From the NCBI GenBank assembly GCA_019914995.1, contig CM034132.1:9046662-9110661 (forward strand): a stretch of 64,000 nucleotides of DNA, in the 5' to 3' direction. The notes beneath the pieces are model-generated. The model ran no database searches, was not told the DNA's origin, and was given only the letters and a program-made list of their open reading frames with translations. This DNA comes from Acanthochlamys bracteata (lineage: Eukaryota; Streptophyta; Magnoliopsida; Pandanales; Velloziaceae). Position 1 is the first letter of the stretch. Every line of letters begins with the position of its first letter. The position numbers and the translations under genes were made by a program. Below, piece after piece: positions 1 to 64,000 of the stretch.

Positions 1-3000
1 TAGGTACCGTCTCCTGTACTTGTATTTAAGGGCAATCGTCTAAAATTTAAAAATTTTTTTTGATAATAATTTTTAAAAATTCATATATTTTATTTATGAG
101 AAATTAAAAAAAATTTCGTACAAAATTTTAATTTTAATTTTTTATCTATATATATTTAAACGTAATTTTATTTTTTAAACTTTTATTCACTTTTAAAAAA
201 TAATTAAAATAGAAAATAATTTTATTTTAATTTATTTTAAAATTTTATTTATAATTTTTTTACTTATCTGAAACTTAATTATAGGTATTCAAAATATGCA
301 CTAAATCTTCTAGCATTTACGACTGAAGTGGGTAACAAGGGGGGCACACGTATATTTGTCCAAACTGAAATATGTGGTTTTTGAACCTTTTAATATTTAA
401 ACTGATGTGAAGCCGGTCACGGCCACGGGTGTCGCTTTAAATCTCTTAAATGAAGCGGGTAATATAGCCCTCCTAACACCTGCCTAAACTTTTTAATACA
501 TGACATGAAATAAAAGAGACCATAAAATGAGCTTAAAAAAACGTTTAACATTACTTTTCAAAATTTTATCATTTTAAATAAATATTTAGATATTTAATAA
601 AATTTATAATATTTTATTAAAATTTTTAATTTAAACTTACAAAAATATTATATATTATAAAATTTTTATATATTATTTTTTATTTAAAAAATATGAAAAA
701 TAACAAAATTACATAAAATTTAATTATCATTTATTTTTATTATTAGTTTAGAAATTAAAATAATAAATGTATTTATCGAAATAAAATATAAAAAATAGTT
801 TTTGTTTTAGAATTACTAAAAAAACCCTAAAATAACTAGTGATTTGTAACGTATTTTGGGCTGACCGAGAATAATTCTAAAGATGTAAACAGAAACTTGT
901 TTCTTGTCTATTAATTAAGAACGAGATGGATGAAGATTATATTGAAAGAAGAGGTTAAGGTTAGGGCTCTAGTGATTAGAAGCTAAATATATTTAAGGTC
1001 GTCCTATCAATCAATGGACCTAATAAAATTATTTTACTTGAGAAAGGTCCCCTGTCACGAAGATGGAAGACATTTTTTGCGAGTAGGTCCATTTGCTGGG
1101 TGAACTGTGTGTTTTAAACGCGCAAAATTAAATTTCACTGAATTGAAAATTATGAAGTAACATAAAAAGTAAATTTAATTTTATATTTTAGTTTTATTTG
1201 AAAATGAATTAGTAATAAAAAGTAAAAATGAATTTTTTAGAATTCAAATTTAGCAAATATTTTAAAGTATTTAAAATAATGTTTTTAAAAGAAATTATCT
1301 AGAATTTTAGAAAACAAGTTTGATTTTTCTCGTATGTTGTAACTGAAAATCTCCTCCAATCAATTCGGTACCCCATTGCAACAACAACAATAATCTTAAT
1401 GAAAACCTTACTATTTTCATATAATTTGTTTTAACATATGCACATGGAGATATTTAATTAATCATTCAAAACAATAGTGAAACTGAATTGAATTTGAAAA
1501 ACAAAGGTTTTTATGAATGAGAAAGGTAAGGTGAAGGAAATCGCGGGTGGATGAGAAGACGGTTGTTTGAATTTATAGCGAAAAAGACATGGAAAAGATG
1601 TTGCCAACTTGCGAAGTTGTTTGTTTGTTCGATGCCATACCATAGTAGTGGGCACCTTGCTGGAGATCTTATCTATCCCCTTTATTAATACCCCATTTGC
1701 TTCATTTCTTTCCGACCAGAGTGTGAGTTTGAAATTATTTATAAAATAAAATTTTTTTAAAATTAAAAATATTTTATATTTTTTTAAAAAAATAAATTAT
1801 ATTTTTTTATTTTAAAAAATAATAATAATATATAATAAAAGATTTTATTATGTAAAACTTTTTTACATTATCTAAATTTTTAAATAAAATTTTTAAATAT
1901 TTATAAAATATGTATTTAAAAATATAAAATAAAAAAAATTTTAAAAACTGCCGATTTGATATGCAATACGAAACGCAGCCAAAATATGCAATGCTGAAGT
2001 TTCCTTTTGATTATTTCACAGTTGGTTACTTTTGAAGACGGTTTGGCAGAGTTTCGTTTCACTTTATTTTATTTATATTTTAAATAATAATATATAAAAT
2101 TTATTTTAAAATATAAAAATTATATTATAAAATTATATTTTTTAAAAAACTAATATTAGGGTCTTTTAATCAATTGCTGTAATAATGATTATTAAAAAAC
2201 AGTATTATAAATAAGGAACTACAATGAGTTCTATTATATTTTGAGATTTGATAACATGTAACTGATAGTAAGATGGCACCTTTTCAATTTGTATCGTGTT
2301 AATGATTAATTTATATTTCTTTTTAATGACTTTCAATTTAACATCAAATTTTAAATTTTGTTCATAATAAATTTTATTTCTTATTTATTAGTTTAAATAA
2401 CTTTAGATAAATAGATTCATGTCGTCAAATAAGTCATATTTAGAAAAACAAAACTGTACTTTTATTTTTAGAATTAGAATTACGAACAATTGATATATTT
2501 TAGATATAAATTAATTAAGAATTATATTTTAAAATTATTATACTTTAATTCTACTTCACTTAAAAAAATAAAAATTAATTCACTCTTAACCTACTTTAAA
2601 AAATATTTGAAAAATAATAACTAAAATTTGTTTCAAATATAGTTTTTTTAATATTTATTTTTTATATTTATTTTTTATAAAATTCACTTAGGTGCATATA
2701 TAACACGACATTAAAGTGTATTTTGTGGCACTTATGAAACACTTCTTCATTTCAAATAAAGACGCTGTTTTCTTAAAATAAAATTTATATAATATTTTAT
2801 AAAATTTTGAGAGATTTTGCTTTCTGTATATGCAGTAAACAATAGAACTAAATTTGTTTCATTTATTTTTGAAGGAGTAGACTTTCCTAAATTTAACATT
2901 TTCCATTATGTCTTTTTCTATCTTATATTTCTCTGTTTTCCCAAGTTTAGACTCATCTTCAAATTTCAAAAACAAATTTAAGAAAAAGGAAAAGATAAAA

Positions 3001-3516
3001 CCAGTCAACTAGTGGATTTTTCTTTCTTTAAAAACGAAAAAGTGGTAAGTAGAATCTTCTTTCCTTCCAAAGAAGAGAATACCATCAACTCTCTTCTATC
3101 CTTATCGTGGTTAATTAACTTTGACCATGAGTTACCATAATCTAATTAATCTTGGCTCAAAACCTACCTCATGTTAATTAAATTTCTAAGACTTCCCATT
3201 CTTACACTAAAGATTTAAAGCAAGAAAATTTAATTAACTTTTCTTTAACAAAAAGAACAAAAGTGTAATAAAATATGCTTGTTCTAAAATTAATTTAACT
3301 AGCCTCTGCTAACTCAACAAATTAACTCTCAAAACAATAAGATTACTGCTTCAAATATTCTCAGTCTAATCTAATCTTCACGTGATGATCTGATAATCTT
3401 TGAATGAATGAATGAATTAATTAAAAACTAAGATAATAATTAAATAATTGATGAAGCAAGTTGGAAATAAAATTTGTAAAAAAGAAAGGAAAGAATGAAA
3501 CTAGTGACCACATCTG
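1..3516. other. A+T-rich intergenic spacer
   Basis: Mostly runs of A and T with no long open frame, no domain-like translation and no RNA gene that I can recognise. The one ATG-bearing small frame, on the minus strand near 1458-1655, looks accidental. The last few hundred bases lie directly upstream of the TATA box at about 3522 and probably hold the promoter of the next gene. Confidence 0.6.
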
Positions 3517-3520
3517 GTGT

Positions 3521-3527
3521 GCTATAA
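3521..3527 (+). promoter_or_regulatory. TATA box of the gene at 4220-5097
   Basis: A CTATAAATG sequence lies about 30 bases before a pyrimidine-rich stretch that would suit a transcription start near 3550. The gene's ATG is at 4220, but the leader carries an intron, so the spliced leader would be only about 190 bases. Confidence 0.55.
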
Positions 3528-3693
3528 ATGGGGGCACGGGTGTAGCCTTTCATTTCCTTCACCTCAGCATCCTCTATTATCTAATTACTTAGATTTTTGC
3601 ATCTTTTTTATTTCTCTTTTTTCTGTTTTTTTTATTTTTCTTCTTGTTCTTGGTCTCCTCTCTTTGGATCGGAGAGAGTGGAGAGCAGCGAAG

Positions 3694-4173
3694 GTAATCA
3701 TGCAAACCAATCTTTCTCCTCAGCATGTGATTTTATTGTTTTTCTGGGTATTTTTTGCTTCTGTTTACGAGATTTTCTGTTTTTTTTTTTTTCAGTGATT
3801 TTGTTTAAATTTCTTTAGATCGATAGAAAACATTTCCATCTTTCTCACTTTCTTTTTGTTTCTTCTCCACGCTGTTGAATATGCAGCCGATCTAAAGCTG
3901 AATTAACTGGGAACAAGATGAATCTTTCGATAAGCTTAAAAAATATTGAATTTTTATACTTCTGGTTTTTCAGATCTATGCATGATTAATTCTCTCCGTT
4001 CCGTTTCAAAAATTCTTTTCATTTTCAACCTTGTAAAAAATATGTTCCTTCCGGTTAGGAAACTTCCCATCAAGATCAATCCATTCAAATTTATTTGAAT
4101 CTTTTCTCCTTTTGCTGTTTTTTTTATGGATCTTCAACAGTTCTGATTAATTTTGGGTTGATTTGATTCACAG
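3694..4173 (+). other. 5' leader intron
   Basis: The donor is AAG|GTAATC at 3693/3694 and the acceptor is TTCACAG|GCG at 4173/4174, giving a 480-base intron. It holds several ATG triplets. The flanking leader exons (about 3550-3693 and 4174-4219) hold none, so splicing makes the ATG at 4220 the first start codon. Leader introns of this kind often boost expression in plants; that role is inferred here. Confidence 0.55.
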
Positions 4174-4219
4174 GCGTTTATTTTCTGGCGTTCTTCTTCG
4201 GAATCAACGTTCATCGAAG

Positions 4220-5097
4220 ATGAATAACTACTACTACGCCATGAAACAGAAGAACGCTTTCGTTGCCTGCGAGAACTCTACCACTACCTCCACCTCTACC
4301 GCTGTCGTTGCTGTTGACCGGCGACATCCTGTGTTTTGCCCTAAACCACGACGGCTTACGCAGCTTTCCGGCGCCGCTGAACCCTTCCGCCCTCTTCACT
4401 GGCGTTCATCCTCCGCTAACTACCAAGCTGATTCTTCTTCTGATTCCAAAGCCGGCACCGATCTTCTCGAAATTTTCCTAAACAAGGTAGAAAACCAACC
4501 GCTTCTTTGCAAAATTTTCAAAAAGATCGAATGTTTTGAGTTTCAGTTTGTCGAGATATTTTCTTTAATTGAAAAAGATCCGTTCATAGTAAATTTGTTA
4601 GATCTGTTTATAAACATGAATAGCTTACCGTGTAAAGATTCATCAATCTTTGTTGATAGTTTCTTTTGAAGGTGTGGATTTTTTCCCTCCTAGTTCAATC
4701 TAACTTTCTGGTTCTTCAATATTTTGGATCTCTTCTTTCAAAGATTCGATCTTTTTGCAGAACTTTTATGAATTTGATCTTGAGATTTTTTTTCTTATCC
4801 ATGTTTGATATACGATAGGGTGGAGAACTGAACCAAGTAGCTTCATCGCCTCCGTTCTTCTGCGGTTCACCGCCGACAAGATCAGCTAACCCAGTGGTTC
4901 ACGATGCCCGGTTTGGAGAAGACCGGCCAATTTTACCGTTCTGTCCAACACCAGTAATATCTCAAGGTTCATCTCCTATGTCTCCGTCAGCTCGTAAAAG
5001 CTGTGCTCCGACGAAGTCTGGGCTCAAGCCTGCCGCCGTTCGCATTGAGGGCTTCAACTGTGATCGCCGTTCTCGCAGCATCACCGCCGTCGCCTGA
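4220..5097 (+). CDS. Plant-specific protein of unknown function, two exons
   Basis: The coding exons are 4220-4486 and 4819-5097, joined at a codon boundary (AAG|GTAGAA donor, GATAG|GGTGGA acceptor), giving 181 residues. The protein has no signal peptide or membrane segment. It starts with a Tyr-rich and Ser/Thr-rich segment (residues 1-30), then RRHPVFCPKPRRL (34-46), an FRPLHW motif, and in exon 2 GGELNQVASSPPFFCGSPP followed by NPVVHDARF and PFCPTP. The C-terminus is basic and ends near FNCDRRSRSI. I recognise these blocks from conserved plant proteins of unknown function, probably the At5g16110/At3g02555 family; that assignment is from memory. No biochemical role can be inferred. The start is chosen because it is the first ATG of the spliced leader. 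A candidate AATAAA poly(A) signal lies at 5521-5526. Confidence 0.8.
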
Positions 5098-6832
5098 AAA
5101 CCAAAACCAACCAAACCGTAAATGCTATAAAACTAAAATACCTAAGTGAACCGGAAGAAATGGATTAACATCTTATTAAATATTTTAGTATTAGTTAGAA
5201 CTATATTAATTGAAATCAACCCAAAACCAAAAGCTAAACCAACCAAACCGTGGTTTTAATTTTGTTTTAGTATGACGAGTCTTTTTGTAATTATGAAATT
5301 TGAGTCTTGAAGTTTGTACTTGTAGATATTTGTGATAAAAATAAGAGAGATGGCGAGGATGTAAAAAGTTCTTGTAGGGGGTTTTTAATTTTAAAATTTA
5401 AATTATTGGGGCCTAGTTTGTATTTCTTTTGGGAGGATTGTAGAATTGTAAGAGGCCTGGAAATTTGTATAAAAGTTGTTTGTGGTCTTTTTAGGTAAGA
5501 AAATGCTATGTGTTTTTGTAAATAAAAGAAAGCCTTCACTTTTTCCGCAACTTTCTCTTTTATATTAGAGTAGGTGGGGAAGATGTGAATGATTGTGTTT
5601 GAATCAATTTGTTTTCGATTTTTCTAAACAATTAAAATGGTCCATAAATTTGAATTGAAATTTGGGACTTGTTGAGCAAAGGCTGTGATGTTTAACCAAA
5701 CACAAAATTTTATTTTCTTTATTGAATGGCTAGTGTTTGATTAGAGAGGTTAGTAGGTGCGTTTTCACAACATTCTCACTATTTTAAATTAATTTTTCTT
5801 TTTATATTCTGAACTATTTTTAAAATTTAGATTTAAAAGTTATAAAAAATATTATTAATTTTAGATAAAAAAATTGAATTCATTTTTTAAAACTCAGAAT
5901 TTTTTTTAAAAAGCTCCTTATTTAGATGCTCCTATGCATTTTATTCGTAACTCGTGTTCAAATTAAAAACAAAATCATAGAATAATTTTTATATTCAAAC
6001 TCTTATAAATTTCTTTCATAATTTATTTGTAAAATTATTTGAATCACTTTCTACCAAAAAGAGAACATTAACAATAATTTTTGAAAGTTATCTTATAAAA
6101 TAATAAGTTTTTAGAAAGTGAGTTACAAAAAATAAACTATTCTAAAAAATACTCTTATAAAATAAATTATAAATAAAGTAACTATTTAAAAGATAAATTA
6201 TTAAAAAGTAGACACTTAGAAATATTTTTGCATTGGTTATGCTTTTTTATTTTATCTATTTTTTAAATCTTTTAAGTATTTTTAAAAAACATTGGAACAT
6301 AATCTAGGAAAGTTGTGTACTGACTCAAAAGGAGTATTTGAGAGTCCTTTTAAAATAAGATTTTTTTAAATTAAAAATATTATTTTTTTTCATAAATAAG
6401 TTTAATTTTTTGATTTTTAAAAAATAAAAATAAGTGTTAAAAAGATCTCTGCGTAAAATTTTTTTATTTATTTTAAATTTTAAATAAATTTTCTAAAACT
6501 TATAAAAAATAAATTAAAAATATAAAAATTAAAAATTAAAAAATTATTTTTGAAAAACGGTAACTAAACAGCTTCTGAATAGGCAAGGAGAGTTGTAGTG
6601 GACCATGTGGCATTATTACTCTTTCTATTTTGTTTTTTGTTGGATGTGATTGGGTTCCACTCAACAAGGAGGCAACAAGAATCACTACTACTACATATAT
6701 GGCTTTACATCTTTCCTAATCAACATAGAATCTACATTTTCTGCTTTATATTTTCTGTTATTATTTTTCTCATTTTTTCTTTTTTCATTTTTTTTAAAAG
6801 CCGCCAATCGATGAGGTTAGAATTGAAAACTT
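5098..6832. other. 3' untranslated region and A+T-rich spacer before the retrotransposon
   Basis: The first 450 bases are likely 3' UTR of the upstream gene, ending near AATAAA at 5521. The rest is A+T-rich with repetitive fragments (for example 5930-6300 and 6340-6560). No coding frame is convincing. Confidence 0.5.
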
Positions 6833-6837
6833 GTTAG
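6833..6837 (+). repeat. Target-site duplication, left copy (GTTAG)
   Basis: The five bases before the 5' LTR are GTTAG. The five after the 3' LTR (11641-11645) are GTCAG, a four-of-five match consistent with the 5-bp duplication made by Ty1-copia insertion. Confidence 0.55.
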
Positions 6838-7060
6838 TGTTGAAATATCTCGGTTAGATATTTGTTACTATCTAATTAGATATTATTCTTAATTTAGATA
6901 ATATTTTATTAGATATTCTTTCTATTTAATTAGATATTCTTTCTAGTTTAGATATTAGATATTTTTTCTAATTAAGATACTTGTATTTTCTATATATATT
7001 GTATCTCTTCTATTGAGAAGAACAATAAAAAATATCAATTCATATTTTTATCATTTAATT
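6838..7060 (+). repeat. 5' LTR
   Basis: It starts TGTTGAAATATCTCG and aligns along its whole length with 11423-11640. It holds a TATA-like TCTATATATATTG near 6990-7003, expected for the U3 promoter. At most mismatched sites this copy has T (or A) where the 3' LTR has C (or G). Confidence 0.93.
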
Positions 7061-7072
7061 TGGTATCAGAAT
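7061..7072 (+). other. Primer-binding site for initiator methionine tRNA
   Basis: TGGTATCAGAAT directly follows the LTR and matches the usual plant copia primer-binding start TGGTATCAGAGC, complementary to the 3' end of initiator tRNA-Met, apart from one base. Confidence 0.85.
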
Positions 7073-7150
7073 CAAACCTGATTTTATCATTGTTACACCA
7101 TAAAAATAAAAATAAAAAAAAGAAGAAAGGAGAAAGGAAAGGACGATGTT

Positions 7151-10100
7151 ATGTCTGGAACCACTCCAGTTATCATTCAATTAGACGGTGTATTCAATTC
7201 AGAAATTATTCTTAATGAGACTAATTATGATATTTGGTCTCAATTAATGGAGATGCATATTGCTGAAAGAAAGAAGCTCTCTTATATTCGTGGCAAAGCA
7301 AAACCACTTGATGAATCAGAAGATGGATATGAAAAATAGTATGCTGAAAATCAGAAAGTTAAACGGTGGCTACTGATGTCTATGACTCCAGACATTATGA
7401 AGCGTTACTTGCGCTTATCCACTGCTCGTGAAATTTGGAGTGCTTTATCGAAGGCGTTTTATGACGGAAGTGACGAACTACAGGTATTTTCCTTAAACCA
7501 AAGGCTTTCACCGCCAAGCAAGGTGGAAAAATTCTTTTTCAATATTATGGAGAATTGACCGAATTTTTTCGAGAATTAGACCATCGTGATAAGGTTGTAA
7601 TGAAAGATTCTGATGATATTGTGGCGTATAGAAAGTCCATTGAGCGACTAAGAGTTCATATATTTCTTACTGGATTAGACAATATTTTTGAACAGATTCG
7701 TGGAGAAATTCTTCGCAAAGAATCAGTTCCAGATTTGGAAAGAATGCTACTCGTTGGTTCGTCGTGAGGCGGTGCATAAATCTACTCTGAATAGTGAGTC
7801 TGAGAATTCTGAAGCTTCCGCTATGGTGGTACGGAATCGTCAAGATCGTACAAAGTCTAAAGCTGCACATGAGTCAACCTACAAATGCACTCATTGCAAT
7901 AAGTCTGGCCATACCAAAAGTAAGTGTTTTGAACTTATTGGATATCCAGACTGGTGGGATCATAATCGAGATCGACAGAAGCAAGATTCCAAGAAAATTC
8001 ATGTTGCTGCAGTAGCTGAGACAAAGATAGAGGACGATGATGGCACTAAACAGGCTTCAGCATTAGTTGCGGCTGCAGATAATGGAGGTACGGTTTTACA
8101 CACTTCCACACCTGTTTCTAATAGTACATGGATAATTGATTCTGGTGCTACAGATCATATGACATTTGATTCTAAGCATGTCGTAACCCTTAAACCATCC
8201 TCACAAAATTTTGTTTCAACTGCAAATGGTAATTTAAACTCTGTTATTGGTGAAGGATCTGTATCCCTCACTAATACTTTGAGTTTAGATTCAGTTTTAA
8301 TTGTTCCATCCTTGAGTTATAATCTTTTATCTGTCTCTCAAATAACCAAAACTTTATCTTGTGTTGTAATTTTTTGGCCTGAATCTTGTGTATTTAAGGA
8401 CATTCGAACAAGGCAGACGATTGGTTATGGTACTAAGCGAGGGCAGTTGTATTATCTGGATTTATCGCCAAAGAGTTATGATAAGTTAAATCAAGTTTTG
8501 ACTGTGCATGGCTTAAAGGGTGAGAAGATAAAGTCAGAAGTCTTGTTATGGCATCGACGATTGGGGCATGCTTCTTTTGGTTATTTGAAAAGATTATTTT
8601 CCAGTTTGTTTACAAAATTAGATTTTTCTAATTTTCATTGTGATATTTGTGAACTGGCAAAAAGTCATCGTACTTCTTTTCCTTTGAGTTTAAATAAAAG
8701 TCCGTTACCTTTTATGATAATACATTCTGATGTTTGGGGTCCATCTAAAGTTACTACCTTAGGTGGATCACGATGGTTTGTTACTTTTATTGATGATTGT
8801 ACCAGAATGACGTGGCTTTATTTGATGAAATCTAAAGGTGAAGTGAACTGCTTATTTCAAAGGTTTCATAAAATGGTTCAGACTCAATATAATACACAAG
8901 TTCAAGTTCTTCGTAGTGATAATGGTGGAGAATATCAGTGTTCCGCACTTCAGCAGTATTTAGAGGCACATGGAACAATTCATCAAACAACATGCCCTAA
9001 TACGCCTCAACAAAACGGAGTTGCTGAGAGGAAGAATCGACACTTATTGGAGGTGGTTCGTGCTTTATTGATAGAAGGTCATATGCCGTTAAGTTATTAG
9101 GGCGAAGCACTTGTTTCCGCTGCATATCTTATCAATCGGGTACCATCGAGAATTATAGATTTTAAGACACCATTGGCATCCCTTTTGGAAGCAGTTGTTG
9201 CACCGGCGATTCCGAGCTTGCCTCCCCGTGTTTTTGGGTGTGTCACATTTGTACACCTTCACCATCACCAGTGTAACAAGTTGAGTCCTCGAGCTTTGAG
9301 ATGTGTATTTCTTGGATATGCTGCATCTCAAAAGGGGTATCGGTGTTATCATCCTCCAACTCGTCGTATGTTTATTACAGTGGATGTTGTATTTCATGAA
9401 GATACAATGTATTTTTCTTCGGATGCTGAACTTTAGGGGGAGAATTTTCAGGAAGTTCAGAGTTTAAATTATGGTCCTCATACTTCTGAAGAAGGTACAT
9501 TGTTAGAATTTGTTAATCGAGAAGTTGACAATTTAGATCTGAGCAATAGTGGCGATAACTTCCAATCCGAAGCAATTTGTGAGAACTTGACTAATCTAGA
9601 CTTGGATCAAAATTCTGGAACTGAAGGTATGACACAAGCCTTCGCTCCACAATCAATTAATATACCAAACCAATCGCCTGCTGAGGATGTTCTTAATTTA
9701 GTTTCTGAATCATCTACAAAACAATTACCATACCGACACAATAGAGGTATTCCTAAATCCACATATGAACCTGAACTTTCTAGTAAAACTAGATACCCTA
9801 TGAGTCATTATGTGTCTAACCATCGGCTGTCAGAATCGAATCTGTCATTTGTAAATCAATTATCTGCTGTATCTATTCCTAACAGTGTGCAGGAAGCCTT
9901 AAATGATCCAAGATGAAAGGAAGCTATGAATGAAGAGATGAAGTCTTTACAAAAGAATGGAACTTGGGAACTTGTTGATCTTCCTCCAGGAAAAACAACA
10001 GTTGGATGTCATTGGTATATACTGTAAAGTATAAAGCAGATGGCACAATCGAACACTTCAAAGCAAGATTGGTGGCAAAAGAATATACTCAAACCTACGG

Positions 10101-11220
10101 AATTGATTATACAGATACTTTTGCTCCTGTAGCTAAAATTAACACAGTTCGAGTTTTGTTATCTTTAGCTGTAAATTTAGATTGGCCACTGCAACAATTC
10201 GATGTGAAGAACGCCTTTCTACATGGTGAATTGACTGAAGAAGTCTATATGGATCTTCCACCAGGGTGTATCTCATCAGAAATCCAGAGACAAAAGGTAT
10301 GTAGATTAAAGAAATCACTTTATGGACTGAAGCAATCTCCAAGAGCATGGTTTGGAAGATTTACAAAGTCCATGATAGCATTTGGATACCGTTAAAGTAA
10401 TTCAGATCATACATTATTTCTGAAAAAAAGGTATGGCAAACTCACTGCACTCATTGTATATGTAGATGATATGGTCGTTACAGGAAATGATCCGGAAGAA
10501 AGAAAACTACTGCAAGATTACTTATCTAGAGAATTTGAAATGAAAGATCTTGGTCCTTTGAAATATTTTCTTGAGATTGAAGTTTCCCGATCTAAGAAGG
10601 GAATTTTTCTGTCCCAACGAAAATATACATTAGACCTTTTAGAGGAGACTGGTATGTCTGCATGTCAACCAATTGATACACCAGTGGAAGAAGGTTTGAA
10701 ATTATACATTGATGCTAATCAAATTCCAGCCAATAAAGAAAGATATCAGAGACTAGTTGGAAGGTTGATGTATTTGGCACATACAAGACCTGATCTTGCA
10801 TATGCATTGAGTATTGTCAGCCAATTTATACATAATCCTGGAGAGCAACATATGGATGCAGTGATGCACATTTTGAGGTATCTGAAGTCTGCTCCTGAAA
10901 AAGGAATTTTGTTCACAAAGAATATGGATTATCAAAATATACATATATATACTGATGTTGATTGGGCTGGAGCAATTGATGATAGACTGTTCACCTCAGA
11001 TTATTTTACCTTTGTGGCGTAATCTAGTTACATGGAGAAGTAAAAAGCAAAATGTTGTAGCACGCTCAAGTGCGAAGCTGAATTTAGAGGTTTAGCACTT
11101 GGACTTTGCGAAGCATTATGGTTGAGACTTCTTCTGGAAGATTTAGGTTTTCCAGCTAAGCAATCGATTCAGTTATACTGTGATAACAAAGCAGCATGTG
11201 ATATAGCACATAATCCAATA

Positions 11221-11255
<35 letters not shown>

Positions 11256-11415
11256 GTTGTTCATTAAGGAGAAATTGAATGGAAAAATCTTGGAGTTGCC
11301 TAAAATTCGATCAGAAGATCAATTGGCCGATATTCTCACCAAAGCAGTTTCAAAACATATATTCTCGAAGTTCTTAAACAAGTTGAGCATGTGTGATATC
11401 TATGCACCAACTTGA
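7151..11415 (+). pseudogene. Degenerate gag-pol polyprotein of the copia element
   Basis: Gag starts at ATG 7151. A CCHC zinc knuckle (CTHCNKSGHTKSKC) is at 7886-7927. The protease core WIIDSGATDHM is near 8129-8161. Integrase has an HHCC pair (His codons from 8552, CDIC near 8639) and an Asp-Asp-Glu triad (8729, 8918, 9026). Reverse transcriptase covers about 9917-10800, with YVDD at 10459-10470. RNase H covers about 10930-11400 (YCDNKAACDIAHNP, DQLADILTK). In-frame stops are TAG 7337-7339, TAG 9098-9100, TAG 9434-9436, TGA 9914-9916 and TAA 10393-10395. Frame breaks lie near 7500 (one base lost), 7741 (one gained), 10013 (one lost), 11020 (two lost) and 11079 (one lost). The reading frame otherwise stays aligned with the family, so it decayed after a functional insertion. 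Confidence 0.93.
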
Positions 11416-11422
11416 GGGGGAG
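11414..11422 (+). other. Polypurine tract
   Basis: GAGGGGGAG lies immediately before the 3' LTR, where plus-strand DNA synthesis is primed. It overlaps the end of the polyprotein frame (stop at 11413-11415). Confidence 0.85.
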
Positions 11423-11640
11423 TGTTGAAATATCTCGTTACATATTTGTTACTATCTAATTAGATATTATTCCTAATTTAGATAATATCTTATTAGATAC
11501 TCTTCCTATCTAATTAGATATTCTTCCTATCTAATTAGATATTCTTCCTAATTAAGATACTTGTATCTTCTATATATATTGTATCTCTTCTATTGAGAAG
11601 AACAATAAGAAATATCAATTCATATTTTTATCATTCAATT
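11423..11640 (+). repeat. 3' LTR
   Basis: It is a full-length match to 6838-7060. It holds three copies of the palindrome TATCTAATTAGATA (11453-11466, 11507-11520, 11528-11541); the last two belong to a 21-bp tandem repeat. Its 3' edge is placed where similarity with the 5' LTR stops. That edge ends AATT rather than the usual CA, but it is followed by the GTCAG target-site copy. Confidence 0.9.
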
Positions 11641-14366
11641 GTCAGGAAATTAGTTCTGCTCCTTATAAAATAACTAATATTTTTTCCTCCTTATTGCATA
11701 TATTTTGAAACTTTTCATCTTATATGCTAAATAAAATCACAAATTTTGATTATTTTGCAAAATACTTTCAAAGAAAGAATATTCTAGTTCAACTAATCAA
11801 TCTCATGAATTGATAACAATAAGTTATAATTTTGCAGAAAGCAAAAAGTAAAAAATCCTTCAATAATGATAATACTCGTATCTTTATGTCAACACGTTTT
11901 AAGGTAGGTTTTGTAGAGATATGCAACTAATCTGCTTTTAATTCCTTAATCAGTTCATTAAATTTATAATTAATTAATCTGATTTCTTTGTTGACTACTT
12001 GTTCAATGATGAATTATATAAATTTCAAGATAACAACATTCAACCATTTGTTTCCATCACAGAGGAGTGTTTTGAGTAATGAAGGTGCAATTCCACTTAA
12101 TCGTCTGGTTCATCAAAATGATGGAGCAGATTTTGATGTTTTCCCAAATTTTTTCGTAAGAGTTTTTGTTTCAATAACACAAACTTATGGACAAATTAAT
12201 GATTTAACAAGTTCATATTGACATGCGGTTCTTTCTTTTTAGATCCAAAATCTCTCGGACGGTAATATTTATATTTTTAAATAAATTTTATAACTTTTAT
12301 AAAAAATTTTAAAATATAAGAATTTTTAATTGTTTGTTATTATCTATTTTTAAAATAAAAAAATATAATTCGTTTTTTAATATTAAATTAAAATATTTTA
12401 AAAAATAATTTCAAATGTCCTCTATAATATTAAATGAGACATATGACTTTAGAACTACTGTTTTATCATTATTTATGTTGTATTCTTATTTTATATAGCA
12501 CAAGCTTGTATTTTAATTTTTTTGGGGTAGGATTATGTTGTAGGGGTTTTTGGGAAGTGAAAAAGAATGCTTACCAGAAAATTAGGGAAAATTTTGTGGG
12601 ATGTGACTTGAGCGGTCCATGTTTCCATAGGGTAGGTTAGTATGTTTTTCTGGTTTCTGAAACGAATACTTTTGATGCAAAACAGTTGTGTTTCACTTTT
12701 GATGTGAAGTGTCTTCTATTAGGACTTGTTTATTTATTTGAAAACATTTTCAAAATAATAAATTACTAGAAATAAATAATAATTTTAAAATAAAAATAAA
12801 TTATGCTTTCTTTTTAAGAATTAGGGTATGTTTACTTCTTTAGAAAAAGAATTTTTTTCAAAAAAATCAATTTTAGGTGGCTTTTCATGATTTCACAAAT
12901 TTATTCTCAAATCTATTTTGAATAACATATTTTTGAAAATTTCTTTTCATATAAATTTACTTTGAATTATTTTTGGACAATTAAGCTTGCCCTATTATAT
13001 GCTTTCCGAATAGTGGTTGATTCGAGTAACGCTTTTCTTAAAAGTAAACTTAAGCCGACAGAGACAGTAGTGAACTGTAATAATGGGCCTTAAAACCAAA
13101 GTAAGCTGAAACCCGTTAGGGCCTTTATAATGTTGTTAGAATTGGCCTTGTACTTTCAGTAGCCCTCTTTGCACAAAATGGGCTCTACTCGCTCTAGTTT
13201 TGTTCCTAAGAGTTATTTCAAATTCTTATTAATAAAATTATATAAAATAAAAATTTTTGATTTTAAAATAATAAAATAATTTAAAAAGTTTTATAACGTA
13301 ATTTTTTTATATTTTAAAAATTTTTATAAAATATTATACAAAATTAATTAAAAAATAACATAAAAATTTGAAATAATATGGAGTTGAAAAGCATTCCCAA
13401 GCATCCATTTAAAAGCGCAAAAGTATTCTTGGATGTTACTTATTAGCTTGTTTTAATTTTTCTTAATTTGAGTTTTACGAAAGTGACTTATGTGAAAATT
13501 GATTTTCCAAAAAATTGGTCGAGAGGTGAGTTTCATCTGTTTTGAAGTAAACTGAAATATAAAAAAAAAGTGACTTTCTATCAAATTCTAAAACACGCCT
13601 ATCACATACGTATGTATTTATTTGTACTTAATGCAACTTATGTAACATACTTATATGCAAATATATACATTATGCTAAAAATGAGATAAACCATATACAC
13701 TCTATAGTTTCTCAGATATACATAATATACACGATTATAGCTTTAGTAGATAGTTCTTAGTGCACGATAGAATGTATTAAATATATTGTCAAATAAAAAA
13801 ATATAGATAACTCACGGTTAGAAAGGAGAGATTATTATGAGTGAATTTGTACCACATCAAGTAAGGATAAAATAAAAAATTGTTAATATAGTTAAGAGTT
13901 GAAAATTTTATTATTTTAAGCTTTTGATTTTGTTGAACTTTTTAATTATAAGGCAAATCATTTAAGTTATTTAACTTGATTAACTTTTCCAATATTATAA
14001 TATTTCCAAAAAAAAGCTGAGCATTTGCACATGCCCTCCGTTGATTCCATGGAATATCTATATCATCGTACGAGTAATTATTCAACCTTATGCCTTCTTT
14101 TACTATGATCGATGCTTTGTAAAAATAACACTCTTTGTTAATTCATATGATCATGGAAATATTCCTCAATAATTTTACTTCTTGAAGAAAATATAACACA
14201 TTTGAATACAATGCAAGAAGTAGCTACTTCCCTTTTTTACAAGCTTAGATTAATCCATAATAATAATAATAATGACAATAAACCCAAATACATATATGCA
14301 AATAATTCCAACCATCAGTAATCAGTTTACAATATTACAACAAAACCATGTTAATTTCATTAGCTA
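11641..14366. other. A+T-rich spacer right of the retrotransposon
   Basis: No gene is supported. Short frames (for example 11988-12221) lack any recognisable motif. 13075-13200 has several GGGCC/GGCC words of the kind found in plant promoters, but no gene start follows. Confidence 0.5.
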
Positions 14367-14372
14367 TTTATT
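14367..14372 (-). terminator. Poly(A) signal of the left NIMIN gene
   Basis: AATAAA on the minus strand, about 65 bases after the stop codon of the gene at 14436-14963. Confidence 0.5.
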
Positions 14373-14435
14373 GACAAACTAACTAATTTTTGTAACTTAA
14401 TAATTATGTTCAAAAAAGTTAACAAGCATTTAAGA

Positions 14436-14963
14436 CTAAGCCGGCGCACGAGCGCAATGGCGTGCTATGCTTCGTCGTTCCGTCTCCGTCTCCGTCTCCG
14501 TCTCCGGCTCCGGTTCTACGTTAAGATCCAGCATCAGGACTGCTCTCTCTTTCCTTTGCTCTTCCACCTTCTCTTCACGGCCACTGCCCTTGCTGCTGCT
14601 ATTGTTCCTAGTAGATGCGAGGAAGTCTTCCAAAGCAAAAGCAGGTCGACAGCGGAGGTTTGCTGCCTTCTGTTTATCGAGAACGGTGTTATTATTGTTG
14701 TTGTTGTTGTTGAGAGCGCGTGAAGCTTCATGCATACGCCGAAGAATTGCAAAGAACTCCTCAACCTCTGCTTCACTAGCAACGCTATCAACTGCTACAG
14801 AATCAGCCGCCGGAGCACGATCACTGCATCTGCTACTATAATTGCTTCGCCGGTATACTCTCTTCTGGTGGTTGTCTTGATCGGGAATATTAATAACTTC
14901 AACTACGTCGTTGTGAGCCTCCTCCGCCGACGATCGCTTTCTCTTTCCGGCCATAAACTCCAT
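14436..14963 (-). CDS. NIM1/NPR1-interacting (NIMIN-type) repressor, copy A
   Basis: Single exon, 175 residues; the ATG three codons in (14954) is an equally good start. NIMIN proteins bind NPR1/NIM1, the salicylic-acid co-activator, and damp PR gene expression in the nucleus. Motifs in order: basic KRKR near residues 7-10 (possible nuclear signal); EVEEFFAILRRMHEA at 66-80, the acidic-aromatic NIMIN helix; a run of eight Asn at 85-92; CRPAFALEDF at 105-114, containing the EDF motif known to contact NPR1; and the EAR-type repression motif LDLNVEPEPE at 145-154. After the EAR motif comes an unusual Glu-Thr repeat encoded by a hexamer microsatellite. A diverged paralog lies 1.3 kb upstream on the same strand. 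TGACG pairs at 15387-15406 suggest salicylic-acid control. Family assignment is firm; which NIMIN subtype it matches is not. Confidence 0.88.
   Translation of the reverse strand: MEFMAGKRKRSSAEEAHNDVVEVINIPDQDNHQKRVYRRSNYSSRCSDRAPAADSVAVDSVASEAEVEEFFAILRRMHEASRALNNNNNNNNTVLDKQKAANLRCRPAFALEDFLASTRNNSSSKGSGREEKVEEQRKERAVLMLDLNVEPEPETETETETERRSIARHCARAPA
14481..14504 (+). repeat. Hexamer microsatellite (CGTCTC)4 inside copy A
   Basis: Four perfect CGTCTC units, followed by imperfect ones, encode the alternating Glu-Thr tail that directly follows the EAR motif on the minus strand. The unit is a multiple of three, so length changes keep the frame. Confidence 0.9.
14688..14713 (+). repeat. Trinucleotide repeat encoding poly-Asn in copy A
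   Basis: A GTTATTATTGTTGTT-type run encodes eight consecutive Asn residues on the minus strand, between the NPR1-contact helix and the EDF motif. Confidence 0.9.
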
Positions 14964-15099
14964 CAGAGAGATTCTTCTTAGCTGTTGGTTCCTTTTGAAG
15001 CTAACAAGAAGAAAGCAAACAGCTTCTTTTATCTCTTTTTTCTTTATTGGCAGTTGTATACGTTGTGCCAGGAGAAAAAAACAAAATTATTAACTAAGC

Positions 15100-15107
15100 T
15101 ATATATA
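15100..15107 (-). promoter_or_regulatory. TATA box of NIMIN copy A
   Basis: TATATATA on the minus strand, about 140 bases before the ATG at 14963. It is the best TATA match between the start codon and the TGACG elements. Confidence 0.5.
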
Positions 15108-15386
15108 ACAAAATGTTTAAACACTAAAATTTATGTATGTATTAATATAAATTGACTACAAATTCTTTAATAATTATGTTATCTCTTAGAAATTTATGAA
15201 TAAGTTTTTGAGTAACCTAAAGTAGTAATTTACAAGAGTGTCTTGAATTATTATTATTCACTTACATTATAATAATTATATAGACATAACTAAATGTGAA
15301 ATAATTATATTTCGGAGGTAGAGTCGTGTTGAATTGATTCCTTTGGTAGATGTTTCCAAGTAGTTTCCGTGGGAATGCTTTTTGGG

Positions 15387-15406
15387 TGACGTCATGTTTA
15401 ATGACG
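15387..15406. promoter_or_regulatory. as-1-like TGACG pair upstream of NIMIN copy A
   Basis: TGACGTCA at 15387-15394 is followed by TGACG at 15402-15406, start to start 15 bases, about 420 bases upstream of the ATG. Paired TGACG words are binding sites for TGA bZIP factors, the DNA-binding partners of NPR1. A TTGACC W-box core (minus strand, 15427-15432) lies 20 bases beyond. The role is inferred from motif and context. Confidence 0.6.
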
Positions 15407-16293
15407 TTGAATGTTTTTTGGTCTTCGGTCAATTCTAACAATATATAAAAAAAAAAGGAAAGTTTTGTTCCCCAGTTAATAACATAATACTAACAATAAT
15501 ACAAGTCATAGTTTAATACTAACAGTATTTAATTTTTTATAATGTAGACATGTTAACTAATGTTGTTTTGTTTAATGGAATTTATTGTTGTCCACGGGAA
15601 GCTTCGACGAAATTTCAACACATACAGAAAGTGAAGGTATCGGATTCGATCGCCGTCGAAGCTACGTGGGTGTCTTAATATTGAAACTCATTTTTCACAA
15701 AATTTAATTTAATTTAGTTAAATGAAGATAAATTTTCTATTGATGTTTTACAAAAATGGGTTTTGCTGTCTAATAGAGTTTAATGGAAAAAAGATTAAAG
15801 AAGTAGTAGCAAAATACGTAACGGGCATGATATAACATCGAATAATTTTTATAATTTGTTTGATTTTGACATATACATACATGTATATATATTTAATTTT
15901 TTTATTATTAAATGCTGCATGAAAAATAATTTCTTGCAGAAAATGGGTAAACCATGTCCCTATCGTTTATAGGTGAAGTAATAAACTTGGATGTTTTCCT
16001 TCTACCCTCTTGTAACTTCGAAAGCTTCGCTAATTCCTTAATGGTTTTTTGTTTTTCGGTTTTTAAGAAACAAAAATATTTGTGTAGTATCTCCGTTTGG
16101 TTCACCAACTCATTTACAGATATACAAAATTCAATATTTAAATTTAAAATAAAATTAAACAAAATTTTATCTATCAAACAACTTAAAAGAAATACCAAAT
16201 TACCAACAATACACAGATATTAATATTACAACAAAAAATTGCTTCTAGTCATGGCGCAACATTAATTCTCATAAAATACAAGTGCAGAAGTTT

Positions 16294-16641
16294 TTAAATT
16301 GTGTTACGCTCGCTACTGTCGCCGATGCAACCTTCCGGTTCCGGCTCGACGTTGAGATCAAATAATCCTGCCGAAATCCGGCAATCCTTTACAACCACAG
16401 TTTCCCTTCTTCTTCTTCTTCTTCTTCCATTATCGTCCTCCACAAAATCTTCACGAGCGAAGGCGGGACGCCAAGTAATTCGCGCCGTTTCTTTCACCGG
16501 AACACAACGCTGCGACTTTCGAATTCTTCGAAGAATAGCGAAGAACTCCTCCACCTCTTCTTCGCTCACCTTTGCTCGATCATGTTTCCCTAATCCTCTT
16601 GAACACTCTTCCCTCTCGTTTCTCGTCTGTTCTGCTTCCAT
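16294..16641 (-). CDS. NIM1/NPR1-interacting (NIMIN-type) repressor, copy B
   Basis: Single exon, 115 residues, starting at ATG 16641; the open frame upstream of it has only a non-ATG start. Motifs: EVEEFFAILRRI at residues 29-40 (NIMIN helix), WRPAFAREDF at 57-66 (EDF motif), seven consecutive Arg at 73-79, and the EAR-type FDLNVEPEPE at 94-103. The order and spacing match copy A (14436-14963) without its long N-terminus, poly-Asn run and Glu-Thr tail, so the two are tandem duplicates that have diverged. Expected role: nuclear NPR1 partner that limits salicylic-acid-induced defence genes. The Arg run comes from a CTT-type microsatellite and may add nuclear targeting. Two TGACGTC words 200-220 bases upstream fit salicylic-acid induction. 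Confidence 0.87.
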   Translation of the reverse strand: MEAEQTRNEREECSRGLGKHDRAKVSEEEVEEFFAILRRIRKSQRCVPVKETARITWRPAFAREDFVEDDNGRRRRRRRETVVVKDCRISAGLFDLNVEPEPEGCIGDSSERNTI

Positions 16642-16838
16642 CTCTCTTTCCTGAAAGAAAAAAACAAAAAAAAATTTCTCACCGTACTCCAACGCTTAAG
16701 AAATAGAAGCAGCGGAAAGAACGAAAGAGTTAAATAAATGTTCCTTCAGTAACACGAAACACGAATTTGAACCAAATACAAAGAAAGAAATAGTAGGCGG
16801 TCACGTACGTGATTACGTGGCTATCTTTTATCGTTCGA

Positions 16839-16868
16839 GACGTCAGATTACGTGTTGAGATGACGTCA
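16839..16868. promoter_or_regulatory. TGACGTC pair and ACGT cluster upstream of NIMIN copy B
   Basis: TGACGTCA at 16861-16868 and, on the minus strand, TGACGTC at 16839-16845 lie 200-220 bases before the ATG. Further ACGT cores (TACGTG-type) cluster at 16802-16820 and 16849-16853. This is the bZIP-site arrangement expected of a TGA-factor target, and it parallels the pair upstream of copy A. Confidence 0.6.
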
Positions 16869-16899
16869 TTGTTCAGAGTGCGGACAACGTAAGCAAGTT

Positions 16900-19800
16900 T
16901 TGGTAGTTGAGTAGGCGGTGATATAATTAAAGAATATTACATTTAATTATTTAACATTATCTTAACTTGCCTCTTCTTTTTCTTAGTTTATATATATATA
17001 TATTATTTTAACTTATCTTTTCTTAAATTTTTTATTTTATATATTAATAAATTTTTATATACTTTTTTATATTTTTTTAAAATTAAAATATAAAATATTC
17101 ATGTCATAAATTTTTAAAATAATATTTATTTTAATTATGTATATAAAAAAAGTGTTGTTAAAATATTTTTATTTATATTATAAAAATTCTATCTTAAAAA
17201 TATTTAAATATTTTTTAATCATTTAAATTATTTTATAATCTGTTATATATAAAATAATTATTTAATTTATCGAAATTATCAATTATTATATATATGTATT
17301 ACAAGTTTTGTGTGAACTGTCTCGTGTCTCGATGTACCATTTTGTTATGATCCAAACATAAAGTAGATTTCAAACGATAAAATAGAAAGAAAATAAAATA
17401 CGACATATATGATTTTAGTGGTCAAATTGTGTGAAATGGAATCGAATAACGTCTTTAATAATAAGACGATTGAAAAAGTAAACGAATATTTGATGAACAT
17501 TGACTTAAAGTCATTTTCCTCAAGTCAATGAAGCCCATTTAAATAACGTCGTAGTAAACTTTCGCTTCTTATTTTCGTAGGTAAGAAATTATAATTAAAG
17601 TTAATTAATATTTTAGGGGACTTAATTTGTTCCGAGTCAATTTATATACTATTATTAGTATATCAGCTACTCCAACAAAGACTTAAGCAGTAGATTTTCG
17701 ATTATGATCAATTGTAAACTTCAAACCCGAAACTTTTGTTACTTTTTTCTTCCCGTTACAATCAAGGAAGACCGTTTCTACTTAGTACGTGTTTTAATAA
17801 TTGAGATTTTTAATGTTTTTCATCAAACTTAAAAATTTATAATAAAATTATATAATTTTAAATTTATATACAAAATTTTAATTTGTATTTTTATTGGCAC
17901 ACATTCTAATTTAATTATAATTTGTTAAAAATTCTAATTTATTTAAAAAATAATTAATATAGAAAAATTGAATTTTAGTTTTATTTTTAAAAAATACTTT
18001 AATTTTACTTATGATAAAATAATATTATGAGAATTTAAAGCACGCGCTTATTTAAAGAATAAGTTAGGTGTTTTAAGTTTTTTAATTATTCCAACTAAAC
18101 TTTGTGTTTTCACCGATTTTTGCCAATGGAATCATCTTGCGTCAGCAAACATATTTCATCTATCCATACGTATAATTCTCAGTAAAAAATAATAATAAAT
18201 ATGATGAGGTCATCGATAACAAATATCTGCTATTTGATTAAATAAGCAACTTCCAACTCAATTTGGTTAATAACTAAGCTTTTTATCTACTTTTATTTTA
18301 ATTTTTTAATTTTAATTTTAATAATTTTATAATATTCTACATAACTTTTAAAAATTTTAAAAAGTACAAAAAGTTATACATTATAAATTTTATTTTAACT
18401 TATTTTTATTTAGTTTTTAAATAAAAATATAAAGTTCATTTTAAAATAATTTTTAAAATATTTTTCGTTCTATCATTTTTTTAAAATACTTTCAAATAGT
18501 TTTTCAATAAAAAATTCGAACTCAAATTTGTTTTTCTAAGCTTTTTCTTAAAATTTATTTTATCTACTTATATTTGGTTTGGAAGAGTTGCGAATACCTT
18601 CCATTTAGTTTTTCGCTTTCAAATGAACTTTGTATAAGACTCAAAACTAACTTTTATTTAATTTATATTATACTTATAAGTACATTCCTAAAATTTTTTG
18701 AATAAATATTAATTCAAAAAATACTATAATAACCATTATATGATATAATAGTAATATTACAAGAAGAACATATATAATAAAAATTTATTAAAGGAGTTAA
18801 TAAGAATATATAAAAAATCTTACGAATGTAAGTTGCATAGAGTGACAAAATTTTAATTAATAATATATTATAGTGTGACTTTATGCGACCATATTTTATT
18901 CTATTTGGACGTATATGTTTTCAGTTTAGGGATTTAACTCGTTGCAATTAAACAAGCGCTTCGTGTCAGTATTTAATACTTTTTGTTTATCTTTGTAACT
19001 CAAAAGGAAAAATAGAAAAAAAGCTTAAATTTAGTACGTGTTTTAAATATTCAAAACTTTAATTTTTTCTCGCAATAATTGAAATTTTATACAATCAATA
19101 TATTTTAATATATTATAAAAACTCATAGTTTTACTTCAGCAACATTATATAAGAAGCTTTAAATAAAATTAATATATAAAAATTAAACTATAGTTTCAAT
19201 CCACTTTAATAAATTATTAAAATATAAAATTAAACTATATTTTTATTTTTTAAAAAATTATATATATATTTTTTGTGAAATTTAGTTATTTGTATCTAAA
19301 ATAGACCTTTATCGCAAGTTAAATTTATAGAGTCCAATTGGAATTTAATTCTAATAATAGATGAGAAAAGGATGTCCTGTCACTTTTTTGTTAGGACCAA
19401 CTTTGTGTGTTAGGTTCAATATCAAAATCTTGATGATAATTACGTATAATGCTTTTAAGCTTAATACATAAGAATTAGGCTTATAATATTTAAGCTTAAG
19501 TTAGATTAATTTACAAGATGTAAACTGTTATTCGATATATATGTCATTAGCTAGGATAGCTTGTTTGAGAATAGGAAAACAAAATGGAATTATTTTATGC
19601 TATCAAAATGATTTTTTCATTTTTAGAAAGCACACGTTTAAGACATTCTTGATGAATAATTTGCACCAAAAAAATTTCTCAAAAGTTATTCCAAGAAAGA
19701 ATAAATTTTACTTTGTTACAAATTGTGTGATATACTTTGTTTTATTTAAATGTGGATCACTTGTTTGGGCCTTTGGGGTTAAAATTTTTAAATAATAAAA

Positions 19801-20628
19801 TTGCTCATAATAGCTCTACATCAAACTATTCATATTTTTTGTATACCAAAACTTTTTTAATGATTGGTAACAAGAAGAATTTCTTAACTCATATTTGTAT
19901 ATTAATTTTCACTTTAAAAATACTAGACTCAAAAACACCAATTTGGATTGAATCATCAGAATTTAAATCATCAAGATATATGTAAGGTATAGTAAATTTG
20001 AATAGCAAGAGCTTATCCCATTGGGCCAAGAAAATTAGTATGATGGCTCCCTTAAATGAGCCCAGAACCTAAAAACAACATTAGAATTAAGTGGGCATTT
20101 AGTTATTAGCCCAAGAACATGCTTTTGTGCAATGGATTTGGGTCTCCTTGTAAACGCACCTCTGCTTTTTGGGCTCCTCCACTGTTCAACCACCTTGACA
20201 AAGTTAGAAGAGCAAGTTTTACGTGTCCGTTTATGTATATATATATAGTTATTTGAAATAAATTTTTAATGAAAAAAATACTTTTAGGGTCACTTACAAA
20301 GAAGTAAACAAGCACTTTAAATCACTATATTTTAGCTTTCAATAAAACTGAGTAGGCATATATTAAACTGAAAGCTAAAATTAAAGAGGCTTTCTCTAAA
20401 GTCAGTATTTTAATTATCGTGAAAGAAATTTTATGAATTTTGTGAAAGTAGAGTTTTATAAAAAGTGAAATTGAGTGGAAGTAGAATTGAAGATAGTAAC
20501 TAAAAGATGTGAAGTAAATTTTGAGTAGAGTTTTGGTGAAAGTAGATTTAGTGTAAAAATAAAAATATAATTTGGAGTAGCAATTTGAAGTGATCCCAAA
20601 TCAAAATCCGAATGAAGTTCGGTAACAT
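16900..20628. other. A+T-rich spacer
   Basis: No gene is supported. Small frames at 19541-19985 show no known motif. 17780-18010 and 19030-19320 begin with ACGTGTTTTAA-type ends resembling those of the MITE at 20632 and may be eroded copies. Confidence 0.45.
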
Positions 20629-20631
20629 TAA

Positions 20632-20913
20632 GGGCGTGTTTCAAGTGAGTGGAACTTTACTTTCTTCCGTCAGAATTAGAGTTTCATCCACTTCTTTTGT
20701 TTCAATTGAAAATAGAATTGAGAATTTGAGTTTCCAGTTCTATATAAGTGAAACTTAAGTTCCACTATATTTTTTTTTATAAATTCACTTCCCATCCACT
20801 TCAACAATCAATTAAAATATAAAAACTAAACTCAACTTTCAATTTATTTTTCAAAAAACTTTTTTTTTTATTTTTAATTTTTATACTCAGTTATAAATAT
20901 TTAAAATAAGCCC
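20632..20913. mobile_element. Tourist-like MITE, family A (282 bp)
   Basis: The left end GGGCGTGTTTCAA and the right end (inverted) GGGCTTATTTTAA form imperfect terminal inverted repeats, flanked on both sides by TAA (20629-20631 and 20914-20916). A 3-bp TAA/TTA duplication with GGG-G-GTTT ends is typical of PIF/Harbinger-derived Tourist MITEs. There is no coding capacity. Confidence 0.65.
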
Positions 20914-20916
20914 TAA

Positions 20917-23900
20917 AACATACCCGCGGCTGAAGACATACAGGCTAATCATGACTGCTGGCCATTGCTTTTCTTCCTACCAACACTTGTAACATTTGTA
21001 AGCTCTTGGCTTTAAATGCACGGAGGCTCAATAAATCTCTTGGGGTTTTAAGGGTGGCAAATCAGAAAAAACTCCTAACAAAATTCTGGTAATATGATCT
21101 TCACTAATTATTTCAAGAAATCGATATCGGCCATTTCATTATTCCACAAGGCTAGACAGAAGAGTAAATGCATGTCATAATTTGCTCATACATTGCGGTT
21201 CCTCTTTGGTCCGAGATAGAGGCGACGATATGAGTTAATATATCGAACTTAAATCGACCTACATAATAATCAGATCAAATTATTTAATCAATTCATATAA
21301 AATTAAAATTATCAATTCTAATCTAACACATTTAATAATCAAATCAAATTCGAAGTAATATATTTAATAATTAAAATTATTAAAATAAAAATTATAAAAT
21401 CAAATTCTAAGAATAGTAGGTGAAAATGATTAGGTATCATATACCTAAGACAAACGAATATTAATTTCAATAAAATTTATAACTGAAGTACAAAATTAAT
21501 CAAAATATAATAAGTTAGAAAAATATATTTATAACTTATTAAATATTAAATATTATTATTCTAAATATTTTTAAATTATTAGATAATATATATTATATAA
21601 ATAAAATTTAATGAATCCGATCTGAATCTATTTAATTTTTTGAATTAATTTTGGGTTGATCCGAAACTAATTTAAATTTAATTAAGATAAAATCCGAACA
21701 CAATTTAATGAATCAGTTTCGAATTGAGTTCACGTATCAGATCGTACGATGCCACATGTAATCTGAGATGAGATAGCATTCTTAATAGTGCGTTCTTATA
21801 GTTACAGAAATTTTCGCATGAAGGGACTATTTAAATCGGTTATGAGACATCTATTTAGGCGATTAGCTATGGACACATAGCTTTGTCCCTTGAGTGATTT
21901 TGCAAGGTCCATATATGTCCCATACCTAAAGATCTTCTTCTGGAATTTTGAAGGGATATACCTACTCAATGTTGATCCTAGACAACACGCGACCTTAAGA
22001 AAAGAGGTCGCATCTCCTCTCCCGGTTAAATTGCTATCTCTGCGACCCAAAGCAATATAGAGCAAATGGTGAGACATCTACGACCGTTTATATATGACAC
22101 TCAATCATTTCGTGTTGAATTTTTCTATATTACTTGCTTGCTAAGCGGAGTGATTATTTATATAGACTTATGATATCATTAAACTATTCATCAAGGTATC
22201 TTTAGAATTAAAATCTACACAAAATTCGTCTAATATAATATAAGAGCAAAACACGCCCGAAAAATTAGTCCTATAAAGAGATTAATTTAAATTATTTCAT
22301 ATTATTTGTTTGCCAAATTGATTGATTATCTATATAGATTTAGACACTCATAGTTTGAGTTAATTTTTGGATTAAAGTTATATACAAGAACCATCTAACA
22401 CTTTCATGTTAATTTTTTGAAACCTCTTAGCTATGGACCTCTCTGTGTATCCACCATCGCAAGTGGAAAACAAAAAGTTCAATGATATTTCATTTTCATT
22501 TCTCTTCTTTTTTTTTGTTTTTTTTCTTTTCTCATGGTCCAAGAAGAGCAACGACCAGATCACTACGAAATAATGAAACAATAAAAAACAACTTAGTGTG
22601 TCTTTAAAATGCACAAAATTTCAGTTTTTTCTATCAAATTTGAAGTTCCGTAAATTTTATGTAATTCAATTATTCATTAAACTAAAATTTCATTTTAATT
22701 TTACTATTAAAATTCATTACTTTAATTTTTAAAATTTTATTTTTAAATAAAATTAAAATATATAAATCAAATTCATTTTTAATTTTTTCTAAAAAAATTT
22801 CTTTTTTTAGTCTTCATTTTTATGAAATTTATTTTGGACGCGTTTAAAATAGGCACTTATTATGAGGCAGTACCTCCTGGATTTCATGCGTGTTACATTG
22901 AGATTATTAATTGGTTTTGGTTTCTAAATAAAAATGGATAAGCAATATTATTTTGTAGATAGAAAGTATACATGTATATCTGTACAGTACTCACATGGGA
23001 AAGTACGAGTAGAGACAAAATAATCACTCAAGGACTGATTTTGGTTTTATATGAACTCAGCTTTATCTTCACATGAGCTTTCCTTTCAAATATTTTCTGT
23101 ATCATTTTTATATTGATTGTTGTTTTGTTCATAGCCAAGGTAAATATTCCCTTTCAGAAAACTTCTGAATCATTTACTAGCAGTAGGATACTCTCCATTT
23201 TTTTGAAATGGGGTTTCCGTTCATTGTAATTTTATAAGTGCCATTTGGCTAAGCGTTTAAGATACTTTTTATTTTATAAAAACATATTACTTTTTTTAAT
23301 ATACAAAATTTATATAATTTTTATAAATAGGTGAAGATAAAAGCATATCATTTTTTAGAGATGTATCGGTATATGCGGTCTACTTTTATCGCTACAAAGC
23401 TTCAAAAATTATCTTTACCGTTAGATTAAAAAATTAAAAATTAAAAATAAATTAATAAAATTTCAGTTCAATCGAATTAATAATTTATAATATTCTTATA
23501 TAAAAATATTTTAAAAAAATAAAAATAAAAAAAATTATAAAATACGTTCTCCTAGATGCCGAATCATTTATAGTGGAGTTTAAGAACTTCTTGCACTAAC
23601 TTTGGCTAAACTTACAATTTTTTTCACTTTAATTTTTTATTTTTATATGTATAATAAAGTTTTTAAATATTTTATAAAATTTTTAAATAAAAATTTTAAA
23701 ATACAGAAAAATTTAGAAGCATAACTCCTTTAATAAATTTACTCCTTCCAATTTTGGATTAAAATTTTTCTAAGATTGCATATTTAACTAAAATTTCCAA
23801 TATCTTCTCTTTTTGTTGCTTCGAGTAACAAAAATCTCATACTACTAACGTTATCTTCCTCTGAAGAAAATTGAGCCAAATAACTCTACCACTTCTATTT

Positions 23901-24230
23901 ACTTGTCAACAAAAAGAAACTCTTATAAAGATGAAAAGCTAGAGTTTTAGAGTTTATTTACTTATTACAACATGATCAGAAATAATATTTAAAATGTAAG
24001 TTTTTAGCAAATAAATTTATAAAATACTATACAAAAATATTTTAAAAACTTATTTTTGAAAAAATAAATACATAATCTAAAATAGCGCCGAAAAGCTTCC
24101 GTTCAAACAATCAAAAAGATGGATCTTTTGCAGAAATAAAGGCCACGTCTTTTTCTTTCTTTGTTGATATCTCAAAAATGAAAAGAAAGGTGTGGGTCCA
24201 ATTTAACATGTAGAATGCTGCAACTTCTCC
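20917..24230. other. Spacer upstream of the alpha-xylosidase gene
   Basis: A+T-rich. 21225-21740 is dense in GATC-GAA and GATCCGAA words and resembles 44215-44745 (see the repeat entry). A 91-residue minus-strand frame at 21802-22077 has no recognisable motif. The last 200 bases are the promoter of the gene at 24339. Confidence 0.45.
21225..21740 (-). repeat. Dispersed GATC/GAA-rich repeat
   Basis: The ends carry repeated variants of AATCCGATCTGAA and TTCGAATTGAG around an A+T-rich core. A similar block lies at 44215-44745, apparently in the opposite orientation, and a looser one at 33690-34500. Class unknown; it codes for nothing visible. Confidence 0.35.
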
Positions 24231-24266
24231 TACAAATATCAATATATGTACCTCACGCTCCCCAAC

Positions 24267-24287
24267 ACCCTCTTCTCTCTCTCTCTC
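24267..24287 (+). promoter_or_regulatory. CT-rich tract in the alpha-xylosidase leader
   Basis: A (CT)n run starts about 70 bases before the ATG at 24339. Such pyrimidine patches mark plant core promoters and 5' leaders. TACAAATATC and AATATATG just upstream (24231-24248) are the nearest TATA-like words. Confidence 0.45.
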
Positions 24288-24338
24288 ACTTCTGTGCTTC
24301 ACAGTTCACATAACAGTGAACTCTAGCAACAGAGAAAA

Positions 24339-27300
24339 ATGATAGCTTTCTCTTCTTCTGGTTCTTGTTTTCTTTTGAAGCACTGGTTGTGTGTTTTGCT
24401 TTTGGTTTGCTTTGAAAGTAACAATGTTGTTCTTGTTCATGGCTTGAAGAAGATAGGATTGGGGTACAGGTTGGTTTCCATAGAGCAGAACACCAATGGT
24501 GGAGGGCTTGTTGGGCACTTGCAAGTGAAGCAAAGCACAAGCACTTATGGCCCTGATACTCCAAATTTGAGACTTTTTGTCAAGTAAGAAGAGTAGCTGA
24601 AATTTTGAAACGATTTCTTTTTTTCCACTTGGTTGTTGGTATATGGTGCTTGTGATAAATTTCGGTTTATTTTTCTTTTGACGGTTTTCAATGTGTTTTG
24701 AGATTTTTGTAGAATGAACTTGTCTGTTGGTAATTGTTAATATATTGTAATGCAGGCGATGTCTTTTTCAGTGGTCATGATATAGATCGATTGCTCTGTT
24801 TTTGCCTTGTGAATATGTGATCTTCAACAACACTGTATATTTAGATGCTTCAGCTTTCTAGTAAACTTTTGGATATTTTAGATGTTCTTAAACATTTAGT
24901 TAATTATTATCTTAGAATGTTTTTTTTTTAAGGGAATCTTGAGGATATCTTCAAGGGTTAGTGACCACATTATGAAAAGTCCTTTACAAATTCCAACACT
25001 CTAGACCTTAGTTTTTAATCATAGTGTGTGGAACTACAATTCCTTGAAAAAGAAACCATTTCACAGATTCAGGAAAGTTCCCTCTGGGAGCTCTCTGTCA
25101 CGCAGATAATGTTTTCAAAAGCATAGTCCTCATTTTAAAAGCATGAGAAAATATTCATTCTTTGCATGACATGTTAGTGCTGATTTAGGCAAGCAATCTG
25201 AGTCTTTAGTAGAATGTATTCTTTTTTTTCTTTTTCCATTGCAAATGGATGCATCAAATAATACTAAGATAATCTGTTGTCTGGTTATGTAGGCATGAAA
25301 CGGAAGATTGTTTAAGAGTTCATATTACTGATGCAGAGAATGAAAGATGGGAGGTCCCATATCATTTGCTTCCCAGAGAACAGCCCCCACCACTGGGCAG
25401 TTCTAATGCTAAGACCACAGGCATTCCCTTTACTTCTTCTGAGTACGCAGGAAGTGAATTAGTATTCAGCTACACGGTTGATCCGTTTGGCTTCTCTGTA
25501 AAGCGGAAATCAAATGGGCAAACCATATTTAATTCGACTGCTGATGCTGAAGATCCCTATGGCAATATGGTATTTAAGGATCAGTACTTGGAAATATCCA
25601 CCCGGTTGCCTAAAAGCGCTGCACTATATGGGCTCGGAGAGAACACCCAGCCAGGAGGGATCAGGCTTCAGCCCGGTGATCCTTACACACTATATACAAC
25701 TGATATATCTGCAATTAATTTGAACACTGATTTGTATGGGTCTCATCCGGTTTATATGGACTTGAGGAATATTGATGGGCAGCCATTTGCTCATGCCGTT
25801 CTGCTGCTTAATAGTAACGGAATGGATGTCTTTTACAAAGGGAGCTCACTCACATATAAGGTCATTGGTGGAGTATTTGACTTTTACTTCTTTAAAGGGC
25901 CATCACCTTTGGAAGTCGTGGATCAGTACACTAAATTGATTGGACGACCAGCTCCAATGCCATATTGGGCTTTAGGTAACATCTCGCTAAACCAGGTTTA
26001 TTTCAATATCTTTTCCATTTTAATACATCTAATTCCAATCTCGTTATGCACTTCCTCTGGCGATCCTTAATTGCTTTGAGCTTCTAGCTGTGGTTCAGAG
26101 TAGTCGACCCACTAATTTGCGTCTTCTCTGTTATTGACATGCACGTTATAGGATTTTGTTATCAGGACTAATTCTAGGACACGGTAGGTCACAAGCATCA
26201 ATTTTCCTTGACCTGTGAGAGATATTTATCTTATATGTTTGATTTGAGATTCACTAGAAACTAGATTGAGTGGGTTACCGCTAGACATGCTAACTGGCTA
26301 GTTCTACTGAGCTTGACTGCAATTTTCTCATTATTTCAATTCAATCTAATGCTTACTTAAGAATGTACATGGGTAAATTGTCTTTTTCTAGCATTTTGTT
26401 TTATTTGTGTATCCCCTCTTGAATGAGTTTAATATCATTTATTGAGTGGCTCCACAGTTAGTTCTTCATACTAGAAATAACTTCACTATAGACCTCGGTG
26501 TCTGGCTTTGTTAGTGTAGTTCATTGTTGGAATCATGGATTCTTGTTCATTAACATAGAAATTGAGAAGTTTTAATTGAGGTCACCATATTTACATAGAC
26601 TATCAGCAGCAACGTTATTCCAGTATATCTTTGAGGAATATATCAGTATTTGGTTTGTCTCGATGTCTGATCATCTTTTAGGAATATGCAATTCGGGTTC
26701 ATCTTTCGTAGAGAATTGGGGACATGCAGTGGAGAAGTATCTTGGTTTCTGAACAAAATCGATAATTCATTCATCTGTCAACTTAAGTTTCAGTATTTAT
26801 TTGTAAGCAATGCGTAGCATGATAGGAAATAAAGGGAACGAGCAAAAAGTATGCCTGGAAAGTTATGATTTTCTGTGAAGGCGAGATCTAAGGTGCTTTG
26901 TTGTTGTAAGCATCTGCCACTGCTAATTGATGCTTATTAAAAAGACGGGAAACATTGAGCAACTTGTTCAATTGCTGAAACCAGAGTTTGAATTTTTACC
27001 TAACTCACCAATTTTCTTAGCTTTCCTTTCTATTAACGAGGTTTAGCTAGGAAGAATATTCTGGGAAGTCCCCACCCTCATACGTCCAAAAACATTATCA
27101 TGCCATGTTTCATAATTGGATCTTTGCTCATATACAATAAGAGGATTCTGTCTTCAATGTTTCTTTTTAAGATCAAAATACCTGAAAAAGTAGTGATCCA
27201 AGAACTTTTAGTCTCGTTTGCTTATGCAGTTATCATACTAAATCACACATCCTTTTTCGGTGTCAGGTTTCCACCAATGTAGATGGGGTTATCACAACAT

Positions 27301-29131
27301 TTCAGAAGTTGCAGGAGTGGTCGAGGGCTATGAAAAAGCTCAAATTCCTCTGGATGTCATGTGGACCGATGATGATCACATGGATGCTGCCAAGGATTTT
27401 ACCCTTGATCCTGTCAACTTTCCACGTCCTGAAGTCCTTGCTTTCCTTGACAAAATCCATTCCCGGGGACAAAAGTACATCGTGCTAATCGACCCTGGCA
27501 TTGCCGTTAACTCCTCTTATGGTGTTTATCAGAGAGGAATGGCCAATGATGTCTTCATCAAATACCAAGGATCACCTTACCTCGCTCAGGTCTGGCCTGG
27601 ACCAGTTTATTTCCCTGACTACCTCAACCCAAAAGGTGTTTCCTGGTGGGTTGATGAGATTGCCCGTTTCCACCAACTCGTTCCTGTTGATGGCCTTTGG
27701 ATTGACATGAATGAAGCTTCAAACTTTTGCACAGGGAAATGTGAGCTTCCCAGGACTCACTTATGCCCTGATCCTACTTCAAAGACGCCATGGGAATGCT
27801 GCTTGGATTGCAAGAACATAACGGATACCAAGTGGGATGATCCGCCTTACAAGATAAATGCTTCTGGAGTTAAGGCGCCTTTGGGTTTCAAAACTATCGC
27901 TACAAGTGCTGAACACTACAATGGCGTTCTAGAGTACAATGCACATAGTCTTTATGGTTTCTCTCAGGCGATTGCCACTCACAAAGCACTTCTAGGTCTT
28001 GAGGGCAAACGCCCGTTCATTCTTTCTCGATCAACTTTTGTTGGATCAGGAGCATATGCAGCACACTGGACAGGTGATAACAAAGGAACATGGGAAGATC
28101 TCCGCTACTCCATTTCAACAATGCTCAACTTCGGAATGTTTGGCATGCCCATGGTTGGCTCAGACATTTGCGGGTTCTATCCGCAGCCCACCGAAGAGCT
28201 CTGCAATAGGTGGATTGAGCTTGGAGCATTCTATCCATTCTCAAGAGACCATGCAAATTTCGCTTCACCAAGGCAAGAACTCTATGTCTGGGAGACGGTT
28301 GCAAAATCTGCTCGGAATGCCTTAGGACTTCGGTACAAGCTGCTGCCGTATTTCTACACATTGAACTACATTGCCCATAAAACTGGTTCGCCAATTGCAA
28401 GACCAGTTTTCTTCACATTCCCTGCTTTTACAGCAAGCTACGGTCTGAGCACTCAGTTTATGCTTGGCTCTAGCATTATGGTTTCGCCTGTCCTCGAGCA
28501 GGGGGCTACATCCGTCAGCGCAATATTTCCGCCAGGGACATGGTATAACTTGTTCGACATGATAAAATTTGTAATCTCGAAGGATGCTAGTTACATAAGA
28601 TTGGACGCCCCACTTAATGAGGTCAACGTCCATGTCTATCAGAACTCTATAATTCCAATGCAACAGGGGGGTTTGATATCCCAAAATGCAAGAACGACAC
28701 CGTTCACCCTTGTGGTTACCTTCCCTTCTGGTTCCTCCGAAGCAGACGCCACTGGAAACGTATATGTAGATGATGACGAACGGCCAGAGATGGAGCTTGT
28801 AGAAGGAGAAGCAACGTATGTCGATTTTTATGCAAGTGTTCGTGGCAGTGCAGTCAAGGTATGGTCTGATGTGCAGATGGCCAAGTTCAGCCTACAGCAA
28901 AGTTTGATTATCGGAAAGATAACCTTACTGGGACTTCATGGCATCGGACAAAAGCTTGAACTGGAAATAGACGGCGAGAAGATTTCGAATGTCTCTACTG
29001 TTTACTTCAATAACGATAACCAAATGCAGAAAGCAGATACGAAAAGAAGCTTAATGATTGAAGTCGGAGGCCTGCAGTTGCCACTCGGAAAGAAGTTCTC
29101 CATGTCCTGGCAGATGGGAATTAAAGCTTAA
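24339..29131 (+). CDS. XYL1: Alpha-xylosidase, GH31 (XYL1 class), three exons
   Basis: Exons are 24339-24583, 25293-25975 and 27267-29131 with GT-AG introns of 709 and 1,291 bases; the product is 930 residues, close to the Arabidopsis XYL1 length of about 915. It removes non-reducing-end xylose from xyloglucan oligosaccharides in the cell wall. A hydrophobic N-terminus (about residues 1-34) is a signal peptide for export. The GH31 catalytic nucleophile is Asp in [10 protein letters not shown] (about residue 456) and the acid/base is Asp in HWTGDN (about residue 580). WNDDDHMD-like [19 protein letters not shown] and [12 protein letters not shown] match XYL1 more closely than the vacuolar or apoplastic alpha-glucosidases. 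The protein ends [10 protein letters not shown], matching the family's end. Both introns interrupt codons cleanly (phases 2 and 1) and no defect is seen. Its neighbours are unrelated single genes. Confidence 0.95.
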
Positions 29132-29164
29132 GCAAGTTACTCTAGTCTTTGTTATCTCTGCATG

Positions 29165-29170
29165 AATAAA
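29165..29170 (+). terminator. Poly(A) signal of the alpha-xylosidase gene
   Basis: AATAAA lies 34 bases after the stop codon at 29129-29131. Confidence 0.55.
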
Positions 29171-29570
29171 AAGCTCGAACGTCTCTTCGTTTGTCTTAGA
29201 TTAAATCTGCATTTGTGTATTTCGCAAGTAAGCCAAAAGGCAAAGAATTCTTGCTCATTAATTCTTCAAATTTCAGAACTGAGGTTTCCAAGTTCGCATT
29301 AAAAGTGGTTTGAGCGTTGTGTTTAAAAGAAATTGTTGTTCTAGTTATTATGCTTCTCGTCTATTGGTTTTTACGTTTTGATACTATTCTAAGGAGCTTC
29401 ACAGCTCTTCATTAGGTTAAGACAGATTTTTAAAGTTAATCTGAGATTGAAAAATAAGAACTTGCCAGGTTAAACTCAAATCAATTTACAAAAGATAAAT
29501 AAAATTTTAACTTCATTAACTCATGCAATAACCTTTTTAATTAAATCGTGTCAAAAGAAAAATAAGTTTA

Positions 29571-29804
29571 GGATGTTTGAAAGTGCTTATTAAAAAAAAG
29601 AATTTTTCTTAAAAAGCTGTTAGATATATTATTTTATAAAATTTTAAAATATAAAAATTATGCATCATAATTATTTTATAATTTATATTTCATCTGTATC
29701 TTCCAATTTTTAATATTTTTTTAAATTATGCATAATGTTTTTGAAATTAAAAAAATTATTAAAATTGATAAGCAATTCCAAATTTTCTACTATCAAAACA
29801 ACCC
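29571..29804. mobile_element. Tourist-like MITE, family B (234 bp)
   Basis: The left end GGATGTTTGAAAGTGCTTAT and the right end (inverted) GGGTTGTTTTGATAG are flanked by TTA on both sides (29568-29570 and 29805-29807). The internal AGTGCTTAT word is shared with the element at 50964. No coding capacity. Confidence 0.5.
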
Positions 29805-29811
29805 TTATCCT

Positions 29812-30022
29812 GTTTCCAAAGGCCCACCGTGACCTTTCCCGTTCTTAATGGGCCCGCTGTGCGATTTCTTTTGTATGTCCTTTCCCTACTCGAGTATACA
29901 CACCCCATTCTCGCGCATGCCTATGCTTCTCTGTCTCTCGGGGCCCACTCCACGTAAAGATAAAAAGCGCGGGAAATCCAAACCATTTCCCGCCAATTTA
30001 TCTTTTCGTATATCTATATAAC
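29812..30022 (+). promoter_or_regulatory. Orphan G+C-rich promoter-like island with two E2F sites
   Basis: An island of normal base composition stands between A+T-rich repeats. It holds GGGCCC words, GCGGGAAA at 29969-29976 (inverted TTTCCCGC) and TTTCCCGCC at 29986-29994, both matching the E2F consensus TTTSSCGC, and CTATATAA at 30014-30021, twenty bases downstream. No open frame follows on the plus strand; instead a MITE-like A+T-rich block starts within about 15 bases. Confidence 0.45.
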
Positions 30023-31899
30023 GAGTAGCCCGTTTGGGATTGCAATTTTTTAACGAAATTTTTTAATTATATATTTTATATATTTTGATATATATTATAA
30101 ATATTTATAAAATTAAAAAATGTAGAAATTTTAAGTATTAAATCTTTTATTATATATATTTATTATTTTTTTAAAATAAAAAAAATAAAATTTATTTTTC
30201 AAAAAAATAAAAATAATTTTTATTTTAAAAAAAATTATTTTATGACCATTTTTAAACACACCCGAAATCGGACCAATCCAGATTTCGATATACCGGTTAC
30301 AGCACAACAACGTCAAGCATTAAAAATTATAAAATTATAAAATAAAGCCGAAAGTATTGATTTTAATATCCTCTTTTAAAATTGGGTCTGTAATTTGATC
30401 TTTTATTAAATTAATTTTAGATTGTAAATCCAATTTTTAGTAATGGTATTGAAATCAGTTCTTTAAACCAATTGAGCGATGGGAAAAAAAAATTGAGAAT
30501 TTTATATTTGCGGTTCATATTATTTGATTAGTTTTATGTAGAACCATTACCTTAACATGTATTATTAACTTTTCTTTATTCGTTCTTCCCACCGGACCAC
30601 CGGAAATGGAAAGGGAGGAGATTGGAAATAGAGGTTTTTTTTTCAAGTTTTAGTTTATTTCCGGTTTTGGTAAACTGTTCTTTGGATTCTTTCTTTTCCG
30701 GAGAGCGGTGGAAGCTAGTGTGATCTTTCAATCTTTTTTCTTTATGAGCAATTGAACTTTTGGTTTTTGTTCAAATTTTGGTGCTGTTGATTAATTAATC
30801 AACTAAACTGAATTCATGTGCCCCACTGTTTTCTGTTAATTACGTGTTTCAAATCAGAATTTTAATTTCCACTTATTTTTAATGTGTTATAAAATTTAAA
30901 ATTTAACTTCAATATTAAAATAAAATATAAAAATTTAATACTAAACTAATTTTAAACAACAATTGAAATATAAAAAATAATTTTAAAAAATAAAAGTTTT
31001 AAATATACATAAAATCAAATAAAAAATATTTTTGATTAAGTTATTTGTATATGAACGAACAAACCCTAATTAATCTATGACAGGTATGGATTGAAAGCGG
31101 AGACACATGAAACCAGTTTTTTCGGATTAGATCAGAAAATCAGTTTGAGATAGTGATTGTTACCTAACAAATATTAAACTGATCAGGTACGCAAACAATT
31201 ACAAGATTGAAAACGGAAACCTTGCAAAACCAAAAACCACACTCTTTTAACAATTACAAGATTTCGAACTCTATTCTTATTTTCATATCAAAATTTATTT
31301 TTATTAATTTAATTTAAATTTAATTTTCATTTTTACATCAAATTCTATCTTTAGCAGAATTTAATTTTATATTTTAATTATCACTCTAATTTTTACTTTA
31401 TCAAATTTAATTCTAATAAAAACTATTTTTATAAAATTTAATTTAGAGAATTATGATTGAAACAGGCACTCAAATATTAGCAGTCAGTCACATGCATGAA
31501 AACGTGATCACATTTAATTGAAGCATTTGATTCATTCATTCATTTACGCCCATGAATTTCACTGCTGCAACCAGAAAAGAAATGCAACTGCCTGTTTTAG
31601 CCGGTAATAAATAGAAGAAAATTGCTTTTACTTACTTTTGCCTTTGGATCCTGCAGCACAGCACTCACTTGTACATTTATTAATTCATCGGAGACTTTTA
31701 TTTCAGTTCAGTTACTGGTTGGTGCAAAACTTCAAACCCTACACAAGTTGCATTCTTAAGTTTTAGTAGAAAAAATAATCAGGCTAATAACTCGTCTAAC
31801 ATCAGAGTTAACTTCTGCCGACATAGGTCTATCCTTTTGCAAGTTGGTTTCCATATAAAACCAATGAAAGCTGTCACCATCCATTCACAAACAAATGAT

Positions 31900-31900
<1 letters not shown>
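30023..31900. other. Spacer, no gene seen
   Basis: 30030-30265 looks like another short inverted-repeat element (CCCGTTTGGG at the left, AAACACACCC at the right). 30570-30740 is a patch of more balanced composition with CCGG-rich words but no usable frame. The remainder is A+T-rich. Confidence 0.4.
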
Positions 31901-31934
<34 letters not shown>

Positions 31935-31941
31935 GCGGCGG
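31901..31941 (+). repeat. (AGC)n microsatellite running into GGC
   Basis: About eleven AGC/CAG units followed by three or four GGC units. It lies about 600 bases upstream of the gene at 32542, outside any coding frame I accept. Confidence 0.95.
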
Positions 31942-32011
31942 CACAAGCAATACGTTTACTTTTGCAATGAATCAAAACCACATGGACCAACAGCTATGAT
32001 TCATTTTCCTT

Positions 32012-32031
32012 AGCTAGCTACCTAGCTAGCT
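32012..32031. repeat. Perfect short inverted repeat
   Basis: AGCTAGCTA and TAGCTAGCT are separated by CC, a 9-bp perfect stem, in the upstream region of the gene at 32542. Confidence 0.85.
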
Positions 32032-32441
32032 GTGATCAAAGATTGAGTAATCAAATCAACTTCCCCTAAATTCCGGCAAGACATTGTACGTATGATAATA
32101 TAGAATCATATAATATTATTTATAAAGATTCCACGATATAACAATGTCGGCAAACCAAAAGAAAAGAGTTGATTGAGATATGGCAGACAAATGAAGTCAA
32201 GGTTCAGTTGGAATGTTGGGTTCCAAGCTCAGTGCGTGCTGTTATCTGACTCATGTGAAGTTGAAATCAAAACCCCACTAGCAAACTGAAACAAAACAAA
32301 CTCTCTTTGGATAGTGATTGCCAGCAACCGTTTCCCTTCTTCCAAAGATTAGCTGTAAATACTTGTTCTGTACAAGAAACTAAATCCCAAGTTATTTACT
32401 ACAATCACATGAGCAAGTTGCACTCTCTCGCACACAAGCTC

Positions 32442-32449
32442 TATATATA
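32442..32449 (+). promoter_or_regulatory. TATA box of the gene at 32542
   Basis: TATATATA lies 93 bases before the ATG, giving a leader of roughly 60 bases with no upstream ATG. Confidence 0.65.
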
Positions 32450-32541
32450 CACTAACAACTCTAGTAGAACTCAACGCTCTTTATCTGCACATATTTTTTC
32501 TTTTTTCAAATCTTAATTTTTTAAGCTCTTCATCAACAAGG

Positions 32542-32967
32542 ATGAAGAGGAACAGAGCAGCAGAAGTTGGCATTACCAACAAATCTCAAAAGAGAAACAA
32601 AGAAAACAACCCTTCATCTAAGAACAACAAATCGAGATCAAGAACGAGTCTTCAAGTTCAGAAGGGTTCCAATGAAGAAAACAATCTTGGATTTGATGAG
32701 AATGAATTCGTTCAGAATCATCAACAGCAGCAGCAGAGTAGCATGATTGGGTTGGAAGAAGTCGAGTGGCAGTTGAATTGGTGGCCGTGGATTGTTGATG
32801 AAGAGATATTGCTTGGTTGGTTTCCATTTGAAGATGAAGATTTCTTGTTCAGTTCGTTTTCAGAGAATAACAAAAACAACAGTTCTTGCTATCATGGGTG
32901 GGATGATTACAACGATCTCTGGCAACTTCAACACATTCATGAAGTTCCCACTTGTTCCAACAATTAG
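32542..32967 (+). CDS. Small W-rich acidic protein of unknown function
   Basis: Single exon, 141 residues. I do not recognise the family. The N-terminal third is basic and Asn/Lys/Ser-rich (KRNRAAEVG, NKSQKRNKEN), suggesting nuclear entry. A Gln run sits near residues 60-64. The core, about residues 71-101, is WQLNWWPWIVDEEILLGWFP followed by FEDEDFLF, rich in Trp and acidic residues in the style of an activation or docking motif. The C-terminus holds a second Trp/Asp cluster, HGWDDYNDLWQL. There is no signal peptide or membrane span. The good TATA box, the uATG-free leader and the A-run context before ATG (AAGG ATG A) support a real gene. A transcriptional or protein-docking role is only a guess. 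Confidence 0.72.
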   Translation: MKRNRAAEVGITNKSQKRNKENNPSSKNNKSRSRTSLQVQKGSNEENNLGFDENEFVQNHQQQQQSSMIGLEEVEWQLNWWPWIVDEEILLGWFPFEDEDFLFSSFSENNKNNSSCYHGWDDYNDLWQLQHIHEVPTCSNN

Positions 32968-35900
32968 CTAGATATTGAAAAGGCTTAGAGTTTAGATATT
33001 TCTTTGTTATTTCTTGATTTTTGTTATAAAACTTTGTTCTTCACGGAGAAATTAACTTCATTCTTGTTTGTTGGGTTACGATACAGCATAGCGAGTTACA
33101 AGTGTTGTTTATCTCTAAAGAAAATTCTTCTTTTGTTCTTTGAATCTTGTTGTTGCTCCATGGAAAACCGAGGGAGAAGAAGATGATGAACTAATTGAAC
33201 TCAGGATTGATATTATCTTTGTGGTTTGGTGATATTGATAGATTCGTGCGGGCATAACATTGCATTGAAAGTTGATTGAGAGTGATATAAGTCCATGACG
33301 CAAAGTGCCGAACTGTGACCGGCGAAGTCGGTATCAGACCTTTTCTATTAGCTTTTAATAGGGATATCGCATCTATTCATCTGGAGATTTGGTGACGTTT
33401 GGTTAAATTTTTCAAAAAATTAAATTGTCAATTAATATATATATATTTAATATATTTTTCACTTTATAAAATTTATTTAAACATTAAAATAATACAATTT
33501 ATATAATATAATTTTTTAATAAAACATAAAAAATTTATTTTTCAAAATTTCTATTTAAAATAATTGTAAACGCTCTATTACACGTTTTTTCCAAAATCTC
33601 ATAAAACTTTATTTTTTTTACTAGATTTGAAATTCTAAAAAGTTAGTGTAGAGTTCCAACAATTTTAAGTTTACAGTTATTCGCGTACTTATGGGAATTG
33701 GATCGAACATCCGAACTTGTCTGAAGCATTATTTTTAGATTAACTCATCAGATCACTCGATTGAACCGTCCATTTAATAATATTAAAATATTTTAATTAA
33801 TAATAATAATAACTTAAAATTTTTATTGTTATTATAGTATTAATAATATAATAGCAATACTAATTACAGTAAAATATTAAAATATTTTTATTATAATATT
33901 ACTATCAACAATAATAGCAATAATAATTATAGCAAAAATTAAAATATTATCATCATAGCATTACTATCAATAATAATAATAATAATAATAATTTATAATA
34001 AGAAATATTTAAATAAATTAGGAGATTATAAGAAGATAAAATCATAAAATAAATAAATTATAAAAAAAAAATATGACCAACTTTTTTAGATATACATATT
34101 TGAATATAAATATTTTATAATATAAAATTTTAAAAATTACTATAATTAATATTTACAAATAAGACATAATCAATTATATTTTTGTATTATCACATCCAAA
34201 TATAAAGTCTAAACTATATATTATTTTTTAACATAGGACTATTAATAATTATCTTGTATTAAATATATAATCAACTTAAATTTTTTGTATTATTATTTTT
34301 TAATTTTATTCAATCCGGGTTCATCTAGACGGACAAATCGATCAGGTTGAAACGGATCAAACGGGTCGAAGCGAATCAATTACACATACAATTTTTTGCA
34401 AATTCAGACCGATTTATCGTTCGGATCGATAATTTCTGAGTCGACCCGAACGGTTTGATCCGGATCCGACAAGGTTATTCATTGAACCGAAAATTATAGT
34501 CAATTCAATTTTTAGAATTTTAATTTCACTTTCAATCTATTTCTAAATAAATAAAATACCAAAAATTAAACTCACTTATAACGTATTTTTTAATAAAATT
34601 ATTTCTATAAAAATACTTTTTTGAAGCTCATTTTTGCGTATTTAAAACACAATTTTATCCATAAACCTAATTATAATTGAAGTAAAAGTGGTTAGCAAAG
34701 ATTGAATATCCCATAAACACTTTTATGGGCTTCTAAAATTTGGGCCGTCTTCGTAAAGTTTTATGAACCTCCAAATAATTTGTGTGAAAGAAACAAACTG
34801 CTCGACTTTTCTTCAACCAATCCAAAAAATTTTAAAAATTTTAAAAAGTTTAATAAATTATGAGTCCTAAAATTTATATAAAATATAAGTTTTAATTTTT
34901 ATAAAAAAAATTAAATTCGTTTTTCAAAAAAATATTTTTAAAAAAATTCAAAAATTTTGTATTTTAGGTATTTCCAAACTACTCCTAAGCTTTGAAATTA
35001 TGTCGTGCAAAAGTGGATAGAAACCAATCTAAAACGTATGAACTCTGGAGCAGTTTACGTTTCCACATTCAACACCAAACGTATACATCTCCACGTTGAA
35101 GTCTACGAAACCCTTAAAAACCAAGTTGTTTCCTGTTCTAGAGAGTTGTACAAGAAAGATTTATAAAAAAAAAAATTTCCTGCATTGGATTTTATCGTGA
35201 TTCAGATAATTTTGGATAGTGTCAGATTTTTTGTTTCTTCGTCGAATGAGACAACAGATAAAATTATGGGATGGAAGAAAATTTTTGTTTCGATCTTCAT
35301 TTCAAGTTGCATGGCTTGGAGGTTTTTAGTGCACTACAAAAGAAGGGGGTACAATATTCTAAACGCTTTACAACTTAATATCCAACCAAAAAAACATTTC
35401 AAAAACACGAAATTCTAGAGATGAAAATAACAACCACTCCATTTTGCTTCTAAAAGTTTGGGTTCTAGCTTTGGGCATGTTTTAATTTGAACATCTTTTA
35501 CTGTACTTATCATTATTTTTAAAATTATTATTTAAAATTTTAATTTCTTAGTAAACTTATTACTGAATTTTATTTAAATTTTTTTAATATAAACTCTTTT
35601 TCGACATCCTTATATTTTAAATATTTTTTAAGTTTTCGTAATTTGAAAGTGATCCAAAATTGATCCTTTAAAAAATAATTTTTAAAAAATAAATGTATAA
35701 AATTATGTAAAATTAATATTTTGTCTTAAAAAAATCACTTAGGAGTTACTAAACAAGCTCTCTAGAAAGACATTTTTTTCTAACGGAGGACTATTTGGAA
35801 TCAACGTTCAATTATTATAAAATAACTTTTGTGTCTATTTAACACAATCCTTTCTTTCTTAAAAAATATAAACTAATTGAACGTTGATTCAAAATCTATT

Positions 35901-37053
35901 TTCATGGTTTTTTCCTACCTACTGCGTTCTACAATATACAAGAACATGACTGAAAACAACATTAACCAAAATAGCTAAAATATTCCACAATGCCAAAGAA
36001 TAATTTAAGTGACGTCTGTAAGTAGTTTTTTAAAATATTTTTCTTATTAAAAAAATTTTAAAAAAATTAAAAAATATTTTATTATATTTTTATAAAAAAT
36101 TTAATTATTTTAATTTTAAAAATAATAAATTACTATATTAATTTTTTTATATTTTTAAAATAAAAATTGTAAAAATTTATCGAAAGGTATGAATGAAAAA
36201 TCTAAAAAGTGTTTTTCTAAAACGCAATCATAAGGTGCCCCTAAATTTCCAATTTAATTTGACGAAGATGTAAAACTTGTCTCGTGCAAACATAATGGAC
36301 TTGGAATTTTTTTTTTTTTTAGTAGAGACAAGATATGGAGTATGGATTTTTATTGAATGATTGAAGTAAGTAATAGAAATTTTTGTGCAACTACTGAAAT
36401 TCATTGCTTGTTGATACAGATTGTTGGCCTAACGAGTTGAAGCACTAGCTGGAATGTATATGTAGTTTTCACTCAAATTAGGATGAAATATAATGTACAT
36501 GAAAGTTTATGTAGGACAACATGACATGGAATGATAAGGAGAGGAACTGAAATTTTGGGCGTTACCAACCGTAGTGGAGAATTTTCAACCATATATGTGA
36601 TTTTTTGATTTTGTGATCAGACTCAAATAATAAGATAATTTTTCTGAAAAATGAGAGGAATTCCTAAAAAAAATCTGTTACATACTTGAAAATAAATTTT
36701 TAAAAAGTTAGGAGACTGTTAGAAAGTGATTGTAGAACTTTTTTCGAACAAAAAATATTTTAAAAAATAAAAAATTTTATGATTTATAATTTTTTTTAAA
36801 TTTTATAATATATTATATATATAATTAAAAATATAATAATAAAAATTAGAATGAAACACTTTTCAAAATGCATTGCAAAACCAGCTTTTAGTATCTTATA
36901 AGTGAGTAGAAAATAAATTTTTAAAAATTGACTTTGTGAAAATAAAAATATGAAAAGCAAATATAAGAAGCTTTTGGAGGTAATTTTTTAGCCCAAAAAT
37001 GTTACTCTCGAATCAGTTAAACAAATCCTATGCTAAAACACAAGAGGGAATAT
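32968..37053. other. 3' region of the W-rich gene and gene-poor spacer
   Basis: No gene is supported. 33690-34500 holds a GATC/GAA-word repeat block and an (AAT)n run near 33968-33992. The small frame at 35185-35418 has no motif and no ATG start. The rest is A+T-rich with eroded repeats. Confidence 0.45.
33690..34500. repeat. Dispersed GATC/GAA-word repeat, diverged copy
   Basis: Clusters of GGATCGAACATCCGAA and CGGATCAAACGGGTCGAA-type words flank an AAT-repeat core, resembling the blocks at 21225-21740 and 44215-44745 in composition and order. Confidence 0.3.
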
Positions 37054-37056
37054 TAA

Positions 37057-37298
37057 TGGTGCGTTTTAATTATATAAAAGTAAATTTTATAAAAATAAAT
37101 TTTGATAAAAAATAATTTGATATAAACAAAAATCAGAGCAGTAATTAAAATACGTAAAATAAATTTTAGAATTAAATTTTGTTAAAATAAAATTTAGTAT
37201 AGAGTAAAATAAAATTTGAAATAATTATTAAAATATTTGAAATGGGTGATTTAAATTTGAAAAAAAAGTGGAGTTACTTGCTCAATTGAAACATGCTC
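37057..37298. mobile_element. Tourist-like MITE, family A (242 bp)
   Basis: The left end TGGTGCGTTTTAATT and the right end (inverted) GAGCATGTTTCAATT pair with mismatches that are nearly all transitions. TAA flanks both sides (37054-37056 and 37299-37301). Internal AAATTTGATAAAA-type words match the copy at 59112. Confidence 0.55.
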
Positions 37299-37301
37299 TA
37301 A

Positions 37302-40300
37302 AATTAAAATTGCTCAAATCTGCATGCTAACTTTTCGGTCTAAAGAAACAACAATTGTATTAAAAAAGTAATATTTTTTGAAACATAAAGACTTGACTAT
37401 AAAATAAAAAGTTGAATATAATAAATTAATTCAGGTTGTAGCAAAATTGACCTATTCAAATACATGATACGTATTTAATTCATGCTATTGTTTTCATTCT
37501 TTTTCAATTCTTTTTGTTGGGTTCTTCATTTAATTTCGTACATTTTAATCCCATCACTATCCTACCTATACTCATTGAAAACTTACCTGAAATTGCTGAA
37601 TGAAAGCTTCGTTTCTATGGACTGGAGTAAGGAATTAGCAAGTAATTACCTTGATTAGACGTTAATTGCTCAATCCTCTACCAACAATGGTCTTGAAACT
37701 TTGTTAACAAATTAATTGATTTATAAATATAAACAATTTTAAAATTTTATTATTGCAATATTAATTTATTCCAATAAGATGGTGATATATCATATATATT
37801 AGTTACTTACACGTCGACATAATTGTCGGTTAATTAAGGTTAAAGATAAGACGATAACCCAAGAAAGTTAGAGCATATAATTTCAGAAAATCTATTTTTT
37901 TAACTGAATTTTCAATTCGATCTCGTTATATTTTAATTATTATTTTAAATTTTTATTTCAAATTTTAATTTATATATTTTAATTATCACTTAAATTTTAA
38001 TTCTATCGTACTTTTGTTAAATTTATTTGTGTAAAACTCACGATTTATATAATTGAAACTCGTCCGTAGAGAATAGGTTTAAAAGAAAAAGAATATAATA
38101 GAATGGAATATTTTATCATGAATTAAAAGTCTGAGCTTGCGTATTAGGTATTACATGTGGAATAAAGTTTATATAAGAGGAGTTAGAGAAGGGTAAGGAA
38201 TCCAAAAAATGTTGACGATATGTTGTTTTCATGGATTTAGACCCGAAGCTGCTTTGAATATAAGTGGGTTGCTTGAATTTTAAAAGTTTTGAAAAGAATA
38301 ATTGATTTTATATTTTTCAAATATTAAAAACTTTAAATATTATAGAAAATTTAAAAATTTTGAAGTTGAAATAAAATGGTAAAGACGAAATAAATTAGAG
38401 TATCAATTATCAAATAGCCCTTAAAAACGTATTATTGGCTTGATGATTAAGGAGATATTTAACATTATTTTTCAATTACTTATCATTCTAATTTTTTATT
38501 TTACATTTTTAAATAAAATTTTTAGAATATTTTAATATTAAATTTTAAAAATACAAAAAACGTTTCTATACTTTAAAATATTACATATTTTAATAAGTTG
38601 AAAAAATTGTACGTTTGGCATCCAATTTAAATATTTATTATTTAAATAAATATTTATATTTTTAAATAAACTATTTAAAAAATTATATAATTTTCAGATT
38701 TTGAAATGTAGAAAAAAAAAATTTATATAAGTTTTTTAAAATCGAAAAATCAAGCTCACTTTAAAAAAAATTAAAAAATTTTATTTTAAAAAATATTATT
38801 AATAAATACTCCCAAATTATCCTAAATTCTTTTGTGTTTACCTATAATTCAATAATTAAAACCCCACATATTGAACTACAATAAGTCTATACTATTATAT
38901 AAAATTATTTTAAAAAACTTAATACACACGTTTAAATTCAAACTAAACACTTAAGGACTAATTTTGAACCAAAAGCAATTAATAACTAAAGATTAATATA
39001 AATTAATCAACTAAATGAAAAGCTTAGCTAGCAATGCTGCCATTTTGTTATGTGAATAACTAATTATGCACCATTATTGAGAATTAATCATAAGCTTTCT
39101 TTAGGCAAAGAACATGTTGCACAAAAATCATTGAAATTAATGATTCGTACTTAGTGTGGGCATCATCATTAAAATTAAATTACTGGTTCTTCTAGAAATG
39201 TATTAGAATCAATTCTCTGTACGTAGAAAAAACAAAAACAATGTGTTAGTTAAGCTAACGAAATAAAAAAAATTTAAAATATTGTTTCTTATATTTACAG
39301 TGAGCTGAGTTAATGAATTAATTTAATATCTTAATAAGATATAATTGAAAAAATAAAGTTTGATGATATAATTGAAATGGGTAAATTAAAAATTAGAGTT
39401 AAGTTTTGATATAGATTGTTTTGTAATTTAACTATGCATTTAATAAGAACATAACTTTCTAGAATAAATATAATAATAAGTTACACATCTTTGTTATTAT
39501 ATTAATATCAAATTAACTAAGTTGCATTACCCACTAGTGATTATTATAACTAAAAGAAGCAGACCAAATCTTGGATTAAAAAAATATCATAATTTTTGTT
39601 AATTGCACTAATGAATCTTTACTTTGTGTGTACTTTGATGAACCCCATGTTCTGCTATATAATATATAAAAACTAAATACTTAATTAAGAGAAAGGTTCT
39701 AGTTGTCTGGTCAATGAACTCATTAGACAACTTTATTTTTTTATAAACTTTTTATAGTTATTTATATTATTTCTCATAATCTTATCACATGAATTTGGTT
39801 AATTTAAAGTAATCTCAAAACCTAGTGGTTTTGAGCATCCACACACGTCTGGCCATTAAATAATAAAATTGGCAAAAGAAATAGCCGCAAAAAACTTATT
39901 TTTTCACATCCCATTCAACGAAGTTAGAATTAATACGTAATTAAAAATAATGAATATTTTAAATTTTTACTTTTTTCTATAAATTAGTTAGTTTTTCTCA
40001 AACTATATAGTAACATATAATCTTAACTTAGTTGAAGAAAATAAAAATTTATGTATTCAATTCTGCCATACGACACGTTTGGCACTATATTTCTTTTATT
40101 TGTAAGTTTCTTTTTTTTAAGTAAACACATATAGTTTTTTAAAATTTTAAAATTTTAAAATATTGATAATTATATATTATAGAATTTTTATACATGTAAT
40201 TATTACTATCCTTTTAAGATAAAAATAGCTAGACAAGTATTTAAAGTCTTATATTAAAATATTTTGAAAATTATTTTAGTTAAACAATTTCAAATTATTT

Positions 40301-42985
40301 CTTATTTTATCTCAAATTGTTAATTGGTGATGGTTAATAACTAAAAATAAATATTGATTCTTTTGAACGCGGTCGAAATAGCTGAGCCAGTTCCAAACCG
40401 GTCGAACAAGTTCAAAGCTAAGCGGAAATGTACACGCACGTGACTCGAGTCAGAGAAAGCAGAAAATGACGGAAATGACCCTACTGTACTAGTCCTTTCT
40501 GTTTTAAGTTCAAGCCAGTGCGCAGTACGTTTCTTTTATTAATTCTTTGTACCTCGTTAGATTTACCATATCTTATTTCTGGTCCCACAAGCGTACGGCG
40601 TTTACGTAGAGTTTTATTTATTTATTCAGACCAAGGGGTTTAGTATTGCGAAAGTGCAAACAAAAATTGTCATCTAACACGTTGCAGACCGTTGATGTTG
40701 ATCGGTTTTGAACTTCTATATATGGAGCTGTTTTGGTTTTTATTCTAAAAAAGTATTTATTAATTATAAATTATAACAAAATTTTTTATAGTAATTTATA
40801 GAAATTATTTAGAATTTAAAAACTATAATAAAAATTTTACATCATAATATCTTCTTATTACTTATTTTTATTTTAAACTAAAATAATAATTTTTAATAAG
40901 TATTTTCAAACAAACCTCATAACATATGCCATTTAATTTGTTAGATTGAATCTATAAATATTAGAACAAGATTATTAATATTTAAGGTTCATGTCTCCAT
41001 TAAGGATCCGTTTGGTGAAGTGAAAATAAATGTTTTCTAAATATAAGAGTTTATTTTCCAAATATATTCCAATTAAAAAGCTTACCGTTTTTTAAATAAG
41101 TTGTAAATAGTACTTATAATTTAAATGATAATTACATATTTTGAGTGTGTAATGAATGATATATGTAAATTTCATTTCATATATTATTGAACTTTTTAAA
41201 TTTATTATATTTAAATTTATATTCAATTGAAACATTGAAAAAGTAATATATTAGATATTAGTAATTAATAATTCATGAGTAATAAATTATACCAAAACAT
41301 ATTTCTTATTACTGAACGATTAATGTAACTTATTTGTCCCAATTGAGTCCTTTGAAACGTGTCTTAAGTCAGCGAACTTTAGATGACATTTGAAAGTGAT
41401 TATAATAATTTTTTTAAATAAATAGATATTTTAGAATTTTTTAAAAGAATTTTTTAGTAATTGTATATAATACTAATAAAATTTATAAAAAAATATTTTA
41501 AATATGTGAATATAATTATGATGTCAATGTTGTCCAATTGATCTTACTTGCGAGCAAAAACAAAATTCAGAATTTTTAAAACATATTTTGACAACATTAA
41601 CGTGTCGACAATTTAGAATGCCTCGCCTTCTTACGCAATCTTTTTTTTTCTATTAGCAACGCTCATCAATTGAAAGCTACTCATAATAAAAATTTTGAAT
41701 ATTTCATAAGACTCTTATTTATTAAGAACGAATAAATAATTTTTTCAAGATCATTGATTTTGACTCTGAATTATTATAAATAGTTACTTGATTTTTTGAA
41801 GTTTCTTTCAAAGGTATGAACGTGACTCAGAGGACGTTTGAAATTATTTTAATATTTTTAAAAATTTTATATTAAAATCTATTTTTTGTAATTTTATATA
41901 AATAGCTTATATATATTTTTATATTTTTAAGAAAAAAGCTAAATGTTATAAAATAAGATAAAATTATATAAGAAAAGTTAAAATAAAAAAGTATTTAATA
42001 ACAGTTGCCAAAGGTCCTCCAAATCTTATAAGCTACCGAACGTTCGCTTTGTGAAGATAATTTTGTATTTTCTTTTTTTACAGAATTTGTTTTAAATTTT
42101 AAAAATTATAAAAAATATTTACATCGTAAAATTTTATTATTTATTATTTATATTAATTTTTAAATAAAAAATATAACTTATTTTATAAAAGTTTTAAAAA
42201 TTTTTTAAAAGTTTTTTTTTTTCATAAGCATTTTTGAATATCACCTTGAACAACCAACCAAAACTAGCAAGAGTTATATTCAATTTTTAAAACAATGAAG
42301 CTTATTTTTTTTTATAAAAATGCATTTTGAACTTATTTGTTTGTCTAAAATAATTTATAAATAATTTTTTTTAAAGTAAATTCTTAACAAATAAGTTTTC
42401 AGAATAAACTTTATAAAATTAACTACTAAGAAACTTTAAAATACTTTCTAGTTAAAATAAACTATTTTTAAAATTACTTTTGTTATTTTAGTAAAAAATT
42501 GATTTTTACATTACTTGGTAACAAATAAATAAGCACCAACTCTCAGACGCATACAAAAGCAAGGATCAGTGAAAAAAGTCTACCTTTCTTTTAACTTTTC
42601 ATTCTCTACTTAAACTGATTAAAGAAAAAGCAAAAACGAAAAATTGTAGAAAGACCCTAAAAATAAAAACAATTAAATAGTGGACCCTATTCTTTAAAAT
42701 AGAACTTCTCCAGCGGTAACATCACGTGATCTACAACGTTTCTGGCTCACAGCTAGAGGTGCGTTTGTTTATCAACTTTTTTTTTTTTTTATATTTTTTA
42801 ATATATATTTTATAAATATTTTAAAAATTTATTTAAAAATTTAGAAGGCGTAGAAAAATTCTACGAAATGAAATTTTTTTATTTTTTATTTTTATTATTT
42901 TTTAAAAATAAAAAAATAAAACTTATTTTTTTAAAAAAATAAAAATATTTTTTATTTAAAAAAAATTTATTTCATAAACACATCT
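37302..42985. other. Gene-poor A+T-rich spacer
   Basis: No gene is supported. 40360-40720 is a patch of balanced composition with CACGTG-like and GGTCGAAC words, listed under findings. Several short elements with GTTTG ends (for example 41830-42020) may be eroded MITEs. Confidence 0.45.
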
Positions 42986-42989
42986 TGAT

Positions 42990-43255
42990 CTGTCTCTCAA
43001 ATGCACGTGACTGCACGTTGGATTACATACACGTGCCACTCGCTTACTGTCGTAACGTTCGGTCGAGTTACGGCCTGCACCCGGTATCTTCACCCGTTCT
43101 CGTAAATTCTCGTGCGCGCCGCATTCTCGCGGATAGACACGAGACAAACGAAAGAGCGCGCCGCTCTTTGTGGTTCGTTTTTTACCAGCTCACCTTTGTA
43201 GCCGTCTCAAGTAATCGGCTCGAGTCGGCTCGGCTCAGTTTCAAACCTAACTATA
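42990..43255. other. CpG-rich island with two G-boxes
   Basis: About 250 bases are rich in CG dinucleotides (CGTGCGCGCCGC, GAGCGCGCCGC, CGGCTCGAGTCGGCTCGG) in a surrounding of nearly pure A+T. Two CACGTG palindromes lie at 43004-43009 and 43030-43035. A 91-codon frame on plus and a 63-codon frame on minus are open here, but the plus frame has no known motif. It could be a promoter, or the unmethylated remnant of a gene. Confidence 0.5.
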
Positions 43256-43796
43256 CTTAATTTAGTTTGAAGGATCCACGACTTCAACATTCATATTTTA
43301 AAAACATATGTTTGGATTATTCTTTTATAAATAAACAAAATCTCAATTTAATTAGGTTCAATTTAAGTTAGTAGCTTATTCTAGTTAGGTTCATAAACTC
43401 AACGATAATAACATGCAATTAACGCAACAATTATAAACATTCTAATCTATATAGCACAGACTAATTCAAATCCGGATGATACCAAAAGAAATTGTCGTGA
43501 AGTGTTATATTATAATTTAAAGGATGGCCTCAGCAATTTCAGACATATTAAGAAAATGTGTAGAAATGTTTATTGAAAAATTTTAGTTAAGACAATTAAT
43601 ATTCATGCTTCCCGGAGACTTTATCTATAATTTAGAATTTTGGATTAAAGATTTAAATATTTAGTTATAAAAAATTAACGATAGAATCCAAAGTTCTTTT
43701 ATGACATTAGGACAAGTTTCATGAAATGAACATGTCTGTCTGTTTTCTTTGTGTGCTGTAGTTGGGATGAAGCGATGAGATTGAGTGAAAGGAATT

Positions 43797-43818
43797 GGTG
43801 GTGGTGGTGGTGGTGGTT
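43797..43818 (+). repeat. (TGG)n microsatellite
   Basis: Seven or eight TGG units in a non-coding setting. Confidence 0.9.
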
Positions 43819-44214
43819 GGAGACTGTAATGGGCTACCTGTCTACTTGTCTATCTTATAATTCTTATTCAATCAATATTTGCTTATTAATGTTTGAAAAC
43901 AACTTTTGTGGCCCTTCTTTAATAAGTACTCTTTAAAAGTACATATAAAATATTTTTTAAATAAAAAAAATTATAGTTAATTTTAATAAATAAATATTAT
44001 TTTTAATTGAATTTGAAAAAAAAAAAAATAAGTAATAAAAAAAACTTACTATCTAAACTTTTTTTATATTTTTTAATCTTTTAAATAATTATGTAAACTA
44101 TTATTAAAATTTTATTAAAAATTATAAAATAAAATTAATAAAAAACTTTTGTAGAATGGAATGGCAAACCGTCTCTTAAAATGCTACATAATAATGAGTA
44201 AGGAGTATTTTAAA

Positions 44215-44745
44215 TATTATGGAAGACAATTTTTATTCGATTTATGAACCCAATTCAAAACCGATTCAAAAAAATCAGATTCAGATCAACCCTTTGCCAT
44301 GTTAGAATTAATTTCGGATCGATTTAAAATTAATTCAAAAACTTAAACAAATTCGAATTGATCCGAAATTGATCGGTTTAATCTATATAACTATTTATAT
44401 AATATATATTACTTACTGATTAGAAAATAACGACATAAATTTTGAATTTAATTGGTATATATATATTTTTTAACTTATCCTAATTTAACTAATTTTTATT
44501 TAATTTATAAATTTTATCAAAATTAATAAATTTATATATATTATTATTAAAAATTAATATTTATAATTTTTTATTTTAATAATTTTAATTATTAAATAGG
44601 TCGATTCGAATTTGATTTGATTATCAAATAGATTAGATTATGATTAAAAATTTTGTCCTATGTAAATAAAATATGATTGAATAATTTTGATTCGATTATT
44701 ATATAGATTGATTCGAGATTGATTTAGGAATTTGAATTGACACCC
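44215..44745 (+). repeat. Dispersed GATC/GAA-rich repeat
   Basis: Left part ACCCAATTCAAAACCGATTC with AATTCGAATTGATCCGAAAT; right part GGTCGATTCGAATTTGATT and an end GAATTGACACCCCT; A+T-rich core. It resembles 21225-21740 in reverse orientation. No terminal repeat is clear, so class is not assigned. Confidence 0.4.
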
Positions 44746-47700
44746 CTATTCGGTATACAGAAATGAGTTTCATATAAGTAAAAAAAAAGAAATAAAATTT
44801 TTTTAAAAATGAGTTGAAAGTGAGTTTTATTTTTATATTTTAATTTTATTTGTGAGTAAAACGTTAGGAGTGAAAATAAAAGTTAAACTAATAAATTTTA
44901 AAAATTTCAGTTTAATGAATAAATAAGATACATAAAATTTAAAAACCCATAACAAAATAGAATCGTGAAATTTAAAACACACCCTTAGCATCGGAAACAA
45001 CTGGCAAAATACCATCTAATCAATTTCACCAAATTAAAAAATGAATGGATTTTTTTAATCTCGTGACATTCAACAGGATAAAGATTAACTGAAGTTCCTC
45101 TTAAAAATCTGATAGAATACTTTTGAAAGATAATTTATTTATTTCTAGTTATTAATAATTGAATATGATAGCTTGAAAATTTTAATAAACAATTCAGTCA
45201 TATTTAATTATACAACGCTTGCAGTAAGTTTGAGAGTACTTATAAATAAATTTTTTTGAAATAAAAAAATATTTATATAATTTAAAAAAAACAAGTGTGA
45301 TTTTTTATCTAGAAAATATAAATTATTATACATATACAAATTTTCCGAATATAAATCTTTTATTTTTCAAAAACTAAATTTATATAAAAATTATCTAAAA
45401 AATTAACATTTATTTAAAATAATAAGTAATTCAAAGACTCAGCCAAGCAACTCTTAGGAGATGTTTAGAAATGTTTATAAAATAATTTTTTTTAAAAAAT
45501 AGAAGTTATATTTATTTTTTTTAAAAAATAAGTTCTATTTTTATGATTTAAAAAAATAAAAAATAAGTAATAAAAATAAGTTACTATATAAAATTTTTTA
45601 TAACTTTAAAATTTTTAAATAAAATTTTAATTTGTTAAAAAGTTTAAATTATAAAATAAAAAATAAAAATCAGCATTTTTATTTTTTTATATTTAGTCGT
45701 TAGTTTGAATCTGAGAGGGTGTAGGTGTATAGGCGGTCAAGAAATCCTTAGTCGTTAGTTTATGAATAATATCCACTTCAGAATCTTTGAATGACCATAA
45801 CATAATTACATAAACAACACACAAAAAAATTCAAGCAAGAAAAGTGCAATAAATCTTTCAGGTGAGTTTGGCATTGCGTTATTAAATTTGCAAAAGGAAT
45901 TTATATTTTTTAATAAATTTTGTATAGTACTTTAATAAATTATAATATGTACAAGTTTAAAATATATATATGAGCTGCATACTATATTTTTATATTTATT
46001 TTATCTTTTAGATTAACAAGTTAAACTTGTTTTTAAAAATTCCTCATAATAGATTTTATCTTAGAAAATCTTTTATTTTAATTTATTCCTCATAAGTTGG
46101 ATATGTTTTTAGTTTTGTAAATGTTTGAAAAATATTTTAGATTGAAATTGTGGCCGAAGAGTTTTGAATTGGCTGAGGTGGTGTTTGGTCGAACGTTTCA
46201 CCAATAATTTTTTTTAATTTTTAATTATATATTTTTTAATATTCATTTTATAAATATATAGAAAATTTATTTAAAAATTTAGAAAGTATAAATAAATTTT
46301 ATATAATAAAATTTTTATTGTATAATATTTTTTAAAAAAGTAAAAAAAATAAAATTTATTTTTCAAAAAAACAAAAATATTTTTTATTTTACAAAAACTT
46401 TATTTGATAAATAATTCTAAACGCACACTCATGAATCTCTTAGATTCATGATACACTATAATCTAAGAGATTCTCTTAGATTATAGTACGTAATGTTAGT
46501 TTTTGTGTAATAATAGTAGCGATTTTATTTGAATTGCTTAGTTGGAACTTTTTTTAAGGTTTATAATATATGGTATGATAATTTTTATCGACTGTTTATT
46601 TTTATTAGGATAAAATTTTATTCTTATTATCTTTTTTTTTTCTAACATCAAGAAATTGAAGAGTGATACATGTAATTAGCTAATTTTATTTAGTTTAGTT
46701 TCTTTTCATATAGTATAATAGTTATACAAATTGTCCTAAAGAATCTACAAATAAAAAGGGTGTGTTATTTTGAAGTAAACTCTTTTTTAAAGTAAATTTA
46801 AAAAAATAAAAACTAAATTTATATATTAATTTTAGATTAATAGTAAATTTTAAATAAAACATTAAAAACATTTCTTATGATAAAAACATTATTTTAAAAT
46901 TTTTAGATAATATACAATTTTAGATTGTAAATAAACGAGCCCAAATTGATTAAGAAAACCTCACCTAACAACCCTACAGTTTATTGGCGGTAAAAAAAAT
47001 TGTTACACACAAGATTTTTACTTATTCTGAATCTTTTTACTTTGTTTTTTTTTACAGCAGTCGGTGAATTCTCCGTGTACCAAAAAGGGCACCAAGAAAG
47101 TAGTTGTGTGAGATTGCATTTGTTTAACTTTTCTACTCTTGTTTTAATTCTCAACTACAAAATATTTAATACAGCATTATAAAACAATTTTAAATCTCAA
47201 TATTTTTAAATAAAATTCTATCATAAAAGATTCTGATGATTTAAGTTTTGAAAGAGAATTGGAGATATTTTTTTCTTTTGGCCGCCTTGACACTCTAGTA
47301 TTAAGAATACTTTCTTCTTAATATTTTATTTCATATTTTTTAATATAAATTTTAAACTATTTTATAAAATTTTAAGAAAATTTTCAAAATACAAAAATTT
47401 GTATATTGTAAAATCTTAGTCTTAGTTATTTTTGTTATTTTCTAAGTAAAAAAATAAAACTTATTTTTTGAAAATTTATAAAATATTTTTTTTAAAAACT
47501 TTTTCAATAAACACTTTTAAATATCCCCTAACTCTTTGTACATATGTTTTTCTAAAATAGAAAATTTATTTAAACTTTTTTAGATTTTCAGCCACATCAA
47601 AAACATCTTTATCTAAAATTTGAATTTATTTTCTCTCAGTACAAAACTCTGGTAATTTTTTTTAAAAAATATAAATTTAATTTAAAAGAAACTTTATTTA

Positions 47701-48240
47701 AAATTCAAAATTTTTAGTTAAATTTTCTTTCAAACTCAATTTTTTAATAACAAATAAATATAAAATTAACTTTTTATAAAATTGCACTTTATTTATTTTA
47801 AAAGAATTTTATATTAAAAGTTCATTTTAAAGTATAGATAATATGTCGCAGCCCAAAATCCTGGTAATTTCAGTTAAGATTGAAAAAGTAAAAAAATTTA
47901 AAAAGGAATAACAACATTAGGTAAACCTGAAAAAATCGGACTACAAAGTCAAACCAAGCCGAGTCAAGATGAGCCGAACCGTACAACAAAATTTTTGTGG
48001 TTCCCACAATTTTCAATTGCTTTCAGTTTCTGCCGGGCGGACTCCAAACTCCGGATTCCAAACCCATTTCATAAAAAATTTCAATATAAAAACATTTAAA
48101 TTGAAACTCTTTAGTAGTTTAATTATCTCGTGAACGGCCGACCCACGTGGTCCCTACCTTTCCCTCTTCGTCCCCACCAGCTCCACAAAATACTAAACTT
48201 TTTAAAAATTTCCTCAAATGTCATTAATTAATTTAAAAAA
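44746..48240. other. Gene-poor A+T-rich spacer
   Basis: It holds a family A MITE right end at 44983 (CACACCC followed by TTA), a probable GTTTGG-ended element at about 46180-46433, and the palindrome pair at 46430-46486. The final 300 bases are promoter sequence for the gene at 48414. Confidence 0.45.
46430..46486. repeat. Two adjacent perfect hairpins
   Basis: 46430-46450 has 9-bp arms (CATGAATCT / AGATTCATG) around CTT. 46456-46486 is a 31-base perfect palindrome with 15-bp arms (CTATAATCTAAGAGA and its complement) around one central T. Both share the word TCTTAGATT. They abut the right end of a probable MITE. Confidence 0.9.
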
Positions 48241-48276
48241 CTTTGAACCCATTCGTTTTCTTTACAACCGCTCTCC

Positions 48277-48283
48277 TATATAA
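48277..48283 (+). promoter_or_regulatory. TATA box of the gene at 48414
   Basis: TATATAA lies 131 bases before the ATG and is followed by a CT-rich leader with no upstream ATG. Confidence 0.75.
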
Positions 48284-48413
48284 GCCCTTCTCCTTCACAA
48301 CCCTATCACAGCTTTGTTACACTCTCTCTATTCCCATTTGCCCCCTGAACAAGTTGTTCGTCTTCTACCCGCTCTACCTTTTCTGCTACTGCTCTTCTTC
48401 TCTTGCTCCAACC

Positions 48414-49079
48414 ATGGAAGAAGATTCTAAATCTCAATCTCAACCTGTTGAAGAAGTTGTTTCTGGTTCAAAAAGAAGCAGAGAAGCTTCGCCGGAGCTT
48501 GAATCTGCTGTTGGGGATTCATCGCCGGAGACCAAGCGTCTTCGCGAAGAGCTTCTCCTAGACGATATTCTAGATGATTCTACTGACGTCAGCACGGCTG
48601 GTGATGCTGCTACTGCCGGCGGTGGAGATCTCGCTAGTTTCATGAAAAGCTTCGAAGATGAAATCGCTTTCACTACTGGATCTCCCCCATCTCCACAAGT
48701 CGCTACACATGTTGAATCTTCCACTGCTGCGGCGGGGCAGCCAGATCTGGGCTTTTTACTTGAAGCCTCAGATGATGAACTAGGTCTGCCGCCGCCGTCA
48801 TCATCGCCGGAAGACAGCGTCACTGCGGCTGCTGCTATCGCCGGTGGTGAAGAGAACGAGAACGATGAAGTTGGGTTTGGTCAGATCTGGGGAGTTGAGG
48901 AAGATAACGGGTTCGGATTCGAATCCGAGTTCGGTATTCGACCGGAACTCGTCGGTGAAGATAATGGAGTTAATAACGGTGTTCTTTTCGACGGCGGGTT
49001 GTTTGATTATGCGGACGTCGTCGCATCTGCGTCGTCGGATCAGTTTGGGTTCAGATCTGAAACTTTGCCTGCCGTTTGA
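48414..49079 (+). CDS. Acidic, Ser/Gly-rich plant protein of unknown function
   Basis: Single exon, 221 residues, with an ideal start context (ACCATGG). The first 35 residues are Ser/Glu-rich and carry KRSREAS; a KRLREELLLDDIL segment follows at about residues 40-52. Then come a conserved-looking SFMKSFEDEI block (about 74-83) and LGFLLEASDDELGLPPPSS (about 112-130), which I have seen in unnamed plant proteins. The C-terminal half is Gly/Glu/Asp-rich with repeated GFG/FGF units and ends in an acidic-aromatic segment (GGLFDYADVVAS). No signal peptide, membrane span or enzyme motif is present. Acidic-aromatic composition suggests a nuclear or protein-binding role, but this is not shown. The leader is about 100 bases and lacks upstream ATGs. 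Confidence 0.82.
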   Translation: MEEDSKSQSQPVEEVVSGSKRSREASPELESAVGDSSPETKRLREELLLDDILDDSTDVSTAGDAATAGGGDLASFMKSFEDEIAFTTGSPPSPQVATHVESSTAAAGQPDLGFLLEASDDELGLPPPSSSPEDSVTAAAAIAGGEENENDEVGFGQIWGVEEDNGFGFESEFGIRPELVGEDNGVNNGVLFDGGLFDYADVVASASSDQFGFRSETLPAV

Positions 49080-50963
49080 TGTAGATCTGACTGTTCAGAT
49101 TGTTTAGATATTGTTTCTTTTTTTTGGGGGCAGTTCTTTCTTATACAAGGATGGTTGTATATTTTAGGAATAGATGGAAACGAAGAATGAAAGAAAAAAA
49201 AATGAAAAAAAAAAGACGGAATGGAACGGTTGGGATGGATTCAGATTAATTGTTTTTTGTTATTTGGACCGTTCGGTTGATTGATCAAACGGTTGACAAT
49301 TTCTATGATGAACTTGAGGACACGAAATAACGCAGAACTGCAGAACAATAAAAGATCTTCGCCGGTGAAATTTCTGAACTGATGATTAAAACGAAGAACT
49401 TTGGACTTGAATAAAATTGAAGTAATCAATTAATTTGTTAATTAAACGAATTAGTGTATATTTAGGTAACTTACAAATTTCTCAGATTGCTTCTTTTGAG
49501 ATGGTGAAGACACCGCAGCACCGTTTGTCAGGACTTCCTGCGGCGGTGTCGGTGGTTCAAATCACCATAAAAACAAACACAATAAATCGCGAATCAAAAT
49601 TTGGATATTTTAGTAGTGTTTTATTTCCGTACGCAACTTCTCTTCTCTCCTCTTCTTTCGTTTATCTCGATATCGAAAGTTCTGGAATCACTATAACTGA
49701 TGGCGACCCAAATTAATTAATTAAACGCTCTACGAATTTGATCTTGCAACGTTGTGATCGGTACTTGAGAAGAAAAACTTCAAATGCAGTTTTGGAATAT
49801 TTAAAATTAATATGAAATAATTTTTAGATTAAATATATATCTAAAATTTTATTATAATTTAGAGTTTAAAATTAAATTTTAATTATATATTAGAAAAAGT
49901 ATGAATAATTAAATTATTGTTATGTCAAATAGTGTCTTAATTCAAAAGATGAGAGATGAGATTCTGTGAGACGCGATAAAAGGCGTGTTTAACTGGATGT
50001 AAGTATTTTGTTTTGAGAGCGAGTTTAATAATAAAATTAAAAATATTTAATATAAATAAAGTTTTATATTTATTTTGTATTAAAACTAAATTTTAAAATA
50101 AATATCAAAATATTTTTTATAAAAATAATGATTTTTAATTAATTATTTTGTATTAAAAATAAATTTTAAAAAATTAAGTTCGATGGGTTGGTAAACAAAC
50201 CCACAATTTTAGAAAAGAGTATTTTAGCTTTCGGTAGATGATAAAAGTAAAAACGTTGATGGTGTGTTCTTTCTAGAAAAATAAATTTATTAAAAATAAT
50301 ATTTCGGAAGAAATGTGTTTTTAAAAATAATATAAATTGTGTATAAGAATTATTTTCAGATGGAAAATAAAACACTTCAGCATAACGAAGAATAACTTCT
50401 AGATGCGAGCTTTTCTCAAGGGTTTTTTCCCTTTAGTAACAGCATAGTCTATGGACAAACTATAAAGAAAAAAAAAACTAAAATAGGAAAAATTAATTAC
50501 TCAAATCTTGAATTTTGAACAGTTACACAAAAAATACATAATTTTATTTTCACATACGGAACTTCAATTTCAACTTTTTTATTTGCACACATATAATTAT
50601 TTTTCAATTTTTAACACACTTTCAAAAATTATTGAAATACAAATACTTAACTTCACTTTCACTTTATTTTTTAAAAAAACTCTACTTTTTATATTTCACT
50701 TTCACGAAATTCAGTTACGGATATTTGAAACACGCCCTAAATTAGAGATTGTTGAAACATTAACAAGTGTCCAAAAATTTTACACAATGTATTTGGAAAT
50801 TCTACAACAACAATTATTAGAATTATTTAAATAAAAAATAAATAAATAAAAATATACATAAAATTGTCATATTTTATAAGCGATTTGCATTGAAAGATCA
50901 AAATATAACTTTTAAAAAGATACAAATAACGCTTAAAAAAAACATATCATATATGCGTTTTAA
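49080..50963. other. 3' region and spacer
   Basis: The first 150 bases are likely 3' UTR. 49495-49720 is a small open frame (ATG at 49501, 71 codons) starting in a CCGC-rich patch; it shows no known motif. A family A MITE right end (CACGCCC then TAA at 50731-50740) marks a truncated copy. The rest is A+T-rich. Confidence 0.4.
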
Positions 50964-51210
50964 GGGGGCGTTTGAGAGTGCTTATGAAATGGAACTTTTC
51001 TGAGATGAAAGATATTTTTATCTTTCTTGAAAAACGAGTTCTATTTTTTTACTTCAAAAAAAAATGTAATAAAAGAATTTCACTTCGAAGAATTTTTCTA
51101 CACTTTTTAAATTTTTAATAAATTTTTATATATTTATAAAATATATATTGAAAAAGTAAAATGAAGAAAAGTTGATAAATAACGTTTGAAACGCTGCGCC
51201 AAACGCTCCC
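50964..51210. mobile_element. Tourist-like MITE, family B (247 bp)
   Basis: The left end is GGGGGCGTTTGAGAG and the right end (inverted) is GGGAGCGTTTGGCGC. TAA flanks both sides (50961-50963 and 51211-51213). It is the best preserved MITE in the window and fits the Tourist/PIF-Harbinger pattern. No coding capacity. Confidence 0.75.
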
Positions 51211-51213
51211 TAA

Positions 51214-54200
51214 GTCTTCATTTAGAATTGTTCTTCAATATTTTTTCACACGAAAACTATCAATCAAAAAAAGGTTTTGAATAATAAATAGCACATACTC
51301 TTTTATTCAAAGAAGAAGATAACAACTGAAGCAAACAATTTTCTTAGAAGATAACGTTCAATTTTCTTGCACGAGTTTGAATTGAATTTGTCTAACAAAA
51401 AAGTTGTAGATAATGTACAAGATTTCAACAAGTTATGTTTTTATTTGAAAAAAATATTTTCTAAGGACTTTACAATTTGATACATGAAGGGTGTATGTTT
51501 TTTCTTGAAGTCACTTTCTGCAAAAAATAAATTTTAAAAGATAAAACCTTAGAAAAATATAAAAATTTAATAAAGAGTAATAATTTTTAACCCAAGTGCT
51601 CCGATAATTGACCCAAGAACTAAGGTTGTGTAAACTTAATAATTTAAGGCTTCTTTTGGAAGATCTTACTATGGGCCAAATTTACTGGGTAACTAACTGG
51701 ACTAAGCCCATGGAAGGGTTTTTAACGATCTTGGAACATTTTTCCAGCCCAGTTTGTGGGGAGGAAAATATTTTAATTAAGAATTTGTTAGAAATTTTAG
51801 CTATGCGCATGTTCTTAAAATTAAAACAATTACTGCATTAAATACGTTTTATAAAATACCTTTAAGTAAGCAAATTAAAATAATATATGGAAAGTTCTGT
51901 AAATTTAAATATTTGTTATCTATTATTAATAGCGTTTTGTCTTATACAATCAATATTTTAAACTTATTTTGAAATAAAGTTTGTATTCGAACGTACTTAT
52001 AAAATAATTCTCATTAAAAAACTTTTCTATTTTGTAAATAAATTTTTATTCTAATAAATAAAATTTTCATTCCTAGCTTATATGAAAATATTATATTTTA
52101 TATTTTTGCACAATCTCCGGAAAATATTTGAACCTTCTATATTATGTGAATATTCCAAACAGTTCGTTTGTCAGCATTTTTTGAACGCTATTTTTATTTT
52201 TTTTATTATATATTTTTTAATATATTTTTTTAAATAAATAAATAATTTATTCAAAAATTTTAAAAATATAAAAAATTTGTATAATAAATTTTTTAATTAT
52301 TTTTTAGATAAAAAAATAAATTTTATTTTTTAAACAAAATTTAATATTTTTTATTTTAAAAATTTTTATTTTATAAGTACTTTTAAATACTTTTTTTGTT
52401 GGGAAAGCTAATAGCTTTTCTATGTCAGAAAAAATATAATGCTTATATTTTTTCTCTATATATAATAAATCAACTAAATTAACTCATGTACTCAACTAAT
52501 TTTGATAAATAATTCATACAATTGAGTGGAGATTTCGATTGTTAATTTAGATAACTTGATTCTTTCATAAATATTGTTGGGTTAGTAAACTCAAATTATT
52601 AATAATGGCAATTTTGAAAAATATAATCTCTACAAAATAGTTATTTGGTTTATGAAATAAGCGTTTAAAAAAACCTGAGGGTATTTCAATCTTTTAAGGT
52701 AATGTTTAAGAAAATAAATTTTTACAAAACAATTTGACGAAATTAAAAGTAAATTTTGATAAAATTAAATTAAAGTGAGTAAATGGAGTACATAAAAATT
52801 TGATAACGACCTAAATGAGATATGTACCGTACATGGATTCAGATTAATATCGTGAAACATTTTAATAAATGGAATCAATAAATGATGACTGTTCAGAATT
52901 CAGAGCAGTAAAATCACTGTTACACTCTAGACACTGAACCTTACCAATCATAACAATCCACGTCATCACATATGTTGAGCTAGCAACAGTGACATAATTG
53001 AGAATACAGCTGTCTCCCGCCAAAACGAAAGCATTTATTTGGAATCACGCTGAAAGCGGAGGGGAGAAATTTTTTGCGGCGCTTTCTATTTGTTTTTTCT
53101 AATTATGGTAAATAATGATTTGTTAAAACAGTAATTAATACTCCAAGTCTACAAGAGCTTAAAAAATAAAAACCAGTATTTTGTAATTATTACTTCTGAA
53201 CTCTCTATTATTATTAATTAAACTTTGATTAGTAGAATCAATAGTACAGTTAATCCTATGCACCGTGATTAAGGAGATATGGGAGTATTTTGAAAAGATA
53301 TCTTTCAAAGGGTTTCCCAAACCCAAACAAAAATGAAGAACTACAGTGAGAATGGTTGAGAGTATTTATAAAATAAAAATTTTTAACGATAAAGTTTTTA
53401 TTATTTTTAAAAATAAATTTTATTTGTTTTATTTAAAATAATAAAAAATATATAATAAAAAATTTTATTATATAAATTTTTTTATATTTTTTAAAATTTT
53501 AAATTATATATTTATAAAATATATATTAAAAAATATAAAATATAAAATAATTTATTCGAAACGTAATGTCAAACGGAACTTAAAAGAACAAAAGAGAATA
53601 TTGCAAAACTTCCATCTCAAAACAAGGACTCCCTACCATTGACCATATGTTTTAATTAGTAATAGGTGAATTTTATAAACCTAAACTTTGTAATATACAT
53701 TTATGTAATAAATAAGTTTGAGATAAATTTGATAAAATCTAATAAAAAATAAATTTTTGTACAAATAAAAACGCACCTTAATCAAATTTTATATATGTTT
53801 TAACGGATCGGATCCAGATTTTCACCCGCATACATTTCGTGCCCAACGACCGAGTAGCCGACAATATATTAATTAATTTTATCTACAGATTATTCAAAAA
53901 TAAATTTTTAACAGCGGCATGCAATGCAACGGTTTTCCGGCACGAAAACTATAAAACTCAATGAACGTAACTTTTGTCCAAGGAATTTCTGTTGTGTTTT
54001 TTACCGTTGATTTTTTTTATTCGCAAATGACCGCTGAATTTGACTGCCTCTATTGTTGTCTCAGTTGCTCTTGATCGTTCCCCAACTGGTCAATATTTCG
54101 AGTACGTTTTTCGTCAAAGGTTGCAGAAGTATAGCACGTGATTGTTCGTGGCATTAATTTGTTTTCGTTTTTGCATTATCAGTTCATAAAGGTGTGTTTC

Positions 54201-55382
54201 AAAATTAGCGTAACTCTAATTTCTTAGTTAAATTTTAAATAGTTTATATATATTTAGTTATATAAAAAATTTAAAATTTTATTTTTATATTCAAAATTTT
54301 AATTCTAGTTTTTATTTATATATTTTCTAATATAACTATATTTTTTAATTTTTAACATATTTTTTAAATTTATTGAAACATAAATACTGAACTATAATTC
54401 TAGTTTAATTTTTAAAAAATTTTATTTTATTTTTTATTTTTATAAAACTCAATTTAAAGTATTGCACTGAATAAATGTTTAGCAATACGAATCTACTGGT
54501 TTCTGTGGGTTGTATGATCGGTGCAATGATTTTGAAAATTTTTGAATACAAGTCGTATTCATACTCAGTTAATGTTGCTTCCATTATTGTTATGTTAGAG
54601 GTCCTATTTTACAAAATAACGGTTTTTTGCAGCGACTGTTTATTACTAATTTATCACAACATCCAATCCCTCAACTTGCTATAGTTAATCATAGAGGTCC
54701 GAGTTTGTAAAGTTTTGACAACGAAATGCAATCGCTGTTTCAGGAAGGTAAAAGAATCAGTAAGCAGCAGGCATCCGGTTTCAAGTCTTTTTGACTACTT
54801 TTTATAATAGATATTTTATTTTATGATAAATTTTAATAGTGTTTAGAAGTTTTCTTAAAGCTTGAAAAATACAAATAAATTTCACCTCATAAATTTATAT
54901 ATTTAATTTATTATTTAAAAAAATACTAAACTTAGTTTTACAAAAAATTTAAAATAAAATTTTTTTGTAAGCAACTTTTGTATTATAAATAATTTCAAAC
55001 GCCTCTTAGCTATTAGCTACAAGCTGCTGCTTACAATCAGAAGCGGCACTACTGCAGAAGCTGAAAGCTCCCACAAAAGAAAAAAGCAGGGAGTCCAATA
55101 AGCTTTGAGATTCACGCTTGGTTGATTTTTAATATTACCACCACCAGAGCTTTTTCTAAAACGAAATAAGCGGCATTTTGATGTAGATAGATTGATTTAA
55201 TCACAGCCATTCGTTCCTGATCGGGCTTTAAATTTCTTTGCTTCACTCTGAAAAATTGTCTCCCTGTTCGTATTCTCTTTGTTTGGGTTTTGGAAACCAA
55301 CACTAGAAAACCCAGAAACTAAAAGCCAGAGAGAAAAGATTAAAAGATTTGTGTGTTGGTTTTGCTTTGCAGCAGAGTTTGG
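51214..55382. other. Spacer upstream of the ERF gene
   Basis: No gene is supported. 52920-53100 is a balanced-composition patch with CCACGTCATCAC and CTCCCGCCAAAA words. 53345-53575 and 54190-54470 look like eroded MITEs (GTTTGACA and GGTGTGTTTCAA ends). 55020-55380 is probably the ERF promoter and first leader exon. Confidence 0.45.
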
Positions 55383-55442
55383 ATGATAATCTTCTTCTAC
55401 TTGTTGTTGTTGTTTTGTTCTTATTGTTTCGTATGCAATTGA
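55383..55442 (+). CDS. Possible first uORF of the ERF gene (19 codons)
   Basis: ATG at 55383, hydrophobic Leu-rich product, stop TGA at 55440-55442. Its stop overlaps the start of the next uORF (ATG 55433). It is translated only if transcription starts upstream of 55383, which the sequence does not prove. Confidence 0.35.
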   Translation: MIIFFYLLLLFCSYCFVCN

Positions 55443-55891
55443 AGATTAGTGAAGCCTGGAGAAAGTTCGCTTCGCGTTTCAGAACAAGGTAAGGCTTGTC
55501 TTACTAGATTTTGGTTCGTTTCTTCGAATTTTATGCTATGCAGTTACAGTTCTTTGTCGCTGGTTGTGTTTTTTGGTGATTTTTCGTTCTGGTACAGCTT
55601 TTCTTCAGCGTCTTCGCTTCTTTCACAAATTTCGCCTTACCCATTTCTTCGTTGTTGCAGTTTTTTGTTGGTTTTTTTTGTTTTACCCAAATTTTGGTTC
55701 TGTTTGTCAGTTTCCCAATTTTTTCCTTGTAATCAGATTCCATTTCAGTGCTTTCTTCTAATTGCATCTGAAGATTCTTCATACACTGAACAAAATCTTT
55801 TTTTCTTTTCTTTTGTTGTTTCAGCTGCTCTGAAGAAGTAGAAGCAGCAGAACACAAGCAACAATGCCAGCTCTTCAGAGTCCGGAGTTAA
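55433..55891 (+). CDS. Intron-split upstream ORF of the ERF gene, overlapping the main start
   Basis: The exons are 55433-55488 and 55825-55891, giving a 40-codon peptide beginning [16 protein letters not shown]. The donor (ACAAG|GTAAGG) and the acceptor (TTTCAG|CTGC) are strong. The second half runs in another frame across the main ATG at 55864 and stops 28 bases inside the main ORF. Arabidopsis At1g68550, a CRF-type ERF, is annotated with a conserved-peptide uORF (CPuORF53, At1g68552, from memory), so this is probably its counterpart. Expected effect: ribosomes that translate it pass the main start, lowering ERF output. If the intron stays in, the peptide ends after 19 residues, at TAA 55490-55492. 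Confidence 0.65.
55489..55824 (+). other. Leader intron of the ERF gene, inside the uORF
   Basis: 336 bases, T-rich, from GTAAGG to TTTGTTGTTTCAG. Its removal is what joins the two halves of the uORF and brings the main ATG within 40 bases of the splice junction. Confidence 0.65.
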
Positions 55892-56709
55892 AGAAAATGC
55901 CCAGTAAGAAAACCACTCTCTCAAAATCCCTGAAATCCACAAAACCCAAAATCAAGAAGCTCCGTGTCTTCTTCTCCGATCCAGACGCCACCGATTCTTC
56001 TTCCAGTGACGATTCCTATCCACCTAAACCTAAAACAATCATCCAAGAAATCCTTCTAACTCCCTTGAAACAACAACCTCTTCCTCTCACTTCGCCTGAA
56101 TCCGCTTCCCCTGAAACCACTTGCACAACCACTTCCGAGAAAAAAAGTGTTTCTGCTACTAACAAGTATCGAGGCGTTCGACAACGGAAGTGGGGGAAGT
56201 GGGCAGCTGAAATCCGCGACCCAACACGCGGCGTGCGCATGTGGCTTGGCACGTATGACACTGCTGAAGAAGCCGCACGTGCCTATGACTCCGCTTCTCA
56301 ACGGATCCGTAAAAAACTCAGCTCTAAACCCGCTAAAACCCAACCCGCTTCCACTACGTCATCCGAATCCGTTTCTTGCAAAGCGAATGCAATCCACTCC
56401 CCGTCATCCATTCTCCCTACCGTTGGATCGCACAACAATCGTCAAGATTGCCCTGCACAGAAAGAAGTGGTGGAAACGGGCTGCGGGTTTGAACTGGAAT
56501 GGAACCCGTTTGGTGTTGGAGAGTTGGGGGAAATGAGCGTGTGGGAAGAGGAACTGATCGTAGGAATGGGCGGCGCACCGTGGAAGCGGAAGATGAACGG
56601 TGGAGATTTTCTTGATTTGGATCAAGAGTCGCTTAAGTGGATGGAGATGGAGTGGAGCGGCAACAGCAGTACCGGCGGTGTTCGTGAAGACGCAATTTTT
56701 GTAGCTTAA
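55864..56709 (+). CDS. CRF-like AP2/ERF transcription factor (group VI-L type)
   Basis: Single coding exon, 281 residues. The N-terminal CRF domain is [20 protein letters not shown] (residues 31-50). One AP2/ERF DNA-binding domain starts [20 protein letters not shown] (101-120), then [19 protein letters not shown] (127-145). The [10 protein letters not shown] form is typical of CRFs. The AP2 domain ends RIRKKLSSK and lacks the usual Asn-Phe end, as in the CRF-like subgroup VI-L (ERF116-119; CRF10-12). The C-terminus is acidic with Trp motifs ([16 protein letters not shown]), a likely activation region. Acts in the nucleus on GCC-like promoter elements; CRF proteins also contact cytokinin phosphorelay proteins. 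Its leader carries a spliced uORF that overlaps this start, so translation is probably regulated. Confidence 0.9.
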
Positions 56710-59108
56710 GTTATGGTATCATAGTATATATTATTACATAAATATATATATGATTAATTAGCTTATTATCGTATGGGTTTCATTTTATTTATTTCAAGTT
56801 TTGTAGGATGTTAATGAGTTGAGAAGACGAGAGTGAATAGAGGGAAAAGAATTGAGTGTTTTTTGTTGTGTTTGTTTATTAGAAGCTATGTATGTTTTGC
56901 AAGGAAATCATTGACGTTGTTATTGGCAGGGAAAAGAAACAAGTCTTGTTGGAATTCCACTTGTTAGGATAAGGTTCCAAATCGAAGAACAACATTATCT
57001 TGAAAGCATTTTGTGTGGCATCTCCCTTTGTAATATTGGAAAAAAGTGTTTAGAGAAAGCGGGTGCCGTAGAGTGCGTTCCAAAATACTAGGATGCATTT
57101 GGCAAAACTTCGTAGAAAAATAATTTTTAAAATTTTTAAAATTATATTTTTTAATTTCTTATGCTTCGTATTTGTTTATTTTTTATTTTTATTGTAGAAG
57201 TTTTATTAAAACTAGAAAATGTATAAGTTATAAATTATTATATATTTTTTATTATTTTTAAAAAGTTAAAACTTTATTTTATAAAACATCTCATCAAAAA
57301 GTTTTTAAGTAAAAATATATTATTTTAAACGATTCTTTTATTTTGATTCTATGTGATGGGAGAAGAAAGGTTTTGCTTTTGGTCCTTGTTGGGTAGTTTC
57401 CACAATACCTTTTAAGAGGTTGACTTTTGATAAAATATAACTAACAATCATTTCACTATTGTTGGAATAGAAAAACTCAACTATTTATTTTTATTTGGAG
57501 AGATAACCTACATAAACTGTGTTATTTTATGCCTAATTTATTTTTTTAGGCTAAGAAGTGAGTTTAAATTAATTTTTTTATATATTTTATAAATTTATTT
57601 TTTGATCATTTGGATAGATAAACGAATCTTAGAGAATGTTCGACTTTTCTAAGATCTCTATATTTTTAAATTAATTTTATATAATATCTGTACGTGTATA
57701 TTTTTATATATATAAATTTTTATTTTTTTAAAATAAAAAAGTCAAATTTATTGTTTCAAAAAATTTTAAATATTTTTATTTTAAAAAAAATTATTAAGCA
57801 ATTCTAAACGTTTTATTGGAAAGAGTTTGGTTGCGCTTTTTCACATAAAAATGATCCTTTAAGAAATGAATTTTAAAAAATGAACTAATGAGAATAAATT
57901 ATTGTAAAAGATATAGGAAATTATTAGAGAATCATTTTTTAAGAAGAAAATTATCTATAATTTATCTTATAAATTTGCACTCAAAGCAACCGAAAAGCAG
58001 CTTACCAAAAAAGTAAAAATAGTTTTTTAATTATATATTACATTTTTCAATACCTACTTTATAAGTATTTAAAAAAATATTTAAAAAATTTTAAAAATAT
58101 AAAAAATTTCTATATAATAAGATTTTTTTAGTACGTATTTTTATTATTTTTTTAAAAAAAAAAAAAAAAACTTAATTTTTTAAAAATATTTTCAAACGTT
58201 CCCGCAATCTTTGCTCAGCCCAAAACGTAGCTTTGGGCTTTTTTGTACCCTGACCATATTCAAAAACTGAATATTAATTTCAATAAAGCACCAGTGAACC
58301 TAATAGATTTTATGATTAGTTGATTAAAAATAATATTCAAATTGCTGTATGTTTTAGACCCTTAAATCAATTGACTAATCTTTTGAAAGGAACCTTTTCT
58401 TTGCTATATTAATCTTAAACGTACCAAAAAAACATTAATAGCATTCATCTTTTGAATCGAGAGATTTGAATACTAGTACAATCTTCAAGCTTGCATTACT
58501 TTTTATTTTAATTTGATTTGATTTAGAGAGCTAAGGGGGTTGTTTAAAATTGATGATCATGAAATTGCACACGGCGAAAAAACTTAATTATTTCATTATC
58601 ATAATCGATGATCGTGAAATTTAATTATATAATTTTAAGGTTGAGGAGGAGCAACCATGTTCAAAATTTTCAAAGAAATTTTTTCAGTAACAATTTAATC
58701 TATTAAATTTTTTTTTTAACAAGCAGGAAATGAAGCAAGTGATTTCCCGGATGCAGCTCTGAGGATCTCCCCGTGTTCTGCAAAAGGCAAAAGACATCCG
58801 TCCGCAGTTATCCCCAATACAAATGTTAACCATATGGGTGTATTTTGAAAATACTTATAATTTTTTTTTAAAATAGAAAGTATTTTTATCTGATTTTAAA
58901 ATACAAACTTTATTTTTAATATAAAAAATAAAAATAAATAATAATAAAATTATATGATATAAATTTTTAATATTTTCTAAATTTTTAAATAAAATTTATC
59001 AAATATTATAAAATTTATTTAAATATATGAAGTAAAAAATTGAAAAGATACTTTTTAAAAACCAATACCAAAGGCTCCCTGTTTAGCAGTTTGATAAAAG
59101 TCATATAC
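56710..59108. other. 3' region of the ERF gene and spacer
   Basis: No gene is supported. The first 300 bases are likely 3' UTR. 57085-57345, 57985-58200 and 58850-59070 have GTTTGG/CCAAA-type ends and look like eroded MITEs. 58725-58835 is a short patch of balanced composition that is open in both directions. Confidence 0.45.
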
Positions 59109-59111
59109 TTA

Positions 59112-59326
59112 GAACGTATTTTAATACTTGAAAATAAGTTTTACGAAAATGAACTTTATAAAAATAAAATTTGATAAAAATATAGTTTAGAATAATAATT
59201 AAAATATGTAAAGTAAAATTTGATAAAAATAAAAATAAAATTTGAAGTGATAGTAAAATCACGTGAAATGATGGAACATAAAATCTAAAGAAAAAAAGTA
59301 AAATTCATTGGAATTAAAACATGCCC
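59112..59326. mobile_element. Tourist-like MITE, family A (215 bp)
   Basis: The left end GAACGTATTTTAATAC and the right end (inverted) GGGCATGTTTTAATTC are flanked by TTA on both sides (59109-59111 and 59327-59329). It shares the AAAATTTGATAAAAAT core with the copy at 37057. Confidence 0.6.
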
Positions 59327-59339
59327 TTACAGAAGCTAC

Positions 59340-60450
59340 AAAGATACTAGGTAAAGAGCTGCGTTTCTCAACGCACATATGCTTCCATTACTAGCACTGC
59401 CTTGTTCGTGTTCTTGCCTAGACCATATTGTCGTTTCAGTCTTGCAGTGCTCTGCAGAATCACTTCGAGCACGCAGGAAGTCTCATCCTTCGCCGCAAAT
59501 AACCTACATGAATAAAAGTTACGCTCTGATGAGTTCATATTTCTCAGAGCTGAAAGAACGGAACAATTTTTTTCTTACCTCGGTTGGGCGAGGCGTTCAG
59601 TTTCAAAGTCGATCTTTGAAGAAACTGCAGATGGATAGGAACCTGATGAAGCTGTCCAAGAGACTGCGTGAAGTTATCTTCGGTGATGGCGTGCAGTTCC
59701 CAGCGTTCACAGGCTCTTCAGGAGCAGTTACAACGTTGCCATTGAAGATGGGAAGCATCTTTCCTCTGGATGAGTTTCTCTGGAAGAAGAATGATTCAAG
59801 AAATAACAGACATTCGCCATTCAACTGTTGCAACTGTGAGAGTGATATAAAAGAGAGAGTTGTTATATGAACGATTGATATCAAAGACGTGACATACAAA
59901 GGTCAGAGAAAATACAGGTGTTCATCTGGATAACTTTTTATATGATTCCGATACATGAGTTGATCTGTAAGTTTAGATCGTATTCTCAACTTAATATACA
60001 GAAACAATGTGTACTAGTGGTTGCCGTATTTGGTCCCAAAGTATACCCCAGCTGCTTCTGAACCTTCCCTCGATATACTTCATGTTGTTGTTGATTCAGT
60101 TCCCAAATCTGATACAGACAAGACAACGTCAGAGAAAGGCAACGTAACTTCAGAAGCCACAAAGACTGAGAGTGAAATATAAAATGTTGATGACTACGGT
60201 GACGAAATAGAGCAATGAGTCCTGAGACTAATCCAAAAGCACAGGCGCAGAAAATAAATATATTGAATGACCGCAACTCCAAATTATACAATATTTCTTA
60301 CCAATTCACAACTTCAAAGTGAATGGTTCAGGACTAACAAGTCCCTATCTCAAAAATTGAGTTAGGTTGATAGGATGTTGCATTAAAATGGGACGTAGAA
60401 CTGAATGAGCAATCTTCTTCCACCAGCATACAATCACCTCAAAAGTTGAT
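59340..60450 (-). other. Probable spliced 3' transcript region downstream of the CCR4-homolog gene
   Basis: The composition is like exons rather than spacer, and the minus strand has good splice signals: donors GTAAGAAA at 60301 and 59577, acceptors at CTCTCACAG (59833) and CATGTAG (59516). No minus-strand frame has a recognisable domain. A 163-codon plus-strand frame (59379-59870) is open but lies opposite these signals. It may be a long 3' UTR, alternative last exons or a non-coding RNA; I cannot decide. Confidence 0.35.
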
Positions 60451-60532
60451 CTGCATATGTAGTGGAACAGTGTATCAGATTACCAGTAATATTAATGAAA
60501 TGTAACTCGTTACATGTGAAAAAATCATATAC
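60451..60532 (-). other. 3' UTR intron of the CCR4-homolog gene
   Basis: On the minus strand, AAAG|GTATATG (60533/60532) and ATATGCAG|ATC (60451/60450) define an 82-base intron starting 13 bases after the stop codon. A junction this close to the stop should be tolerated by nonsense-mediated decay. Confidence 0.5.
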
Positions 60533-60545
60533 CTTTCCATGGATA

Positions 60546-63500
60546 TCATGATTTAGTTTTGCAGTTTTCAACATCTGTTACGAAGGCAAATTCACAAACC
60601 AAAGCAAGATGATCGCTACCCCAGTTCTGCAAGAGAATCTCACAATCTTAAAGATATAATGATAAAAGCTACAAAGTAGCCAATTCCTCCTGATAATTCT
60701 GACACGAAACTCATGAACAAGGCTATGACTTCTAGGGGAAAAAAAGGTAGCATAGGGTAAGAAAACCAGGATTACAGAAAGTAAATACCTTGCTAGGAAG
60801 ACCACCCAATTTCTTTAGTGCATCAACTGGTAAAGTTTCGACAACTGCTACAGGACCAAGTGCAGCTGAATGCCTGAAAAAGACGCACTTTGAGTGAACA
60901 ATAGAAGATATTCCATAGCAAATAAGTAACTTTTTTTTTTTTTTTCGCTTCATCTAATTACCAGATGTAATCGACAGTACCCATGAACTTGGAGTGATAA
61001 GATGTAACCAAAGGTTCACCATTACTACCTCTAGTTTGATCGTCTCCCTGTTAACAAACATATCAACAAAGGGCGAAATGGGGCTACATCAATTAAAAGC
61101 AGTAATGATAGTGATCATAGACAAACATTAAGTAAAGGATGTTTACAAACTTAGCATTCTACTGTATCAAACAACAGTTGCTCATAGGAAATATGGGCAT
61201 AAAGAGAGAGAAATAAGAGGCAACTATAAGGGTAAATTCGCCAAAGAACACATAATTACGGACAGGTATAGTAAGGAACATACCGGAACTCCTTGATATG
61301 CACTGGAAAGCCTTAAAGGATTTAGAAGTTGAGTGCCTCCTCTACTGCCAGATGCAAGGCGAATTTCCTCCTCACTCCATCTGTAAGTTGTACATCTGCG
61401 CATGCAAGCACCAGAGCTGCAGAATTTAACAATCATTTGCGGTTGGTCAAATTACTATTGATCCGACCAAAAGAATAACTTCTCCAAACCAAATTATATT
61501 CGACCAAAGTATAACTTCTCCAAACCAAATTAACTTCGTGAAATGTAACGGACCCCATAGTATTAATACCACCAAAACATGGCATATCTTTTGATGAAAA
61601 CTCTATCTGACCAGAAATTTTCTTGCGCTCATACTTCAGAATCTCCAACTGCAAATCAATATGCAAGCTAGGATCAATGCAATTAATAGTACAATCTATA
61701 TGGTACCAGAAGACAAGAAGTTATAACTAACCTCAGGAGAAGATAGGTATTGATAAACTGCACTCTGAATCATCAAAGCAAACTTCTAGTTAGGAGAAAG
61801 TTATGAATTTACATTTTACAATTGTCACTGTTAGATACAACCTGCGGGATGCTGTTCCAATCACCACAGATTACAACAGGACTGTTGCCCCATTTTTGTG
61901 ATATTGCATGGGCTCTCTCAAGCAAGACACGTGCCTAAATAGCAGGATGAATAAATGATTAACAGCAAATCCAATCTAGAATAAGCCAATGTATGAGAAA
62001 GCTAAAAGGAAATTAAGATAGCAATGGGCTCCGGTCCATGCAAACGACTAAATGAAACTTCCTTGCACAGGTTTTAATACAGCTTCGTCACATGAATATT
62101 CAGTCCAAATCTTTCAGCTGATTGAAGTTGGTTCCGACACATTTAATATTAGCAGGCCCTGCACTAGTTACTACAAAGATAAGATATAATTTAGACAAGC
62201 ATCTTATTTTGATGAGTTGTTATAGCTATAAATTAGGCTTTTACTTGGAAGATCTAGTGTCTTCTATTATTTTTTCCCATTTTCTCTATTGCCTGATATA
62301 TTATTGACACTCCAACTAACATGAAAAAAAGTATGCAACATTTTGTGCACATTAAAACAAGTAATAAGCTAGCTGCTTCTAAAAAGCTCGCTTCTGTTTG
62401 CAGAGTTCCAACTACGAATACCAAACCAACAAGAAATGTCAAATATTAGTTGTACTACAGTGGTAGAACCATTTCTATGGGGTGTCACATTTACCAAAAG
62501 CCAACATTTAAAACTACAAACTAGATACGTGTAAGGAAACCTAGACATGTAAGCATAGAAAATCAGTTAACAGACTATCATAGAGAAGCACAAACTCAAG
62601 CTCAGGAAATAAGGATTTTTATCATGTATTTATCATAAATCCAACATTTCATATCTTGATTATTTACTTGAATCATACTCAAGTATTATAGTCAGACTAC
62701 CAATTGATCGAGAGCAGAAAAAACAATATTATATTTCTACTAATGCCTATCATAAACAAAACTCCAAACAAACAAGATTAAACAAGCGGTTGTGTACATG
62801 TACAAGTCTTTTTAAAAATGTCATATTCACAACCATCGAATAGGTAAAAATACATAAAATGGCAGTAGTTAAATACCTGCCCGAGCTTGATATCTCCACG
62901 ATTTGGATTAAATAAAACATGAATGTTGCCAACAAGTAAAGTTCGACCATACACAGATCTAGACATGTTAAAAGCTTGTTAGAATTTACCTAAAAGAAAT
63001 ATGCAAATAACTTTCCGACTCTGATTTCCAACAGATCAATAATTTCTCTTAAAAACGCAAGTAATTTACATAGAGCAGGAAAGAGTAGGATAGCACAAAA
63101 AAACACAAAACTCACGCCAATTCAGGGTCATCGTCATCACTTATTGAAGTACTTGAGCAATCAGTGCAGACCTGCAAAAACAGCATCTACTTAACACTAA
63201 TCATAGGTAAATTTGGACAGTGACAGCAACTTTAAACACAATTTTATCAGCCTATTAATGGTTCTTACTACAAAAATGATGTTATTGACCTTAGGTATTC
63301 TTCAAGTGGAGATACTTAAGAATCATCTCCTACACATCAAACTTAGAAGAAGGCATGCATGCTAGTCATATAACAGATACTGGGCCACAAAGGCTGTAGT
63401 TTCTCTAGCAGAAGGAGACTTACGAATCCTCCAGAGAGAAGAGCAATAACCAAACTAAGGGGAGGTTTCAAACATGTCACAGATATATCCCACAAACTCC

Positions 63501-64000
63501 AAAGATAAAACCATGAAGGAAGTTAACATAAACTATACTGAACACGTAAATGGTTCATACTATCAGCACCTAAACAGCCACTGAACTACTAACCTTTAGA
63601 AGGCAAAGTTGTGCAACATTTTCTTTAAGACTTAACCTCCGAAACTCTATATTTTCCTCATGCAAAAGGGTAAACCTGTAGTAAATCAAGGACTTAGAGG
63701 CATTGAAGATAGTATGCTGATATGCTAAGAAGAACTTCATCCCTAGCTTTTGCAAGAATGAGGATGCTTTTTATTCTATATTCTAAAATAAAATTAAAAT
63801 CCATACCGATCTTCCTTCCAAAACATAGCACAACCATCTCTGGAGCCCCCAGTCCGCCCCTAGAACAACAAAATGCCAATGTAAGAGCTGCAGTATTATA
63901 TAAGAGAAAACTGTGTAAAAAAAGAACTCACCTTGAAGGAACCAATATAACCTTCCTTGTGCAGTAGATTTGCAACATCATTGTAACGATCAACCTCCTT
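60546..64000 (-). CDS. CCR4-homolog deadenylase-like protein, 3' part (12 exons; 5' end beyond window)
   Basis: Exons on the minus strand: 64000-63932 (partial), 63859-63807, 63675-63594, 63171-63116, 62958-62877, 61934-61842, 61764-61732, 61648 to an unresolved donor, 61416-61284, 61047-60962, 60873-60789, 60626-60546. All but one junction keep frame. The product has the endonuclease/exonuclease/phosphatase fold of plant CCR4 homologs (types 5/6), nucleases related to the mRNA poly(A)-shortening enzyme. Motifs: GGSRDGCAMFWKEDRF, LLVGNIHVLFNPNRGDIKLGQ split by exon ends, the metal-site motif CGDWNSIP, YRWSEEEIRLASG, YHSKFMGTVDYIW, LPVDALKKLGGLPS, and the catalytic-His motif NWGSDHLALVCEF before the stop. 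The N-terminus and the catalytic Glu motif lie outside. The exon after 61648 (LEILKYERKKISGQIEF) carries a 36-37-bp tandem duplication and no obvious phase-compatible donor. Confidence 0.85.
61464..61536 (-). repeat. 36-37-bp tandem duplication inside the CCR4-homolog gene
   Basis: Two adjacent copies start CGACCAAA (61464 and 61501) and contain ATAACTTCTCCAAACCAAATTA. They lie at the exon/intron edge after the KISGQ exon. Confidence 0.9.

Follow-up and report, generated by a model that had tools for sequence, protein, structure and literature searches.

A uORF overlapping the start codon of a clade-B CRF/ERF gene in Acanthochlamys bracteata, probably distinct from the conserved uORF of At1g68550

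In the predicted spliced leader of a CRF-like ERF gene from Acanthochlamys bracteata, a 40-codon upstream open reading frame (here termed uORF2) runs through the start codon of the main ORF. We consider it likely that uORF2 is an ordinary main-ORF-overlapping uORF in the leader of a clade-B CRF/ERF gene, one that is specific to this gene copy, leaky, and moderately damping. Its peptide is probably not a conserved peptide of the At1g68550 type, and the main product of this analysis is the correction of an attractive homology claim, with a likely relocation of the HG21-type uORF to two other genes, on contigs C13 and C14. The comparison also describes a pair of duplicate transcription-factor genes that retain the upstream ATG (uATG) yet differ in the overlap of the uORF with the main start.

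Anatomy of the leader and its predicted translation

The stretch of DNA that was analyzed, referred to as the window, is 64,000 nt long and lies on contig C7 of a 195.5-Mb genome (Table 1). The ERF protein encoded here has an AP2 domain (E 1.6e-14) and the core of the CRF domain, without the TEH region (judged by eye against PMC3095348), and it includes the sequence SPSSIL, which resembles SP(T/V)SVL. The CRF domain core together with an AP2 domain and no TEH region is the combination found in clade-B CRF proteins; given the published CRF-domain features and the definition of this type (PMC3095348), the CRF domain core without the TEH region places the window gene in clade B, of the group VI-L type.

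Table 1. Features discussed in the text (window positions unless a contig is named).
Feature	Position	Strand	Description
TATA-like box, TTTAAAT	55227..55233	+	GGCTTTAAATT; conserved in the C12 paralogue
uORF1	55383..55442	+	19 codons; weak context, T at -3, A at +4
uATG block	55422..55449	+	26 of 28 bases identical in C12; limits set after seeing the alignment
uORF2, exon 1	55433..55488	+	18 codons + 2 nt; weak uATG context ttgtttcgtATGc
Predicted leader intron	55489..55824	+	GTAAGG...TTTCAG; phase 2 of uORF2; 336 nt
uORF2, exon 2	55825..55891	+	TAA at 55889-55891; other frame, 28 nt beyond start of main ATG
Six AG acceptor-like sites (candidates only)	55836..55851	+	exon starts 55836, 55839, 55842, 55845, 55848, 55851; each fuses uORF2 in frame to the ERF
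Main ORF (CRF-like ERF)	55864..56709	+	281 aa; start context caacaATGc
Clade-B CRF gene L060	C13:7539000-7545600		uATG 1465 nt 5' of main ATG
Clade-B CRF gene L061	C14:106300-112600	minus	uATG 1333 nt 5' of main ATG

The frames, the intron (55489-55824), the 40 codons and the 28-nt overlap described in the earlier note were all reproduced exactly on recomputation. The splice signals read AAG/GTAAGG at the donor (55488/55489) and TTTCAG/CTG at the acceptor (55824/55825). With the predicted intron removed, uORF2 comprises 40 codons, ends at 55891, and overlaps the main ATG at 55864 by 28 nt in a different frame, which is the arrangement of a main-ORF-overlapping uORF, provided that the intron is spliced; with the intron retained, the frame stops after 19 codons, at the donor. 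The leader junction (55488/55825) is a prediction, supported by an intron that can likewise be read in the paralogue on contig C12. A second, shorter frame, uORF1 at 55383, was omitted by the earlier note. Its last 10 nt are also the first 10 nt of uORF2, and its stop lies 85 nt from the main ATG in the spliced leader.

The TATA-like box lies 206 nt from the uATG in the window and 195 nt in the C12 paralogue, and transcription would be expected to begin approximately 30 nt 3' of this box. That the box is matched in the paralogue suggests a transcription start upstream of the uORF. It is unlikely, in our estimation, that uORF2 is absent from the usual mRNA, whether through a transcription start downstream of 55435 or through other splicing that removes it: alternative starts and splicing that omit uORFs have been described in plants (PMC11062462), but both the box some 200 nt upstream and the end of exon 1 are conserved in the two copies.

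The plant start consensus has A or G at -3 and G at +4 (PMC11062462). The contexts in this leader are gtttggATGa at 55383, tttcgtATGc at 55433, and caacaATGc at 55864; neither uATG matches the consensus at either position (55433 has C at both -3 and +4), and the main ATG matches it at -3 (A). Because both uATG contexts are weak and the main ATG has the better context, leaky scanning is expected and tight repression is not, and many ribosomes would leak past 55433. Those ribosomes that do start at 55433 would translate 40 codons and terminate 28 nt beyond the ERF start, and would thereby be lost to the ERF. Ribosomes that begin at 55383 would instead move past 55433 and terminate 85 nt short of the ERF ATG, at which they may reinitiate. 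The earlier claim that reinitiation at the main ATG is possible only by backward movement consequently holds for ribosomes starting at 55433, and does not extend to uORF1 ribosomes, since these would pass 55433 and stop 5' of the main ATG.

With this arrangement, ERF translation would be damped to a moderate and adjustable degree. The anatomy of the leader gives sound reason to expect that some ribosomes are diverted from the main ATG, and plain competition for ribosomes between the uATGs and the ERF ATG is the best-supported mechanism; the splicing in vivo, the translation of uORF1 and uORF2, and the size and direction of the effect are inferred from the sequence. Of the tight repression that had been predicted earlier, what remains plausible is some diversion or repression, and the weak uATG, the A at -3 of the main ATG, and the bypass by way of uORF1 do not predict that it would be tight. 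If repression were shown, the ATG at 55433 would offer an ordinary means of adjusting expression of the gene.

The chance expectation for such an overlap was obtained by assuming a transcription start at 55200, 55260, 55340, or 55400 and making 4000 dinucleotide shuffles of each resulting leader. An overlapping uORF occurred in 33, 28, 34, and 26% of the shuffled leaders, respectively, and an overlapping uORF of at least 40 codons occurred in 7, 4, 5, and 3%. With 26-34% of shuffled leaders containing one, the overlap as such is unremarkable; an overlapping uORF with a length of 40 codons is somewhat unusual, and this figure of 3-7% counts against reading uORF2 as an ordinary uORF. Potential AUG uORFs are present in 30-70% of plant genes (PMC11062462).

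Comparison with the C12 paralogue

The closest paralogue of the ERF protein, encoded on contig C12, is 69% identical over residues 6-281, and the two main ORFs differ with a dS of 0.59 and a dN of 0.20. Outside the uATG block (Table 1), the identity between the two copies is 66% in the leader 5' of the block, while the remainder of exon 1, the intron, and leader exon 2 show 59, 60, and 62%, respectively, as taken from global alignments in which the low figures are rough. The conservation of the uATG block at 26 of 28 bases appears to be more than a purely accidental uORF would need, and argues against pure accident; because the block begins 11 nt 5' of the window ATG, it may be the nucleotide sequence that carries the stronger signal. 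Separately, the promoter blocks at 55095-55120 (25 of 26 bases shared with C12, by hand count on the alignment) and 55190-55234, in which CCAAT and TTTAAAT motifs occur, show good conservation between the two duplicates, whereas the leader intron has diverged in both length and sequence.

The C12 leader can be read with exon 1 interrupted at the matching position by a GT...TTTCAG intron, which ends shortly 5' of the main ATG and is 578 nt long as compared with 336 nt in the window. The C12 uORF has an earlier in-frame ATG, is 45 or 21 codons long, and ends in TGA 32 nt 5' of the main ATG, with no overlap; by this reading of the two leaders, the overlap with the main ATG is not conserved in C12, the only close relative available. 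The ATG of uORF1 (55383) is not present in the C12 leader.

The uORF peptides of the two copies are partly conserved at their ends and frameshifted in the middle. For the middle of exon 1, the best explanation is a pair of indels, of 1 nt and 4 nt, whose joint effect is to restore the frame, such that AWRKFA and DRESSLH are different readings; these indels were read by hand, and MAFFT instead set a single 3-nt gap with many mismatches. Because of the frameshifted middle, silent and replacement substitutions were counted only in the two 7-codon ends of the uORF, a selective choice in which SRFRxSC was picked after the fact. In this segment, SRFR(T/A)SC, which comprises the seven codons up to and across the junction, five of the six substitutions are silent and one is a replacement, and 0.5-0.6% of random six-substitution variants change at most one residue. 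These counts offer hints of selection on part of the uORF2 peptide, which as a whole shows at most patchy constraint on this evidence.

A degenerate DNA pattern of the uORF start, allowing up to three mismatches, was found at 25 places genome-wide as compared with 3 for the reversed control; the window itself was the only place without a mismatch, and the C12 paralogue was not among the 25. A protein search of the genome with uORF2 (E up to 10) scored two candidates, both of them its own exons, and did not recover that of the paralogue; the short exons limit the reach of this search.

In another reading, uORF2 would be the first exon of an alternative N-terminus, spliced without a change of frame to the ERF through weak acceptors farther downstream to give an N-terminally extended protein. 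Of the seven window AG sites that follow the main acceptor and precede the ATG, six would leave a continuous reading frame into the ERF (Table 1), as would all three of the C12 AG sites after the main acceptor (L010 1440-1449) and two C12 AG sites 5' of it, and isoforms that fuse a uORF to the main ORF are a described class (PMC3426882, PMC7106846). We nevertheless regard this as very unlikely. A run rich in pyrimidines precedes the main acceptor, TTTCAG, while the downstream sites lie in purine-rich sequence in which AAG/CAG triplets account for in-frame acceptors with no need for selection; furthermore, the two window AG sites scanned 5' of the main acceptor (55749, 55774) give no fusion, and the two copies use different frames through the middle of exon 1, which is unlike the behavior of a conserved protein terminus. 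More improbable still would be a three-state switch in the leader, in which uORF2 represses when the main acceptor is used, uORF1 steers ribosomes past uORF2 to reinitiate at the ERF, and weak tandem acceptors give an N-terminal extension, with the duplicates set differently; such a switch, were it real, would have an overlapping uORF in one duplicate and a terminating uORF in the other, and we give it hardly any credence relative to an ordinary, copy-specific overlapping uORF.

HG21 and the clade-B genes on C13 and C14

The earlier note had proposed that the window uORF is the counterpart of a conserved uORF in At1g68550. The existence of the latter is borne out by Hayden and Jorgensen, for whom At1g68550 and At1g25470 constitute homology group HG21, with uORFs of 87-90 codons that have conserved N- and C-termini, a Ser+Thr content of 22-25% with an ST-rich stretch (11-12 in 17-22 residues), and a Ka/Ks of 0.44-0.47 (PMC2075485). 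At1g68550 is also known as CRF10 (PMC3426882), and a homologue of CPuORF53/54 occurs in physic nut in the VI-Lb gene JcERF053 (PMC4778941). The window uORF has 40 codons and 15% Ser+Thr, both outside the HG21 ranges, and it lacks the conserved N- and C-termini, as judged against the C13 and C14 uORFs, whose own HG21 identity is deduced.

Two further clade-B CRF genes of A. bracteata, on C13 and C14, come nearer to the HG21 description. Their predicted spliced uORFs have 103 and 108 codons, respectively, start with MSAGL, end with GFLVKYLGFKHIQP(T)NTLFIFVRETFT, and stop 193 and 229 nt 5' of the main ATGs used. Between the two uORFs, dN is 0.03 and dS 0.18 over the last 28 aligned codons, and 0.23 and 0.26, respectively, over the whole; the C-terminus is clearly constrained. 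The N-termini share only their first five residues and a few others, with four replacement and no silent differences over the first 12 codons. Ser+Thr amounts to 18% in C13 and 22% in C14, and the richest 22-residue stretch holds 7 and 8 of these residues, in partial agreement with HG21. Both uORFs are longer than the Arabidopsis HG21 range, by 13-21 codons, yet nearer to it than the window uORF. These partial fits in length and Ser+Thr, and the differences in the first 12 codons, count against the reading favored here. When the C14 peptide was compared with the whole genome (E up to 10), the four candidates scored were the two exons each of C13 and C14. On the basis of the published description, these are likely the HG21 genes, and the At1g68550-type regulatory uORF of the A. 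bracteata genome is most likely located at C13 and C14.

The window uORF shows no similarity to these uORFs: 93% (C13) and 68% (C14) of 5000 shuffles score as well as the actual comparison. For the C12 uORF, the corresponding values are 17 and 33% of shuffles for the first 16 residues and 26 and 79% for the whole, and the best blastp-short match of the C12 uORF to C13 has an E of 0.30. The gene tree was built from 14 ERF proteins, hand-chosen from 30 loci (96 matches) of this genome. In this tree, the window and C12 proteins (100/99) and the C13 and C14 proteins (100/100) form separate pairs; the four join with a support of 81/84, a node for which the program warns of long branches. The window protein falls with clade B here, in another pair than C13 and C14.

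With respect to this clade, uORF2 could be an eroded HG21 counterpart, had the clade-B ancestor possessed the uORF, the subclade lost the conserved C-terminus, and the window copy lost its original start and stop. In both gene pairs the uORF is interrupted in phase 2 by the predicted leader intron, a point against the favored reading, although a shared phase has a one-in-three chance, and the C12 uORF starts with MSVG where those of C13 and C14 start with MSAG, a likeness that is not significant. Additionally, the C-terminal exon of the C14 uORF (residues 81-108) has a tblastn match at window positions 55221-55304 (10 of 28 identical, ungapped, E 0.34 in a 22-kb search); this match was taken as chance because it falls on the TATA-like box, 5' of the uORF, and no such match was reported for C12. 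As the window and C12 uORFs otherwise score like shuffles against C13 and C14, we consider such erosion quite unlikely. The window uORF was therefore dropped as the likeliest reading of the At1g68550 HG21 counterpart in favor of C13 and C14, which fit better and have no similarity to it; it is probably not that counterpart, on a comparison with the HG21 description (which C13 and C14 approach, though not fully).

Comparison with known systems

The HG21 uORFs, CPuORF53/54 of At1g68550 (CRF10) and At1g25470 (CRF12), resemble the window uORF in being located in the leader of a clade-B/VI-L CRF gene. They differ from it in their 87-90 codons and conserved ends, whereas the window uORF has 40 codons and, unlike the C13 and C14 uORFs, overlaps the main ORF. 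According to PMC11062462, which cites Bazin et al. (2017), phosphate deficiency derepresses the uORF-containing CRF10 transcript; no such response should be assumed for the window gene. A comparison of At1g68550 with rice AK102277 describes a second uORF, of 96 nt in Arabidopsis and 117 nt in rice (PMC2527020). By description, to which this comparison is confined, the 96-nt uORF is closer in length than HG21 to the 40 codons of the window uORF, but it ends 95 nt (in rice, 150 nt) 5' of the main ORF without overlap, whereas the window uORF overlaps. The listing of this shorter uORF counts against the reading of uORF2 as an ordinary uORF.

Within the literature searched, which included few subscription papers, no description of a uORF in a gene of the window type was found, and in the accessible portion of PMC9305500 nothing was found on HG21, CRF, ERF, AP2, or overlap. 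The ESUCA screen omits overlapping uORFs by design (PMC7106846), so that such cases are easily missed by this approach.

The layout of uORF2 is that of generic main-ORF-overlapping uORFs with leaky scanning, including a uATG in a poorer context than the main start; the short uORF ahead of it, which reaches into its first codons, is a difference from these, and nothing else distinctive was found. In the ATF4-type pair, a short first uORF is followed by an overlapping inhibitory uORF, and the short uORF1 5' of the overlapping uORF2 gives the window leader a likeness to this arrangement. It differs, however, in that uORF1 ends 10 nt inside uORF2 and its ATG is absent in the paralogue; because uORF1 ends inside uORF2, the start of uORF2 would be bypassed without delayed reinitiation.
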